A DNA stretch of 64,000 bases from Novosphingobium sp. CECT 9465 (GTDB taxonomy: Bacteria; Pseudomonadota; Alphaproteobacteria; Sphingomonadales; Sphingomonadaceae). This document shows positions 1 through 64,000 of the stretch, piece by piece (position 1 is the first letter of the stretch; each line of letters begins with the position of its first letter). The notes beneath the pieces are model-generated. The model was not told the DNA's origin. It saw only the letters and a program-made list of their open reading frames with translations, and did not search any database. A program made the translations under genes and the position numbers. Where the stretch lies: NCBI RefSeq assembly GCF_920987055.1, contig NZ_CAKLBX010000001.1, forward strand, positions 2,032,501 to 2,096,500, in the 5' to 3' direction.

Positions 1-1641
1 GCCGGCGGCTTTTGGGCGATCGATATCGAAGATGGTGTCGAAACGACACAGGCCTATCTGCGCAACACGCCGATCCTGGTGACACGTCATCGCGATGCTG
101 CGGGAGGCGAGATCGAGATCGTCGACTTCTGCCCCTATTTCAGACGCAATGGCCGCACGTATCGCCCCATGGCGTTCGCGCGGATCGTACGCCCGATTGC
201 CGGATCGCCGCGCATCCGGGTGCGATTGCGACCGACCTGCGGCTGGGGCAGCACATGCACCATAAGCGCAGGCGGATCCAACCACATCCGTTACCTGTCA
301 GGCACGATGACGATGCGGTTGACCACATCCGCGCCGGTCGGGCTGGTCGCCGAAGAACGAGTGTTTCGCGTCGAACAGGCGCACCACTTCTTTCTTGGAC
401 CGGACGAAAGCTTTGCCGGGGACCTTGCCGAAACGCTTGACCAGATGCTCGACGCAACGACCGCCGAATGGCGCGAATGGGTGCGCGGGCTGGCCACCCC
501 GGTCGAATGGCAGGACGTGGTGATCCGCTCGGCGATCACGCTCAAACTGTGCCAGCATGAGGAAACCGGCGCGATCGTGGCGGCACTGACCACCTCTATC
601 CCCGAACACGCCGGTTCGCAGCGCAACTGGGACTACCGCTACTGCTGGATCCGCGATGCCTATTACACCGTGCAGGCGCTGAACCGACTGGGTGCGCTCG
701 ATGTGCTCGAAGGCTATCTCGGCTATTTGCGCAACATTGTCGACGATGCCCGCGGCGGGCATATCCAGCCACTTTACGGCGTTCTTGGCGAAGCAACGCT
801 GGATGAGCGGATTGCCGAAAACCTGCCCGGCTATCGCGGCATGGGGCCTGTGCGGGTGGGCAATGCCGCCTATTCCCAGGTCCAGCACGACGCCTACGGC
901 CAGATCGTGCTGTCAAACACCCAAGGGTTCCTTGACCAGCGCCTGCTGCGCATGTCGGGCCTTGCCGATTTCGAAGCGCTGGAAAAGGTCGGTGAACGGG
1001 CGTGGGCGCTGTTCGACAAGCCCGACGCCGGACTATGGGAACTGCGTACGCGCCAGTCGGTCCACACCTATTCGGCAGCAATGTGCTGGGCCGCTTGCGA
1101 CCGGCTGGGCAACGCCGCACAGGCGCTTGGCCTGGACGAGCGTGCAGCCTTCTGGGGCGAGCGCGCCGCCGCGATCCGAACGCGTATCGAAGAGGAGGCA
1201 TGGCGCCCGGAAACCCAGCGCATGTCGGCTACCTTCTCCGGCGACGATCTCGATGCCAGCGTCATCCAGTTGCTCGACTTGCGCTTCCTTGCGCCCGATG
1301 ATCCGCGCTTCATCTCGTCGCTGGAGGCAATCGAAAGTGGCTTGCGCCGCGGATCGCACATGCTGCGCTATGCCACCGAGGACGACTTCGGTCTGCCGGA
1401 AACCGCGTTCAACGTGTGCACCTTCTGGTTGATCGAAGCCCTGCACCTTACCGGCCGCAGTGCAGAAGCCCGGACGCTTTACGAAGAAATGCTGAGCCGA
1501 CGCACACAGGCAGGCCTGCTGTCCGAAGACATCGACCCCCTGAGCGGCGAACTCTGGGGCAATTATCCGCAAACCTACTCACTTGTCGGCCTGATCAATT
1601 GTGCCGGTCTGCTGAGCAAGCCCTGGAACAGCGTACGATGA
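1..1641 (+). CDS. Glycoside hydrolase family 15 protein (trehalase/glucoamylase-like), 5' truncated
   Basis: The reading frame is open from base 1, so the N-terminus lies outside the window; about 546 residues are visible of a family usually near 600. GH15 hallmarks are present: a block with NWDYRYCWIRDAYYT, a central GNAAYSQVQHDAYGQ segment, and near the C-terminus LSEDIDP followed by GNYPQTYSLVGLI, which carries the catalytic acid/base region. Bacterial members of this clade hydrolyse trehalose or alpha-glucans. The stop TGA overlaps the ATG of otsA by four bases (ATGA), so the two are translationally coupled, which supports a role in trehalose turnover. In many alphaproteobacteria an otsB phosphatase lies just upstream; that would be outside the window. 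Substrate (trehalose versus glucan) is inferred, not shown. Confidence 0.9.
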   Translation, partial: AGGFWAIDIEDGVETTQAYLRNTPILVTRHRDAAGGEIEIVDFCPYFRRNGRTYRPMAFARIVRPIAGSPRIRVRLRPTCGWGSTCTISAGGSNHIRYLSGTMTMRLTTSAPVGLVAEERVFRVEQAHHFFLGPDESFAGDLAETLDQMLDATTAEWREWVRGLATPVEWQDVVIRSAITLKLCQHEETGAIVAALTTSIPEHAGSQRNWDYRYCWIRDAYYTVQALNRLGALDVLEGYLGYLRNIVDDARGGHIQPLYGVLGEATLDERIAENLPGYRGMGPVRVGNAAYSQVQHDAYGQIVLSNTQGFLDQRLLRMSGLADFEALEKVGERAWALFDKPDAGLWELRTRQSVHTYSAAMCWAACDRLGNAAQALGLDERAAFWGERAAAIRTRIEEEAWRPETQRMSATFSGDDLDASVIQLLDLRFLAPDDPRFISSLEAIESGLRRGSHMLRYATEDDFGLPETAFNVCTFWLIEALHLTGRSAEARTLYEEMLSRRTQAGLLSEDIDPLSGELWGNYPQTYSLVGLINCAGLLSKPWNSVR

Positions 1642-3044
1642 GCAGGCTCATAGTCATATCCAACCGCGTAAGTACGGGCGGCGGCGCGCAGGGAGGCCTC
1701 GCTGTCGCGCTTTCGGCCGCGCTGCGCGAACATGGCGGCATATGGTTCGGATGGTCGGGCAACGAGACCAGCGAATTTACCGGACACATCAACCTTGAGC
1801 GCATCGATGGCGTCACCACCGCCACAGTTGACCTTGAGGAACAGGACATCGATGAATACTACAACGGCTACGCCAACCTCACACTGTGGCCGCTGTTCCA
1901 TTATCGTATCGATCTTGCCGAATACGAACGCAGCTTTGCCGATGGTTACCAGCGCGCGAACGAACGATTTGCCGATACCGTGCTTCCGCTGATCGAATCC
2001 GACGATCTTGTCTGGGTGCAGGATTACCACATGTTTCCGCTGGGCAGGGAACTGCGCAAGCGCGGTCTACAGAACCGCATCGGCTTTTTCCTGCATATCC
2101 CGTGGCCGCCGCGTCGGCTTCTGGCAACCCTGCCAGAGGCGCGAGCGCTGACCGAGGGCCTGCTTGCCTATGACCTGATCGGCTTTCATACCGATGAGTG
2201 GCTGCAATCGTTCTGCGATTACGTGACCCATGAACTGGGCGGAACGATCGACGACGATGGCCTACTTGCAGTTGGAGGGCGCCGTGTGCGGCTGATCGCA
2301 TGCCCGGCCGGCATAGATGCCAAGGAATTCGCAGCCCTGGCCGCCAGTGACAAAGCCAGGGAAACCTACGAACGCGTAAGGCACAGCGCGGTCGGCCGCA
2401 CGATGATCGTCGGGGTGGACCGGCTTGACTATTCCAAGGGGCTGGAGGAGCGCTTTCTGGGCTATGAAAGGTTCCTGACCGAGCATCCCGAAGAGCGCAA
2501 GGAAGTCACGCTTCTCCAGATTGCGCCGCCATCGCGCGGCACGGTCGACAGCTACCAGCGCATTCGCAGCGCGCTCGAAGGGCTGGCCGGACGGATCAAC
2601 GGCGCTCATGCCGGTCTCGACTGGGTGCCGATCCGTTATGTCAACCAGGGCTACACGCGCGACATGCTCGCCGGGGTTTATCGGGCGAGCAAGGTCGGTC
2701 TGGTGACTCCGTTGCGCGATGGCATGAACCTTGTCGCCAAGGAATATGTGGCCGCGCAGGATCCCGAAGATCCCGGCGTCCTGATACTTTCGCGTTTTGC
2801 CGGTGCGGCCGAACAGATGACCGAAGCGCTGCTGGTCAATCCCCACAGCGCCGAGGAGATTTCCGACGCGCTCGTCCGCGCAATCACGATGCCGCGCGAC
2901 GAACGTATCCGGCGCTGGCGCGCGCTCATGCAGGGCGTTGAAGAGAACGACGTGATGTGGTGGTCGAAGCGATTTACAGATACGTTGCAGGAATGCGATG
3001 TTCGCAAATGTACCCTGAACGATGCGATGCATGGTTATTCCTGA
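1638..3044 (+). CDS. otsA: Alpha,alpha-trehalose-phosphate synthase (UDP-forming)
   Basis: A GT20 enzyme of 468 residues joining UDP-glucose and glucose-6-phosphate to trehalose-6-phosphate in the cytosol. The start is the ATG in the ATGA overlap with the GH15 gene, giving MSRLIVISNRVS, the standard OtsA N-terminus; a longer in-frame reading upstream only shadows the GH15 gene. Visible motifs are the GGAQGGLAVAL glycine loop, VWVQDYHMFPLG, FFLHIPWPP, VDRLDYSKGLEERF (the basic pair contacting UDP/phosphate) and VTPLRDGMNLVAKEYVAAQ. Length matches the family. Trehalose is an osmo- and desiccation protectant, and synthase plus GH15 in one operon implies controlled synthesis and removal. No terminator is obvious after the stop. 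Confidence 0.96.
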   Translation: MSRLIVISNRVSTGGGAQGGLAVALSAALREHGGIWFGWSGNETSEFTGHINLERIDGVTTATVDLEEQDIDEYYNGYANLTLWPLFHYRIDLAEYERSFADGYQRANERFADTVLPLIESDDLVWVQDYHMFPLGRELRKRGLQNRIGFFLHIPWPPRRLLATLPEARALTEGLLAYDLIGFHTDEWLQSFCDYVTHELGGTIDDDGLLAVGGRRVRLIACPAGIDAKEFAALAASDKARETYERVRHSAVGRTMIVGVDRLDYSKGLEERFLGYERFLTEHPEERKEVTLLQIAPPSRGTVDSYQRIRSALEGLAGRINGAHAGLDWVPIRYVNQGYTRDMLAGVYRASKVGLVTPLRDGMNLVAKEYVAAQDPEDPGVLILSRFAGAAEQMTEALLVNPHSAEEISDALVRAITMPRDERIRRWRALMQGVEENDVMWWSKRFTDTLQECDVRKCTLNDAMHGYS

Positions 3045-3481
3045 TCATCGCGGTTCCTTCTGACATGGGGAATGCCTTTCATATCCCAACGCAGCTGATC
3101 GCGCGCCACATCGACCCCTGCCAGCAAAGCTTTTGGCGGCAAAGCGCTTTATCTCGAAGCCTAGGTCGCGCTGGCGCGATCTTGAAGTGCGGTTGTTCGA
3201 TCCAGCGCCTGTGCCTGAAGGTGTCCTCGCCCGAACTGGAACAGGCCGCAGCACTCGCCAGAACTGAGACAATCCCGTCCAGTTTGGCAGTTTTCGCTAT
3301 CCGAAGAAGGCGGCCTTTCAATATAATATTGATTTATAATAATATTTATTGAGCCGTCCACCTGGATAGGGGCATCTACTTAGCAATTAACCGAATAGTT
3401 AAGCACCGTAGGTTGGCAGATGAACACTTGCAGAACGCCGGAGGGGAACGGCGTTTGTAAAGCTAACGGGGGTGCCGACGG
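3045..3481. other. 437-bp intergenic spacer with an AT-rich island
   Basis: No credible gene is seen here. Bases about 3318-3353 are almost pure A/T and contain two TATAAT hexamers (3322-3327 and 3335-3340), in sharp contrast to the GC-rich surroundings. Further on, TTAAC and GTTAA form an inverted repeat at 3387-3402. A GGAGGGG stretch at about 3440 lies too far from the next start to be its ribosome site. The spacer probably holds the promoter and operator of the MarR-like gene that follows. Confidence 0.6.
3387..3402. promoter_or_regulatory. Palindrome TTAAC-N6-GTTAA, possible operator
   Basis: Inverted repeat with arms TTAAC (3387-3391) and GTTAA (3398-3402), about 80 bases before a MarR-family regulator gene. 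MarR proteins are dimers that bind palindromes in their own promoters, so this may be an autoregulatory operator. This is inference from position and symmetry only. Confidence 0.3.
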
Positions 3482-4018
3482 ATGAGCAAGGATCAGCTAA
3501 AGGCCAAAGCACGCAGATTGATCGCCGCTGCAAACGAACTGCTTGCGATCGCCCATGAACTTGAACTTGGCATCGGCGATGATCGCGCGCCGGACGAATT
3601 GACGGTTCCGCACAACGCAAAGGACAGCCCGGCGTGGGCGGAAGTGGCCCGCTCGGTCTATCGGGAACGCAGGCATCGTTCCGACGTGTTCGGCGATCCC
3701 ACCTTGTTCGGAGAGCCTGCGTGGGACATTCTGCTCGACCTGTTCATCGCCGCGAAGGAACGCAAGCGTCTGCCGGTGACCAGCGCCTGCATCGGCGCGG
3801 CCGTACCTGCCACGACTGCGCTGCGCTGGTTGACCGTGCTGGAAGAAAAGGGCCTGATCCTGCGCGAAAATGACACCGCTGACGCGCGTCGCGTATTTGT
3901 GCGGCTTTCGGCGGACGGTTATGAAAAGATGGTGGCCTATTTCACCCATGTCGCCAGCGACATGCGTCAGGACGAGCGGATCGAAGCGCCCGCGTTGCGC
4001 ATGGCTTCGGGTGCCTGA
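3482..4018 (+). CDS. MarR-like winged-helix transcriptional regulator
   Basis: Predicted DNA-binding protein of 178 residues. The N-terminal 35 residues look helical and charged (MSKDQLKAKARRLIAAANEL). The second half holds a winged helix: a helix around WDILLDLFIAAKERKRLPV, a recognition region ACIGAAVPATTALRWLTVLEEKGLI, and a wing at about 130-150 with DARRVFVRLSADGYEKM. The pattern of a basic D-x-R-R before a beta wing and LSxxGxxxM is typical of MarR. The ATG at 3482 is preceded by a purine-poor region (gggggtgccgacgg), so the ribosome site is weak. It stands alone, convergent with eno. Ligand and targets are unknown. Confidence 0.75.
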   Translation: MSKDQLKAKARRLIAAANELLAIAHELELGIGDDRAPDELTVPHNAKDSPAWAEVARSVYRERRHRSDVFGDPTLFGEPAWDILLDLFIAAKERKRLPVTSACIGAAVPATTALRWLTVLEEKGLILRENDTADARRVFVRLSADGYEKMVAYFTHVASDMRQDERIEAPALRMASGA

Positions 4019-4032
4019 CGCGCTGCTGAATC

Positions 4033-4062
4033 AGAAAGGGCGGCCACTCTTCACCGCCCTCC
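4033..4062 (-). terminator. Hairpin between the MarR-like gene and eno
   Basis: Arms GGGCGG (4038-4043) and CCGCCC (4054-4059) flank a 10-base loop. Read on the minus strand the stem is followed by TTTCT, so it may end eno transcription. The stem is short and the T-run poor. Confidence 0.45.
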
Positions 4063-4083
4063 TCCCATCCAGTCCGAAATGCG

Positions 4084-6133
<2,050 letters not shown>

Positions 6134-6164
6134 ACCGGCCGAACGCAGCAGCGATTGCAGTGTG

Positions 6165-6548
6165 ATGGCTGACATCGACGACCCCACCTTGGTCGCGGAA
6201 GAACCGAAACCTTCCTCGATCGGTGACGCGATTGGCGCGTTGATCGAGGACGGGCAGACGCTGGTCGAGGCGGAAATTGCCTATCGCAAAGCTCAGGCGG
6301 CTTTTGGCCTGGGTGAGGCAAAGGCAATTGCCGTGCTTCTCATCCTGGGACTGGCTTTCGGGTTCTTCACCCTGCTAGCAATTGTCGTTGGTCTTTTGCT
6401 GGCGCTGGCCTTTTACGTCGGGGTCTGGGGCGCACTTGCGTTGGTTGGCGGAGGATTGCTCATTCTGGCCGGGCTTTGCCTGCTGCTTGCCTTGCGCAGG
6501 CTGAGCCGGGCAAAGGCAGGCCTGCTTGGCACGGAGAAGGCAGCATGA
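6165..6548 (+). CDS. YqjE-like / phage holin superfamily 3-6 membrane protein
   Basis: A 127-residue protein with a polar N-terminus of about 55 residues including IEDGQTLVEAEIAYRKA, then two long hydrophobic segments (about 55-80 and 82-106) and a basic tail. This matches the Phage_holin_3_6/YqjE family, which despite the name is usually a bacterial inner-membrane protein next to YqjD. The start is the ATG at 6165, 31 bases after the preceding stop. Its TGA overlaps the next ATG (ATGA), so it is coupled to the next gene. Same operon order as E. coli yqjD-yqjE. Confidence 0.75.
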   Translation: MADIDDPTLVAEEPKPSSIGDAIGALIEDGQTLVEAEIAYRKAQAAFGLGEAKAIAVLLILGLAFGFFTLLAIVVGLLLALAFYVGVWGALALVGGGLLILAGLCLLLALRRLSRAKAGLLGTEKAA

Positions 6549-6829
6549 GCGAAGCGCTGACCATCGCCACCGCACGGGCATTGCGCGACGAGGCGCTGGC
6601 GATTTTCCGAGCCGACCTGCAACTTGCCAAAACTGAATCTTCGCCCGCGCGGATCAAGGAACGCGCGGTGGATGAAGCCGTTGAGATGATCGATACCGTT
6701 CGCGACGTTGCGATCGAAAACAAGGCCGTAGTCGGCGCGATTCTGGCGATGTTGACCGGGTGGCTCTTCCGTGGCCAATTGATCGACCTTGGCACCCGGA
6801 TGCGTGATACGGTCCGACCCGGAGATTGA
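6545..6829 (+). CDS. Small hypothetical protein of the yqjDE-like cluster
   Basis: A 94-residue protein starting in an ATGA overlap with the preceding gene, behind a good AGAAGGCAG ribosome site. The first 70 residues are charged and helical (RALRDEALAIFRADLQLAK); a moderately hydrophobic stretch, VVGAILAMLTGWLFRGQLI, may be membrane-embedded or peripheral. It sits where YqjK-like proteins occur in enterobacteria, but similarity to YqjK is not evident. Function unknown; probably an envelope component co-regulated with its neighbours. Confidence 0.7.
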   Translation: MSEALTIATARALRDEALAIFRADLQLAKTESSPARIKERAVDEAVEMIDTVRDVAIENKAVVGAILAMLTGWLFRGQLIDLGTRMRDTVRPGD

Positions 6830-6830
6830 A

Positions 6831-7295
6831 ATGAAGAACAAGTCCCCCGCCGAAAAGCCGGAATTGCGCGACAAGGTAACCGCGGCAAAAGCGCGCCTTG
6901 ATGAACGCACGGCCAATGCGCGTCCGGTTGATTCGGTGAAGTCCCTGATCGCTGATCATCCGGTGGCCTCTCTTGCTGCGGGCATCCTGCTGGGCGCCCT
7001 GATTGCAAAGGCCCTTCCCTCCTCCGGCCGGTGGCGCAAGGGTGCGGCGGGTCTCGCCACCGTCGCAGGGCAGTTTGCCGCAGACTATGCGTCCAAAGCT
7101 GCGAACGCCGGTCGCGAAGGGCTACACAAAGTTGAGGAAGCGGGCAGCACGGTTGGTGACAAAATCGCGGAAGGCAGCAGCGATGCAAGGCGCAAAGCGG
7201 TCGATCTGGCCGAAGTGGCTCGTTCTGCCGCCATCGAAGCCAGTGAGATCGCCGTTCGCAAGGTCACCGAACTTGCCTCGCGATTGAAGCATTGA
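6831..7295 (+). CDS. Hypothetical membrane-associated protein, YqjD/DUF883-like
   Basis: A 154-residue protein, the last of the run, starting one base after the previous stop (TGAAATG region, with GGAGATTGA as ribosome site). The N-terminal 40 residues are polar; a hydrophobic segment SLIADHPVASLAAGILLGALIAKAL at about 40-62 with a conserved-looking HP-x-x-SLAAG pattern recalls DUF883 C-termini. The rest is a long Ala/Lys/Glu-rich helix (DYASKAANAGREGLHKVEEAG and on). It is thus similar in composition to the first gene of the cluster but with the membrane segment placed earlier. Function unknown. Confidence 0.7.
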   Translation: MKNKSPAEKPELRDKVTAAKARLDERTANARPVDSVKSLIADHPVASLAAGILLGALIAKALPSSGRWRKGAAGLATVAGQFAADYASKAANAGREGLHKVEEAGSTVGDKIAEGSSDARRKAVDLAEVARSAAIEASEIAVRKVTELASRLKH

Positions 7296-7402
7296 TCAGA
7301 AACGCTCGTTGACCGGAGCGAAATACGCCTTTGGTCGACTTGCGCTGACGCCGACTTTTTGTCAGGGGCAGGCAGTCAATCCTCCCCAATGGAAAGTCGC
7401 CA

Positions 7403-7624
7403 ATGCAAAAGCTGCACCTCGTGATGGGCGGGCGGGTCAAAGATCCGCAGGGCCTGGAATTCGTCGATCTCAAGGCAATCGATATCGTGGGCGTTTTCCC
7501 CGATTATGCGACGGCTGAAGATGCCTGGCGCAGCGCGGCGCAGCGCACGGTCGATGATGCCGAAATGCGCTATGTGATTGTCCACATGCACAAATTGCTT
7601 GAGCCTGACTTGCCTGTCGCGTGA
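7403..7624 (+). CDS. DUF4170 domain protein
   Basis: A 73-residue soluble protein beginning MQKLHLVMGGRVKDPQ and containing GVFPDYATAEDAWRSAAQRTVDDAEMRYVIVHMHKLLEP, the pattern of the DUF4170 family found widely in alphaproteobacteria as a small stand-alone protein. No catalytic residues are evident. The ATG at 7403 follows AAAGTCGCC, a weak ribosome site. It is separated from the membrane-protein run by 107 bases and followed by a strong terminator. Role unknown. Confidence 0.8.
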   Translation: MQKLHLVMGGRVKDPQGLEFVDLKAIDIVGVFPDYATAEDAWRSAAQRTVDDAEMRYVIVHMHKLLEPDLPVA

Positions 7625-7630
7625 GCTTGA

Positions 7631-7670
7631 AAATGAAAAGGCCCCGGATCGCTCCGGGGCCTTTTCATTT
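7631..7670 (+). terminator. Strong intrinsic terminator after the DUF4170 gene
   Basis: A perfect 18-bp stem (7631-7648 with 7653-7670) closes a TCGC tetraloop; the core is GGCCCCGGA/TCCGGGGCC and the outer stem is AAATGAAAA/TTTTCATTT, giving a T-rich end on both strands, so it may work in both directions. Confidence 0.9.
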
Positions 7671-7700
7671 GGCGATTATGGCGTTTGCAAACATCCCTTC

Positions 7701-7784
7701 CTCGTTGCGAGGAGGCGAAGCCGACGAAGCAATCCAGAGTTGCTCTGGATTGCTTCGTCTCGCTGCGCAACCCTCGCAACGACG
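7701..7784. repeat. Intergenic nested palindromic repeat element
   Basis: A perfect 17-bp inverted repeat (GACGAAGCAATCCAGAG at 7723-7739 with its complement at 7743-7759) sits inside an outer pair CGTTGCGAG (7703-7711) / CTCGCAACG (7773-7781). This architecture matches dispersed intergenic palindromes common in alphaproteobacterial genomes. Only this one copy is in the window. Confidence 0.8.
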
Positions 7785-7846
7785 AAGCCAGAGCTTGCAT
7801 TTGGAAACGGTATAGTCGCCTTTTCCGTTGCTGCCTCAAACAGAAA

Positions 7847-8323
7847 TCAGATGAACTCGATCTTCTGCACGAGGTAGAACTTGTCACCCGACGGCACGGT
7901 CACTTCGATTTCTTCGTCCACCTTTCGCCCGATCAGCGCCTTGCCCAAGGGTGAGTTGTAGCTGATCATGCCATTCTTGGCGTCAGCTTCATAAGGTCCG
8001 ACGATCTGGTATTTTACCGGCTTGTCATCTTCGTCGAGCAAGGTCACCGTGGCGCCGAAGATGATCTTGTCGCCCGAAAGGGTCGTCGGATCAATGATCT
8101 GCGCGCGGCTTACGCGGTCTTCCAGATCGCCGATTGCGGCTTCGACCTGCCCCTGGCGTTCCTTGGCCGCGTGATATTCCGCGTTTTCGGAAAGATCACC
8201 ATGGGCGCGGGCTTCTTCGATGGCATCAACGATCAGGGGGCGCTCTTCACGCAGCGCTTTCAGCTCTGCGGTCAGGCGTTCATAGCCCGCAGCAAGCATC
8301 GGCAGCTTTTCCACACTCGCCAT
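7847..8323 (-). CDS. greA: Transcription elongation factor GreA
   Basis: A 158-residue factor that rescues backtracked RNA polymerase by stimulating transcript cleavage. The N-terminal coiled coil is clear, including the tip [15 protein letters not shown] that carries the conserved acidic residues and the AEYH motif; the C-terminal FKBP-like domain includes [22 protein letters not shown]. Length is normal. The ATG at 8323 is preceded by GAAAGAGA as ribosome site. It lies 132 bases downstream of carB in the same direction, an arrangement shared by many alphaproteobacteria, and may be partly co-transcribed with it. Confidence 0.97.
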
Positions 8324-8455
8324 CCGTCAGTCTCTTTCCTGTCCTGCGCCCTGCCTGCCACGCCGGCATTCAGGGAAAACCTACCCCCGCCGACCGACGC
8401 CGCATGCGCCAGGCCGGATCTTCCGTGTAGTGATGCCGGGGAGCTTTCACTTCAT

Positions 8456-11400
8456 TCAGCTATAATAGTCCTGCAATGATCGCACTTCAAGTTCGGCAGA
8501 GCGCAAGGCTTCGATTGCCTCGACCACTGCGACCGAAGCAGCCGCCGTCGTGAACGAAGGAACCCGCGCGGCCAGCGCCGAAGCGCGGATCGATTGCGAA
8601 TCCTTGTGGCTCTGCCAGCCTTCGGTCGTGTTGAAGATCAGCGCGATATCGCCATCGATGATCCGGTCCACGATGTGCGGGCGCCCTTCGGCAACCTTGT
8701 TCACCCGCTCGACGATCACGCCCGCATCGGCAAGATAACGCGCGGTGCCGCCGGTGGCCACGATCCTGAAGCCCAGTTCGGTAAGCTTGGCGACCGCTGG
8801 CAGGACCATCGCCTTGTCCGAATCCTTGACCGAGACGAACACCGTGCCGCCCTGCGGCAGCTTTACCCCTGCCCCCAGTTGGGACTTGGCAAAGGCCACT
8901 GCAAAGGTGCTGTCGATGCCCATCACTTCGCCGGTCGATTTCATCTCTGGCGAAAGCACCGGATCGATGCCGGGGAAGCGCGCGAACGGGAACACGGCTT
9001 CCTTGACCGCCATGTAATCGATCTCGCGCTTTATCGGCGGCAGATTGGCCAGCTTTTCGCCCGCCATGATCCGCGCGGCAAACTTGGCAATCGGCTGACC
9101 GATAGCCTTGGCTACAAACGGCACCGTCCGGCTGGCGCGCGGGTTCACTTCGATCAGGTAAACCTCGCCATCCTTGATCGCGAATTGAATGTTCATCAGC
9201 CCGCGCACGTTGAGGCCCCGCGCCAGCAGGATAGCCTGACGTTCCATTTCCGCGATGATGTCCGCAGGCAGACTGTAAGGCGGCAGAGTGCAGGCGCTGT
9301 CGCCCGAATGGATGCCCGCCTCTTCGATATGTTGCATCACGCCTGCGACGGTCACGTCATCACCATCAGCCAGGGCATCGACATCGCATTCGATGGCATC
9401 GCGCAGATACTGGTCGATCAGCACCGGGCTGTCGCCCGAAACCTGCACGGCAGTAGCTATATAGTCGTCAAGCTGCGCCTGGCTGTCGACGATCTCCATC
9501 GCGCGCCCGCCCAGAACGTAGCTGGGGCGGATCAGCACGGGGTATCCGATGCGCGCGGCAACGGCCACGGCTTCGTCACGGCTGCGCGCCATGCCGTTCA
9601 TCGGCTGCTTGAGGCCGAGCTTGTTGACCAGCGCGGCGAAGCGTTCACGGTCTTCGGCAAGGTCGATGGAGTCAGGCGAGGTGCCAAGGATCGGAATGCC
9701 CGCATCCTGCAGCGCTTGCGCCAGCTTCAGCGGTGTTTGACCGCCGAACTGCACGATCACGCCGACCAGTTCGCCGTTCGACTGTTCCAGTTCCAGGATT
9801 TCGAGCACGTCTTCGGCAGTCAGCGGCTCGAAATAGAGGCGATCGGACGTGTCGTAGTCCGTCGAGACGGTTTCGGGGTTGCAGTTGACCATGATGGTCT
9901 CGAACCCCGCTTCGTCCAGCGCATAACAGGCGTGGCAGCAGCAGTAATCGAACTCGATGCCCTGCCCGATGCGGTTCGGACCGCCGCCCAGGATCACGAT
10001 CTTCTTCCGGTCAGTCGGCGCGGATTCGTTCTCCGGTTCGCCGAACAGGCCGCTCTCATAAGTCGAGTACATATAGGGCGTCACCGCCTCGAACTCGGCC
10101 GCGCAGCTATCGATGCGCTTGAACACCGGGCGCACGCCCAGCTTGTGGCGCAGCGCGCGGACTTCTTCCTCGCTGGTGGCCCCGGCCATGGCGTTCAGCA
10201 CATCGTGCAGCAGGCCGGAGCGCTTGGCCTGGGTCTCCCCCAGTCCGCCCGCAACACCGACCGAGCGCACAGCCAGCGTGGCAAGGCGCTTGTCGGAAAA
10301 GCCCATCGCCTTCAACCGGCGCAGGCCAGCGGCATCGTTGGGCAGGCCATCGCGCTGGATCGCGGTTTCTTCCGCGATGATCTCGCAGATATGGCGCAGG
10401 AACCACGGTTCGTACTTCGTCACCGCGTGAACTTCATCGACGGTGAAGCCTTCGCGGAAGGCCTGCGCAATCGCCAGGATGCGCTCCGGCGTGGCCTTGC
10501 TTAGCGCTGCTTTGATCTGATCCCGGCTCGCACCTTCCAGTTCGACCACGCGGTTGAAGCCGTCAAGCCCGGTCTCCAGCCCACGCAGGGCCTTCTGCAT
10601 GGATTCCTTGAAGTTGCGGCCAATCGCCATCACTTCGCCGACAGACTTCATCGCCGTGCCAAGGTTGCTCTCCGCGCCCTTGAACTTTTCAAAAGCGAAG
10701 CGCGGGATCTTGGTCACGACATAATCGATGGTCGGTTCGAACGCGGCAGGCGTTGCCCCGGTGATGTCGTTCATGATCTCGTCGAGCGTGTAGCCAACCG
10801 CCAGCTTGGCTGCGACCTTGGCAATCGGGAAGCCGGTGGCCTTCGATGCCAGCGCGGATGAGCGCGACACGCGCGGGTTCATCTCGATCACGATCAGGCG
10901 GCCGTCGGCGGGGTTGACCGCGAACTGCACGTTCGATCCGCCGGTCTCAACGCCGATCTCGCGCAGCACCGCGATGCTGGCGTTGCGCATGATCTGGTAT
11001 TCCTTGTCGGTCAGCGTCAGCGCCGGAGCGACGGTGATGGAATCCCCGGTATGGACGCCCATCGGATCGACGTTCTCGATCGAGCAGATGATGATGCAGT
11101 TGTCGTTCTTATCGCGGACAACCTCCATCTCGTACTCTTTCCAGCCGAGCAGCGATTCCTCGATCAGGACTTCGGTGGTCGGGCTGGCTTCGAGGCCGCC
11201 CTTCACGATCTTGACGAATTCGTCCTTGTTATAGGCAATGCCGCCGCCGGTACCGCCCATGGTGAAGCTGGGGCGGATGATCGAAGGAAGGCCCGTGCGC
11301 TCCAGAATGACAAGCGCTTCCTCGACCGAATGCGCCACGCCCGAACGCGCCGATTCCAGCCCGATCTTGTCCATCGCCTCGCGGAAGCGCTGGCGATCTT

Positions 11401-11779
11401 CGGCCTTGTCGATCGCATCGGCATCGGCACCGATCATCTGCACGCCGTACTTTTCCAGCGTGCCATCATTGAACAGCGCAAGCGCGGTGTTCAGCGCGGT
11501 CTGCCCGCCCATCGTCGGCAACAGCGCGTCCGGGCGCTCCTTCTCGATGATCCGGGCGACAATCTCAGGCGTGATCGGCTCGACATAAGTCGCGTGCGCC
11601 ATGTCCGGGTCGGTCATGATCGTCGCGGGGTTCGAGTTCACCAGGATGATGCGATAGCCCTCTTCCTTGAGAGCCTTCACCGCCTGCGTGCCCGAATAAT
11701 CGAACTCGCAAGCCTGGCCGATGATGATCGGCCCGGCGCCGATGATCAGGATCGAGGAGATGTCAGTGCGTTTGGGCAT
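8456..11779 (-). CDS. carB: Carbamoyl-phosphate synthase large chain
   Basis: A 1107-residue subunit that makes carbamoyl phosphate from bicarbonate, two ATP and ammonia delivered by CarA, feeding pyrimidine and arginine synthesis. Two homologous ATP-grasp halves are visible, each opening with a Rossmann-like segment ([15 protein letters not shown] in the first, [17 protein letters not shown] in the second), each with an ExNPRxSR motif ([36 protein letters not shown]). The C-terminal domain with [11 protein letters not shown] is the allosteric MGS-like fold. The ATG at 11779 overlaps the stop of the inserted orphan gene (TAATG), so translation is coupled to that gene and not directly to carA. 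Confidence 0.98.
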
Positions 11780-12456
11780 TATTGAATCCCGAGAAATGTC
11801 TTTAAAGCTTCCAATGCAGCACGAACCGCTGCTCGCAAATTCTCTTCACTTGTCTCTTTCAAAGCAGCTTTTAGCGGCTCAAAAATTAAAGAGCGAAGTG
11901 CGCTACGCAACGCAGTCCCACCTCGTCGGAGAAGTTCTAGGCCAAGATCTATGTGGACTCGAAGCCAAGACCGTTCTTCAGCCGCCAAAGAGTTAGATGC
12001 TCTGATTGTTTCGGAGGCGCTTTCAACGGTCGCCAGAATTTCTTGATATCCTGGAAGATTGTCACCAATCGAAACGAAGCGATCTGAAGCAGGAACTGCG
12101 TTCTGAGTGGACTGATCGTTGTCATTTTCGTCAAAATCTGAACTGAGAAATGCTTCAAAATCTGTGTCTACAAAGTGTCGAATCTGAGATTGATTTGTAA
12201 GATACATTTCCTCAATTACCGCATACCCCGCTGCAGTAATTTGATACACGGAGTCACCATCTTCATCGGTGTAGACCGACAAATAATCACTCTCTGCCGA
12301 CGAGTTTAGAGCCATCAATATGCGTTGTCTGCCGATTTTCTTGGCAAAAAAATCGACAACTCCGCCGTCCCACATTGCAGCACGATCAGTTTGGGCAATC
12401 TGAAAATATTTTGCTAAAACCAACGTATTGATTTTGCTTTGCCGAATATAGGTCAT
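11779..12456 (-). CDS. Orphan low-GC gene between carA and carB; winged-helix-like N-terminus
   Basis: A 225-residue protein of unknown function. Its ATG overlaps the carA stop (ATGA, 12453-12456) and its TAA overlaps the carB ATG (TAATG), so it fits the operon to the base. Base and codon use differ strikingly from its neighbours: many A/T-ending codons and an estimated mid-40s % GC. The N-terminal 90 residues suggest a winged helix, ending in a wing-like [17 protein letters not shown]. Residues about 100-120 are acidic linker (DFDENDNDQ). The C-terminal part begins [13 protein letters not shown] and is otherwise helical, closing with [15 protein letters not shown] recall similar 'VPAxDRxVxxxDN' segments in uncharacterised alphaproteobacterial proteins, but cannot verify it. 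No transmembrane segment or signal peptide. The base composition suggests horizontal acquisition. Confidence 0.8.
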
Positions 12457-13631
12457 ACGCCACCCGCCAACATCCCCACGAACTTCTCGAACAGGTAGAA
12501 ACTGTCCTGCGGCCCCGGCGATGCCTCAGGGTGATACTGCACCCCGAACGCGCGCTTGCCCTTCACCGCGATGCCGCAGTTCGAGCCGTCGAACAGCGAG
12601 ACGTGGGTTTCCTCCACGCTGTCTGGCAGCGCCGTGTTGTCCACCGCAAAGCCGTGGTTCATCGAGGTGATCTCGACCACGCCGTCTACCATCCGCTTGA
12701 CCGGGTGGTTCGCGCCGCGATGGCCCTGGTGCATCTTGGTGGTGCGCGCGCCAGCAGCGAGACCAAGCATCTGGTGGCCGAGGCAAATGCCGAACACCGG
12801 CAGGTCCATCTCCAGCAGCTTCTGGATCACCGGCACCGCATAAGCGCCGGTCGCTGCCGGATCGCCCGGACCGTTCGACAGGAACACGCCATCGGGCTTC
12901 AGTTCGAGGATCGTCTCCAGCGAGGTCTGCGCGGGGACCACTGTCACCGCCGCGCCTGCTTTTACGAGGTTGCGGAAGATGTTGTCCTTCGCGCCGAAGT
13001 CCATCGCCACCACATGCGGGCGCGCATCGCGGGGTGAGCGACCGAAGCCCCTGCCCAGATGCCAGACCGAGCCTTCCCACGCTTCCTGCCCGTCACGCGT
13101 GACCACGCGGGCGAGGTCCATACCTTCAAGGCCCGGCCATTCACGCGCGCGTTCGATCAGCGCGGGGATGTCGAACTGCCCCTTGGGGTCGTGCGCGATT
13201 ACTGCGTTGGGTGCGCCGCTCATGCGGATGCGGCGGGTCAGGGCGCGGGTATCGAGGCCTGCAATGCCGATCTTACCCTGCTTTTCCATCCACTTCTGGA
13301 AGGTGCCTGCGCTGCGGAAGTTAGCGGGATCGGTCACGTCCTCACGCACCACGCAGCCGACCGCCCCCGGAACGTCATGGCTTTCCATGTCTTCATCGTT
13401 GGTGCCGACATTGCCGATGTGCGGGAACGTGAAGGTCACCACCTGGCCTGCGTAGGACGGGTCGGTCATCACTTCCTGATAGCCGGTGATCGCGGTGTTG
13501 AAGCACACTTCGCCCACGGCCGAGCCGGTGGCTCCGAAACCACGCCCCCATGCCACAGACCCATCCGCAAGCACTAGGACTCCCGTTGCGCCGTCTGGTT
13601 TAGGCGCATGCGAAAGTGCGGGGTCGGCCAT
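12453..13631 (-). CDS. carA: Carbamoyl-phosphate synthase small chain
   Basis: A 392-residue glutaminase subunit that supplies ammonia to CarB. The N-terminal small-subunit domain (VLADGSVAWGRGFGATG, FNTAITGYQEVMTDPSYAGQ) is followed by a class I glutamine amidotransferase with the nucleophile in VFGICLGHQMLGLA and the catalytic His in GVQYHPEASPGPQ. Length is normal. It is the first gene of the carA-orphan-carB operon and is transcribed divergently from yqeY across a 162-base region that must hold both promoters. No PyrR- or arginine-type leader was recognised. Confidence 0.98.
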   Translation of the reverse strand: MADPALSHAPKPDGATGVLVLADGSVAWGRGFGATGSAVGEVCFNTAITGYQEVMTDPSYAGQVVTFTFPHIGNVGTNDEDMESHDVPGAVGCVVREDVTDPANFRSAGTFQKWMEKQGKIGIAGLDTRALTRRIRMSGAPNAVIAHDPKGQFDIPALIERAREWPGLEGMDLARVVTRDGQEAWEGSVWHLGRGFGRSPRDARPHVVAMDFGAKDNIFRNLVKAGAAVTVVPAQTSLETILELKPDGVFLSNGPGDPAATGAYAVPVIQKLLEMDLPVFGICLGHQMLGLAAGARTTKMHQGHRGANHPVKRMVDGVVEITSMNHGFAVDNTALPDSVEETHVSLFDGSNCGIAVKGKRAFGVQYHPEASPGPQDSFYLFEKFVGMLAGGV

Positions 13632-13793
13632 GATATGGGGCGCTCCGTTGGCAGGGTTTATGACGATGTTGCTAAGGGGCGGCTGCTAGACCTCTGTCCC
13701 CCATGCGTCAACCTAGCGATTTCCGAAACTTTGGCCTACATGAGGCCTTTCCCGCATTTGCGGGCGGATAAACCTCACAGGAATTACGTCATC

Positions 13794-14249
13794 ATGATCC
13801 GCGACACCATCAAGGCCGCGCAGATTTCTGCCATGAAATCGGGCGACAAGCCCCGCCTCGCCGCCGTCCGCCTGATCCTCGCCAAGCTGAAGGACAAGGA
13901 CATCGAACTGCGAACGGCCGCCGCGCTGCCCGACGATGACGTGCTGGTAACGGACGTGCTGCAGAAAATGGCCAAGCAGCGCCGCGAATCGATCACGATG
14001 TATGAAGCGGGCGGTCGTCAGGAACTGGCCGATGTGGAACAGGCTGAACTGGCCGTGATCGAGGAATTCCTGCCCCAGCAGATGAGCGAAGACGATACCC
14101 GTGCTGCAATTGCCGCCCTGATCGCCGATCTGGGCGCGGCGGGCATGAAGGACATGGGGCGCGTGGTGGCGGCGCTGAAGGCGAAGCACGGCACACAACT
14201 GGACATGAGCAAGGCGAGCGGTCTGGTGAAGGCGGCGCTGGCGGGGTAA
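13794..14249 (+). CDS. yqeY: GatB/YqeY domain protein
   Basis: A 151-residue protein matching the YqeY family, which shares a helical tail domain with the GatB subunit of glutamyl-tRNA amidotransferase. Typical segments are MIRDTIKAAQISAMKSGDK, RLAAVRLILAKLKDKDIE, QRRESITMYEAGGRQELADVE, AELAVIEEFLPQQMSEDD and AAGMKDMGRVVAALKAKHG. The ATG at 13794 is chosen because it gives the family N-terminus and has a CACAGGAAT ribosome site; the longer in-frame reading from 13608 crosses the promoter region. In alphaproteobacteria yqeY often precedes dnaG; here a DUF559 gene is inserted between them. Exact function is not established for the family. Confidence 0.92.
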   Translation: MIRDTIKAAQISAMKSGDKPRLAAVRLILAKLKDKDIELRTAAALPDDDVLVTDVLQKMAKQRRESITMYEAGGRQELADVEQAELAVIEEFLPQQMSEDDTRAAIAALIADLGAAGMKDMGRVVAALKAKHGTQLDMSKASGLVKAALAG

Positions 14250-14261
14250 ACGCCAAAAACT

Positions 14262-14283
14262 CCCCTCCCGCCTGCGGGAGGGG
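14262..14283. repeat. Palindrome, left copy flanking the DUF559 gene
   Basis: Perfect 10-bp stem CCCCTCCCGC / GCGGGAGGGG with a 2-base loop, followed by TTGGGGGAGGGCATG leading into the DUF559 start. An almost identical sequence lies in inverted orientation at 14686-14721. It may also act as a weak terminator for yqeY, but there is no T-run. Confidence 0.85.
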
Positions 14284-14295
14284 TTGGGGGAGGGC

Positions 14296-14763
14296 ATGTT
14301 GGACAACACTGGCGAGTTTGATCGCGCTTGGTCCCGCGAGAACGACAAAGGCTACAGCCGCCCCACGGCTCGCTCCCGCGAACTGCGCCAGAATGCCACC
14401 GAGGCGGAACGCAAGCTCTGGCCTTACATTAGCGCACGCAAACTGAACGGCGTTCGCTTCAACCGGCAATTCCCTGTCGGTCAGTTCATTTGCGATTTCG
14501 TCTCACGCGAAATGCGCCTCGTTATCGAACTTGACGGCGGACAGCACGCGACCGCAACAGAATATGATACAAGGCGCACCCGCTTCCTGGAATCGCAGGG
14601 CTACCGCGTGCTGCGGTTCTGGAACAATGAAGTGATGAAAAATATTGAGGGCGTTTTGAGGGTTATTCGGGATACGTTGGATAACATGCCCTCCCCCCGC
14701 CCCTCCCGCAGGCGGGAGGGGCGTTTGTGGTCCCGTGCGCTTCGCGACGGGGAGGTTAAGTGA
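14296..14763 (+). CDS. DUF559 protein, PD-(D/E)XK nuclease fold (Vsr-like)
   Basis: A 155-residue protein of the DUF559 family, related in fold to very-short-patch-repair endonucleases. Visible features are the N-terminal RSRELRQNATEAERKLWPYI, the core GVRFNRQFPVGQFICDFVSREMRLVIELDGGQH with the putative catalytic Asp in ICDFV and the E-L-D-G-G-QH motif, and RTRFLESQGYRVLRFWNNEV. The ATG at 14296 is preferred to a TTG at 14284 inside the GGGAGGG tract, which then acts as ribosome site. The last ~20 codons are encoded by the right palindrome (peptide PSPRPSRRREGR) and the stop overlaps the dnaG start (GTGA). Flanking inverted palindromes suggest that gene plus repeats moved as a unit. Substrate unknown. 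Confidence 0.85.
   Translation: MLDNTGEFDRAWSRENDKGYSRPTARSRELRQNATEAERKLWPYISARKLNGVRFNRQFPVGQFICDFVSREMRLVIELDGGQHATATEYDTRRTRFLESQGYRVLRFWNNEVMKNIEGVLRVIRDTLDNMPSPRPSRRREGRLWSRALRDGEVK
14686..14721. repeat. Palindrome, right inverted copy flanking the DUF559 gene
   Basis: Stem CCCCTCCCGC (14700-14709) / GCGGGAGGGG (14712-14721), preceded by CATGCCCTCCCCCCG. Read on the minus strand it repeats the left copy almost base for base, including the GGGCATG at its inner end. It lies inside the 3' end of the DUF559 reading frame. Confidence 0.85.
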
Positions 14764-16628
14764 GCCTGACCCCGCAATGGATGGACGAACTGCGCACGCG
14801 GATCTCGCTTTCGGGCGTGATCGGGCGGAGCATTCGCGTGACCAAGGCGGGGCGGGAGTTCAAGGCGTGTTGCCCGTTCCATAACGAGAAGACGCCCAGC
14901 TTCACGATCAACGATGAAAAGGGCTTCTACCACTGCTTCGGCTGCGGGGCGCATGGCGATGTGATCCGCTGGATGACCGACCATCAGGGCCTGCCGTTCA
15001 TGGAAGCGGTGAAGGAACTGGCCTTGCAGGCGGGGATGGACGTGCCCGCCCCCGATCCCCGCGCCGCCAAGGTGGCCGAGCAGCAGAAATCGCTGCATGA
15101 TGTGATGGCGGCGGCGCAGGACTTCTTCGTCCGCTCTCTGGCCGATGAGCGCGGCGAGCAAGCCCGTCGCTACCTGGCCTCGCGCGGGTTCCCGCCGGGC
15201 GTGGTCCGCGAATTCGGCTTCGGGTTCGCGCCGGACAGCCGCACTGCGCTGAAAGAGGCGCTGTCCGCCTTCCCCGATGCCATGCTGATCGAAGCGGGGT
15301 TGCGCATAGTGGTTGAGGGAAAGGAGCCTTACGACAGGTTTCGCGGGCGGCTGATGCTGCCGATCCTTGATCCGCGTGGTCGGGTGATCGCATTCGGCGG
15401 TCGCATCCTGAGCGCCGAAAAGACCGATGCGCCCAAGTACCTGAACTCGCCCGACACGCCGCTGTTCGACAAGGGCCGCACGGTTTATAACCTCCACCGC
15501 GCCGCGCCCGCCTCTCGCGCAAACGGGCGCGTGGTCGTGGTAGAAGGCTATATGGATGTGGTTGCGCTGGCGGCGGCGGGCATTGGCGAAGCGGTCGCCC
15601 CGCTCGGCACCGCGCTTACCGAACACCAGATCGAACGGTTGTGGCGGCTGGTGGAAACGCCGACGCTCTGTTTCGACGGCGATGCAGCGGGCCAGCGCGC
15701 GGCGATGCGCGCCATTACCCGCGCCCTGCCCATGCTGCGCCCCGGTCACTCGCTGCGCATCGCGACCCTGCCCAAGGGCATGGATCCCGACGATGTTCTG
15801 AAACGCGACGGCCCGCCCGCCATGGAAGCACTGCTGAATGAGGCGCGCAGCCTTGTCGATGTGCTGTGGCAGGTGGAGCGCGACGCCCTGCCCCTCGCCA
15901 CGCCAGAGGACAAGGCCGGCCTGAAGGCGCGGCTGCTTGCCCATTGCGAAACGATCCAGCACCCGGATATCAAATCGCTCTATCGCCGTGAATTGACCGA
16001 GCGATTCGGCGAACTCGCCTTTGCCCGCAAGGAGCGCGCGCCATTCCAGCCGCGCACGGGGGGGCAGTCCCGCGGCAATCAGGGCAAAGGACCGTGGAAG
16101 CCCGCTCCGCCGCCGCTGGGAGCCGATGACAAGGCGCGGATGCTGAAGGTCGGCAATGGGCCAAGCACCATCCTGCTCAGTGCGGTCCTGGCCGGACTGG
16201 TCCGTCACCCCGGCCAGATTTCGCGCCATGTCGAATCGCTCGCCCGGCTTCAGCCGGAAGATAGCAGGACGGCGGCGCTGCTCGATGCGCTTCTGGCGAT
16301 GGCCGATGATGCGCAAACGCTTGAATCCGCCAGCCTCGAACCCATATTGATCGAACGTGGGCTTCGGCCCCCGTCGGCACAGGACTACGCCGGGATGCGA
16401 TTCGGCTTTTCGGCTGGCGAAAGCGGGCAGGCATCGGACGAACTGGCCGAAGCCGTATCGCTGCTGGTGGAATTGCCGGCCGTCGAAGAAGCGCTTGCAG
16501 CAGCAACGCAAGCCCACGAAACGGCGTTTTCCGACGATAGTTTTGCCGAACAGCAACGATTGTTGCAGCGAAGGCTGGCATTGCTTGCCCGTTTGGGGCA
16601 GATGGGCCGTGCTCGCGCTGCGTTATAA
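14760..16628 (+). CDS. dnaG: DNA primase
   Basis: A 622-residue primase making RNA primers at the replication fork. The N-terminal CHC2 zinc finger is intact (CCPFHNEKTPSF then FYHCFGCGAHGD), followed by the catalytic core with the Toprim motifs VVVEGYMDVVAL and LCFDGDAAGQRA and the basic segment GRLMLPILDPRGRVIAFGGR. The C-terminal part is the DnaB-interaction domain. The start is GTG at 14760, overlapping the DUF559 stop (GTGA), with GGGGAGG as ribosome site lying inside that gene; MSLTPQWMDELRTRISLS is the normal N-terminus. It is followed by rpoD, as in the classical macromolecular-synthesis operon, but rpsU is missing and replaced by yqeY plus DUF559. Confidence 0.97.
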   Translation: MSLTPQWMDELRTRISLSGVIGRSIRVTKAGREFKACCPFHNEKTPSFTINDEKGFYHCFGCGAHGDVIRWMTDHQGLPFMEAVKELALQAGMDVPAPDPRAAKVAEQQKSLHDVMAAAQDFFVRSLADERGEQARRYLASRGFPPGVVREFGFGFAPDSRTALKEALSAFPDAMLIEAGLRIVVEGKEPYDRFRGRLMLPILDPRGRVIAFGGRILSAEKTDAPKYLNSPDTPLFDKGRTVYNLHRAAPASRANGRVVVVEGYMDVVALAAAGIGEAVAPLGTALTEHQIERLWRLVETPTLCFDGDAAGQRAAMRAITRALPMLRPGHSLRIATLPKGMDPDDVLKRDGPPAMEALLNEARSLVDVLWQVERDALPLATPEDKAGLKARLLAHCETIQHPDIKSLYRRELTERFGELAFARKERAPFQPRTGGQSRGNQGKGPWKPAPPPLGADDKARMLKVGNGPSTILLSAVLAGLVRHPGQISRHVESLARLQPEDSRTAALLDALLAMADDAQTLESASLEPILIERGLRPPSAQDYAGMRFGFSAGESGQASDELAEAVSLLVELPAVEEALAAATQAHETAFSDDSFAEQQRLLQRRLALLARLGQMGRARAAL

Positions 16629-16689
16629 TTATAGTCACACGCACTTCGGGTCAGTCAGGCCCGGCTCTAGATGGTGGTACCGGGGTTAA

Positions 16690-18693
<2,004 letters not shown>

Positions 18694-18715
18694 GCACAGC
18701 ACCGAAGCATATTCG

Positions 18716-18749
18716 AAAGGGCGGTGGAACGCGTTTCCGCCGCCCTTTT
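18716..18749 (+). terminator. Intrinsic terminator of rpoD
   Basis: Stem GGGCGGTGGAA (18719-18729) pairs with TTCCGCCGCCC (18735-18745) around a CGCGT loop, with AAA before and TTTTC after. Confidence 0.88.
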
Positions 18750-18897
18750 CCATGGCTCACGCAAAACAGACCGTCACACCTGTTACCATGCGCCCGATCG
18801 GGCACTGTCGCAGCGGCGATTTGCGGTGGCGTGTTGGGCTGTGACAGCTTATGGGGCCGCCAACGATTCCCGATAAACCGCTATCGAAACGGAACTC

Positions 18898-19335
18898 ATG
18901 CGCATTGCCATCGCCTCGGATCATGCCGCCGTCGAACTCAAGGCGGCGCTGCGCGAATATTTGATCGAGCAGGGCCACGAGGTTGCCGACCTTGGTCCCG
19001 AAACTGCTGATCGGGTCGATTACCCGGACTACGGTTACAAACTCGCGTCAGTCGTCGCCGATGGCACGGCTGAATTCGGCGTGGCTTTGTGCGGATCGGG
19101 CATCGGCATTTCCATCGCCGTGAACCGCGATCCGGCCTGCCGTTGCGCACTGGTGTCCGAACCGCTTTCCGCCGCGCTTGCCCGCGAACACAACGATGCC
19201 AACGTGATCGCGATGGGCGCGCGGCTGACGGGCGAGGACATGGCCAAGGCCTGCCTCAATGCTTTCCTTTCGACTGACTTTGGCGGTGGTCGCCATGCCG
19301 GTCGCGTTGCAAAACTTTCCAATCCCGCATTATGA
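18898..19335 (+). CDS. rpiB: Ribose-5-phosphate isomerase B
   Basis: A 145-residue RpiB/LacAB-fold sugar-phosphate isomerase interconverting ribose-5-phosphate and ribulose-5-phosphate in the pentose phosphate pathway. Family features are [35 protein letters not shown], the active-site cysteine and glycine loop in [37 protein letters not shown] and, near the end, [11 protein letters not shown]. The stop lies 14 bases before the glyA start and overlaps an upstream ATG of glyA, so rpiB-glyA are co-transcribed, an order common in alphaproteobacteria. Confidence 0.96.
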
Positions 19336-19349
19336 AGGAGCCACATACG

Positions 19350-20660
19350 ATGACCACTGCAACCGCAGCGCCGGAAATCCGTAAGGCCGGCTTCTTTACC
19401 GAACACCTCGAAAGCGCCGACGCCGAAGTCTTCGCCGCGATCCGTGGCGAATTGCACCGCCAGCAGACCAAGATCGAACTGATCGCCAGCGAGAACATCA
19501 CCAGCCTTGCCGTGCTGGAGGCGACCGGATCGGTCTTCACCAACAAGTACGCAGAGGGCTATCCGGGCAAGCGCTATTACGGCGGCTGCGAATATGCCGA
19601 CGTGGTGGAAACGCTCGCTATCGAGCGGGCGAAAAAGCTGTTCGGCTGCGATTTCGCCAATGTGCAGCCCAATTCGGGCAGCCAGATGAATCAGGCCGTG
19701 TTCCTCGCCCTGCTGCAACCGGGCGACAGCTTCATGGGTCTCGACCTCAATTCGGGCGGGCACCTGACCCACGGCAGCCCCGTGAACATGAGCGGGAAGT
19801 GGTTCAAGCCGATCCCCTATGGCGTTCGCGAAGACGATCACCTGATCGACATGGACGAAGTTGCGCGCCTTGCCCGCGAAAACAAGCCCAAGCTGATCAT
19901 CGCGGGCGGCACCGCCTATTCGCGAATCTGGGACTTCCAGCGCTTCCGCGAAATTGCCGATGAAGTGGGCGCGTGGTTGCTGGTCGATATGTCGCACTTT
20001 TCCGGCCTCGTTGCCGGTGGCGCACATCCTTCGCCGTTCCCGCATGCCCATGTGGTCACCACCACCACGCACAAGAGCTTGCGCGGCCCCCGTTCGGGCG
20101 TGATCCTCACCAACGATGAAGCGCTGGCAAAGAAGTTCAACATGGCGGTATTCCCCGGCATGCAGGGCGGCCCGCTGGTCCATGTGATTGCCGCCAAAGC
20201 CGTTGCTTTCGGCGAAGCGCTCCGCCCTGAATTCAAGGCTTATGCCGCACAGATCGTCGCCAACGCCCGCGCGCTGGCCGAAGCTGTCAAGGATGCCGGG
20301 CTTTCGGTCGTATCGGGCGGCACCGAAAATCATCTGATGCTGGTCGACCTTTCGGCCAAGGATGTGACCGGCAAGGCTGCCGAGAAGGGCCTCGACCGGG
20401 CCTGGCTGACCTGCAACAAGAACGGCGTTCCGTTCGACAAGCGCTCGCCCTTCGTAACATCGGGCATTCGCCTCGGTACGCCAGCGGGCACGACGCGCGG
20501 TTTCCGTGAGGAGGAATTCCGCGCCATCGGCAAGCTGATCGGCGAAGTGGTCGATGGCCTTGCGCGCAATGGCGAAGAAGGCGATGGTCAGGTGGAACAG
20601 CGAGTGCGCGACCGCGTTGCGGACCTGTGTGCCCGTTTCCCCATCTACCCGGAGCTTTGA
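19350..20660 (+). CDS. glyA: Serine hydroxymethyltransferase
   Basis: A 436-residue PLP enzyme converting serine plus tetrahydrofolate to glycine plus 5,10-methylene-THF, a main one-carbon source. Motifs: [76 protein letters not shown], and the PLP-lysine block [14 protein letters not shown]. The ATG at 19350 is preferred over the one at 19332 because the AAGGAG ribosome site lies between them, nine bases before 19350. The C-terminal coding part contains an EcfG-like promoter for the next small gene. Confidence 0.97.
20594..20618 (+). promoter_or_regulatory. Putative EcfG stress promoter inside the 3' end of glyA
   Basis: GGAAC (20594-20598), exactly 16 bases, CGTT (20615-20618). This matches the EcfG consensus and would start transcription about 40 bases before the ATG of the 68-residue membrane protein at 20665, an ideal distance. 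Since it lies in coding sequence, chance occurrence must be considered. Confidence 0.55.
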
Positions 20661-20664
20661 AGCC

Positions 20665-20871
20665 ATGAACGACCGTGACGATCTTGCCACCCGTGCGAAA
20701 GATGAAATTTCCGGCATGGCCAAGCAGGGCCTTGCCCATCCTTCGACCAAACCGGTGTTGACCGGCATGGCAATCGGCGCGGTCGCTGGCGCAGTTCTCC
20801 CGGTCGTTTCCTTGCCGCTGGGCCTGGCGGTCGGGGCGGGTATCGCCTTCTGGAAACGGATCAACCGATAA
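20665..20871 (+). CDS. Small hypothetical membrane protein
   Basis: A 68-residue protein: a charged N-terminus ([21 protein letters not shown]), a linker with [10 protein letters not shown], then one or two closely packed hydrophobic stretches ([29 protein letters not shown]) and a basic tail KRINR, predicting an inner-membrane anchor. It starts four bases after the glyA stop with GGAGC nearby as ribosome site. Its layout recalls the YqjD-like proteins at 5.6-7.3 kb, and both have an EcfG-type promoter. Function unknown. Confidence 0.75.
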
Positions 20872-20875
20872 ACTG

Positions 20876-21361
20876 ATGCGATGCCCGTTCTGTGCCCATG
20901 ACAACAGCCAGGTAAAGGACAGCCGGCCGAGCGAGGATAACACCTCGATCCGCAGGCGTCGGCAGTGCGAAGGCTGCGGCGCGCGTTTCACCACGTTCGA
21001 ACGCGTACAGCTACGCGAGGTTCTCGTGGTGAAGAGCGGCCCGAACAATGACGGGCGGCGCGAACCTTTCGACCGTTCGAAGATCGAACAATCCGTTGCG
21101 CTTGCCTGTCGCAAGCGTCCGGTAGCGCAGGAGCGGCTCGATCAGCTGGTATCGGGCATCCAGCGTCAGATCGAAACGATGGGCGATGCCGAAGTGCCAT
21201 CCAAGGCCATCGGTGAAATGGTCATGGAAGGCCTGCGCCAGCTCGATAGCGTCGCCTACATCCGCTTCGCCAGCGTCTATCGCGATTTCACCGAAGCGCG
21301 CGATTTCGAGGAATTTGCCAGCAGCGTTCAGGAAATGAGCGGGCTTGGGGCGGCGGACTAG
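20876..21361 (+). CDS. nrdR: Transcriptional repressor NrdR
   Basis: A 161-residue regulator of ribonucleotide reductase genes that senses ATP/dATP. The N-terminal zinc ribbon has its cysteines in MRCPFC and [13 protein letters not shown], with the RRRRQ-like basic segment between; the ATP-cone follows ([33 protein letters not shown]). Length is normal. It starts four bases after the preceding small gene, and its stop TAG overlaps the GTG of the next gene. The glyA-nrdR link is a common alphaproteobacterial arrangement. Confidence 0.97.
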
Positions 21362-22110
21362 TGAGCATCCCGGAAAACCGCCAGCCGGTGATCGTGCTGG
21401 TGCGCCCGCAACTGGGCGAGAACATCGGCAAGGCTGCCCGCGCCATGCTCAACTTCGGCCTGATCGAACTGCGGCTGGTAACGCCGCGCGATGGCTGGCC
21501 CAATCCATCGGCAGGCCCGGCAGCGGCCGGCGCGGACATCGTGCTGGAAAAGGCACAAGTGTTCGAATCCCTGGCAGAAGCCGTGGCAGACTGCGCGCAC
21601 GTCTATGCCACCACGGTGCGCAAACGGGGCGTGACCAAGCCGGTACTCACGCCTGAGCTGGCCGCAAAGGACACGATCACCGCTCCCGGCCGCAGCGCCT
21701 TCGTGTTCGGACCGGAGCGTTCGGGTCTTGAAACCGAAGATGTCGCGCTGGCTCGTGCGATTGTCACAGTGCCGATCAACCCGGAATTCGGATCACTCAA
21801 CCTTGCGCAGGCAGTCATCCTGTGCGCCTACGAGTGGTCGAAGCATGCCGATCTGGTGCAACCGACGGTCGAGGAGATCCTCCCCCCTGCCCCGCAGGAA
21901 GACTTTGAGGGCATGTTCGAGCAGTTGTGCGGAATGCTGGAGCCACGCGGCTACTTCGAGCCTGAAAGCCGTGCTGCCCATAACCGGCGGACGTTGCGTT
22001 CGGTGCTGACCAAGGCGGGCTGGAACCATCTTGAAGTGCGCACCCTGCGCGGCGTGTTGAGCGTACTGCGGCGCAGGCCTGGGTCAAAGCCGGGCGATCC
22101 GCGCGATTGA
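21361..22110 (+). CDS. TrmJ-type RNA 2'-O-methyltransferase (SpoU/TrmH superfamily)
   Basis: A 249-residue SPOUT-fold methyltransferase. Motif 1 is VIVLVRPQLGENIGKAARAMLNFG, motif 2 FVFGPERSGLETEDVALA, motif 3 VPINPEFGSLNLAQAVILCAYEW; these build the trefoil knot that binds S-adenosylmethionine. A C-terminal helical extension (MFEQLCGMLEPRGYFEP, NRRTLRSVLTKAGW) matches TrmJ-type enzymes, which methylate position 32 of tRNA. The start GTG at 21361 shares one base with the nrdR stop. Exact target is inferred from the subfamily. Confidence 0.9.
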   Translation: MSIPENRQPVIVLVRPQLGENIGKAARAMLNFGLIELRLVTPRDGWPNPSAGPAAAGADIVLEKAQVFESLAEAVADCAHVYATTVRKRGVTKPVLTPELAAKDTITAPGRSAFVFGPERSGLETEDVALARAIVTVPINPEFGSLNLAQAVILCAYEWSKHADLVQPTVEEILPPAPQEDFEGMFEQLCGMLEPRGYFEPESRAAHNRRTLRSVLTKAGWNHLEVRTLRGVLSVLRRRPGSKPGDPRD

Positions 22111-22123
22111 TCGATTCGGCCGC

Positions 22124-22411
22124 CTATTTTCGCGAGGCCTGATCCCGTACCGCAATGGACGCATCCGAAAGCCGGTCCCAGAAATCGGACACGAGACTTA
22201 CCGGTACGCCAAGCTCGAACGCCTTGCGCCGAATCACCGCCATCGCCTGACGCCGCTCGTCATCATCGTCCCAAGCCCCTTCGCCTATGGCCCGCACGAG
22301 AGCAAAGCGTTGAGAAAGCAGGAAGAGTATTTGCCGGTCGATGGACGTGACATCGCCCGCGGCCATTTCGGGCAACGCAGTGAATTCCGGCTGGGGCGAC
22401 CTGTCGAGCAT
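22124..22411 (-). CDS. Chorismate mutase (AroQ-type) family protein
   Basis: A small all-helical protein of about 95 residues resembling monofunctional AroQ chorismate mutases, which convert chorismate to prephenate. The core pattern is IDRQILFLLSQRFALVRAIG, then RRQAMAVIRRKAFELGVPVSLVSDFWDRL. The usual catalytic lysine and second arginine are not obvious (the K of the VxxxK position appears replaced), so activity is uncertain. The ATG at 22411 is preferred; a GTG at 22426 in frame has no room for a ribosome site. It stands alone and converges on the methyltransferase gene. Confidence 0.65.
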   Translation of the reverse strand: MLDRSPQPEFTALPEMAAGDVTSIDRQILFLLSQRFALVRAIGEGAWDDDDERRQAMAVIRRKAFELGVPVSLVSDFWDRLSDASIAVRDQASRK

Positions 22412-22459
22412 CAGGGATGACTGCACTCTCTTTTCGGAGTGCTGTCTATGGCAGGTGCC

Positions 22460-22488
22460 CTTGACATCTCGTTAAATCTCTGTTCTTG
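22460..22488 (+). promoter_or_regulatory. Possible promoter of rpsD
   Basis: A perfect TTGACA at 22460-22465, about 150 bases before rpsD. The -10 region at normal spacing (TCTTGG, 22483-22488) is poor, so only the -35 element is convincing. Confidence 0.35.
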
Positions 22489-22532
22489 GCCGCCCTTCGC
22501 AATTGGCCTCGCACTCCCGGTGAAGCGGTGGC

Positions 22533-22561
22533 CGCATTCTGCAAATGGCAGAATGGTGCGG
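22533..22561 (+). other. Stem-loop in the rpsD leader
   Basis: CATTCTGC (22535-22542) pairs with GCAGAATG (22548-22555), extended by CCG before and CGG after a two-base offset. It lies about 60 bases before the rpsD start and would be in the 5' leader if the promoter at 22460 is used. S4 represses its own operon in other bacteria through leader RNA structure; a link here is speculative. Confidence 0.35.
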
Positions 22562-22618
22562 TTCCGGGACTAGAAACTTCGGCACGTTGCCGAAGCATTG
22601 CAAATTGAAGGATAGCGC

Positions 22619-23230
22619 ATGTCCAAGCGCAAGGCATCCAAGTACAAGATCGACCGTCGCCTCGGCGAGAATATCTGGGGTCGTCCCAAATCATCGGTAA
22701 ACCGTCGTTCGTACGGTCCCGGCCAGCACGGCCAGCGCCGCAAGAGCAAGGTTTCCGACTTCGGCATCCAGCTGCGCGCCAAGCAGAAGCTCAAGGGCTA
22801 CTATGGCGACGTGACCGAAAAGCAGTTCAAGCGCACCTATCAGGAAGCGTCGAAGATGAAGGGCGATACCGGTCAGAACCTGATCGGCCTGCTCGAACAG
22901 CGCCTCGACATGGTCGTGTACCGCGCCAAGTTCGCGCCTACCGTATTTTCGGCTCGCCAGGTGGTTTCGCACGGACACATCTACGTCAATGGCGTGAAGT
23001 GCAACATCGCTTCGCGTCGCGTTCGCCCCGGCGACGTGATCAGCCTTGGCAAGAAGGCCAAGGAAATGGCCCTCATCGCCGAAGCGCAGACCCTGCCGGA
23101 ACGCGACGTTCCCGATTACGTCTCGACCGAAGCTGACAAGGCCACCTTCACCCGCGTTCCCACGCTGGACGAAGTGCCTTATCCGGTGAAGATGGAACCG
23201 AATCTGGTCGTCGAGTTCTACTCGCGCTAA
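22619..23230 (+). CDS. rpsD: 30S ribosomal protein S4
   Basis: A 203-residue primary 16S rRNA-binding protein of the small subunit. The N-terminus [21 protein letters not shown] is of the alphaproteobacterial type; the S4 RNA-binding domain is [31 protein letters not shown] with [11 protein letters not shown]. Length is normal. The ATG at 22619 follows GAAGGATAG as ribosome site. As in other alphaproteobacteria it stands alone, outside the alpha ribosomal operon, and ends at an intrinsic terminator. Confidence 0.98.
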
Positions 23231-23258
23231 GATTTCCGGTCCTTCGAAAGACACGAGG

Positions 23259-23285
23259 AGGCGGGGCGAAAGCTCCGCCTTTTTC
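23259..23285 (+). terminator. Intrinsic terminator of rpsD
   Basis: AGGCGGGGC (23259-23267) pairs with GCTCCGCCT (23272-23280), one G-T pair, around a GAAA tetraloop, followed by TTTTC. Confidence 0.9.
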
Positions 23286-23376
23286 GCGTTTGCAGCAGCT
23301 GCGTTAGTTTTTGTTTTTGCAGCGTAAATGAGGGGATTTTTCGGGAACCGCGATGCGCCCGAACCATTGCACAGGC

Positions 23377-23574
23377 ATGTCGCACTATCGCTTTGTCACC
23401 CCGCACCGCGCCGGAAAATGGTATCCCGATCTTCTAACCGCACAGCGTCAGGCTTTCGCCATCGGCGCCGGCTTTCTCGATCAGCGAACGGGCATGTTCT
23501 ACCCCTACAAAGGCACCAGCCTCGAAGTCGGCCAGCCGGGCTTCGGAGATGATCCGCAGGGAATGGCAGCCTAA
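23377..23574 (+). CDS. Small conserved-looking hypothetical protein
   Basis: A 65-residue soluble protein, [20 protein letters not shown] and on, rich in aromatic residues, with [21 protein letters not shown]. The codon use is that of a real gene rather than a shadow, and there is no long frame on the other strand. The ATG at 23377 is preceded by ACAGG; an in-frame ATG at 23353 would add eight residues. The last four bases overlap the tgt gene, which runs the other way. I believe similar proteins occur in sphingomonads but cannot check. Function unknown. Confidence 0.6.
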
Positions 23575-24695
23575 CGCGCGAAGTAATCACGCCGGAAATC
23601 GGCAGCAAACGCTGCAAGCCGCGCTTCGGCTATTGCGGTACGCATCCCCGCCATCAACTGCTGATAGAACCACAGATTGTGCTCGGTCAGCAGCATCGCG
23701 CCGAGCATTTCACCGGACTTTATAAGGTGATGCAGATAGGCGCGGCTGTACTTCGTACACGTGGGGCATGGGCAGCTTTCATCAAGTGGCCCTGTATCCT
23801 CGGCATGGCGCGCGTTGCGCATGTTCAGCGGACCGTTCCAGGTGAAGGCCTGTCCATTGCGGCCAGAGCGTGTTGGCAGCACACAATCGAACATATCGAC
23901 GCCGCGCTCCACCGCCCCGACCAGATCATCGGGCTTGCCCACGCCCATCAGGTAGCGCGGACGGTCGGCGGGCAGCTGGCCGGGCGCAAAGTCCAGCGTG
24001 GCGAACATCGCCTCCTGACCTTCGCCCACGGCAAGCCCGCCAATAGCATAGCCATCAAAGCCAACGTCGATCAGTGCCTCAGCGCTGGCCTTGCGCAAAC
24101 CCTCGTCCAGCGCGCCCTGCTGGATACCGAACAAGGCTGAGCTTTCGGCATGTTCGCCGCCTGCATCAAAAGCATCGCGACTGCGCCGCGCCCAGCGCAT
24201 CGACATTTCCATCGATTTTGCGATGACATCGCGCGGTTGGTCGGCGCGGGGGCATTCGTCGAAGCACATCACGATGTCGGAATCCAGCAGCCGCTGGATT
24301 TCCATGGACCGCTCAGGACTGAGCATGTGGCGTGAACCATCCAGATGGCTGGCAAACGTCACGCCCTCTTCGGTGATCTTGCGCAAGTCCGACAGGCTCA
24401 TCACCTGATAGCCGCCGCTGTCGGTCAGGATCGGGCGATCCCAGCCCATGAACTTGTGCAAGCCGCCCAGCCGGGCAACGCGCTCTGCCCCCGGACGCAG
24501 CATCAGGTGATAGGTGTTGCCAAGAATGATGTCGGCCCCTGCCGCGCGAACGTCCTCGACCTTCATCGCCTTCACGGTCGCGGCCGTACCCACCGGCATG
24601 AAGGCGGGTGTGCGGATCTCGCCGCGCTTCATGCGGATCGTGCCAGTGCGGGCCTTGCCATCGGTGGCGTGGATATCAAAGGCAAAACGGGTCAT
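23571..24695 (-). CDS. tgt: tRNA-guanine transglycosylase (queuine tRNA-ribosyltransferase)
   Basis: A 374-residue TIM-barrel enzyme exchanging G34 for preQ1 in tRNAs with GUN anticodons, the first tRNA-bound step of queuosine synthesis. Features: [41 protein letters not shown] (active-site Asp), the nucleophile block [17 protein letters not shown] and the zinc site [17 protein letters not shown]. Length and start ([17 protein letters not shown]) fit. queA, the next enzyme in the pathway, lies 0.8 kb away on the same strand, separated only by the TSUP gene on the other strand. Confidence 0.97.
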
Positions 24696-24754
24696 GGGCG
24701 AATGCTCGGCAAAAAGAGATTGCGGCCCTTAGGCCTATTCGCCAAGGCGCGCAA

Positions 24755-25525
24755 ATGCTTGACCCGATACAACTGGACCTGTGGCTATATCCCGCGTTGA
24801 CGCTGGTTGCGGTACTTTCGGGATTCATTGATGCCGTCGCTGGCGGTGGCGGTCTGGTCACCATGCCCATCCTTCTGTCGACCAGCCTGCCCCCGCACAT
24901 GGTGCTGGGCACCAACAAGGTCCAGTCGATGTGCGGCACATCGATATCGACATGGCGCTATCACAAGGCAGGGTTGTTCAGCTTTCGACAAAACGCACCG
25001 CTTGCCGCTGCCGTCTTCGCGGGCGCTCTGCTTGGCACACTGGCGATCCAGCGGCTCAGCGCCGATGTGCTCAAGCTGGTCGTGCCCGCACTGCTGATCA
25101 GTGTGGCGCTTTATACGCTGCTTTCGCGCGGCATGAACGATGATGACCGCAAGGCCGTGATCAGTGAGCGGACATACATGCCGCTTGCCGGGAGCATCGG
25201 GTTCTATGACGGCTTTTTCGGTCCGGGCACGGGCCAGTTCTTTGCCACGACACTTGTCGGGCTTCGCGGTCTGGGTCTTACGCGGGCTACCGGGCTGACG
25301 AAATTCCTGAACCTCACCAGCAATTTGGCAAGCCTGATCGTATTTGCCATCGGTGGGCAGGCGTTGTGGATTCTGGGGCTGTGCATGGGCGCCGGCGCCA
25401 TGACCGGCGCCTGGATCGGCTCGCACTTTGCCACCAGATTCGGCGCGCGGATGATCCGGCCCTTGCTGGTGGTGGTCAGCATCGGTTTGACCGGGCGCCT
25501 CGTGTGGGGCTGGTTCTCCGCCTAA
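24755..25525 (+). CDS. TSUP-family permease (TauE/SafE-type)
   Basis: A 256-residue integral membrane protein with about seven to eight hydrophobic segments. The repeated TSUP motif is clear in the first half, [23 protein letters not shown] with GTNKVQSM, and repeated in the second half, [22 protein letters not shown] with [23 protein letters not shown] proteins export or import sulfite, sulfoacetate, thiosulfate or organic acids; substrate cannot be told here. The ATG at 24755 is chosen because upstream in-frame sequence is the antisense of tgt. It ends in a 4-base convergent overlap with queA. Confidence 0.92.
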
Positions 25526-26550
25526 GGCAGAAGCAGGCTGGAATCGCCGTAGGAATAAAAGCGATAGCCCTCCGCAATCGCGTGAGCGTAGGCTGCCTGC
25601 ATGCGTTCCAGCCCCATCAGCGCGCTGACCAGCATGAACAGTGTCGACTTGGGCAAGTGGAAGTTGGTCATCAGCCCATCGATGGCGCGAAAACGGTAAC
25701 CGGGCGTGATGAAGATGGCGGTATCGCCTTCGAACGGGCGGATTAGCCTGTCATCCCCGGTCGCGCTTTCGAGAAGCCGCAGCGACGTGGTGCCTACCGC
25801 GATGACCCGGTTGCCGCGGGCGCGGACAGTATTGAGCCGATCCGCTGTCGCTGGGTCAATCGTGCCCCATTCGGAATGCATTGCGTGGTCGTCGGTATCG
25901 TCAGCCTTGACTGGAAGGAACGTGCCCGCACCCACATGCAGGGTAAGCGTCTCGGTCTTTACCCCCCGCACTGCCAGTGCTTCCAGCAATTCCGGCGTGA
26001 AATGCAGTGCGGCGGTAGGCGCAGCTACCGCCCCGTCCTTTGCGGCGAACATCGTCTGATAATCGCTCCGGTCCTGCTCGTCGGTCGGGCGCTTGCCCGC
26101 GATGTAGGGCGGCAATGGCATTCGCCCTGCCCGCTCCAGCAGGACTTCAACCGGTTCGTCTCCGGGAAAGAACAAGGTCCAGCTGCCATCGGGATGGCGC
26201 GCTTCGGCCATCGCCGAAACCCCTGCCCCGAACTCGATCAAATCGCCATCTCGCAACCGCTTGGCGTTGCGCACGAAGGCCTGCCAGCGCCGCAAATCCA
26301 CGCGCTTGTGCAGCGTTGCGCCAATGCGCGCATCGCCACGCCGCCCTTCGAGCTGTGCCGGGATGACGCGCGTGTCGTTGAATACCAGCACGTCACCGGG
26401 GTTCAACAGTGCGGGCAGATCGCGCACGTTCAGATCACGGAACGGCCCTTCTCCGGCCACACCCAGCAGTCGCGCAGAATCGCGCGGACGTGCTGGCCGC
26501 AAGGCAATGTTCTCAGGTGGCAGATCGAAATCGAACAGGTCAACGCGCAT
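25522..26550 (-). CDS. queA: S-adenosylmethionine:tRNA ribosyltransferase-isomerase
   Basis: A 342-residue enzyme transferring the ribosyl part of S-adenosylmethionine to preQ1-tRNA to give epoxyqueuosine. Motifs: [89 protein letters not shown] and [17 protein letters not shown]. Length fits. It is followed downstream, across the convergent TSUP gene, by tgt, so both queuosine genes lie together. Confidence 0.97.
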
Positions 26551-26576
26551 GGCCGCGCCCTAACCGCAAACGGCGA

Positions 26577-27266
26577 TCAGTTCGACCGCGAATTACTCAG
26601 CATATCCGCGGTGATGGCAGGCGCCGCAGACGGGCCAGTCATCGCTGGCGCAGGCTTGTTGTCCGCAGCGATGGATGCCTGCACGACCTTGGTCGGGTTC
26701 GCGGGCGGTTCGCCGCGCACGATCGCGTCGACATTGTCCATGCCCGCAATGACGCGACCGAAGTTGGTATATTTGTGATCAAGCGCGAATCGCGGATAGA
26801 ACACGATGAAGAACTGGCTGTTCGCCGAGTTCGGCTCGTTCGTGCGCGCCATCGAAACCGATCCGCGCACGTGCGGAATGGCATTGAACTCCGCCGTCAG
26901 ATCAGGAAGCGTCGAACCGTTTTGTCCGGTGCCGGTCGGATCGCCGGTTTGCGCCATGAAGCCGTCGATCACGCGGTGAAAGATCACCCCGTTGTAAAAA
27001 CCCTGCCGTGCCAGTGTCTTGATCCGCTCGACATGATTTGGCGCCCATTCCGGCATCAGACGGATCACAACACGGCCGCCGTTCGAAAGGTCAAGCAGCA
27101 GAATGTTTTCACGATCAACGCTCTGGTCGGCGTTCACCGCATAAGTCAAAGGCTTGGTTTCTGCGGCCGGTGCGGCAGTCTTGTCTCCGTCCTTGTCTTG
27201 CGCCAGCACAGGCGATGCAATCAGGGCAGCGCCAAGCGCGAGACCGGTAATAAAGCGCGAAACCAT
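26577..27266 (-). CDS. Cyclophilin-type peptidylprolyl isomerase, exported
   Basis: A 229-residue protein with a signal peptide (MVSRFITGLALGAALIASPVLAQ, cleavage likely after the AQ) and a cyclophilin domain: FYNGVIFHRVIDGFMAQTGDP, GSVSMARTNEPNSANSQFFIVF and KYTNFGRVIAGMDNVDAI. The catalytic Arg of FHRV and the Q-x-GD and NSQFFI blocks are kept. It should catalyse prolyl isomerisation in the periplasm. The ATG at 27266 is chosen for the signal peptide; the longer frame runs into the region after coaD. The C-terminal 40 residues are Pro/Ala-rich and unstructured. Confidence 0.93.
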   Translation of the reverse strand: MVSRFITGLALGAALIASPVLAQDKDGDKTAAPAAETKPLTYAVNADQSVDRENILLLDLSNGGRVVIRLMPEWAPNHVERIKTLARQGFYNGVIFHRVIDGFMAQTGDPTGTGQNGSTLPDLTAEFNAIPHVRGSVSMARTNEPNSANSQFFIVFYPRFALDHKYTNFGRVIAGMDNVDAIVRGEPPANPTKVVQASIAADNKPAPAMTGPSAAPAITADMLSNSRSN

Positions 27267-27360
27267 GAGACAGTCGAACTCCAGATAATCCGTAGCGCGG
27301 ATAGTCGTGTCGCGCTGTCGCTGCAATGAACGAATGCGCAAAGGGCGGCGTTCGCGCTTT

Positions 27361-27873
27361 TCAGTAATCGCCCAGGCGGCCGATCCTGTCGACACGCGCG
27401 ATCACTTCCTGGCAAATCGTCGGTGTCACGAATCCTGAAATGTCGCCGCCGAACAGGGCGATCTCCTTGACCAGCTTGGATGCAATCGGTTGCAGGCCGA
27501 CGTCGGCCATCAGGAACACCGTCTCTATTTCGGCATCGAGCTGCTGGTTCATGCCGGCCATCTGGTATTCATATTCGAAATCGGCAACGGCGCGCAGACC
27601 TCGCACGATCATGCTGGCGCCCTGTGCGCGCGCAAACTTCATCAGCAAGGCATTGAAACCAACCACCTCGACATTGTCGATGCCCTGATCCGCCACTTCC
27701 CGTCGTACGCTTTCCATGCGCTCGTCCGGCGTAAACATCGGATTCTTGGATGGATTCGTCGTCACCCCGATGATCAGCCGATCAACCAGCTTGGCCCCGC
27801 GCCGGATAATGTCGAGATGCCCTAGCGTGATCGGGTCGAATGTGCCGGGATAAACGCCGATACGTTCAGCCAT
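27361..27873 (-). CDS. coaD: Pantetheine-phosphate adenylyltransferase
   Basis: A 170-residue nucleotidyltransferase making dephospho-CoA from ATP and 4'-phosphopantetheine. The HxGH motif is in YPGTFDPITLGHLDIIRRG, the RGLR block in MIVRGLRAVADFEYEYQMAGMN, and the final signature is ISGFVTPTI with S-S-T replaced by DIS. Length fits. Its start at 27873 coincides with the ispA stop (one shared base), so the two are coupled. Confidence 0.97.
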   Translation of the reverse strand: MAERIGVYPGTFDPITLGHLDIIRRGAKLVDRLIIGVTTNPSKNPMFTPDERMESVRREVADQGIDNVEVVGFNALLMKFARAQGASMIVRGLRAVADFEYEYQMAGMNQQLDAEIETVFLMADVGLQPIASKLVKEIALFGGDISGFVTPTICQEVIARVDRIGRLGDY

Positions 27874-28772
27874 CAGTGGTTCCTCTCCACGATGAAGCGC
27901 GCAAGTTCGCGCAGCAGGTCCGCTTCGGGACCATAACTTTGCAGCAGGTCTACCGCCTGCTCCACAAGGCGCCGGGCCTGTTCGCGCGCCCGATCCGGGC
28001 CGAGCAGCGACAGGAACGTCTGTTTGCCCTGCGCGTCATCCTTGCGCAGCGCCTTGCCGGCAGCGGCCTCGTCGCCTTCAAGGTCGAGCAGATCATCGGC
28101 GATCTGGAAAGCGAGGCCAATATCGCGGGCATAGCCGCGCAGATGGGTCCGGCCCTCGATCGGGACATGGCCGAGAATCGCTCCCATCTCGACCGATGCT
28201 CCCAGCAGCGCTCCGGTCTTGAGTTGCTGCAACCGGGTCACCGTGGGCAGATCGAAGCTGTTGGTTTCGGCCACGATGTCCATCATCTGGCCACCGCACA
28301 TCCCGTTCATCCCGCTTGCCGTCGCCAGCGTACGGATCAGTTCGATCCGCACGAAGGGATCGCCACTCGTCGCCGGATCGGACAGCACTTCGAACGCGAA
28401 ATCGTGCAAGGCGTCACCGGCCAGCACGGCTGCGGCATCATCGAATGCCACGTGAACCGTCGGCTTGCCGTGACGCAGGCCATCGTCGTCCATGCAGGGC
28501 AGATCGTCATGGATCAGCGAATAGACGTGGATCGCCTCGATCGCCGTGCCGACACGCACCGCCGCCTCGCGCGATACACCGAACATCGCCGCCGTCGCGG
28601 TCACCAGCAACGGACGAATGCGTTTGCCCCCGCCAATGGTGGCATAACGCATCGCTTCGACCAGCCGATCACGCGGGTCGCCCGGCAGCGGCAACAACAG
28701 ATCGAAGCTGTGGTCGATGTCGTCGGCAATCGCCTTCAGCGCAGGCTTCAGCAAACCGTTTGCCTGTGACAT
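27873..28772 (-). CDS. ispA: Polyprenyl synthetase (farnesyl/geranylgeranyl diphosphate synthase)
   Basis: A 299-residue prenyl elongase condensing isopentenyl diphosphate with allylic diphosphates. The first aspartate-rich motif is LIHDDLPCMDDDGLRHGKPT and the second is FQIADDLLDLEGD; GGGKRIRPLL and GQMMDI are also family marks. Residues before the first DDxxD suggest the short-chain (FPP) class. The ATG at 28772 (MSQANGLL) is preferred over a TTG at 28787 that would collide with xseB. The xseB-ispA order is classical and in many bacteria dxs follows; here coaD follows. Confidence 0.93.
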   Translation of the reverse strand: MSQANGLLKPALKAIADDIDHSFDLLLPLPGDPRDRLVEAMRYATIGGGKRIRPLLVTATAAMFGVSREAAVRVGTAIEAIHVYSLIHDDLPCMDDDGLRHGKPTVHVAFDDAAAVLAGDALHDFAFEVLSDPATSGDPFVRIELIRTLATASGMNGMCGGQMMDIVAETNSFDLPTVTRLQQLKTGALLGASVEMGAILGHVPIEGRTHLRGYARDIGLAFQIADDLLDLEGDEAAAGKALRKDDAQGKQTFLSLLGPDRAREQARRLVEQAVDLLQSYGPEADLLRELARFIVERNH

Positions 28773-28783
28773 GACCGCCCCGA

Positions 28784-29035
28784 TCAACCCGCTGTTTCGT
28801 CAAACGGACGCAGGCCCTGAGGCTTGCCGTCGCGGTCAGCGACAATCGCCTCGATCCGCGATTGCGCCGCATCGAGCCGCGTCTGGCAATGCGCGCGCAA
28901 GGCATCGCCACGCGCATAAAGCTCGATCGATTCGTCAAGCGGGGCCTCGCCGCTTTCCAGCCGCCTGACGACGGCTTCCAGTTCCTTGAGTGCTTCTTCG
29001 AAGCTGAGGTTCGCGTTTTCCGGTGCCATTCCCAT
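28784..29035 (-). CDS. xseB: Exodeoxyribonuclease VII small subunit
   Basis: An 83-residue helical protein, partner of XseA in degrading single-stranded DNA. The pattern [42 protein letters not shown] is diagnostic. The ATG at 29035 or 29029 is the start; the longer reading uses a TTG far upstream. It lies 11 bases before ispA, in the standard xseB-ispA order. xseA is not in the window. Confidence 0.95.
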
Positions 29036-29108
29036 TGGGGCAGCATTGACCGGGCAAAAGGGGCGGGTCAAGCTTCGATCCTAAGTTGTCCCGGAGGGAA
29101 CGAAGGCC

Positions 29109-29507
29109 ATGCAATACCTGATCGCCTATGTTGCAGCCGCCGTCGTGTTCGGCGCGCTCGATGCCGTCTGGCTCGGCTGGGCAGGGTCGAAGCTTTATCG
29201 GCCCGCGTTGGGAGACCTGCTCGCCCCCACATTCCGCATCGCGCCCGCACTGGTATTCTATGTCCTCTACCTGTTCGGCATGCTCTGGTTCGCGGTTCGG
29301 CCCGGACTTTCGCACGGCCTTGGCGCCGCGGCGCTCAACGGCGCGATTCTGGGCGCGATGTGTTACATGACCTACGATCTCACAAGCCAGGCCGTGCTGG
29401 CGCGCTGGCCGGTTCATGTCACCATTGTCGATGTCATCTGGGGCACTTTTGCCACCGCCGTCGCTGCCACTGCCGCAACCTGGGCAGCGCTCAAGTTTGC
29501 AGGTTAA
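29109..29507 (+). CDS. DUF2177 family membrane protein
   Basis: A 132-residue inner-membrane protein with four predicted hydrophobic segments (about 3-22, 42-65, 73-95, 105-130). The pattern AALDAVWLG-like FGALDAVWLGWAGSKLYRPALG followed by FYVLYLFGMLWFAV, GAMCYMTYDLTSQAVLARWP and VDVIWGTFATAVAA matches DUF2177. GGAGGG just upstream is a good ribosome site. Function of the family is unknown. Confidence 0.88.
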   Translation: MQYLIAYVAAAVVFGALDAVWLGWAGSKLYRPALGDLLAPTFRIAPALVFYVLYLFGMLWFAVRPGLSHGLGAAALNGAILGAMCYMTYDLTSQAVLARWPVHVTIVDVIWGTFATAVAATAATWAALKFAG

Positions 29508-29546
29508 GACTAGCCACTTTCGCGCGCGCTCGCTAAGGCGCGCGCC

Positions 29547-31706
29547 ATGTCCGAGATCACCGCAGAAGTCGTCGCCGCCCATGGGCTGTCCGAGGAAGAG
29601 TACGAACGCGTACTGAACGCGCTTGGGCGCGAGCCGAACCTTGTCGAACTCGGCATCTTCTCGGTCATGTGGTCGGAACACTGCTCCTACAAGTCGAGCC
29701 GCATCCACCTCAAGAAGCTGCCGACTTCGGCTCCCTGGGTTATCTGCGGTCCCGGCGAGAATGCGGGCGTGATCGATATCGGTGATGGGCAGGCTGCCAT
29801 CTTCAAGATGGAAAGCCACAACCACCCGTCTTACATCGAACCCTATCAGGGCGCTGCCACCGGCGTTGGCGGCATTCTGCGCGATGTGTTCACCATGGGC
29901 GCGCGCCCTGTGGCGAACATGAATGCGCTGCGTTTCGGTCGTCCCGATCACCCCAAGATGAAGCATCTTGTACAGGGCGTTGTCGCGGGCATCGGCGGTT
30001 ACGGCAACTGCGTCGGCGTACCGACCGTCGGCGGCGAAACGAACTTCCACCCGGCCTATGACGGCAACATCCTTGTCAATGCGATGACCGTGGGCGTGGC
30101 CGAACAGGACAAGATCTTCTATTCCGCCGCCACCGGCCTTGGTAACCCCATCGTCTATGTCGGCTCCAAGACCGGGCGTGACGGTATCCACGGCGCCACG
30201 ATGGCGAGCGCCGATTTCGGCGAGGATTCCGAAGCCAAGCGCCCCACCGTGCAGGTCGGCGATCCGTTCACCGAGAAGCTGCTGATCGAAGCCTGTCTTG
30301 AACTGATGGCGACTGACGCCATCGTGGCGATTCAAGACATGGGCGCGGCAGGTCTGACCTCCTCGTCGGTTGAAATGGCGACCAATGGCAAGGCCGGCAT
30401 CATCCTGAACATGGACATGGTGCCCTGCCGCGAAGAGGGCATGACACCTTACGAAATGATGCTCTCGGAAAGCCAGGAGCGCATGCTCATGGTGCTCAAG
30501 CCCGGCAAGGAACCGATGGCCGAAGCAATCTTCAGGAAATGGGAACTGGACTTTGCCGTGATCGGCGAAGTGACCGACACCGGCCACATGGTGCTCACCT
30601 TCAAGGGCGAAACCGTGTGCGACATTCCGCTCGGCCCGCTGGCCGAAGACGCACCGCTTTATGATCGGCCCGCCCTCAGCCTTGCCGACTACAAGGCATG
30701 GGCCAACGTCGCGCCACTCGGCTCGGTCCCTGAAAGCGCTGATCTTGGCGCGGACCTCGTCAAACTGATCGGTTGCCCCGACCTCGCCAATCGTCGCTGG
30801 ATTTTCGAACAGTACGATTCACAGGTCGGCGCGGACACGTTGCAGAAGTCTGGTGGAGACGCCGCGGTCGTGCGCCTCCACGGTACGCAAAAGGCGCTGG
30901 CGATCAGCACAGACTGCACTCCCCGCTATTGCTATGCCGACCCATACGAAGGCGGCAAGCAGGCTGTGGCCGAAACCTACCGCAATATCTGCGCGGTTGG
31001 GGCGCGACCGTTGGCAATCACCAACTGCCTGAACTTCGCCAATCCGCAGCGACCCGAAATCATGGCGCAGATCGTCCAGGCGCTCGATGGCATGGGCGAT
31101 GCCTGCCGCGCGCTCGATTACCCCATCGTTTCCGGGAACGTGTCGCTCTACAACGAATCGAAGGCCACCGGCGGCGGCTCGGCCATCCTGCCCACGCCCG
31201 CCATCGGCGGCGTCGGCCTGATGCTCGATCATCGGGTAATGACGACCATCGCGTTCAAGAACGATGGCGATGCGATCTGGCTGGTTGGCCCCGAAGGCAC
31301 CCACCTCGGCCAATCACTCTATTTGCGCGAAATCGCAGGCCGCGAAGCTGGCGATGCGCCCAAGGTCGATCTCGCAACTGAACGCAAGAATGGCGAGCTG
31401 GTCCGCGAATGGATCGCGGCCGGCAAGCTGACTTCCGTGCACGACATCTCGGACGGTGGCCTGCTGGTGGCACTGGCGGAAATGGCGCTGGCAAGCGGCA
31501 AGGGTTGCGCACTCGACGCGGCACTCGATACCGCCAAGGCGTTCGGTGAAGACCAGTCGCGCTATATCGTGACCACTGCACCCAACGAAATGCTGGAGGG
31601 CGCAACCCGCATCGGCACGGTGGGCGGAACGCAAGTCGCGGGCGTCGAACTCGCCACCTTGCGCGAAGCCAACGAGGCCTTCTTCCGCGACTGGATGGAA
31701 GCTTAG
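29547..31706 (+). CDS. purL: Phosphoribosylformylglycinamidine synthase II
   Basis: A 719-residue small-type PurL, which makes FGAM from FGAR, ATP and ammonia in purine synthesis together with PurS and PurQ. Motifs: [74 protein letters not shown] and [14 protein letters not shown]. The active-site His of SEHCSYK is present. Length is that of PurL in organisms with separate PurQ/PurS; those genes are not in the window. It stands alone. Confidence 0.98.
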
Positions 31707-31747
31707 GACAGCACCCTTTCCGGGATGGTCTCAGATTGGGTTGCTTC

Positions 31748-32566
31748 TCAGGCGGCGTTTTTCAGGCTCTTGCCGAGCAAATCATAAGGATCGACGCCGA
31801 TCCGCGCCCATGTTGCATGCGCTTCATGATAGTAAACGGCTGGGGTGATGTTCAGCCGCCGCCGCACATCCTCTAGCGGCAATGGCAGCAGCGCGGTGAT
31901 CGACTCCTCGCACAACCGGGGGCAAGCCTTGCCCAGCCGCTGCCCTTCCCGCACCGCTTTTAACACGGGGGCGTCGCTGCGCACTTGCCTGCGGATGTTC
32001 AGCCCCGCCATATAGCCGATAAACAGATGGGCTGGTGATGGCTGCTGACTGTACGTGAATGCCAATACGCAAGCCTCGCCCAAGGCATCGCGACCATAAC
32101 CGGTCAGCACATGCAGCATGTCGTGCACATCGCGCATCCGATTCAGATACCAGCGGAACTGGTCGTCGAACTGCTCGCGCGTGACGGCAAACTTGTCGAA
32201 CTCATCGACCAACCCCTGCGCCGTCAGCTCTTCGCGTTCCATGAAATCGCAATAGGCATGCGCCAGCGATCCGGCAGGCATGCGCCGCAAAGCCGCATGA
32301 TCGTCGAGAATGGCCGGGAGATGCGGCTCCATGGCGCGGACTGCCTGTCCGTTGGGAGAAGACAGGAAGCGGACGGCGGAATGGCGTAGCCCCCGCCAGG
32401 GCAGCGCTTCGAAAATATGGAAAACTTCCTCGGTGTTTTCCTTATCCTGCATCAGGTTCTGGAAATGATGCCACGCCTTCCACAACCGCAGTCGCGGCCT
32501 TGGTCTGCGCTCGTCATACAACGGCAAATCAGCGGGTGACGCGCCGAGCACGGGATTCACGGCCAT
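31748..32566 (-). CDS. COQ4-type ubiquinone biosynthesis protein
   Basis: A 272-residue protein matching the Coq4 family. The characteristic metal-binding segment is present, RMRDVHDMLHVLTGYGRDALGE (HDxxH with a following E), together with LRHSAVRFLSSPNGQAVR and YYHEAHATWARIGVDPYDLLGK at the C-terminus. Coq4 acts on the C1 position of the ubiquinone ring in eukaryotes and is found in several alphaproteobacteria; the bacterial role is inferred. No transmembrane segment is obvious. It sits alone between purL (convergent) and serB. Confidence 0.88.
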   Translation of the reverse strand: MAVNPVLGASPADLPLYDERRPRPRLRLWKAWHHFQNLMQDKENTEEVFHIFEALPWRGLRHSAVRFLSSPNGQAVRAMEPHLPAILDDHAALRRMPAGSLAHAYCDFMEREELTAQGLVDEFDKFAVTREQFDDQFRWYLNRMRDVHDMLHVLTGYGRDALGEACVLAFTYSQQPSPAHLFIGYMAGLNIRRQVRSDAPVLKAVREGQRLGKACPRLCEESITALLPLPLEDVRRRLNITPAVYYHEAHATWARIGVDPYDLLGKSLKNAA

Positions 32567-32617
32567 ATCTCCAGAACGATCTGCAAGGACAATATCAACA
32601 TCGTTGTAAATTCCGGG

Positions 32618-33502
32618 TCAATCCAGCACCCAGTCCTCGCGCCGTACACCTAGCAGCGAAAGTATCGATGTCAGGTCGCCCCGGTCGATCCAGCCATCGG
32701 CGGCAGCCCGCGCCTTGGGCTTCGCGCGATAGGCAATGCCGAAGCTGGCCGCCTCGATCATCGGAATGTCGTTTGCACCGTCACCCGTGGCAAGGCTCAG
32801 CCCGCCCTTGCCAAGGCGGGCTGCTTCTTCCAGCAGAACCTGCTTCTTTACTGAACTGTCGACGATCCCGCCGACCAGTCCGCCGGTCAACACGCCTTCA
32901 TGCAGGCCGAGGCGGTTGCCCACCACACGCTCAAAGCCGAGCAGGTCCGCGACCGGATCGGCGAAGGAATGGAAACCGCCGGTTACCAGAACGGTGTAGC
33001 AGCCCCGCGCTTTCAGAGTCGAAACAAGCGTGCGCGCGCCCGCCATCGGGCGGATACGTTCATCCAGGCACTGCCGGATTGCAGCTTCGGGCAGGTCCTT
33101 CAACAGGGCGACACGCTCGCGCAGCGCCGATTCGAAATCGAGTTCGCCCTGCATGGCGCGTTCGGTAATCGCGGCTATGCGATCCTTCAGCCCTGCAAAG
33201 TCAGCCAGTTCATCAATGCATTCCTGCCCGATCATCGTCGAATCCATGTCGGACACGAACAGATGCGGCACATCGATCAGCCCAGCAGACAGCAGCAGAT
33301 CGCTTTCCGGGAAACACTGGTCGAGTATCTGGCGAATGCCTGCTGCATCGCCATCGACCACTTCGAGTTCCAGCACATCGTCGCAGGTATCGAGCATGCC
33401 CGCGCCCGCCACTTCCCAATCGCGCGCCTCGATCATTTCCATGGCGAGCGCAAGATTGTCACCAAGCGTCTCCGGGTCTGCTATCAACCGCGCGATGATC
33501 AC
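32618..33502 (-). CDS. serB: Phosphoserine phosphatase
   Basis: A 294-residue HAD-superfamily phosphatase, the last step of serine synthesis. The nucleophile motif is LFVSDMDSTMIGQECIDELADFAG; motif II is VLVTGGFHSFADP; motif III/IV is KKQVLLEE and LATGDGANDIPMIEAASFG. The N-terminal 75 residues are an ACT-like regulatory domain. The GTG at 33502 is chosen because AAAGGA lies seven bases upstream; longer readings run antisense through miaA. The start codon region overlaps the divergent miaA start by eight bases. Confidence 0.95.
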   Translation of the reverse strand: MIIARLIADPETLGDNLALAMEMIEARDWEVAGAGMLDTCDDVLELEVVDGDAAGIRQILDQCFPESDLLLSAGLIDVPHLFVSDMDSTMIGQECIDELADFAGLKDRIAAITERAMQGELDFESALRERVALLKDLPEAAIRQCLDERIRPMAGARTLVSTLKARGCYTVLVTGGFHSFADPVADLLGFERVVGNRLGLHEGVLTGGLVGGIVDSSVKKQVLLEEAARLGKGGLSLATGDGANDIPMIEAASFGIAYRAKPKARAAADGWIDRGDLTSILSLLGVRREDWVLD

Positions 33503-34469
33503 CGAGAATTCCTTTGAAGACGAAAACGTGGAACGGGCGGCCGGTCGGCCAAGGCTCGCGCTAATCGCAGGGCCGACCGCCAGCGGCAAGAGCGATCTGG
33601 CGGTAAAACTTGCCCTGCGGGCAATGGCGCGCGGGCAGGAAGCGGTGATCGTCAACGCCGACAGCGCGCAAGTCTATGCCGATCTGCGCCTATTGAGCGC
33701 GCGCCCGTCTGAAGCGGAAATGCAAGGTGTGCCTCACCTGCTGTTCGGCGCATGGGACGGTGCGCAGGCCTGCTCCGCCGCCGATTGGGCCAAAGCCGCA
33801 AGGATCGAGATCACGGCCGCCCACGCGCGCGGTGCACTGCCGATCCTTGTCGGCGGCACCGGCCTTTATATACGCACCCTGCTGGACGGCATCGCGCCCG
33901 TGCCCGACATCGACCCGGATGTGCGGACGCAAGTGCGGGCAATGCCGCTGGATATTGCCTATGCGCAATTGCAGGCTGAAGACCCCGCGCGTGCCGCGCT
34001 GCTTGCCCCTGCGGACGCCCAGCGCATCACCCGCGCGCTCGAAGTCGTGCGATCGACCGGCCGGCCCCTCGCTCACTGGCAGCGGCAATTGCACGGCGGA
34101 ATTGCGAACACCGTGGACCTTGCGCCCCTGATTCTCCTGCCGGATCGCCAATGGCTCTACGATCGGTGCGACTTGCGCTTCGCATTGATGTGGCAAGGTG
34201 GCGCAATAGAGGAAGTGGAGGCGTTGCTCGCGCGCAACCTGCCCGATGACCTGCCGGTCATGCGCGCCATCGGCGTGCCGGAAATTCGGGCATTCCTGCA
34301 GGGCGCCATGGCACCCGATGAAGCGATTACCGCGGGTCAGCAGGCCACGCGGCGCTATGCCAAACGGCAGTACACCTGGTCGAGGAACCAGAATCCGGGC
34401 GATTGGCCACGCGTGACGTACGAAAATTCCATTGACATCGATCATGCAGCAAGTTTATTGCGCATATAG
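33495..34469 (+). CDS. miaA: tRNA dimethylallyltransferase
   Basis: A 324-residue enzyme adding a dimethylallyl group to A37 of tRNAs reading codons that start with U. The P-loop is LIAGPTASGKSDLAVKLA; other marks are IVNADSAQVYADLRLLSARPS, LPILVGGTGLYIRTLLDGI and RRYAKRQYTWSRNQ. The ATG at 33495 makes the start region overlap that of serB on the other strand by eight bases; a GTG at 33528 would avoid the overlap and still keep the P-loop. The C-terminus is normal. Confidence 0.95.
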   Translation: MITENSFEDENVERAAGRPRLALIAGPTASGKSDLAVKLALRAMARGQEAVIVNADSAQVYADLRLLSARPSEAEMQGVPHLLFGAWDGAQACSAADWAKAARIEITAAHARGALPILVGGTGLYIRTLLDGIAPVPDIDPDVRTQVRAMPLDIAYAQLQAEDPARAALLAPADAQRITRALEVVRSTGRPLAHWQRQLHGGIANTVDLAPLILLPDRQWLYDRCDLRFALMWQGGAIEEVEALLARNLPDDLPVMRAIGVPEIRAFLQGAMAPDEAITAGQQATRRYAKRQYTWSRNQNPGDWPRVTYENSIDIDHAASLLRI

Positions 34470-34472
34470 CCG

Positions 34473-34502
34473 CTTGACATGGCATTTTGTGTCAAGTAGC
34501 AG
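34473..34502 (+). promoter_or_regulatory. Palindrome with embedded -35, probable ilvB promoter/operator
   Basis: CTTGACA (34473-34479) and TGTCAAG (34490-34496) form a perfect 7-bp inverted repeat. The left arm contains a consensus TTGACA (34474-34479); 17 bases on is TAGCAG (34497-34502), a weak -10. It lies four bases after the miaA stop, upstream of the terminator-like leader of ilvB. A binding protein is possible but not shown. Confidence 0.45.
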
Positions 34503-34558
34503 GTCGTCAATTGTCCTTGCCGTGCCATGCATGATGAGGATGCCCAAGTGGGGAGAGA

Positions 34559-34605
34559 CGGCCCGGCGCAGCAAACCTGCACCGGGCCGATAATTTTTTG
34601 TTTTT
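34559..34605 (+). terminator. Intrinsic terminator in the miaA-ilvB gap; possible ilvB attenuator
   Basis: CGGCCCGG (34559-34566) pairs with CCGGGCCG (34582-34589); inside, GCAG (34568-34571) pairs with CTGC (34577-34580). ATAATTTTTTGTTTTT follows. It is a textbook terminator 64 bases before the ilvB start. No promoter-like sequence is seen between it and ilvB, so read-through from the upstream palindromic promoter would have to be regulated. No branched-chain-rich leader peptide was found. Confidence 0.85.
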
Positions 34606-34668
34606 CACAATCGCAGTCGCGGCTATCGGCCCATCGGCCGGACGTGGCAGGCAGAAGGATTGAGTGAC

Positions 34669-36417
34669 GTGACAAGCGAGCGCAGCGGCGCCGAAATTCT
34701 GGTCGAAAGCCTGGTCGCAAAGGGCGTCGAATTCGTATTCGGCTACCCCGGCGGTGCGGTGCTGCCGATTTATGACGCGCTGTTCGGCGAAGAGCGCATT
34801 CGCCATATTCTGGTGCGCCATGAAGCTGGTGCAGCCCATGCCGCCGAAGGCTATGCCCGCGCCACCGGCAAGCCCGGCGTCGTGCTCGTCACGTCCGGCC
34901 CCGGCGCCACCAATGCGGTTACCGGCATTGCCGATGCCTTCATGGATTCGATTCCGATGGTCGTGATCACCGGCCAGGTTCCCACCGGCCTGATCGGGTC
35001 CGATGCGTTTCAGGAAGCCGATACCGTTGGCATCACGCGCCACTGCACCAAGCACAACTATCTGGTCAAAGATCCCTCGCAACTTGCCGCGACAATTGAC
35101 GAGGCGTTTCGCATTGCCACCGAAGGCCGCCCCGGCCCGGTCGTGATCGATATTCCGAAAGATGTGCAGATCGCACTGGCATCGTGGAGCAGCGCCGCCC
35201 CGCAGCAGCGCAACCGCTACAATCCGCAGACCGAAGGTGGTGAGAAGGAAATTGCGCAGGCGATCGAAATAATCGCCAATGCCAAGGCTCCGGTATTCTA
35301 CACCGGGGGCGGCGTGATCAATGCGGGGCCTCAGGCCGCGCGCCTGTTGCAGGAACTCCAGTCACTGACCGGCGCGCCCGTCACCTCCACCCTGATGGGT
35401 CTTGGCGCATTCCCGGCGGATCATCCGGCGTGGCTCGGCATGCTGGGCATGCACGGCACCTATGAAGCCAATCTGACGATGAATCAGGCCGATCTGGTCG
35501 TGTGCATCGGCGCGCGTTTTGATGATCGCGTAACCGGGCGGCTCGATGCCTTTTCGCCGCACAGCAAGAAAATCCACATCGACATCGACCGCGCATCTAT
35601 CAACAAGACGGTGCGGGTCGACCTGCCTGTCGTCGGCGATTGCGGCAAGGTTCTGGCGCAACTGATCGACGCCTGGCACACGCGCGGCTACAAGGCGCAG
35701 GACCTGACCGCCTGGAACGCGCGCATCGATGGCTGGCGTGACCGCAAGAGCCTTTCCTATCCGCGCAAGGCCAAGGCGATCATGCCGCAATACGCGGTCG
35801 AGCGCCTGTACGAACTGACGCGGCACCGCGAGCCGATCATCTCGACCGAAGTGGGCCAGCATCAGATGTGGGCGGCACAATACTTCCACTTCATGAAGCC
35901 GAACAAGTGGCTCACATCGGGCGGACTTGGCACGATGGGTTACGGCCTGCCCGCCGCCATCGGCGCACAGGCGGGTTTCCCCGACGCGTTGGTGATCGAT
36001 ATTGCTGGCGATGCCTCGATCCAGATGAACATCCAGGAACTGGGCACCGCCACGCAGTATCGCCTGCCGGTCAAGGTGTTCGTGCTCAACAACGAATGGA
36101 TGGGCATGGTCCGCCAGTGGCAGGAACTGACCTACGAAAGCCGCTACTCGAACTCGTACTCGGACAGTCTGCCCGATTTCGTGAAGCTTGCCGAAGCTTA
36201 TGGCTGGAAGGGCATTCGCATCACGGACGAGAGCGAACTTGATGCCGGCATCCAGGCGATGATGGATCACGATGGCCCGGTCTTCGTCGATTGTCTTGTC
36301 GCCAAGGAAGCCAATTGCTTCCCGATGATCCCGTCAGGCGCCGCGCATACCGAAATGATCCTCTATGGTGACGAGGTTGCCGGCACGATGGACGACGAAG
36401 CCAAGGCGCTGGTGTGA
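34669..36417 (+). CDS. ilvB: Acetolactate synthase large subunit
   Basis: A 582-residue ThDP enzyme condensing two pyruvates (or pyruvate with 2-oxobutyrate), the first common step of valine, leucine and isoleucine synthesis. N-terminal ThDP-binding region is [19 protein letters not shown] with the catalytic Glu in [18 protein letters not shown]; the ThDP-Mg motif is [19 protein letters not shown] with NNEWMGM. FAD-domain segments lie in the middle. The start is GTG at 34669 with AGAAGGA nine bases upstream; the TTG at 34660 leaves no spacing. It is coupled to ilvN. Confidence 0.96.
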
Positions 36418-36428
36418 GGAACCTCGAC

Positions 36429-36947
36429 ATGATGCACATTCACGAAGAGGCGCAGGAGCGCCACGTCCTCACCATCACGGTCGATAACGAAGCGGGCATC
36501 CTCGCCAAGATCGCAGGGCTGTTCACCGCGCGCGGCTACAATATCGACAGTTTGACCGTGGCGGACATTACCGACGGGCACGATCTCAGCCGTATCACGA
36601 TCGTCACGCACGGTCCGCCGCCGGTGATCGATCAGATCCGGGCGCAACTGGAGCGGTTGGTGCCGGTCCACAAGGTGACCGATCTCACCGAAATCGGGCC
36701 ATTCGTCGAACGCGAACTGGCGCTGATCAAGGTTTCGGGCAAGGGCGAGAACCGCGTCGAGGCGCTGCGTCTGGCCGATGTGTTCCGTGCCAAGGTGGTA
36801 GACACCACAACGGCGAGTTTCATTTTCGAACTGACCGGCACACCCGAAAAGATCGACAGCTTCGTATCGCTGATGAAGGAACTGGGGCTGGTCGAAGTCG
36901 GCCGCACCGGGATTGTCGGCATGGTTCGCGGTGCGACTGCGGCGTAA
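36429..36947 (+). CDS. ilvN: Acetolactate synthase small (regulatory) subunit
   Basis: A 172-residue regulatory subunit conferring valine feedback on IlvB. The N-terminal ACT domain reads HVLTITVDNEAGILAKIAGLFTARGYNIDSLTV; the second domain contains RELALIKVSGKGENR and MKELGLVEVGRTGIVGM. Named ilvN or ilvH by family. The ATG at 36429 is chosen because GAGGA lies eight bases upstream; a GTG at 36414 overlaps the ilvB stop. ilvB-ilvN-ilvC form one cluster. Confidence 0.95.
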   Translation: MMHIHEEAQERHVLTITVDNEAGILAKIAGLFTARGYNIDSLTVADITDGHDLSRITIVTHGPPPVIDQIRAQLERLVPVHKVTDLTEIGPFVERELALIKVSGKGENRVEALRLADVFRAKVVDTTTASFIFELTGTPEKIDSFVSLMKELGLVEVGRTGIVGMVRGATAA

Positions 36948-37004
36948 ATTTCACGAAAAACACTCTAACCAACACGCAACCGTAGCCATCCCCCACTCGT
37001 CACC

Positions 37005-37096
37005 CTGAACTTGTTTCAGGGGCCATCATGCCCCAATCACCGCCTTCTCCGGCGAACACAGAACACGCGGCACGATGGATGCTGAAACAAGTTCAG
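37005..37096. repeat. Intergenic inverted repeat between ilvN and ilvC
   Basis: A perfect 15-bp inverted repeat: CTGAACTTGTTTCAG at 37005-37019 and its complement at 37082-37096, flanked by GTCACC and CATGAC. The 62-base spacer has no frame. It matches the well-known type of dispersed sphingomonad intergenic palindromes containing this motif. It could form a long hairpin in the ilvBNC transcript. Confidence 0.8.
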
Positions 37097-37101
37097 CATG
37101 A

Positions 37102-38157
<1,056 letters not shown>

Positions 38158-38165
38158 GCGGAAAC

Positions 38166-38194
38166 AGGTAGCTTGCAGGCGCAGGCTACCTTTT
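38166..38194 (+). terminator. Intrinsic terminator of ilvC
   Basis: AGGTAGC (38166-38172) pairs with GCTACCT (38185-38191), with further pairing in the 12-base loop, and TTTT runs on. Confidence 0.8.
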
Positions 38195-38294
38195 CCGACA
38201 AACGGCCGCGCGTGATCGACGAAAGCGGTGGACGGAATTGCTGCCGATGATACTTCTCCATTTTGGAGATAATCGGCGGGAGAGGGTCCACATC

Positions 38295-38627
38295 GTGTTC
38301 AGATCGTCGATCAGCGCGGCCTCGTTGTGCCTGTCTTGCGTTCCTGCGGTTTCCGCAAGTGCCGCCGCCGACATGGCGCAGCGACCCGTCGCGCCAGCGC
38401 CGTCCACCGCAGCCAAACACATCGACCTTTGCGGGATGCGTGCCGCTCTCAATTTCGTCGGATCCATCGCCACGGCACCGGTGCGCAAAAACGTCAGCGA
38501 AGCCGCCGGTCACGAACGGATTCGCTGGATCAGGCCCGGCGCAGCGGTAACTCAGGATTTCGCGCCGAACCGGCTGAACGTGATCCTTGACGATGCCGAC
38601 CGGATCAGGACCATGCGCTGCGGTTGA
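38295..38627 (+). CDS. I78 family peptidase inhibitor, exported
   Basis: A 110-residue protein with a likely signal peptide (SSISAASLCLSCVPAVSASAAA) and a C-terminal domain fitting protease inhibitor family I78: C-G-M-R-A near residue 55, NFVGSIATAP, ERIRWIRPGAAVTQDFAPNRLNVILDD and a final RTMRCG. These inhibitors, related to Aspergillus elastase inhibitor, keep two cysteines and the RPG-xVTxD-xxxxRLN motif. The start is GTG at 38295 with GGGAGAGGG about ten bases upstream. Probable periplasmic role; target protease unknown. It stands alone between ilvC and yceI. Confidence 0.72.
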   Translation: MFRSSISAASLCLSCVPAVSASAAADMAQRPVAPAPSTAAKHIDLCGMRAALNFVGSIATAPVRKNVSEAAGHERIRWIRPGAAVTQDFAPNRLNVILDDADRIRTMRCG

Positions 38628-38705
38628 CGGTACAATCGGCTGCTTGTGCCAACCGCCGCACTGGGGCATTCCATTGCCACCCTTATGGAATCTGGAGATC
38701 CCCCG

Positions 38706-39365
38706 ATGCAGTTCCTCCCCAAGATGCCGCGCGCCCTGAAGGTTGCGCTTCCCCTCGCCCTCGCCGCTGCCGCGGCGCCCATGGTTGCCCAGATGCCGGA
38801 AGTTCCGGGCAAGGCTGACAAGACGCGCGTCGTTGCCGGTACTTATACCGCAGACGCCAGCCACTCGCTGGTAGCGTGGACGGTCAACCACTTCGGGTTC
38901 AACGATTATTTCGGCTTGTTCGGCGACGTGACCGGCACACTTTCGATCGATCCTGCCAATCCCGCCGCGTCGAAGGTCTCGGTCAAGATTCCGGTTTCGA
39001 AGGTAATTACCGCCAGCCCCGGCCTTACCGCCCATCTGCTGAAACCCGGCGCTGAGGGCAAGCCTGCCGACTTCTTCGGGGCCACCCCGGCCGATGCGAC
39101 GTTCGTTTCGACCAGCGTCGTGCCCGGTGCGGATGGCACGTCCGCCACGATCAACGGCGATCTGACGCTTAACGGCGTAACCAAGCCCGTTGCCGTTGCA
39201 GCCACCTTTGCCGGTGCCGGAACCAATCCTTTCAGCAAGGCCGCAACGCTTGGTTTCCACGGCACGGCCATGATCAAGCGTTCGGATTTCAATGTGAAGA
39301 TGGGCCTTCCCTTCGTTGCAGACGAAGTGAAGCTGAACATCACGGTGGCGTTCGAAAAGAAGTAA
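38706..39365 (+). CDS. YceI family periplasmic protein
   Basis: A 219-residue protein with a signal peptide (LKVALPLALAAAAAPMVA) and a YceI lipocalin-like barrel: GTYTADASHSLVAWTVNHFGFNDYFGLFGDVTGTLSID, then TLNGVTKPVAVAATFAG and GFHGTAMIKRSDFNVKMGLP. YceI proteins bind isoprenoid-like lipids in the periplasm; substrate here unknown. The ATG at 38706 has GGAGA seven bases upstream. A terminator follows. Confidence 0.9.
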   Translation: MQFLPKMPRALKVALPLALAAAAAPMVAQMPEVPGKADKTRVVAGTYTADASHSLVAWTVNHFGFNDYFGLFGDVTGTLSIDPANPAASKVSVKIPVSKVITASPGLTAHLLKPGAEGKPADFFGATPADATFVSTSVVPGADGTSATINGDLTLNGVTKPVAVAATFAGAGTNPFSKAATLGFHGTAMIKRSDFNVKMGLPFVADEVKLNITVAFEKK

Positions 39366-39388
39366 CACCCTCCACGGCTGAGGATAGC

Positions 39389-39421
39389 GCCCGGAGCCAC
39401 CAGTGGCTTCGGGCTTTCCTT
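39389..39421 (+). terminator. Intrinsic terminator of the YceI gene
   Basis: GCCCGGAGCCA (39389-39399) pairs with TGGCTTCGGGC (39404-39414) around CCAG, with one G-T pair, followed by TTTCCTTT. Confidence 0.85.
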
Positions 39422-39444
39422 TGCCCGGAAATGTGCATTCAATC

Positions 39445-39473
39445 TGGACAATCGCGCAACGATTCACCATAGG
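39445..39473 (+). promoter_or_regulatory. Probable promoter of the leuA leader
   Basis: TGGACA (39445-39450), 17 bases, CATAGG (39468-39473). The -35 has five of six consensus bases, the -10 is weak. It lies just before the leucine leader peptide, where a promoter is expected. Confidence 0.4.
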
Positions 39474-39481
39474 CATGTGCC

Positions 39482-39532
39482 ATGACCGCTCGACTGGACC
39501 TTACCCTGCGACTTATCCGCCCTTGGGCGTGA
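39482..39532 (+). CDS. leuA leader peptide (leucine attenuator)
   Basis: A 16-residue reading frame MTARLDLTLRLIRPWA followed by TGA. Four of 16 codons are leucine (CTG, CTT, CTG, CTT) and one isoleucine, and it lies 87 bases before leuA, the pattern of transcription or translation attenuation leaders. The bases around its last codons (CCTTGGGCG, 39521-39529) can pair with CGCCCAGGG (39563-39571), while CGCC/GGCG pairs between them offer a competing hairpin. Stalling of a ribosome at the Leu codons would change the fold. Too short for gene finders. Confidence 0.65.
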   Translation: MTARLDLTLRLIRPWA

Positions 39533-39571
39533 GCTGACGTGTCGCCTTGCGGCGCGCGGCGGCGCCCAGGG
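39521..39571 (+). promoter_or_regulatory. Leader RNA pairing region of leuA
   Basis: CCTTGGGCG at 39521-39529 and CGCCCAGGG at 39563-39571 form a 9-bp helix (one G-T pair) enclosing a smaller CGCC-TTGC-GGCG hairpin near 39543-39554. The helix overlaps the end of the leader peptide, so a translating ribosome would disrupt it. There is no clear T-run, so control might be by other means than an intrinsic terminator. Confidence 0.45.
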
Positions 39572-39618
39572 GAAGCGAGAACCAGTTCCAGTCAATTTTC
39601 CAGTCGAGTAGAATTACC

Positions 39619-41289
39619 ATGACCATGCTGAAAAACCCTTCGGTCAAGTATCGCGCGTTTCCGCAGATAAACCTGCCCGACCGTCAGTGGCCTTCACGCG
39701 TGATCGAAAAGGCCCCACGCTGGCTGTCGACGGACATGCGCGATGGCAACCAGTCGCTGATCGATCCGATGGATGCCGAAAAGAAGGCCCGCTTCTTCGA
39801 TCTTCTGGTGAAAATCGGCCTCAAGGAAATCGAGGTTGGTTTCCCCAGCGCTGGCGCCACGGAATATGACTTTATCCGCAGCCTGGTCGATGAAGGCCGC
39901 ATCCCTGACGACGTATTCGTTCAGGTGCTGACGCAATCGCGCGAAGACCTGATCCGCACCAGCTTCGAAAGCCTGGCAGGCGCAAAACAGGCCATCGTCC
40001 ACGTCTACAATGCGGTATCCCCGCTGTGGCGACAGGTCGTGTTCGGCATGGACAAGGCAGACGTTAAAAAGATCGCCAGCGATGGCGCCAAGGTCCTGCG
40101 CGATCAGGCCGCCCGCTTCCCGCAGACCGACTGGCATTTCGAATATAGCCCGGAAACCTTTTCCACCGCGGAAGTCGATTTCAGCATCGAATGCTGCGAA
40201 GCGGTGATGGACGTGCTGCAACCCACGGTCGATCATCCGATCATCCTCAACCTGCCCGCCACGGTCGAGGCATCGACGCCGAACATCTATGCAGATCAGA
40301 TCGAATACTTCTGCCGCAACCTGCCGAATCGCGACCGCGCAATCATTTCGCTGCACACGCACAACGACCGGGGCACTGGCGTTGCAGCGGCGGAACTGGG
40401 CCTGATGGCTGGCGCGGATCGCGTGGAAGGCTGCCTGTTCGGCAATGGTGAGCGTACCGGGAACTGCTGCCTCGTCACGGTCGGGCTGAACCTCTACACG
40501 CAGGGGATCGACCCGGAGCTGGACTTCTCGAACATCGACGAAGTGATCCAGACGGTTGAATACTGCAACCAGTTGCCTGTCCATCCGCGCCACCCCTATG
40601 GCGGCGAGCTGGTGTTTACCGCCTTTTCCGGCAGCCATCAGGACGCGATCAAGAAGGGCTTTGCTGCGCAGGAACAGCGCAACGACGATCTGTGGTCGGT
40701 GCCCTATCTGCCGATCGACCCCGCCGATCTTGGCCGCAGCTACGAAGCGGTGATCCGCGTCAATTCGCAGTCCGGCAAAGGCGGCTTTGCCTGGGTGCTG
40801 GAGCAGGACCAGGGCCTCAAGCTGCCAAAGAAGATGCAGGCCCACTTCTCACGCCATGTCCAGGCACTGGCCGACGAACTGGGCCGCGAACTGCACGCGG
40901 CTGACATCTGGGGCGTGTTCCGCAAGGCCTACCGGCTCGACGCGCCGCAGCATTTCCAACTGGTCGACTACGAAGAAGGACGCGGTTCCGATGGCACCCG
41001 CATCTTTGCCGGCAAGATCGAGGTCGATGGCAAGGTCCAGTCCGTTTCCGGTCGTGGTAACGGCCTGATCTCGTCAGTCGTCGCCACCGTTCGCGATGGC
41101 TTTGGCGTGAACATCGATATCACCGACTACTCGGAACACGCCATGGGATCGGGCAGCAACGCCCGCGCCGCGGCCTATGTCGAATGCGTTCTTCCCGATG
41201 GCCGCACGATCTGGGGTGTCGGCATTGACGAGGACGTGGCCACCGCCAGCGTCCGCGCGGTGCTGAGTGCAGCAAACGCAGCATTGTAA
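39619..41289 (+). CDS. leuA: 2-isopropylmalate synthase
   Basis: A 556-residue enzyme of the longer (fungal/actinobacterial-like) LeuA type, joining acetyl-CoA and 2-oxoisovalerate in the first committed leucine step. The HMGL-like catalytic barrel contains [16 protein letters not shown] (metal-binding Asp), [34 protein letters not shown] (the HxH metal site) and [18 protein letters not shown]; the C-terminal LeuA dimer domain, about 430-556, includes [15 protein letters not shown] and [19 protein letters not shown]. The ATG at 39619 ([15 protein letters not shown]) gives the family N-terminus. Leader peptide upstream suggests leucine-dependent control. Confidence 0.96.
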
Positions 41290-41297
41290 TCAGTGGC

Positions 41298-41321
41298 GAC
41301 GGGCGGCAGGTGCTGCCCGTC
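41298..41321 (+). terminator. Hairpin after leuA
   Basis: GACGGGC (41298-41304) pairs with GCCCGTC (41315-41321), followed by TCCGCCC. Position fits a terminator but there is no T-run. Confidence 0.4.
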
Positions 41322-41419
41322 TCCGCCCAAATGGCAGGTGTCCCTTGCCTTTGACATGCGCGTAGCCGAGGCTTACACCTTAACCGTACAATTAATAAAC
41401 TGTGCGAGGATCAAGCCGC

Positions 41420-42400
41420 ATGCCGTTGCCCCCGCTTTTCGCGAACTTGCGACTGCCTGTGATTGCATCGCCGATGTTCATCATATCGTGCCCGGAACTG
41501 GTCATCGCCCAATGCAAAGCGGGGATCGTCGGCAGCTTTCCAGCGCTCAATGCCCGCCCCGCCAGCCAGCTCGACGAATGGCTTCATCAGATAACCGAAG
41601 AGCTGGCCGCGTACACCCGCAGCAACCCGGCTCGCCCCGCCGCGCCCTTCGCGGTCAACCAGATCGTCCACAAGACCAACAATCGTCTCGATGAAGACAT
41701 GGCGATGTGCGAAAAGTGGCGAGTGCCGTTGCTCATCACATCGCTTGGCGCACGTGAAGACGTTTACCAGGCGGCTCATGGCTGGAACGGCATCGTCCTG
41801 CATGATGTGACCAATGATCGTTTTGCCCGCAAGGCGATCGAGAAAGGCGCTGACGGCCTTGTTCCCGTTGCGGCGGGTGCTGGCGGCCACGCCGGCGCGC
41901 AATCACCATTCGCGCTGATGCAGGAAATCCGGCAGTGGTTTGGTGGCCTTGTCGCACTTTCAGGGGCGATCGCCCATGGTCGTTCGATCCTGGCTGCACA
42001 GGCGCTGGGGGCTGATTTCGCCTATATCGGGTCGGCATGGATTGCGACGGACGAAGCGCGGGCCGAACAGGCCTACAAGCAGGCCATTGTCGATTCCCGC
42101 GCGGACGACATCATTTATTCCAACCTGTTTACCGGCATCCACGGCAACTATCTGCGCGCCTCGATCCTCAGGGCAGGTCTCGACCCCGACAATCTACCGG
42201 TCAGCGATCCTGCCAAGATGAATTTCGGGTCTGGTGGCAATAGCGCGGTCAAGGCATGGAAGGATATCTGGGGGTCGGGACAGGGCATCGGCACCATCAC
42301 TGCGGTGGAGTCCGTAGCCGATCGCGTTTCGCGCTTTGAGCGGGAATATCGCGATGCCGCTGCGGAATTGTGCGCCAATACCGCGGCTTTCCTGCGTTAG
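41420..42400 (+). CDS. Nitronate monooxygenase (2-nitropropane dioxygenase family)
   Basis: A 326-residue FMN-dependent TIM-barrel enzyme oxidising alkyl nitronates. Family features: LPVIASPMFIISCPELVIAQCKAGIVGSFPALN, the phosphate-binding VAAGAGGHAGAQSPFAL with the catalytic-like His, and VALSGAIAHGRSILAAQALGADFAYIGSAWIATDEA. The ATG at 41420 has GAGGA about nine bases upstream. The physiological substrate may be propionate-3-nitronate or something else. It is followed by a convergent 4-base overlap with the AHH gene. Confidence 0.9.
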   Translation: MPLPPLFANLRLPVIASPMFIISCPELVIAQCKAGIVGSFPALNARPASQLDEWLHQITEELAAYTRSNPARPAAPFAVNQIVHKTNNRLDEDMAMCEKWRVPLLITSLGAREDVYQAAHGWNGIVLHDVTNDRFARKAIEKGADGLVPVAAGAGGHAGAQSPFALMQEIRQWFGGLVALSGAIAHGRSILAAQALGADFAYIGSAWIATDEARAEQAYKQAIVDSRADDIIYSNLFTGIHGNYLRASILRAGLDPDNLPVSDPAKMNFGSGGNSAVKAWKDIWGSGQGIGTITAVESVADRVSRFEREYRDAAAELCANTAAFLR

Positions 42401-42897
42401 GCCGCTTTGGGCGTCCAACTGGTCGCTGACCACAAAAGGTCCGCCATTTCATCAAGGTGGCCGAAGTCCAGCGCCGGATCGTGCGCGTTGAGCGGCTTGC
42501 GTGACCAGGAACGCGGATCGAGCAGTTTCCGCCGCAAGGCGCGCTGCAAAAGATCGAAGCGCATCAAGGCCTCGAAATCGGCTTGCGGCGAACCTGCGGA
42601 CCGCTCGCTTGTCCAACGGGCCTCGATCTGGCCTGCTCGTTCCATGACCAGCTCGTTATAGCTGCGATGTGGACCGCGATGCAGCGGCAGGCCGATCCGC
42701 AATGCTGTCACTTCAGATGCCGGCAACAGCAATCCATTCCTGCGAAAATCGTGAAATCCAAGACGGTCGAGTCCGAGGCGGGCAATCATTCGCCCAAGTG
42801 CTTGCGATCCCAGCACTTGCCGAGGGATCAGGTGATGCCGCTGCAAACCCGGCGCGTAGCCCGGTTGGCCCGCCACATTGACGCTGCCAAACGGCAA
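42397..42897 (-). CDS. AHH-domain protein (HNH/Endonuclease VII-like fold)
   Basis: A 166-residue protein with an AHH-type predicted nuclease domain: YAPGLQRHHLIPRQVLGSQ with the paired His, FRRNGLLLPASEVTALRIGLPLHRGPHRSYNELV with the second His cluster. AHH domains were described as toxin nucleases at the ends of polymorphic toxins; this is a stand-alone short form with no secretion signal. The C-terminal half is helical and Arg-rich. Start uncertain: TTG at 42897 has AAGGA about nine bases upstream and gives MPFGSVNVAGQPGY; a GTG at 42939 would overlap the preceding gene by ten bases. Role unknown. Confidence 0.78.
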   Translation of the reverse strand: MPFGSVNVAGQPGYAPGLQRHHLIPRQVLGSQALGRMIARLGLDRLGFHDFRRNGLLLPASEVTALRIGLPLHRGPHRSYNELVMERAGQIEARWTSERSAGSPQADFEALMRFDLLQRALRRKLLDPRSWSRKPLNAHDPALDFGHLDEMADLLWSATSWTPKAA

Positions 42898-42929
42898 CGC
42901 CCTTCTTCCTTCACAAGTCGGTTTGCGAT

Positions 42930-43664
42930 TCAGGCACACCTTGCAACGATACTTGTGTTGGTCTGCGCCTCAAGAAAGACTGCTCCCGTTCCGGCAAGAA
43001 CTACCTCTGTGTCTTCCACCACCGGCCCATGTGCGACCAGCCAGTCGACGAGCCGGACCGCCACACGCGCAAGGTGATCCGGGCCTTTCAGGGTATCGCC
43101 AACCAGCGAAAACTCCTGCCCGATCAAAAACTTGAGACCTTCGGAGCCGATTCCCCCGCGGGGCATTCGGTGCAGCGATGCCAAAGCCATGGCGGGAAAT
43201 GGCCCACCTTCCAGCCAGGGTTTCACCGCCCGATTAAATAGTTCCGGTGCGACGGCATTTCGTGCAGGAATCCAGCAAATGGCGCGGGGCCGTCCGATTT
43301 TCGACAGCGACATGGCAAGTGCGGCGCCCACGCGAATCACCGGAAGCAACCGCTGCGCACCGGCAAGATGGGGTCCAGGGCAAATCCGCAGCGATGCCAG
43401 ATCGTCACCCGGCTGCATGCCCACAGCATGCGCGATCGCTGGCGGGTCAAGCGCGGCGCCACCGGAAAGGCCGCGCAGATCGAACGTCAGGCCATCACGC
43501 ACGACTTCGGCCCAGCCTTCGCCTGCTGCCGGGACGTGACTCACCGTAAATTCACCGTAGCCCTCTGCCGCACCCATCAACTCGTCGATACCGGGGACCG
43601 ATCCAGTATCGTAGAGCAGAGCGGCGAGTGGCGCGCAGTCAGGAGACTGATCACTTGCTTCCAC
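42930..43664 (-). CDS. Conserved-looking hypothetical protein
   Basis: A 244-residue soluble protein starting MEASDQSPDCAPLAALLYDTG. No known domain is recognised with confidence; the segments LSLSKIGRPRAICWIPARNAVAPELFNRAVKPWLEGGPFPAMALASLHR and GLKFLIGQEFSLVGD, LVDWLVAHGPVVEDTEVVLAGTG vaguely recall DUF4261-like proteins. No signal peptide or membrane segment. It runs into the AHH gene, from which it is 32 bases away, so the two probably share a transcript. An immunity role for the AHH protein is possible but unsupported. Confidence 0.7.
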   Translation of the reverse strand: MEASDQSPDCAPLAALLYDTGSVPGIDELMGAAEGYGEFTVSHVPAAGEGWAEVVRDGLTFDLRGLSGGAALDPPAIAHAVGMQPGDDLASLRICPGPHLAGAQRLLPVIRVGAALAMSLSKIGRPRAICWIPARNAVAPELFNRAVKPWLEGGPFPAMALASLHRMPRGGIGSEGLKFLIGQEFSLVGDTLKGPDHLARVAVRLVDWLVAHGPVVEDTEVVLAGTGAVFLEAQTNTSIVARCA

Positions 43665-43767
43665 GTAAACCCCGCTTCAATTTTGTCCGAATTGGCACAA
43701 TCGCCCCCTTGCCGTCGAGTCCGCCAGACACACGGGGAAGCTCAAACCGTTCTATAGAGCGAGAAGC

Positions 43768-44247
43768 CTAGAAAACTCCTAGGCCAATACCTCCAGAAAG
43801 GGCCTGTCCCATATCGCAACAGGATTGCAACGTTTCAGCAGGGACGCATTTGGGAGACAGGATTGCGTCGGGCGTTTGTGCGCCATTGCGCACGATCAGT
43901 GGCTCGGCCACGCGGCGAAGGCGCCAGCCGGTGGCGATCCGATCGATTTGGCTCTGCGCGCCCGTTCCATCCGTTCCGGCTGCGATGATCGTGGCATAGG
44001 GGCGACCTTCGATCCGACCCAGCACCGGATAATAGGTTCGGTCGAAAAATTCCTTCATGGCACCGGTCATCGTGCCCAGGTTTTCCGGGCAGCAGAACAG
44101 ATAGCCACGCGCATCCAGCAGGTCTGCCACCGCAGCCTCCCCGGCACCCAGCAGACGGCATGGCCCTTCAGCCAGTCCGCCCTTGAAGGCAGCCTGTGCC
44201 ATGGCCTGTGCCGTCCCTGTGCGACTGTGCCAGACGATCAACAGCAT
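43768..44247 (-). CDS. Flavodoxin-like protein / NAD(P)H-dependent oxidoreductase
   Basis: A 159-residue flavodoxin-fold protein. The FMN phosphate loop is VWHSRTGTAQAMAQA; later CCPENLGTMTGAMKEFFDRTYYPV and TIIAAGTDGTGAQSQID match the flavodoxin/WrbA-like layout, including the conserved P-x-x-x-G-x-M-x-G-x-M-K-x-F-F-D block of NAD(P)H-dependent FMN reductases. The ATG at 44247 follows four bases after the stop of the upstream gene, so the two are co-transcribed. Partner and substrate unknown. Confidence 0.85.
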   Translation of the reverse strand: MLLIVWHSRTGTAQAMAQAAFKGGLAEGPCRLLGAGEAAVADLLDARGYLFCCPENLGTMTGAMKEFFDRTYYPVLGRIEGRPYATIIAAGTDGTGAQSQIDRIATGWRLRRVAEPLIVRNGAQTPDAILSPKCVPAETLQSCCDMGQALSGGIGLGVF

Positions 44248-44251
44248 CGCA

Positions 44252-45519
44252 TCAGCAACCGTCTCCTGCACCCGGAACGCCCAAGGCACCGCCGATGGCG
44301 CCGCCAAGCAACCCGCCGAAACCCTTCTTCTTTGGCTTGCACTGTGGCGTCTGTGCGGCTTCCGGCTGCGCTGCGCCAAATCCTTCAACCCCCACAAGGA
44401 AGCCGGTCGTGGACCGATGCCGGATCCGCGCCGTCCATTCCAGCGCCCACTTCGCCTTGGGATCAGCAGGTTTGGGCGGATAAGCGAACGATTCCTCAGG
44501 GCCATAGGCGTGCAACGTGCCGAACATGAAATCGGGCGCGGCCGCCTTCACTTCTGCCGGGACGGTGCATGTGGTGGTTTGCGGTGCCATGACTGTCTTC
44601 GCGGCAACCAGGCGAGCCACCGTGGCGGGAGCAAGCCAGTCCGAAAGGCCGCCGCCGAACTCACGCGTTGCGCTGGATGACCACCACACGATGTCTGTCA
44701 TCTCCTGCCCCTTGGGTGCCTGCTTGCCCCCGATCACCATGGCATAATAGCCGGTGGCATCGGGCACGGCATTCCACCGCACAAGCGTTGCCCCATTCTG
44801 CTGCACGGCGTTGGTAGCATTGAGCGGTGCCATGAAATCCTTTGACAATGTGAATGCCATGTCCGGCGAATAATTGCCCGCAACCCGGTGCGCCCCGATC
44901 AACGAGGTGTCAGGCCGCGCAGACTTGCCGTCGTCCGAAGGCCAGTGGCCATAGGTCTTGCTTGACGAAGGCGAGACCCAGCGATCCATCGGAACCGCGC
45001 TGCTGAACAATCCCGGAGGCACCTGACCTGCCGCCAGCTTGCTGAAGTCAATCACGACGGGCTGGCCCTTGGGCGCGTGTTCGCCGCACCCCCAGAAGAT
45101 CAGCATGCGACCTTTGGGACGTTGAAAATCCGTTGTGCCCGGCTCTGAGGCAGGCTTGCCCGGTGTATTGACCGGAGTCTTCAAGGCGACCGATTTGCCC
45201 AGTTTGGCCCCCGTCGGCATGAAGTGATCGGCCTTAGGGCTGGCGCCGACTGCGCGCGGGTCGATCCCAGATCCAGCCACAGCGCGTGCTGCGCCTTGGG
45301 CGCGCCGCCGAACGCCATCGACATCGCCGCCGCCATACCGCCCTGGCCTCCGCCAGCCCCCTGTCCGCCAGTCATGCCGCCGCCGAAACCCGACATCGTC
45401 TCGGCCCGCATTTCATAGCGGGCGACCGGCCCCGTGGTCTGCTGGGCCAGGATGCCTGCCGCCCCTGCCCCTGCCAGCACCACGCCGAACGCCGCCCATT
45501 TTCCCTTGCTGATACGCAT
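44252..45519 (-). pseudogene. Secreted hypothetical protein, frameshifted near 45260
   Basis: Two frames read as one gene. The first (from the ATG at 45519, with AAGGAGGAT as ribosome site) encodes a signal-peptide-like MRISKGKWAAFGVVLAGAG, a Gly/Met-rich stretch and QHALWLDLGSTRA. At about 45255-45265, in a GCGCGC tract, the frame is lost; the second frame goes on with VGASPKADHFMPTGAKLGKS and runs 340 codons to 44252. It is rich in Pro/Lys/Gly, has DFMAPLNATNAVQQNGATLVRWNAVPDATGY and ends in a Gly-rich tail. Restoring one base joins both. Either a true disruption or a sequencing error. Function of the intact protein unknown; likely periplasmic. Confidence 0.75.
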
Positions 45520-45666
45520 TGCTCCATCCTCCTTGCGAAGTTCGGTCACGACTGACCGCTGGCAAATTCGATGCGACCATATGCCGGGATGACAAGTCAT
45601 TGATCGTGCGCAACCGCACTCCTGCTTGCTCTTTCCGGCGTTCGCCACATGGTATAGCGCAAGCAG

Positions 45667-47442
45667 ATGATTCCAGTCACTTCCATAACACGATCTCTTT
45701 CCGGCCAGGCCTGGCGCTGGCGCGGCGGAAACATGGACATGGGCGGCGCGCACAGTGCGCCCGGCGACGATCTTGTCACGCAATTGCTCCTCTCACGTGG
45801 TGTGGCGCGCGATGATCTGGAGCGTCACCGTCGCCCCACCCTGCGCGATTTCCTGCCTGATCCCTCGATTTTCCGCGATATGGACAGCGCCGCGCGTCGT
45901 TTGTCCGACGCGATCCTGGCGAACGAACAGATCACCATTTACGGTGATTATGACGTGGATGGAGCGACCAGTGCTGCCTTGCTGATCCTGCTCCTGCGCG
46001 ATCTTGGCGTTGCCGCCCGCCCCTATATTCCCGACCGCCTGCTGGAAGGCTACGGCCCATCGGGCGAAGCGCTGGTCCGTCTGGCGCGCGAAGGGTCGAG
46101 CCTGATCGTGACGGTCGATTGTGGGGCAATGGCGCACGAGGCTTTGGCCGCCGCCCATGCGGTCGGCGTAGACGTTATCGTCGTAGATCACCACAAGTGC
46201 TCGTCAGAGCTTCCGGTTACTGCCGCGCTGGTCAACCCCAACCGACTGGACGAATGCGACGAGGCGGCATCGCACGGCCATCTGGCCGCAGTTGGCGTGG
46301 CGTTCCTGCTCGCCATCGCCACGGTGCGCGAATTGCGCACCCGTGGCCATTTTGAAAAGCGCAAGGCCCCCGATCTGATGCGCCTGCTCGATCTGGTCGC
46401 ACTCGGCACCGTTGCCGATGTGGCGCAGCTCAAGGGCCTCAATCGCGCGCTGGTCAGCCAAGGTCTCAAGATCATGGCGCGGCGCGAGAATGTCGGCCTT
46501 GCCGCGCTGATCGACGCCAGCCGTCTCAATCGCGCGCCCACCTGCAGCGATCTCGGCTTCGCGCTCGGCCCGCGTATCAATGCAGGCGGACGTGTGGGCG
46601 AGGCGACGCTCGGCGTGCGCCTGCTGACCACGCAGGACCCCGACGAGGCGCGCTCCATCGCTGCGCAGCTTTCCCTGCTGAACGAGGAACGGCGCGGGAT
46701 CGAGCAGGAAGTGCAGGAAGCCGCAGAGGCGCAAGTTGCCGCACAGCACAACCGCGCAGTGCTTGTACTGGCCGGACACGGGTGGCACCCCGGCGTGATC
46801 GGCATCGTCGCCGGACGGATCAAGGAAAAGACCGGCAAGCCTGCCCTGGTGATCGCGCTCGATGCTGACGAGGCGGGCAATGGCAAGGGATCGGGCCGTT
46901 CCATCGCCGGTGTCGATCTTGGATCGGCGATCATGGCAGCTCGCTCAGCCGGATTGCTGATCGCCGGCGGCGGCCATGCCATGGCCTGCGGCCTCACCAT
47001 GGATCCGGCGCGGCTGTCCGAACTGGGCGACTGGCTGGATGACAGGCTGGCTCGTGACATATCCGGCGCGCGCGCATCGCAGTCGCTCCTGCTCGATCTT
47101 TCCCTCAGCCCCGGCGGACTGACGCCGGACCTGGTCGAGACACTGGAAACAGCAGGTCCCTTTGGCGTGGGCTGGCCCGGTCCTCGCGTGGCAGTGGGTC
47201 CGGTCAGACTGGTCAAATCCGATCTTGTCGGCACCGATCATGTCCGCATGGTGGCAAGCGGCGCCGACGGACGTTCGTTCAAGGCAATCGCCTTTCGGGC
47301 CGCACAGACCGAACTGGGGCAGGCCCTTCTGCACGGTTCGCGCGGGCGCCACTTCTGGCTGGCGGGCCGCGCGAAGATCGACGATTGGGCAAGCAGGCCT
47401 GCCGCAGAACTGCATGTCGAGGACGCTGCCTTTGCGGACTGA
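45667..47442 (+). CDS. recJ: Single-stranded-DNA-specific exonuclease RecJ
   Basis: A 591-residue 5'-3' ssDNA exonuclease of recombination and mismatch repair. The DHH phosphoesterase motifs are all there: ITIYGDYDVDGATSAALLI, IVTVDCG, VIVVDHHKCSSELP, and the DHHA1 domain with GHGWHPGVIGIVAGRIKEKTGKPALVI and IAGGGHAMACGLTM. Length fits. Start: ATG at 45667 gives a longer N-terminus; the ATG at 45733 (MDMGGAHSAPGDD) or 45739 is also possible and has GGCGGAAAC before it. Alone, followed by the tRNA genes. Confidence 0.95.
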   Translation: MIPVTSITRSLSGQAWRWRGGNMDMGGAHSAPGDDLVTQLLLSRGVARDDLERHRRPTLRDFLPDPSIFRDMDSAARRLSDAILANEQITIYGDYDVDGATSAALLILLLRDLGVAARPYIPDRLLEGYGPSGEALVRLAREGSSLIVTVDCGAMAHEALAAAHAVGVDVIVVDHHKCSSELPVTAALVNPNRLDECDEAASHGHLAAVGVAFLLAIATVRELRTRGHFEKRKAPDLMRLLDLVALGTVADVAQLKGLNRALVSQGLKIMARRENVGLAALIDASRLNRAPTCSDLGFALGPRINAGGRVGEATLGVRLLTTQDPDEARSIAAQLSLLNEERRGIEQEVQEAAEAQVAAQHNRAVLVLAGHGWHPGVIGIVAGRIKEKTGKPALVIALDADEAGNGKGSGRSIAGVDLGSAIMAARSAGLLIAGGGHAMACGLTMDPARLSELGDWLDDRLARDISGARASQSLLLDLSLSPGGLTPDLVETLETAGPFGVGWPGPRVAVGPVRLVKSDLVGTDHVRMVASGADGRSFKAIAFRAAQTELGQALLHGSRGRHFWLAGRAKIDDWASRPAAELHVEDAAFAD

Positions 47443-47462
47443 ACTTTTTCGTAACATGCTGC

Positions 47463-47491
47463 TTGACGCCCCGCCATCCTCCCCTTAGAGG
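47463..47491 (+). promoter_or_regulatory. Probable promoter of the tRNA-Glu pair
   Basis: TTGACG (47463-47468), 17 bases, TAGAGG (47486-47491), then a GC-rich discriminator and about 30 bases to the first tRNA. The arrangement fits a strong stable-RNA promoter. Confidence 0.5.
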
Positions 47492-47521
47492 CGCGGACCT
47501 GCCCAGCGGCGCAAGCCCACT

Positions 47522-47596
47522 GGCCCCTTCGTCTAGCGGTTAGGACGCGGCCCTTTCACGGCTGAAACACGGGTTCGATTCCCGTAGGGGTCACCA
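47522..47596 (+). tRNA. tRNA-Glu (anticodon TTC)
   Basis: A 75-base cloverleaf: acceptor GGCCCCT with AGGGGTC (one G-T pair), D-arm around TCTAGCGGTTAGGA, anticodon loop CTTTCAC with TTC at 47555-47557, T-arm CGGGTTCGATTCCCG, encoded CCA at the end. Nearly identical to the second tRNA 70 bases downstream. Confidence 0.97.
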
Positions 47597-47666
47597 TCTT
47601 CTTCCGGGCAATCCCGGACGGAAATGCCCGGATGGTGACAGCACGCATAGCAAGGCCTGTACAGTC

Positions 47667-47741
47667 GGCCCCTTCGTCTAGCGGTTAGGACGCGGCCCTC
47701 TCACGGCTGAAGCACGGGTTCGATTCCCGTAGGGGTCACCA
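47667..47741 (+). tRNA. tRNA-Glu (anticodon CTC)
   Basis: The same 75-base structure as the copy at 47522, with only two changes: the first anticodon base (T to C, giving CTC at 47700-47702) and one A to G in the variable-arm region. CCA is encoded. A tandem duplicate that has changed codon specificity to GAG. Confidence 0.97.
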
Positions 47742-47972
47742 GCCAGCCATCTGATTTTGCAGGGCCTGTGCTGAACGATAAGCAAAAGCGTCCCGCGAAG
47801 GTCCAACAGGCCGCATTTCTTCACACATTATACTGGCAACCAATGCTGCAAAATTTGACGGCGATGCACTGCGCTTGCGCAGGGTTGGCGTGGTCGACTA
47901 TCCGGGCGTTCCAAAGCTGGCCGAACCGGTTGGCGATTCGCAGATTGCGGGCAGACCAAACGGCGTGATTCG

Positions 47973-49169
47973 ATGACTGGCTTGTCGTTGCCCCTCCCCA
48001 GCATATTCGTGGCCCTGTGCACCGCTATCGTGATGTACCTTGGCGGCGCAGGGTTCTGGATGTCCGTTTCGGTCCTGGTGGTTTGGCTTGCCACGCTGTG
48101 GCTGGCACGGCCGGAACCGACGGTCGACACGATAACCCGCGACGATGGCAGTGTATCGCGCCAGACCATGATCGAACTGGTCGAACCTTTCGGATTGCCG
48201 GTACTGATGCTTGACGGCCAGCGCATTGCTGCCGCCAATGCCGCAGCGCGCGAAGAGCTGGGCACGCATCTGGTCGGTCAGGACGCGCGCGTCGCGCTGC
48301 GCCATCCCGAAGCGATCCGCCTGCTCGAAAAGCCCGCAGGCCGTGCGCTTGTGCGCGGTTTGACCGGCGCGCGCAGCATCTGGCAGGTCAGCCGCGTACC
48401 GATCGACGAACGCTTTTCTCTGATCGAAATGGTCAACCGCACGGCCGAGGCCGACATCAGCCGCGCGCACACCGATTTCGTGGCCAATGCCAGCCACGAA
48501 CTGCGTACGCCGCTGGCGTCGATCATCGGCTATATCGAGACGCTCGCCGATCCCGATGCCAAGGTTGACGAAGTGACCGCTGCCAAGTTTCACGCCACGG
48601 TCCTGCGCGAAAGTCGTCGGCTGCAAAGCCTGGTCGAAGACCTGATGTCGCTCTCGCGCATTGAGGCCGAAAAACACGAACTTCCGCGCGACCGCATCGA
48701 TCTTGGCCAGCTGGTCGGCAGCATCGGCAGCGAAGTGGCCATGACAGCAGGCGAAGGGCGGCTGGAGATCGACACGACCGAAGCCATCGTCGGCGGGGAT
48801 CGTCAGCAGCTTGACCAACTTGTGCGGAACCTGATCGACAATGCCTTCAAGTACGGCGATCCGGTTGCCCCGGTAAAAGTCCGCATCACCGTCGGCGCCG
48901 GCGAAGCCCAGCTCACGGTTACGGATCAGGGCGAGGGTATCCACCCCGATCACCTGCCTTATCTGACACGTCGCTTCTATCGCACCGATCCCGGCCGCAG
49001 CCGCACGGCAGGGGGCACGGGACTGGGCCTCGCCATCGTCAAGCACATCGTCGAACGGCACCGCGGCAAGCTGGATATCTCCAGCACCATGGGCGTTGGC
49101 ACGACGGTTTCGGTCCGTATCCCGCTGGCCGCGCCGATTGCGGCTACTCCCGCTTTTCCTGCCGCCTGA
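47973..49169 (+). CDS. phoR: Phosphate regulon sensor histidine kinase
   Basis: A 398-residue kinase. Two transmembrane segments at about 8-25 and 29-46, a PAS-like region at about 60-150 (EPFGLPVLMLDGQRIAAANAAAREELG), HisKA with the phospho-accepting His in FVANASHELRTPLASIIGY, and an ATPase domain with NLIDNAFKYGD, VTDQGEGI, RFYRTD and GGTGLGLAIV. It phosphorylates PhoB when phosphate is scarce. Start ATG at 47973. It heads the phoR-pstSCAB-phoU-phoB set; in E. coli phoBR lies elsewhere. Confidence 0.93.
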   Translation: MTGLSLPLPSIFVALCTAIVMYLGGAGFWMSVSVLVVWLATLWLARPEPTVDTITRDDGSVSRQTMIELVEPFGLPVLMLDGQRIAAANAAAREELGTHLVGQDARVALRHPEAIRLLEKPAGRALVRGLTGARSIWQVSRVPIDERFSLIEMVNRTAEADISRAHTDFVANASHELRTPLASIIGYIETLADPDAKVDEVTAAKFHATVLRESRRLQSLVEDLMSLSRIEAEKHELPRDRIDLGQLVGSIGSEVAMTAGEGRLEIDTTEAIVGGDRQQLDQLVRNLIDNAFKYGDPVAPVKVRITVGAGEAQLTVTDQGEGIHPDHLPYLTRRFYRTDPGRSRTAGGTGLGLAIVKHIVERHRGKLDISSTMGVGTTVSVRIPLAAPIAATPAFPAA

Positions 49170-49172
49170 TCG

Positions 49173-49190
49173 CTGTCATAAAGCTGTCAT
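49173..49190 (+). promoter_or_regulatory. Pho box upstream of pstS
   Basis: CTGTCATAAAGCTGTCAT is a very good match to two direct 7-base repeats (CTGTCAT) spaced by four, the PhoB-binding Pho box. It starts three bases after the phoR stop and ends 47 bases before pstS, so PhoB likely activates pstSCAB-phoU-phoB from here. Confidence 0.88.
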
Positions 49191-49237
49191 GCAACCGTCG
49201 CATTGGCCGCCATGCCAATAGGGATAGGGTCCATACC

Positions 49238-50284
49238 ATGTCGATGATTCGTACAATTGCGCTTTCCGCCGCCGCGCTTGGCGCACTTTCGCTCGCAGGC
49301 TGCGGTTCGCAGGATGGCGGTACGCGCGATCAGGTTCGCGCGGTTGGCTCATCAACGGTCTATCCTTTTGCCAAGGCTGTGGCTGAATCGCTCGCCAAGT
49401 CCGACCCGTCGCTCAAGTCGCCGATCATCGAATCGACCGGCACCGGCGCTGGCATGAAACTGTTCTGCGCCGGTGTCGGCGCGCAGACACCAGACATTGC
49501 CAACGCATCGCGCCGCATGAAGATGTCCGAATTTGAAGATTGCCAGAAGAACGGCGTCAAGGACATCGTCGAAATCCAGGTAGGCCTTGATGGCGTCGCC
49601 TTTGCCGAAGCCCAGGGCGGCCCCGGTATCGCACTGACCCCGGAAGACGTTTACAAGGCGCTGGCCCGCAATCCTTATGGCAAGCCGCAGACCGCCAAGA
49701 CCTGGAAGGACGTAAATCCGGCGCTCCCCGCCCTGCCGATCCTCGTCTATGGCCCCCCTTCGACTTCGGGCACCCGCGATGCGCTCAAGGAACTGATCCT
49801 CGTCAAGGGTTGTGACGAGAACGCGGAAATGAAGGCGCTGAAAGACAGCGACAAGGATGCCCACGAAAAGACCTGCGGCGAAGTTCGCGATGACGGCGCC
49901 TATGTCGATGCGGGCGAGAACGACAACCTGATCGTCCAGAAGATCGAAGCCAATCCCAAGGCCATCGGCATCTTCGGCTTTTCGTACCTTGAAGAAAATG
50001 CAGGCCGAATCAAGGGCCTGACGATGAAGGGGATTACGCCGACTTACGCCACCATATCCGACTTCAGCTATCCCGGCGCCCGCCCGCTCTATATCTACGT
50101 CAAGAAAGCCCATTTGAAGGCAATTCCCGGACTTCAGGGATTTGTCACGGAATGGTCAAAGCTTTGGGGCAAGGATGGCGCGCTTGCGAAGCTCGGCATG
50201 GTCGTCGCACCCGACGATGTGCTTGCCGCCAGCGCCAAGACTGTTAACGACCTTCCGGTTCTTGACGGTTCGCAGTTGAAATAA
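49238..50284 (+). CDS. pstS: Phosphate ABC transporter substrate-binding lipoprotein
   Basis: A 348-residue phosphate-binding protein. The signal peptide ends in a lipobox LSLAGC with Cys22, so it is anchored to the membrane. The binding fold shows RAVGSSTVYPFAKAVAES, IIESTGTGAGMKLFC and YGPPSTSGTRDALKELIL, the serine/threonine/arginine pockets for phosphate. It is the first gene after the Pho box, followed by pstC within 17 bases. Confidence 0.95.
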   Translation: MSMIRTIALSAAALGALSLAGCGSQDGGTRDQVRAVGSSTVYPFAKAVAESLAKSDPSLKSPIIESTGTGAGMKLFCAGVGAQTPDIANASRRMKMSEFEDCQKNGVKDIVEIQVGLDGVAFAEAQGGPGIALTPEDVYKALARNPYGKPQTAKTWKDVNPALPALPILVYGPPSTSGTRDALKELILVKGCDENAEMKALKDSDKDAHEKTCGEVRDDGAYVDAGENDNLIVQKIEANPKAIGIFGFSYLEENAGRIKGLTMKGITPTYATISDFSYPGARPLYIYVKKAHLKAIPGLQGFVTEWSKLWGKDGALAKLGMVVAPDDVLAASAKTVNDLPVLDGSQLK

Positions 50285-50300
50285 GGGAATACCGGGGGTC

Positions 50301-51683
50301 ATGTCGTCAGCCATTCTGTTATTGCTAGCCTTCGGGCTGGGCCTGCTCGGCTGGCTGGCGGCACGGTCGCGGGCATGGGCTTTCCGGCGTGCCGCGCCGG
50401 AGGTCCGCCTCCACTCCCTGCCCGGTTTCCATGGCTGGTACGTTGCCCTGTGGATTGCGGTGCCCACCCTGCTGTTCGCCGGGCTGTGGAATGTGATCGG
50501 CCCGATGCTGATCACGTCGCACGTTCTGGCAGATCCCGCAGCCTCGACGCTGCCTGCCTTCGGGTTTGAGCGCGAAACGCTGCTCGCTGAAGCCCGCGCC
50601 GTTGCCGAAGGGCGCGCGTTCGGCGTGTTCAACCAGGAAGCGGAGGCGCTGATCGCCCCCTACCGGACCGCGATCTCGCTCTATGGCTCGATCGGCCTGG
50701 CGGTCAGCATTCTGATCGCCTTTGCCGGCGGTGCATTTGCCTTCATGCGCCTGAAGCCCGATTTTACGGCGCGCACCCGCGTCGAACGCTCGGTCATGTC
50801 GCTGTTGCTGATTGCGTCGCTGGTTGCGGTACTGACCACCATCGGCATCATCGCCAGCCTCGTGTTCGAAACCGTGCGCTTCTTTGGCATGGTCTCTCCC
50901 CTCGATTTCCTGTTCGGCACCCATTGGTCGCCCGATCCGATGAGCAGCGGCGCGCCGGACGGTGGCGATTACGGCGCGATCCCGCTGTTCTGGGGTACGA
51001 TTTATATTGGCGCGATCATCGCGATGCTGGTAGCCATTCCGCTTGGCCTGATGAGCGCGATCTTCCTGACGCAGTATGCCAGCGGCGGTGTGCGCAAGGT
51101 TATCAAGCCGCTTCTCGAAATTCTCGCGGGCGTCCCCACCGTGGTCTACGGCTACTTTGCGGCGCTGACCGTGGCTCCGATGGTACGCGATGCGGCACAG
51201 GCCATCGGCATATCCAGCGCGTCGACCGAAAGCGCGGTTGCCGCAGGGCTGGTCATGGGCGTGATGATCATCCCGTTCGTGTCATCCATGGCAGACGACA
51301 GCATAGCCGCGGTTCCGCAGGCCATGCGCGACGGCAGCCTTGCCATGGGCGCAACCACTGCCGAAACGATCACCAAGGTCCTCGTTCCCGCCGCTTTGCC
51401 GGGCATCGTCGCGGGTGTGATGCTGGCGATCAGCCGCGCCATTGGCGAAACCATGATCGTTGTCATGGCCGCTGGCGCATCGGCCAATCTTACCGCCAAC
51501 CCGTTCGAAAGCATGACCACGGTCACCTTCCAGATCGTCGCCATGCTTACCGGCGAAGGCAGCTTCGATCACCCCGCCACGCTGTCGGCGTTCGCGCTGG
51601 GGATGGTGCTGTTCCTTGTCACGCTGGCCCTTAACTTCATCGCGCTGCGCGTGGTGAAACGCTACCGCGAAGCATATGACTGA
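50301..51683 (+). CDS. pstC: Phosphate ABC transporter permease PstC
   Basis: A 460-residue permease, far longer than the ~320 residues of E. coli, due to an N-terminal extension with several membrane segments and a periplasmic loop (about 1-190), as in other alphaproteobacteria. The core has LFWGTIYIGAIIAMLVAIPLGLMSAIFLTQYA, LEILAGVPTVVYGYFAAL and the EAA-like loop REAIGET-type SRAIGETMIVVMAAGA. It pairs with PstA. Confidence 0.94.
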   Translation: MSSAILLLLAFGLGLLGWLAARSRAWAFRRAAPEVRLHSLPGFHGWYVALWIAVPTLLFAGLWNVIGPMLITSHVLADPAASTLPAFGFERETLLAEARAVAEGRAFGVFNQEAEALIAPYRTAISLYGSIGLAVSILIAFAGGAFAFMRLKPDFTARTRVERSVMSLLLIASLVAVLTTIGIIASLVFETVRFFGMVSPLDFLFGTHWSPDPMSSGAPDGGDYGAIPLFWGTIYIGAIIAMLVAIPLGLMSAIFLTQYASGGVRKVIKPLLEILAGVPTVVYGYFAALTVAPMVRDAAQAIGISSASTESAVAAGLVMGVMIIPFVSSMADDSIAAVPQAMRDGSLAMGATTAETITKVLVPAALPGIVAGVMLAISRAIGETMIVVMAAGASANLTANPFESMTTVTFQIVAMLTGEGSFDHPATLSAFALGMVLFLVTLALNFIALRVVKRYREAYD

Positions 51684-51693
51684 GGCCCCCGCG

Positions 51694-52962
51694 ATGAGCA
51701 CCACTCCCGCAGCCGATGCATCGACCGTGCAGGCGCGTCGCCACGCCATGATGGAGCGCGGCCTGGCGCGCCGCCGCGCCGCAGACAGGCGCTTCCGCTG
51801 GATCGGCTTTTCTGCCGTCGCATTTTCCGCGCTGATGCTGCTGTTCCTGCTGGTGAACATGAGTTCAGCAGGCTTCGCCGGTTTCCAGCGCAGCGAATTG
51901 CGGATCGAGATCCCGATGGCGGGCGCGATGCAGATCGATGCCGAACGCCTGACCCAGCCCGATCCGCTTGGCGGACTTGAACTGGCGGGGCTGCCCAAGG
52001 TGGTCGAAGGCGCGGCCAAGGCTGCACTCGGTCCCGATGCCGACGATCTGCTCGCCCAGGGCGCCTGGCGTGAAGTTGCCGAACATCTGATCGAGGAACC
52101 CTCACGGCTGAGCGGCACGATCTCGGTATCGTTGCCCGCAAGCGATGATCTTGCCAAGGCTCAGCGCGGCGAAGGCGATCCGGCCTTGCAGGAGGTTGCC
52201 CGAAAACTGGTGAGCGAAGGAAAGCTCGTCCGCGCTTTCGACAAGGGCTTCCTCAGCCGTTCGGATGCAACCAGCCCGCAGTCGGTCGGCATCTGGGGGG
52301 CGCTCAAAGGCTCGATGCTGACGATGTTCGTCACGCTGATCCTGGCCTTTCCTGTCGGTGTGCTTTCGGCACTGTACCTCGAAGAATACGCGCCCAAGAA
52401 CCGCTGGACCGAATGGATCGAAATTTCGATCAACAATCTGGCGGCTGTTCCTTCGATCATCTTCGGCCTGCTGGGACTGGCGGTTTTCCTTGCGATGTTC
52501 CCTAACCTGCGCTCGGCCCCGCTGATCGGAGGCATGACGCTGGCCTTGATGACAATGCCGGTCATCGTGATTTCGGGCCGCAACGCGATCAAGGCGGTGC
52601 CACCCTCGATCCGGGATGCTGCGCTCGCCATCGGTGCAAGCAAGGTTCAGGTCGTGTTCCATCATGTGCTGCCGCTGGCCCTGCCCGGCATCCTGACCGG
52701 CACGATCATCGGCATGGCCCGCGCGCTGGGCGAAACCGCGCCGCTGCTGATGATCGGCATGCGTGCGTTCGTGGCCACCGCCCCGTCCGACTTCACATCG
52801 CCGTCAAGCGTGTTGCCGGTCCAGATTTTCCTGTGGTCCGACGAGATCGACCGCGGCTTTGTCGAGCGCACCAGCGCAGCAATTGTCGTCCTTCTCGTCT
52901 TCCTGCTTCTTATGAACGGCCTTGCGATCTACTTGCGCAACCGCTTCGAAAAACGGTGGTAA
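51694..52962 (+). CDS. pstA: Phosphate ABC transporter permease PstA
   Basis: A 422-residue permease with an N-terminal extension of about 140 residues including one membrane segment and a large periplasmic region. The core resembles Pst[56 protein letters not shown] and the loop [20 protein letters not shown]. The ATG at 51694 has GAGG eight bases upstream; an ATG at 51676 would overlap pstC by eight bases. Confidence 0.93.
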
Positions 52963-52963
52963 A

Positions 52964-53791
52964 ATGAACGCTGAACCGATCCAGACTGTGGTTCACACCG
53001 AAGTAAAGGCCGACACTGCGCCATACTTCGACGCGCCGCTCAAGATGAACGCAAAGAACGTCTCGGTGTTCTATGGCGACAAGCGCGCGATCGACGATGT
53101 CTCCATCGAGATTCCGCAGCGCTATGTCACCGCGTTCATCGGCCCGTCGGGCTGTGGCAAATCAACCTTCCTGCGCTCGCTCAACCGCATGAACGACACC
53201 ATTGCCAATGCGCGTGTCGAAGGCGAAATCCTGCTTGATGGCGATGATATCTACCGTTCCGGCATGGACGTGGTGCAATTGCGCGCGCGGGTGGGCATGG
53301 TCTTCCAGAAGCCCAATCCGTTCCCCAAGTCGATCTACGAAAACATCGCCTATGGGCCGCGCATTCACGGCATCACCGGATCGAAGGCCGAGCTTGACGA
53401 GATCGTCGAGCAATCGCTGCGCCGCGCCGGATTGTGGGACGAAGTCAAGGATCGCCTGCATGACAGCGGTACCGCACTTTCGGGCGGACAGCAGCAGCGC
53501 CTGTGCATCGCGCGCGCCATTGCAGTCGATCCCGAAGTGATCCTGATGGACGAGCCGTGCTCGGCGCTCGACCCCATCGCCACCGCCCGTATCGAGGAAC
53601 TGATCGACGAGTTGCGCGGACGCTACGCCATCGTCATCGTCACGCATTCGATGCAGCAGGCCGCCCGCGTATCGCAGCGCACGGCATTCTTCCATCTTGG
53701 CAAGGTCGTCGAATACGGCAAGACTTCCGATATCTTCACCAATCCGCGTGAAGAACGGACCAAGGATTACATCACCGGGCGCTACGGCTGA
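52964..53791 (+). CDS. pstB: Phosphate ABC transporter ATP-binding protein
   Basis: A 275-residue ABC ATPase energising phosphate import. Walker A is [21 protein letters not shown], the signature is [17 protein letters not shown], Walker B is [16 protein letters not shown], and the switch His is [12 protein letters not shown]. The ATG at 52964 lies one base after the pstA stop. Length fits. Confidence 0.97.
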
Positions 53792-53814
53792 GCGGCAGGG
53801 GCAAGGATCGAAAC

Positions 53815-54498
53815 GTGGCTGAACATACCGTCAAGGCATTCGACGACGACATCACCCGGCTGCGCGGCCTTGTTGCGGAAATGGGCGGCCTGGCCGAGCT
53901 TTCCGTGTCCGAGGCCATGGACGCGCTGATCCGGGCCGATCACGACATGGCCGCGGGCGTTATCGCCCGCGACAAGCGCATCGATCAGCTGGAAGCCGAA
54001 GTCGACAAGCTGGCCATCCGGGTGCTCGCCCTGCGCGCACCCATGGCCGACGATCTGCGCGAAGTCGTCGCGGCGCTCAAGATCGCCGGGGTGATCGAGC
54101 GGATCGGCGATTACGCCAAGAACATCGCCAAGCGCGTGGGTATCATCGAAGGCCGCCGCCGGTTCGAGCCGCTGACGCTCATCCCGGCGATGAACGATCT
54201 CGCCGCCGAAATGGTCCACGATGTGCTCACTGCCTTCGCGGCACGCGATCCCGTGGTCGCAACCGAGATCGTCCAGCGCGATTCCAAGGTCGATGCCTTC
54301 TACGATTCGATCTTCCGCAATCTGATATCGTTCATGGTCGAAGACCCCGCCACGATCAGCACAGCTGCCCAGCTCCTGTTCGTTGCGCGCAATATCGAAC
54401 GCATCGGAGATCATGCCACCAACATCGCGGAAATGGTGTACTACGCAGCGACGGGCGAGAAATTGCCCGAACGCGAAGAGGTCATTCCCCCGGCCTGA
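53815..54498 (+). CDS. phoU: Phosphate signalling complex protein PhoU
   Basis: A 227-residue two-repeat helical protein linking Pst transport status to PhoR. The conserved metal/contact motifs E-R-I-G-D occur twice: GVIERIGDYAKNIAKR and ARNIERIGDHATNIAEM. Start is GTG at 53815. It acts as negative regulator of the Pho response in most bacteria. Confidence 0.96.
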   Translation: MAEHTVKAFDDDITRLRGLVAEMGGLAELSVSEAMDALIRADHDMAAGVIARDKRIDQLEAEVDKLAIRVLALRAPMADDLREVVAALKIAGVIERIGDYAKNIAKRVGIIEGRRRFEPLTLIPAMNDLAAEMVHDVLTAFAARDPVVATEIVQRDSKVDAFYDSIFRNLISFMVEDPATISTAAQLLFVARNIERIGDHATNIAEMVYYAATGEKLPEREEVIPPA

Positions 54499-54573
54499 GG
54501 CGCTTATTTGAACGCCGTCATATCGCGGTAACAATAGTCGTGCTTCAGCAAACTGACTGTCATGGAGGTTTGC

Positions 54574-55263
54574 GTGCCTGCTCCGAAACTGCTGCTGGTT
54601 GAAGACGATACGGCGCTTGCCGAACTGGTCGAATACCGCTTTCGCGGTGAGGGCTACGACGTTCGCACCACCGACGATGGCGACGAAGCCCTGCTGCTCG
54701 CCGCCGAAGACGCGCCTGACCTTGTCCTGCTGGATTGGATGATCGGCGGGACCAGCGGCATCGAAGTGTGCCGCCGCCTGCGCCGCAACAAGGAAACGGC
54801 GCACGTCCCGATCATCATGCTCACCGCCAGGTCGGATGAAGACGATCGCATTCGCGGGCTGGAAATCGGCGCGGACGATTATGTCACCAAGCCGTTCTCG
54901 CCGCGCGAACTGATCGCCCGTGTCGGCGCAGTGCTGCGCCGTGTGCGCCCTGCCCTTGCCGGGGAAACGATCACCGTGGGTGACCTGTCGCTCGATCCCA
55001 CTGCGCACCGTGTGATGCGGCGTGGCACACCGATGAAGGTTGGCCCTACCGAATTTCGCCTGCTCCGCCACTTCATGGAACACCCCGGCCGCGTATTCTC
55101 GCGCGGGCAACTGCTCGATGCGGTGTGGGGCAGCGGCAGCGATATCGAACTGCGCACCGTGGATGTCCACATCCGCCGCTTGCGCCAGGCTGTCGCCATT
55201 CCCGGTGCAGCAGACCCGGTACGCACCGTTCGTTCGGCCGGATATGCGCTCGAAGGCGTCTAA
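54574..55263 (+). CDS. phoB: Phosphate regulon response regulator PhoB
   Basis: A 229-residue OmpR-type regulator. The receiver has the acidic pocket LLVEDDTA, the phosphorylated Asp in LVLLDWMIGG, LTARSDEDD and the Lys in YVTKPFSPREL; the winged helix follows with VGPTEFRLLRHFMEHPGRVFSRGQLLDAVWG and VDVHIRRLRQA. The GTG at 54574 is chosen (GGAGG five bases upstream; the length equals E. coli PhoB); an ATG at 54562 would place that ribosome site inside the gene. Its last codons overlap the stop of the mannosyltransferase gene. Confidence 0.95.
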   Translation: MPAPKLLLVEDDTALAELVEYRFRGEGYDVRTTDDGDEALLLAAEDAPDLVLLDWMIGGTSGIEVCRRLRRNKETAHVPIIMLTARSDEDDRIRGLEIGADDYVTKPFSPRELIARVGAVLRRVRPALAGETITVGDLSLDPTAHRVMRRGTPMKVGPTEFRLLRHFMEHPGRVFSRGQLLDAVWGSGSDIELRTVDVHIRRLRQAVAIPGAADPVRTVRSAGYALEGV

Positions 55264-56738
55264 CGGTCCATGCGTTTTAGCGCGACATTGTAGTCCAGCA
55301 GGCCCGGCTTTTCGGTGCATGGTCCCGGCCGCGCAAGCACGCAATACTGCTGTTCGAACAACGGGGTCGTGGGCGACATGCACCCGACAAAGCGGTAATT
55401 CTGCGGCAATTCGCCAATATGCTCAATCGGTGCGATCGCCACATTGAAGCGGCCCTGCGCAACCTTGGCGGCTGCTTGGGTATTGATCAGCAACGCAGGG
55501 ACATCGCGGTTCAAAACCGCGCGCGAAATGAACGGAACGTCGCGTATCCGGTAAGTCGCCACCCCGCATAGCCCACGCTGGTTCCGCACGGTCTGCATCG
55601 CGCGCAATGGTGCCTTGCCTACATTCCAATTGATGCGGAACGGCTCGGTGGCGCCAACCTGTAGTGATGCACCGAGCCAGAGCGCCAGCACCCCCGCCAG
55701 CATCGTGTTCGACAAAGCCTTGCCGCCCCGCTTTGCCCACCAGCTTGCCAGATCGACCGAGCCGATTGCCGCGATCAGCACCAGTAACGATACCGCCAGA
55801 AGGATGAAGCGGTATTCCTTGTGGCCGACGGCCGAATGCACCGCGATCACCGCCAGCGCGGTCAACAGCAGCATGGGATAGCGTCTTGCCCCCAGCACCA
55901 GCACCGGTGCCAGGGCGGCGGCGACATATTGCCACTGCCACGCCAGCACCCGCAGATACCAGTCCGGCGGCTCCAGACCGAAAGCGTGACTTCGGTTGTC
56001 CACGATGTTCGCCAGCACATTGCGCATGATCCACAGCAGCGGCGCCTGCCCCATCGCTGCGTTGGCCAGAACATCGCACAGCACCGCCAGCGACGCGCCA
56101 CCCAACAACGCAGGCCAGGCCTTGCGAAAATCGGCCCGTCCTGCCCAAAGAAACGGGATGGCTACTGCCGGCCCCAGTGGAAAGCGCGCAATAACACCCA
56201 GCCCCAGCAGAAAGCCCGCAGCCCAGGCCTGCCGGATATTGCCCGTATCGCGAAAGCGATAGAGCAGCGCCAGCCCCGGCAGGATCGCCAGAACCGAAAA
56301 CGTATCGCTTGAAGTGCGCGAGGCGAAGTAGGCAAAATCGATCCAGACCGCTGCCACGAACCCCGCCGCGATGGCATGGCCCCGGCTAATCCGCCGCCCC
56401 AGCGCCCACCCCGCCCAGACGGTGCCCAGTGAGACGAACGCCATCATCAGGCGCGGCAGGACAAGGTGCAGCTCGCCCAACGGATCTATGGTGTAGCCCA
56501 GCCAGACCGGGGGCAGCATGAACAAGGGAATCAGCCAGCTGCGTATGCCAAGCCGAATGTCCCACGTCCTGATCCAGTCACCGGTCACCACGCCATAGGC
56601 CGGTTCGATATATTGCCAGACCTCGTCCGCGTGGTGATAGACGGTCAGCCACGCAATGGGCACCCGAACTGCCAGCGCCAGCGCCATCAGCGCCAGAAGG
56701 GCCGGATCGAACCCTTTGCGGCAGATCGTTTCGCGCAC
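55260..56738 (-). CDS. GT22-like (Alg9/PIG-B type) mannosyltransferase, membrane
   Basis: A 492-residue multi-spanning protein with about nine to ten hydrophobic segments. The first periplasmic loop holds HADEVWQYIEPAYGVVTGDW with TWDIRLGIRSWLIP, and a later segment has VGHKEYRFILLAVSLL, which is the HKExRF motif of GT22 dolichol-phosphate-mannose-dependent glycosyltransferases. Acidic pair DE in HADE is the likely catalytic site. It may add sugar to a cell-surface glycan. Start is GTG at 56738; a 4-base overlap with phoB at its end. Exact donor and acceptor unknown. Confidence 0.82.
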   Translation of the reverse strand: MRETICRKGFDPALLALMALALAVRVPIAWLTVYHHADEVWQYIEPAYGVVTGDWIRTWDIRLGIRSWLIPLFMLPPVWLGYTIDPLGELHLVLPRLMMAFVSLGTVWAGWALGRRISRGHAIAAGFVAAVWIDFAYFASRTSSDTFSVLAILPGLALLYRFRDTGNIRQAWAAGFLLGLGVIARFPLGPAVAIPFLWAGRADFRKAWPALLGGASLAVLCDVLANAAMGQAPLLWIMRNVLANIVDNRSHAFGLEPPDWYLRVLAWQWQYVAAALAPVLVLGARRYPMLLLTALAVIAVHSAVGHKEYRFILLAVSLLVLIAAIGSVDLASWWAKRGGKALSNTMLAGVLALWLGASLQVGATEPFRINWNVGKAPLRAMQTVRNQRGLCGVATYRIRDVPFISRAVLNRDVPALLINTQAAAKVAQGRFNVAIAPIEHIGELPQNYRFVGCMSPTTPLFEQQYCVLARPGPCTEKPGLLDYNVALKRMDR

Positions 56739-56751
56739 CCCCCGCGCGCCG

Positions 56752-57024
56752 TCAGTGACCGATGTAGGTCGTCAGATCAAGGTCCGCCACCGTGATCCAT
56801 TCGTTGAAATAGTTGGCGTAGAAAAAGCCGAACATCAGTGCAGACAGGATCGTGGCGCGGATCACGATCTTGCGCGCCGAAAAGTTGGCAGGCGCGCTTT
56901 CCGCCTGCCCCTCGACTTTTTCGGTGCCGGTCTCATCGTTTGTCCGTACGCCGAAAGGCAGCACCAGAAACCCGGCCATGACCCAGAACAGGCCATAGAT
57001 CGCGATGATCGAGGTCCACTTCAT
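56752..57024 (-). CDS. DUF1467 family membrane protein
   Basis: A 90-residue protein with two transmembrane segments (about 5-25 and 54-74) and the N-terminus MKWTSIIAIYGLFWVMAGFLVLPFGVRT, typical of DUF1467. In alphaproteobacteria it is regularly located after the RNase J gene, as here (5-base gap). Function unknown. Confidence 0.9.
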   Translation of the reverse strand: MKWTSIIAIYGLFWVMAGFLVLPFGVRTNDETGTEKVEGQAESAPANFSARKIVIRATILSALMFGFFYANYFNEWITVADLDLTTYIGH

Positions 57025-57029
57025 CCCGC

Positions 57030-58700
57030 TCAGCCTTCCCGCAACAGGACCTGGACAACCGGCTTCTTGCCAGACCAGCGCTGGCCCGTCCGCCGCACGG
57101 CAAGCCGCACCGCTTCTGCCACCGCCAGACGATCACGCTTGCGGTCGCCGCGCAGTTTGCGCACCGCTTCGGCTGCCTCGACCTTGGCGTCGGCAACGAA
57201 GGCTTCCATGTCCTCGTCCAGCGGAATGCCGATCGAACCGATGTCCACGTCCGACACCAGTTGCCCGTCTGACCGCACCGCCAGCGCAACACTGATCAAC
57301 CCGCCCTGCGAAAGCTTGCGGCGCGCAATGATCGCCTCGCCATCGGCGGGTGCGATGATATCACCATCAAGGATAAGACGCCCCGCCCGTTCTTCGGACA
57401 GCTTCTTCGGGCCGTTGGGCGCAAGCCTTATCAGATCGCCATTCTTCTGGAGGATCGCCTTCGGAATGCCTTCGTCCAGCCCCAGTTGCGCCTGTTCGGC
57501 CATGTGGCGAATCTCGCCATGGACCGGAAGCAGGATTTCAGGCCGAATCCAGTCATAGAGCGCGATCAGTTCAGGCCGTCCGGGATGGCCGGAAACATGA
57601 ATCATCGACTGGCGATCCGTCACGATGCGGATGCCCTTGTCCACCAGCGAATTCTGGATGCGGCCAATCGCCAGTTCGTTGCCGGGAATCTGGCGGCTGG
57701 AAAACAGCACGACATCGCCCCGTTCAAGCCTGACGGGATGCTGCTCGCCCGCGATCCGCGCCAGCGCGGCGCGCGGCTCACCCTGCCCGCCTGTTGCCAG
57801 CACCAACAGTTCACCGCGCGGCACGTCCATCGCATCGTCTGGATGCACGAGGTCCGGGAAGTTCTTGAGATAGCCGCAGGATTTCGCCACGCGAATGATC
57901 CGGTCAAGCGAGCGGCCAGCGACACACAGCCGCCGCCCGGTAGCTTCGGCAACTTCGCCCAGCGTCTGCAAGCGCGCCACGTTCGACGCGAAAGTGGTCA
58001 CCACCACGCGCCGCCCCTTCTGCGCAGCCACCACGTCCATCAACCCGTCGCGCACTTCGCCTTCGGAACCGGACGCCTTGGGATTGAACACGTTGGTTGA
58101 ATCGCACACCAGCGCAAGGATGCCCTCGTCGCCGATGGCCGTCAGTTCCTGCTGAGTCGCGGGTGTGCCGATGCGCGGCTCGTCGTCCAGCTTCCAGTCG
58201 CCGGTATGGAATATCTTGCCGTGCGGCGTATCGATCAGCAACGCATTGCCTTCGGCGATCGAGTGCGCCAGCGGCACGTAACGGATGCCGAACGGTCCCA
58301 GTTCGAACCGGTCGAGATGATCGATGACGTTAAGTTCGACCTCTTTCTCGATCCCTGCCTCAAGCAGCTTTTCGTGGACCAGCCTGGCCGTGAAGGGCGT
58401 CGCGTAAAGCGGTACGCCAAGGTCCTGCGCAAAGTAGGGCACGGCGCCGATATGATCTTCATGCGCGTGAGTGAGCACCACGCCGATCAGGTCGTCGAGC
58501 CGATCTTCGATGAATTCCAGATCGGCAAACACGAGATCGACGCCGGGATAATGCGGATCGGCAAAGGTCATGCCGAGATCGACCATCAACCATTTGCCGT
58601 CACAGCAATAGAGATTGACGTTCATCCCGATTTCGCCCGACCCGCCAAGGGCGATAAACAAAAGTTCCCCAGAATTATTCTTTAAAACTTGTGATTTCAC
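57030..58700 (-). CDS. rnj: Ribonuclease J
   Basis: A 556-residue metallo-beta-lactamase/beta-CASP ribonuclease of RNA decay and maturation. The zinc site is [17 protein letters not shown]; other marks are [42 protein letters not shown] and the C-terminal beta-CASP block with [29 protein letters not shown]. The start is GTG at 58700, overlapping the coaX stop (GTGA). Translational coupling in the nuoN-birA-coaX-rnj chain is clear. Confidence 0.95.
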
Positions 58701-59494
58701 TTGGATTTGCCTTGTGTGAGCGCGACCCGCTCTGCCAGAATGGCAAGGCCATCCAGCGTCAGGTCGGTATCGACGTGGTCGAAAATATCAGTGTGATCGC
58801 CAAACAGCACGGCCAAGCCCCCGGTAGCCACAACTTTGGCGGGGCGGCCGATTTCGGCGCGCATACGGGCGATCAGGCCTTCCATCATCGCCACATAGCC
58901 CCAGAACACGCCGATGTGCATCTGGTCTTCGGTGTTGCGGCCAATCACGCTTTTGCTTCGCGTAGGCGCTTCGATAGCTATCCGCGGCAGTTTGGCGGCC
59001 GCATTGACCAGTGCATCGAGCGAAAGGTTGATACCCGGCGCGATGATGCCGCCCTTGTACGCCCCATTGAAATCGACGACATCGAAGGTGGTCGCCGTGC
59101 CGAAATCGACGACGATAAGGTCACCAGGATAGCGCGCATGGGCCGCAATCGCATTGACCGCACGGTCCGCGCCAAGCGAACGCGGTTCGTCCACATCGGC
59201 TTCGAATCCCCATTCCACGGGTGGCTGCCCGGCAACGAGTGGATCAAGGCCGAAGTACTTCTGGGATAGCACCGTCAGGTTGTGCAGGGCGCGCGGCACC
59301 ACTGTCGAAATCAGAATCTGATCGATGGCGGCGCGATCTATGCCTTCAAGCTGCATCAGTTGCAGCAACCATACCGCATATTCGTCTGCCGTCCGGCGCG
59401 GATCGGTTGCCACGCGCCAGCGTGCCTTGATCGCACGGCCCTGGAACAGCGCAAACACGATATTGGTATTGCCGACGTCAACCGCCAGAAGCAT
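58697..59494 (-). CDS. coaX: Type III pantothenate kinase
   Basis: A 265-residue kinase of the first CoA step, insensitive to CoA feedback. Motifs: [18 protein letters not shown] (phosphate loop), [31 protein letters not shown] and [16 protein letters not shown]. The start ATG at 59494 overlaps birA by 17 bases. coaD at 27.4 kb supplies a later step of the same pathway. Confidence 0.96.
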
Positions 59495-60209
59495 GGGAAC
59501 CCACCATTTCTATGTCGCCCGCGTGGATGGCACGGACCGCACCGTCCGCCAAGCGCAGAAGGGCAACGCCATTGTCATCGATGCCTGCAAAGGCACCGAT
59601 GATCTCGCCATGGTCGCGATCCTTTACCGATACAAGCGTTCCTGAGGGCAAGGCACGCGCGAGCCACTGCGCGCGCAGCACCGGCCATTCGCCCAGATGC
59701 CAGCGGATCAGCGCATCGGCAAACCGTTCGGCCAGAACGGCGGCGAATAGATCGCGCGAAACCGGATACCCCAGGCCTGCCAGCGATACGGTTTGCCGCC
59801 CCGGCACATCGGGGGCTTGCGCCAGATTAACGCCAATCCCCACGACCACGGCGTCACCATGCCGCTCAAGCAGGATGCCCGCCAGTTTGGCATCGCCTGA
59901 AAGCAGGTCGTTCGGCCACTTGAGCACGATCCCGTTTATGCCCGGCGCAACACAAGCCACGGCGTCATGGACTGCCAGCCCCGCTACCAATGCCAGGGTC
60001 TGTGGCAAGGGATCGGAAGCGCGCAGGCCCACCATCGTCGATCCCATGAAATTGCCGAAGCCGTCCGACCAAGTGCGTCCGGCACGGCCACGTCCGGCGC
60101 TTTGCCGATCGGCTACCAGCCAGTGTCCTTCGGCAACAGCCTCGCCCCGCCCAAGCCGCGCCAAGAGCGCACCATTGGTCGAAGGGATTTCGTCGATGGT
60201 TTCGATCAA
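59478..60209 (-). CDS. birA: Biotin--[acetyl-CoA-carboxylase] ligase
   Basis: A 243-residue biotin protein ligase without the N-terminal DNA-binding domain, so an enzyme and not a repressor. The biotin/ATP site is [17 protein letters not shown], followed by [18 protein letters not shown] and VVGIGVNL; the C-terminal domain is short. The start is TTG at 60209, seven bases after the nuoN stop, because no ATG or GTG is available before the family N-terminus ([16 protein letters not shown]). Confidence 0.93.
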
Positions 60210-60215
60210 GTCAGG

Positions 60216-61679
60216 TCAGTACGCATAGAACAGAGAAGCCGCCGCCGTATCGGCCAGCGATCCGAGACAATTGGTCAGCAGATAGCCCAGCGGCGAAATG
60301 ACCAGCACCGACAGCGTCAACAGCACGGTATGTGAAAGCTCGCCCGCGCCCTTCACCTTGTCCACCGCTTCGTCGAAGTACATGATCTTGACGACTTTGA
60401 GATAATAGAACGCGCCAATCACCGACGCCGCGATGCCGATGGCCGCAAGCGCGATGAGATCGGCCTGAACAGCCGCCTGGAACACCACGAACTTGCCCCA
60501 GAACCCGAACAGCGGCGGGATGCCGGCAAGGCTGAACATGACCGACGCCATCGACAGCGCGAGCCACGGGCGCGTTTTGGACAAGCCTGCCAGGTCGGAG
60601 ATCGCCTCGACCGCATCGCCGTTTTCATCGCGCAGAAGCAGAACCGCCACGAAGCCTGCCACGGACATGGCAACGTAGATCGCCAGATAGACGAGCATCG
60701 CCGAAGCACCCGCCTGCGTCGCCGTAGCCAGACCGATCAGGATGAAACCGACGTTGTTGATCGAGGAATAGGCCATCAGGCGCTTGATGTTGTTCTGGCC
60801 GATGGCGCCCAGCGCGCCGATCACGATCGACAGCAGCGATGCGAAAATCACGACCTGCTGCCAGGCAAAGACCTGCGCGCCGAATGCTTCGAGGCTGACT
60901 CGCATCAGCAGGCCGAGTGCCGCAACTTTGGGTGCAGTGGCAAAGAAGGTGGTCACCGGGGTCGGCGCACCTTCGTAAACGTCAGGCGTCCACATATGGA
61001 ACGGCGCGGCGCTGATCTTGAAGGCAAGCCCTGCGAGAACGAAGATCACCCCGAACAGCGCGCCTGTTGCCATCTGACCGGCGAGCGCCTCATGGATCGC
61101 GGCGAAGCTGGTCGTTCCGGTAAAGCCGTAAAGCAGGCTCATGCCGAACAACAGTATGCCCGAAGCCAGCGACCCCAGGACAAAGTACTTGAGACCCGAT
61201 TCTGCCGAACGATCGTCCACCCGCAGGAATGCAGCCATCACATAGGCGGCAAGGCTGTTCAATTCGAGGCCGATGTAAAGCGTCAGCAGATCGCCTGCCG
61301 AAACCATCATGCCCATGCCAAGGGCCGCGAACATCACCAGCAGCGGGAATTCCGCGCGCATTGCCTTGAAGCGGTCGAAGAACGACGGCGCGACCATCAG
61401 CGTGACGCCAGAACCGGCATAGATCAGCAGTTTGCAAAACGCCGCAAAGGCATCTGCGCGATACTGCCCGCCGAATGCTTCGGTGTCCGGCCCCATTGCC
61501 CCGCCCCACAAGGCTGGTGCGACAATGATCGCGCAGGCGGTAAGAGCGGCAACCGCGGCCACCGAAATGGCGCGCGAAGCCTTGTCACCGCACCATGCCG
61601 CAACAAGCAGCAGGATCAATCCCGCAACCGACAGCAGCGTTTCGGGGGCGACAAGCGCGAGCGAACGGGCGAAATCCAT
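60216..61679 (-). CDS. nuoN: NADH-quinone oxidoreductase subunit N
   Basis: A 487-residue antiporter-like membrane subunit of complex I with about 14 predicted membrane segments. Conserved parts are ELNSLAAYVMAAF, KYFVLGSLASGILLFGMSLLYGFTG, FKISAAPFHMWTPDVYEGAPTPVTTFF and LMAYSSINNVGFILIGL, with the buried Lys/Glu residues of proton pumping. Its ATG shares one base with the nuoM stop. Last gene of the nuo operon. Confidence 0.97.
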   Translation of the reverse strand: MDFARSLALVAPETLLSVAGLILLLVAAWCGDKASRAISVAAVAALTACAIIVAPALWGGAMGPDTEAFGGQYRADAFAAFCKLLIYAGSGVTLMVAPSFFDRFKAMRAEFPLLVMFAALGMGMMVSAGDLLTLYIGLELNSLAAYVMAAFLRVDDRSAESGLKYFVLGSLASGILLFGMSLLYGFTGTTSFAAIHEALAGQMATGALFGVIFVLAGLAFKISAAPFHMWTPDVYEGAPTPVTTFFATAPKVAALGLLMRVSLEAFGAQVFAWQQVVIFASLLSIVIGALGAIGQNNIKRLMAYSSINNVGFILIGLATATQAGASAMLVYLAIYVAMSVAGFVAVLLLRDENGDAVEAISDLAGLSKTRPWLALSMASVMFSLAGIPPLFGFWGKFVVFQAAVQADLIALAAIGIAASVIGAFYYLKVVKIMYFDEAVDKVKGAGELSHTVLLTLSVLVISPLGYLLTNCLGSLADTAAASLFYAY

Positions 61680-63214
61680 CAGTGCGCCCCCCCATGGGCG
61701 GAATGTTCTTCGGCAGCAGGCTTTCCAGTGCCAGCCTTCAGATCGGCATCGCCATGCGGCTTGGCCTGCGAAAGGCGGGCGTCAAGCGCCGCGATATCGG
61801 CGCGCATCGGCGCCAGGAAGCTTTCAGGATAGACGCCCATCCACAGCACGACCGCAGCCAGCGGCACCATCATCGCCCACTCGCGCTTGTCGAGATCGAG
61901 CATTGCCGCGGCATCGGCGTTCTTCTGCTCGCCATAGGCCACGCGCCAGTAGAGGTAGAGCATGTAGGCAGCGCCAAGGATGATCCCGGTGGTGCAGACC
62001 AGCGCGACCCAGCTGGACATTTCATAAATCCCCAGCAGCGACAGGAATTCGCCGACAAAGCCGCTCGTCCCCGGAAGACCGATCGAGGCCATCGTGAACA
62101 GCAGCAGGAACATGGCATAGCGCGGCATGTTGATCGAAAGGCCACCGTAACGGGCAATCTCGCGCGTGTGCAGCCGATCGTAGATCACGCCAACGCACAG
62201 GAACAATGCGCCCGCCACAAGGCCGTGGCTGAGCATCACGATCATCGAGCCTTCAAGACCCTGCACGTTGAACGCAAACAGCCCGACCGTGACAATCGCC
62301 ATGTGCGCGACCGAGGAATAGGCGATCAGCTTCTTCATGTCGGTCTGCACCAGCGCGATCAGCGAGGTGATGACCACCGCCGCCATCGACAGACCGAAGA
62401 TCAGCGGCGCAAACTGCGCCGAGGCTTCGGGGAACATCGGCAGCGAGAAGCGGATGAAGCCATAGCCGCCCATCTTGAGCAACACGCCCGCGAGGATCAC
62501 CGAACCGCCAGTAGGCGCCTGAACGTGTGCGTCGGGCAGCCAGGTGTGCACCGGCCACATCGGCATCTTCACCGCAAAGCTGGCGAAGAACGCGAGCCAG
62601 AGCCACGTCTGCGCATGGGCCGGGAAATTGTAGGCCATCAGCGTCGGGATATCGGTCGTGCCCGCCTCGTTCACCATCCAGAACATCGCGATCAGCATCA
62701 GCACCGAGCCGAGCAGCGTGTAGAGGAAGAACTTGTAGCTGGCGTAGATGCGATCCGCCCCGCCCCAGACGCCGATGATCAGGTACATCGGGATCAGACC
62801 GGCTTCGAACATGATGTAGAACAGGAACAGGTCCTGCGCCGCAAACACGCCGATCATCAGCGTTTCCATGATGAGGAACGCGGCGTAATATTCACCCTGG
62901 CGCTTGTCGATCGACAGCCAGCTTGCACCGATGCACACCGGCATCAGGAAGACGGTGAGCGCGATCAGCATCAGCGCGATGCCATCGATGCCCAGCTTCC
63001 ATGAAAAGCCGGCGAACAGCGCGGCGCTTTCGGTGAACTGCCACTGCGCGCCGCCGATGTCGTAATTGGCCCAGAGGATCACACCGAGAACGAAATCGAT
63101 CAGCGTCGCGATCAGTGCAACGCTGCGCGCCTGCTCACGCGGCACGACAAGGCATGCAACCGCTGCCACCAGCGGCACCAGCAGCATCAGCGAAAGGATT
63201 GGGAAGCCGTTCAT
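61679..63214 (-). CDS. nuoM: NADH-quinone oxidoreductase subunit M
   Basis: A 511-residue complex I subunit with about 14 membrane segments. Typical parts: FLFYIMFEAGLIPMYLIIGVWGG (the conserved Glu of TMH5), FASFAVKMPMWPVHTWLPDAHVQAPTGGSVILAGVLLKMGGYGFIRF and LIAYSSVAHMAIVTVGLF. The C-terminus carries a Gly/His-rich tail (GKPAAEEHSAHGGAH). It starts within a 4-base overlap of the nuoL stop. Confidence 0.97.
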   Translation of the reverse strand: MNGFPILSLMLLVPLVAAVACLVVPREQARSVALIATLIDFVLGVILWANYDIGGAQWQFTESAALFAGFSWKLGIDGIALMLIALTVFLMPVCIGASWLSIDKRQGEYYAAFLIMETLMIGVFAAQDLFLFYIMFEAGLIPMYLIIGVWGGADRIYASYKFFLYTLLGSVLMLIAMFWMVNEAGTTDIPTLMAYNFPAHAQTWLWLAFFASFAVKMPMWPVHTWLPDAHVQAPTGGSVILAGVLLKMGGYGFIRFSLPMFPEASAQFAPLIFGLSMAAVVITSLIALVQTDMKKLIAYSSVAHMAIVTVGLFAFNVQGLEGSMIVMLSHGLVAGALFLCVGVIYDRLHTREIARYGGLSINMPRYAMFLLLFTMASIGLPGTSGFVGEFLSLLGIYEMSSWVALVCTTGIILGAAYMLYLYWRVAYGEQKNADAAAMLDLDKREWAMMVPLAAVVLWMGVYPESFLAPMRADIAALDARLSQAKPHGDADLKAGTGKPAAEEHSAHGGAH

Positions 63215-64000
63215 TGTGCGATCACCCAGCTGATCGCGCCGACAAGTCCGACGAGCATGACCAGCGCATAGCTATAGAGATATCCCGACTGGAGCTTTGC
63301 GGCGGCGCGGCTGCCCTGCACCACGACCCATGCGGCACCATTGGGACCGAACCTGTCGATCACGCCCTGATCCAGCACCTTCCAGAACACGCGGCCAAGC
63401 CACATGGCGGGTACGATGAACACGAAGCGATAAAGCTCGTCGAAATACCACTTGTTGAGCAGGAACTTGTAGAGGAACCCGAACTGATCGACGAAGGCCG
63501 CAGGGAACTTGGTGTTCCTGATATAGGCATACCAGGCAATCAGCAGGCCGGTGGCCATCACCGCGAACGGCGCCCACTTCACCCATGTCGGCACATCATG
63601 CATCGCATGGATGGTGTGTTCGGCAAAGACCAGCGAACCCTTCCAGAAGTGGCCCGTGCCTTCGCTGACGAAGGAATGGTGGAACACGAAACCGGCGAGC
63701 ACCGCGCCCAGCGACAGGATGCCCAGCGGCACCAGCATGTTGAGCGGGCTTTCATGCGGGTGATAGCCCGCCGTGCCGTCGCTGTGTTCATCATGGTGTG
63801 CGTGTGCGTGTGCGTGTGCGTGTGCGTGTGCGTGTGCGTGGTCATCGTGACCATGGGCATGATCGTCATGACCATGAGCATCGTGAACCGCGTGCTGGAT
63901 ATGCTCGGACTGATCCCAGCGCGGCTTGCCGAAGAACGTCAGGAAGATCAGCCGCCACGAATAGAAGCTGGTCAGAAGCGCCGCAAAGATGCCGAGGAAG
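63211..64000 (-). CDS. nuoL: NADH-quinone oxidoreductase subunit L, C-terminal part
   Basis: Truncated by the window edge; 262 codons plus stop are visible. From the edge it reads LGIFAALLTSFYSWRLIFLTFFGKPRWDQSE, typical of NuoL, then a His-rich cytosolic or periplasmic loop of about 45 residues containing a (His-Ala) repeat, then ESPLNMLVPLGILSLGAVLAGFVF, and the final long lateral helix region with LLNKWYFDELYRFVFIVPAMWLGRVFWKVLDQGVIDRFGPNG. It ends overlapping nuoM. Confidence 0.95.
   Translation of the reverse strand, partial: FLGIFAALLTSFYSWRLIFLTFFGKPRWDQSEHIQHAVHDAHGHDDHAHGHDDHAHAHAHAHAHAHAHHDEHSDGTAGYHPHESPLNMLVPLGILSLGAVLAGFVFHHSFVSEGTGHFWKGSLVFAEHTIHAMHDVPTWVKWAPFAVMATGLLIAWYAYIRNTKFPAAFVDQFGFLYKFLLNKWYFDELYRFVFIVPAMWLGRVFWKVLDQGVIDRFGPNGAAWVVVQGSRAAAKLQSGYLYSYALVMLVGLVGAISWVIAQ
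63796..63837 (-). repeat. nuoL: Hexanucleotide repeat (GTGTGC)7 inside nuoL
   Basis: Seven perfect tandem copies of GTGTGC on the plus strand, 42 bases, encoding alternating His-Ala on the minus strand. Unit length is a multiple of three, so changes in copy number keep the frame. Confidence 0.95.

Follow-up and report, generated by a model that had tools for sequence, protein, structure and literature searches.

A hypervariable gene slot between carA and carB in sphingomonads, and a two-part protein family found within it

The 64-kb stretch of DNA examined in this study (the window), taken from a genome of 4.39 Mb in 6 contigs, contains a gene of 225 codons placed between the two genes for the CPSase subunits (Table 1). 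The upstream neighbor is taken to be carA, and the gene that follows carB, used here for a control junction, is presumably greA. The carA-carB gap is occupied by the slot gene alone, which overlaps both neighbors: its ATG start is shared with the carA stop in an ATGA junction, and its TAA stop overlaps the carB ATG as TAATG, confirming the coupled junctions described in an earlier reading based only on the letters of this DNA (the sequence-only reading). No integrase or transposase of an integrase-borne genomic island was identified in the window's carA-carB gap. As that reading also observed, the composition of the gene is unlike that of its neighbors, with a GC content of 0.444 (GC3 0.376) compared to 0.615 for the window. 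Against a background consisting of the ORFs of the 64-kb window, this is the lowest value among 49 non-overlapping ORFs of at least 150 aa, where the next lowest is 0.574 and the median is 0.615.

Table 1. Features discussed in the text. Coordinates are window positions unless preceded by a locus label (L), in which case they refer to that locus.
Feature	Location	Strand	Remarks
Slot gene	11779..12456	-	225 aa; predicted winged helix, PASDR linker and helical C-domain
carA (name presumed), CPSase small subunit	12453..13631	-	upstream flank of the slot
carB, CPSase large subunit	8456..11779	-	flanks the slot downstream
greA-like gene after carB (name presumed)	7847..8323	-	control junction
N-terminal part, residues 1-120	12097..12456	-	predicted winged helix; differs between relatives with similar C-domains
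Conserved linker motif, residues 121-133	12058..12096	-	alignment of 43 sequences
C-terminal helical domain, residues 134-225	11782..12057	-	helices predicted by AlphaFold2
DUF559 gene of the window	14284-14763	+
Inverted arms overlapping the ends of the DUF559 gene	14253-14307 and 14676-14730		55 nt
VapC-like loci	L017:2848-3524; L043, L052, L059, L070, L117, L119, L120, L131	antisense to operon
Example of the 127-aa family	L068:205-585	carAB strand
DapF with fused PASDR-type tail	L193:1501-2754		PAAGR variant
Off-slot WTG neighbor	L214		phage integrase, Toprim protein nearby
Off-slot WTG neighbor	L215		D12 methylase and DndB-like protein
Off-slot WTG neighbor	L216		serine recombinase beside ComM-like ORF (name presumed)
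Off-slot WTG neighbor	L218		MmeI-type enzyme
WTG-tail gene with adjacent large serine recombinase	L216:9437-13288

Besides the slot protein itself, approximately 5.8 billion proteins yielded three matches (62, 46 and 56% identity), which align over 79-100% of its length. In five pairs of C-domains among relatives, pN was 0.20-0.34 compared to a saturated pS of 0.77-0.85; the three database homologues, together with pN below pS in all five pairs, indicate that the ORF is coding beyond what chance would produce. The slot protein matched no family among the Pfam and NCBIfam profiles and none of the PADLOC defence families. The possibility that its homologues form a known housekeeping family is not upheld. 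AlphaFold2 returned, with moderate confidence (mean pLDDT 69.9, pTM 0.39), the architecture that had been guessed from the sequence (an N-terminal winged helix, a linker and a helical C-terminus), placing a predicted winged helix at residues 6-87, a linker of low pLDDT at residues 108-128, and C-domain helices at residues 137-153, 159-178, 183-201 and 205-222. The model of a relative (P0007) reached a mean pLDDT of 93.0 and a pTM of 0.63, and shows a winged helix and a C-domain of four helices with a helical region between them. Many winged-helix chains were found among the PDB matches of the N-terminal part (best E 0.016, none below 0.01), and the PDB matches of the tail included four-helix bundles, none at E 0.001; both are taken as resemblances of fold, not of function. 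The predicted N-terminal fold is similar to that of the PadR, MarR/MepR and STIV F93 winged-helix regulators; however, the slot protein differs from PadR/MarR-type regulators in lacking a sequence-family match and in possessing an extra conserved linker and helical tail. Among 43 PASDR-family members, PadR, GntR, MarR_2 and HxlR were each matched once (best E 0.0012). The consensus of the linker motif is PASDR-x-V-x4-N, in which R126, V128 and N133 are invariant across 43 aligned sequences, including 3 loci outside the taxonomic family. We define a PASDR tail as this motif together with the C-domain behind it, about 100-114 aa in length when measured from the motif onward, and the slot protein has this arrangement. 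A 19-residue segment with a mean hydropathy of at least 2 occurs in only 5 of 32 C-domains, making a membrane role a weak proposition.

The junction that holds this gene varies greatly among relatives. Of 195 genomes of the genus, carA was detected in 180, and 148 loci from 147 genomes (G138 has two carA genes) were drawn from the score-ranked carA matches listed, in which fragmented or divergent carA genes are under-represented. The start of carB was matched in 144 of these loci (L012, L097, L134 and L142 end before carB, and the carB start of L119 was placed by hand), which together with the window's own locus gives 145 junctions among the matches listed. Across these genus junctions the carA-carB gap spans -1 to 1937 bp, and the genes inside it are many and unrelated: 14 gaps are 10 bp or shorter, 20 are 11-199 bp, 41 are 200-499 bp, 54 are 500-999 bp and 16 are at least 1000 bp, the gaps of L063 (679 bp) and L095 (7 bp) being uncertain because the automatic carA stop lies well beyond the aligned end of carA. 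Thirteen of the 145 junctions, among the matches listed, consist of nothing but TAATG or TGATG. Both junctions were measured on a single contig in 105 genomes, using greA places on the contig of a sampled carA locus and assuming a constant carB length; there, the carB-greA interval measures 96-160 bp (SD 15), whereas the carA-carB interval measures -1 to 1937 bp (SD 398); the latter exceeds 250 bp in 71 of the 105 genomes and the former in none (0/105). Relatives with carA 90-95% identical contain other genes or an empty slot. When the junctions of relatives are compared, as the sequence-only reading had proposed, the window's gene is a sporadic occupant of a gap with highly variable content, and the gene has no strong match other than itself in the 195 genomes of the genus, which speaks against its being shared by most relatives with matching GC. 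Fixed core genes around highly variable content, the arrangement seen at carA-carB, also characterize core defence hotspots.

A profile of four sequences, made before the slot was recognized, identified the slot gene and five weak matches in the 195 genus genomes, and all five weak matches sit between the carA and carB genes of their own genomes. The N-terminal parts of these five proteins are all different, while a PASDR or PAADR motif and a helical tail are common to them. A C-domain profile matched 15 of the 195 genus genomes and 18 of 298 family genomes (18 of 96 genera), with one copy each and with the source genome counted in both tallies; its 18 sequences were largely slot proteins, a seeding that may favor slot relatives. 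One genus match (G094) consists of the helical part only, without the motif. All 32 distinct sphingomonad C-domain loci are flanked by carA and carB, one on each side, with extra genes also present in the gap at some of them (e.g. L159, L168 and L173). Six further C-domain matches (L189-L194) were found in 385 genomes of the class; L190, L191 and L194 (the last weak, at E 0.002), which come from other families, are located in the carA-carB slot, and L189 and L192 lie outside it. A scan of genome contigs placed one locus from Acetobacteraceae (L007) in the slot and another (L008) elsewhere. Overall, 36 of 40 PASDR-tail loci are in the slot, the exceptions being L008, L189, L192 and L193. At L193, a diaminopimelate epimerase (DapF) carries a PAAGR variant of the PASDR-type tail fused at its C-terminus. 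A start was located at 27 of the 32 PASDR loci, and in 24 of these 27 it overlaps the carA stop, although the script searched from the carA stop onward and accepted the first start it met, and thus favors overlap. The stop overlaps the next ATG (as TAATG or TGATG) in 20 of the 27, and in 16 of these 20 the carB match begins at that ATG. Two queries against plasmids and one against phages gave no match. An effector-associated adaptor domain is the same small helical domain on at least two proteins per genome; no such second C-domain protein was found at E 0.01 or below in the positive genomes. The PASDR-tail family is an undescribed, two-part family that, among the sphingomonads searched, is found in the carA-carB gap only.

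These results alter the view that the window's gene was acquired by capture into the operon. The low GC content, the sporadic distribution, the intact operon and the lack of a known family are all in keeping with an acquired gene; a recent one-off capture is not required, however, since the slot is hypervariable and the protein family is tied to it (32/32 sphingomonad loci). The captured-gene view is too narrow, the slot gene being just one of the genes that occupy this hypervariable gap.

The family is also modular. In the 32 motif-bearing proteins, the C-terminal part measured from the motif is 100-114 aa long and the N-terminal part 94-173 aa, and C-domain identity does not track carA identity (r=0.07, 32 proteins). 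Loci L167 and L177, from different genera, encode C-domains that are 69% identical and N-terminal parts that cannot be aligned, and the same is true of L158 and L159 (C-domains 56% identical). Conversely, the carA genes of the window's locus (L162) and L160 are 94% identical, compared to 30% for their C-domains. Pure shuffling is disfavored by pairs that have an N-terminal part in common (L163/L169 and L173/L175). Partial copies of the 5' end of carB, 11 to 41 codons long, are present in 10 of 131 gaps of at least 30 bp, among the carA matches listed. At L118 (reverse strand) the order is carA, gene, carB', carA', second gene, carB, and the 78-nt carA' shares 88% identity with the L046 carA tail and 77% with the carA tail of L118 itself; the genome is a draft of 130 contigs (87% complete), and an assembly error might account for the tandem scar. 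Read most simply, these arrangements suggest that cassettes move together with fragments of carA and carB and recombine at these genes, in some cases on one side alone.

The same 131 gaps (at least 30 bp, among the carA matches listed) contain diverse cargo. DUF559 proteins occur in 18 gaps and VapC-like proteins in 9, all antisense to carAB (one example of each confirmed). L017 encodes a PIN protein together with a FitA-like antitoxin, and five of the nine VapC-like loci (L017, L043, L052, L119 and L131) also contain an incomplete carB start copy. A family of 127 aa, encoded on the carAB strand at loci of host-like GC, occurs in 39 of the 131 gaps and is possibly the resident slot gene of one clade; the one example scanned had no Pfam family. 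Seven gaps (L024, L027, L034, L049, L077, L092 and L116) contain a low-GC family of 74-79 aa on the carAB strand, several members of which contain GEKFVQIDTYGSK; a 74-aa example, the one scanned, likewise had no Pfam family. The gap of L052 contains a SLATT_1/DUF4231 protein. Among 49 chosen slot proteins, one matched SLATT_1 and one the PADLOC candidate model PDC-M14B (E 1.1e-5), and lipoprotein-like ORFs were recognized by eye among the slot genes. The window itself has a DUF559 gene, a relative of those found in the 18 gaps; the inverted arms that overlap its ends are 87% complementary and REP-like, and the gene with its arms looks like a small mobile unit.

The slot is also used by another two-part family, whose members carry a WTG tail. 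All three genus matches of this family (one being the query itself) are located there, and a WTG-tail gene was recognized by eye in the slot of L065. In the 298 family genomes, 13 matches were found in 12 genomes, with 8 in the slot and 5 elsewhere. Four of the five off-slot genes lie within about 5 kb of mobile or restriction-modification genes (Table 1), and the fifth lies near a DUF4238 protein. At L216, the large serine recombinase adjoins both the WTG-tail gene and an ORF that we take to be ComM-like, which suggests that an integrative element resides at this site.

Variability at this junction has precedents. In Neisseria, the carA-carB intergenic sequence is variable between species; the junction is the same, but the variable material is repeat-rich sequence and is not known to include gene cassettes. 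An ORF is also present at this junction in two Gammaproteobacteria: in Xanthomonas citri, a 444-bp ORF overlaps carA by one base and is co-transcribed with carA and carB, and Pseudomonas aeruginosa is given as carA-orf-carB-greA (PMC4619228, citing Lu et al. 1997). The authors state, with data not shown, that the two ORFs are dissimilar to each other; in contrast to sphingomonads, the passages on these operons describe single ORFs and neither a hypervariable slot nor a dedicated family (PMC4619228). The P. aeruginosa core defence hotspots cDHS1 and cDHS2 (PMC10250203) resemble the slot in having variable lower-GC cargo, fixed core genes and no single mobilizing element. However, cDHS1 extends over 1-224 kb (median 26 kb) and is rich in known immune systems (PMC10250203), whereas the carA-carB slot contains mostly one or a few genes that lie within an operon and overlap both neighbors, and its defence role is only putative.

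The explanation we favor joins an accessory-gene slot, entry by flanking homology and a solitary conflict protein, and we regard the combination as having an even chance of being correct. The carA-carB junction of sphingomonads and some other Alphaproteobacteria is on this view a gene slot in which accessory genes can arrive, be exchanged or vanish while carAB stays intact, these genes retaining junctions in which stop and start codons overlap (GTGA or ATGA at the carA side, often TAATG at the carB side). Cassettes lacking an integrase of their own may enter by recombination on homologous carA and carB flanks, sometimes on one side. Least certain is the role of the 225-aa protein, which may be a solitary phage or mobile-element conflict protein co-produced with CPSase, whose variable winged-helix module would sense a target and whose conserved linker motif and four-helix tail would act on a common host partner. 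Of the explanations considered for the slot protein, we prefer, with moderate confidence, that of a putative single-gene sensor-effector in such conflict. This role is favored by the SLATT_1/DUF4231 protein, VapC-like and DUF559 genes in the gaps and by the location of off-slot WTG-tail genes near mobile or restriction-modification genes. Evidence against it includes the lack of matches in PADLOC, Pfam, NCBIfam and the plasmids and phages queried, the four PASDR-tail loci off the slot, one of them fused to DapF, and the many slot genes unlike any defence gene, such as the lipoprotein-like ORFs and the 127-aa family.

There are several other potential explanations for the contents of the slot. 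Selfish or neutral cassettes might spread by flanking homology, their deletion endangering carAB, and confer no benefit on the host. This would account for a sporadic, location-locked, single-copy gene, for mixed cargo, partial flank copies and the 13 bare junctions described above; nevertheless we consider it unlikely, as C-domain amino acids are conserved across saturated synonymous change and the linker has three residues that never vary across 43 sequences, which together imply a protein function. It is more doubtful still that the protein serves CPSase as an accessory regulator or as a partner in assembly, with a DNA-binding winged helix and a tail touching CarA or CarB. Its strict linkage to carA and carB in many genera, which holds even at slot-linked PASDR loci where carA is only 58-59% identical to that of the window, is what such a partner would show, as are the overlapping reading frames and the predicted resemblance to PadR/MarR regulators. 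However, the family is present in only a small share of the genus and family genomes (15/195 and 18/298), other genes or none fill the slot where carA is 90-95% identical, the N-terminal parts are unconserved, and the WTG-tail family fills the same slot. Finally, the low GC content, few close homologues and winged-helix fold might be explained by a mobile-element gene that landed by chance and was kept by drift, but the placement of all 32 sphingomonad family loci at one site makes this very improbable.

Returning to the favored explanation, a bolder and tentative version of it, which we think somewhat more likely wrong than right, is that the junction is a candidate immunity slot in an essential biosynthetic operon, present in several families of Alphaproteobacteria and driven by the operon, where, in a dedicated family of sensor-effector proteins, recombination between carA and the conserved tail would swap N-terminal recognition modules and produce lineage-specific specificities. 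The interval from carA to carB offers a precisely bounded locus in which PCR or a survey of genomes can recover undescribed accessory genes, and the slot is a natural experiment on the entry of foreign genes into an overlapping operon. If its cargo is defensive, the slot would be a hotspot missed by island-based searches, since it contains single genes of no known family within a housekeeping operon.
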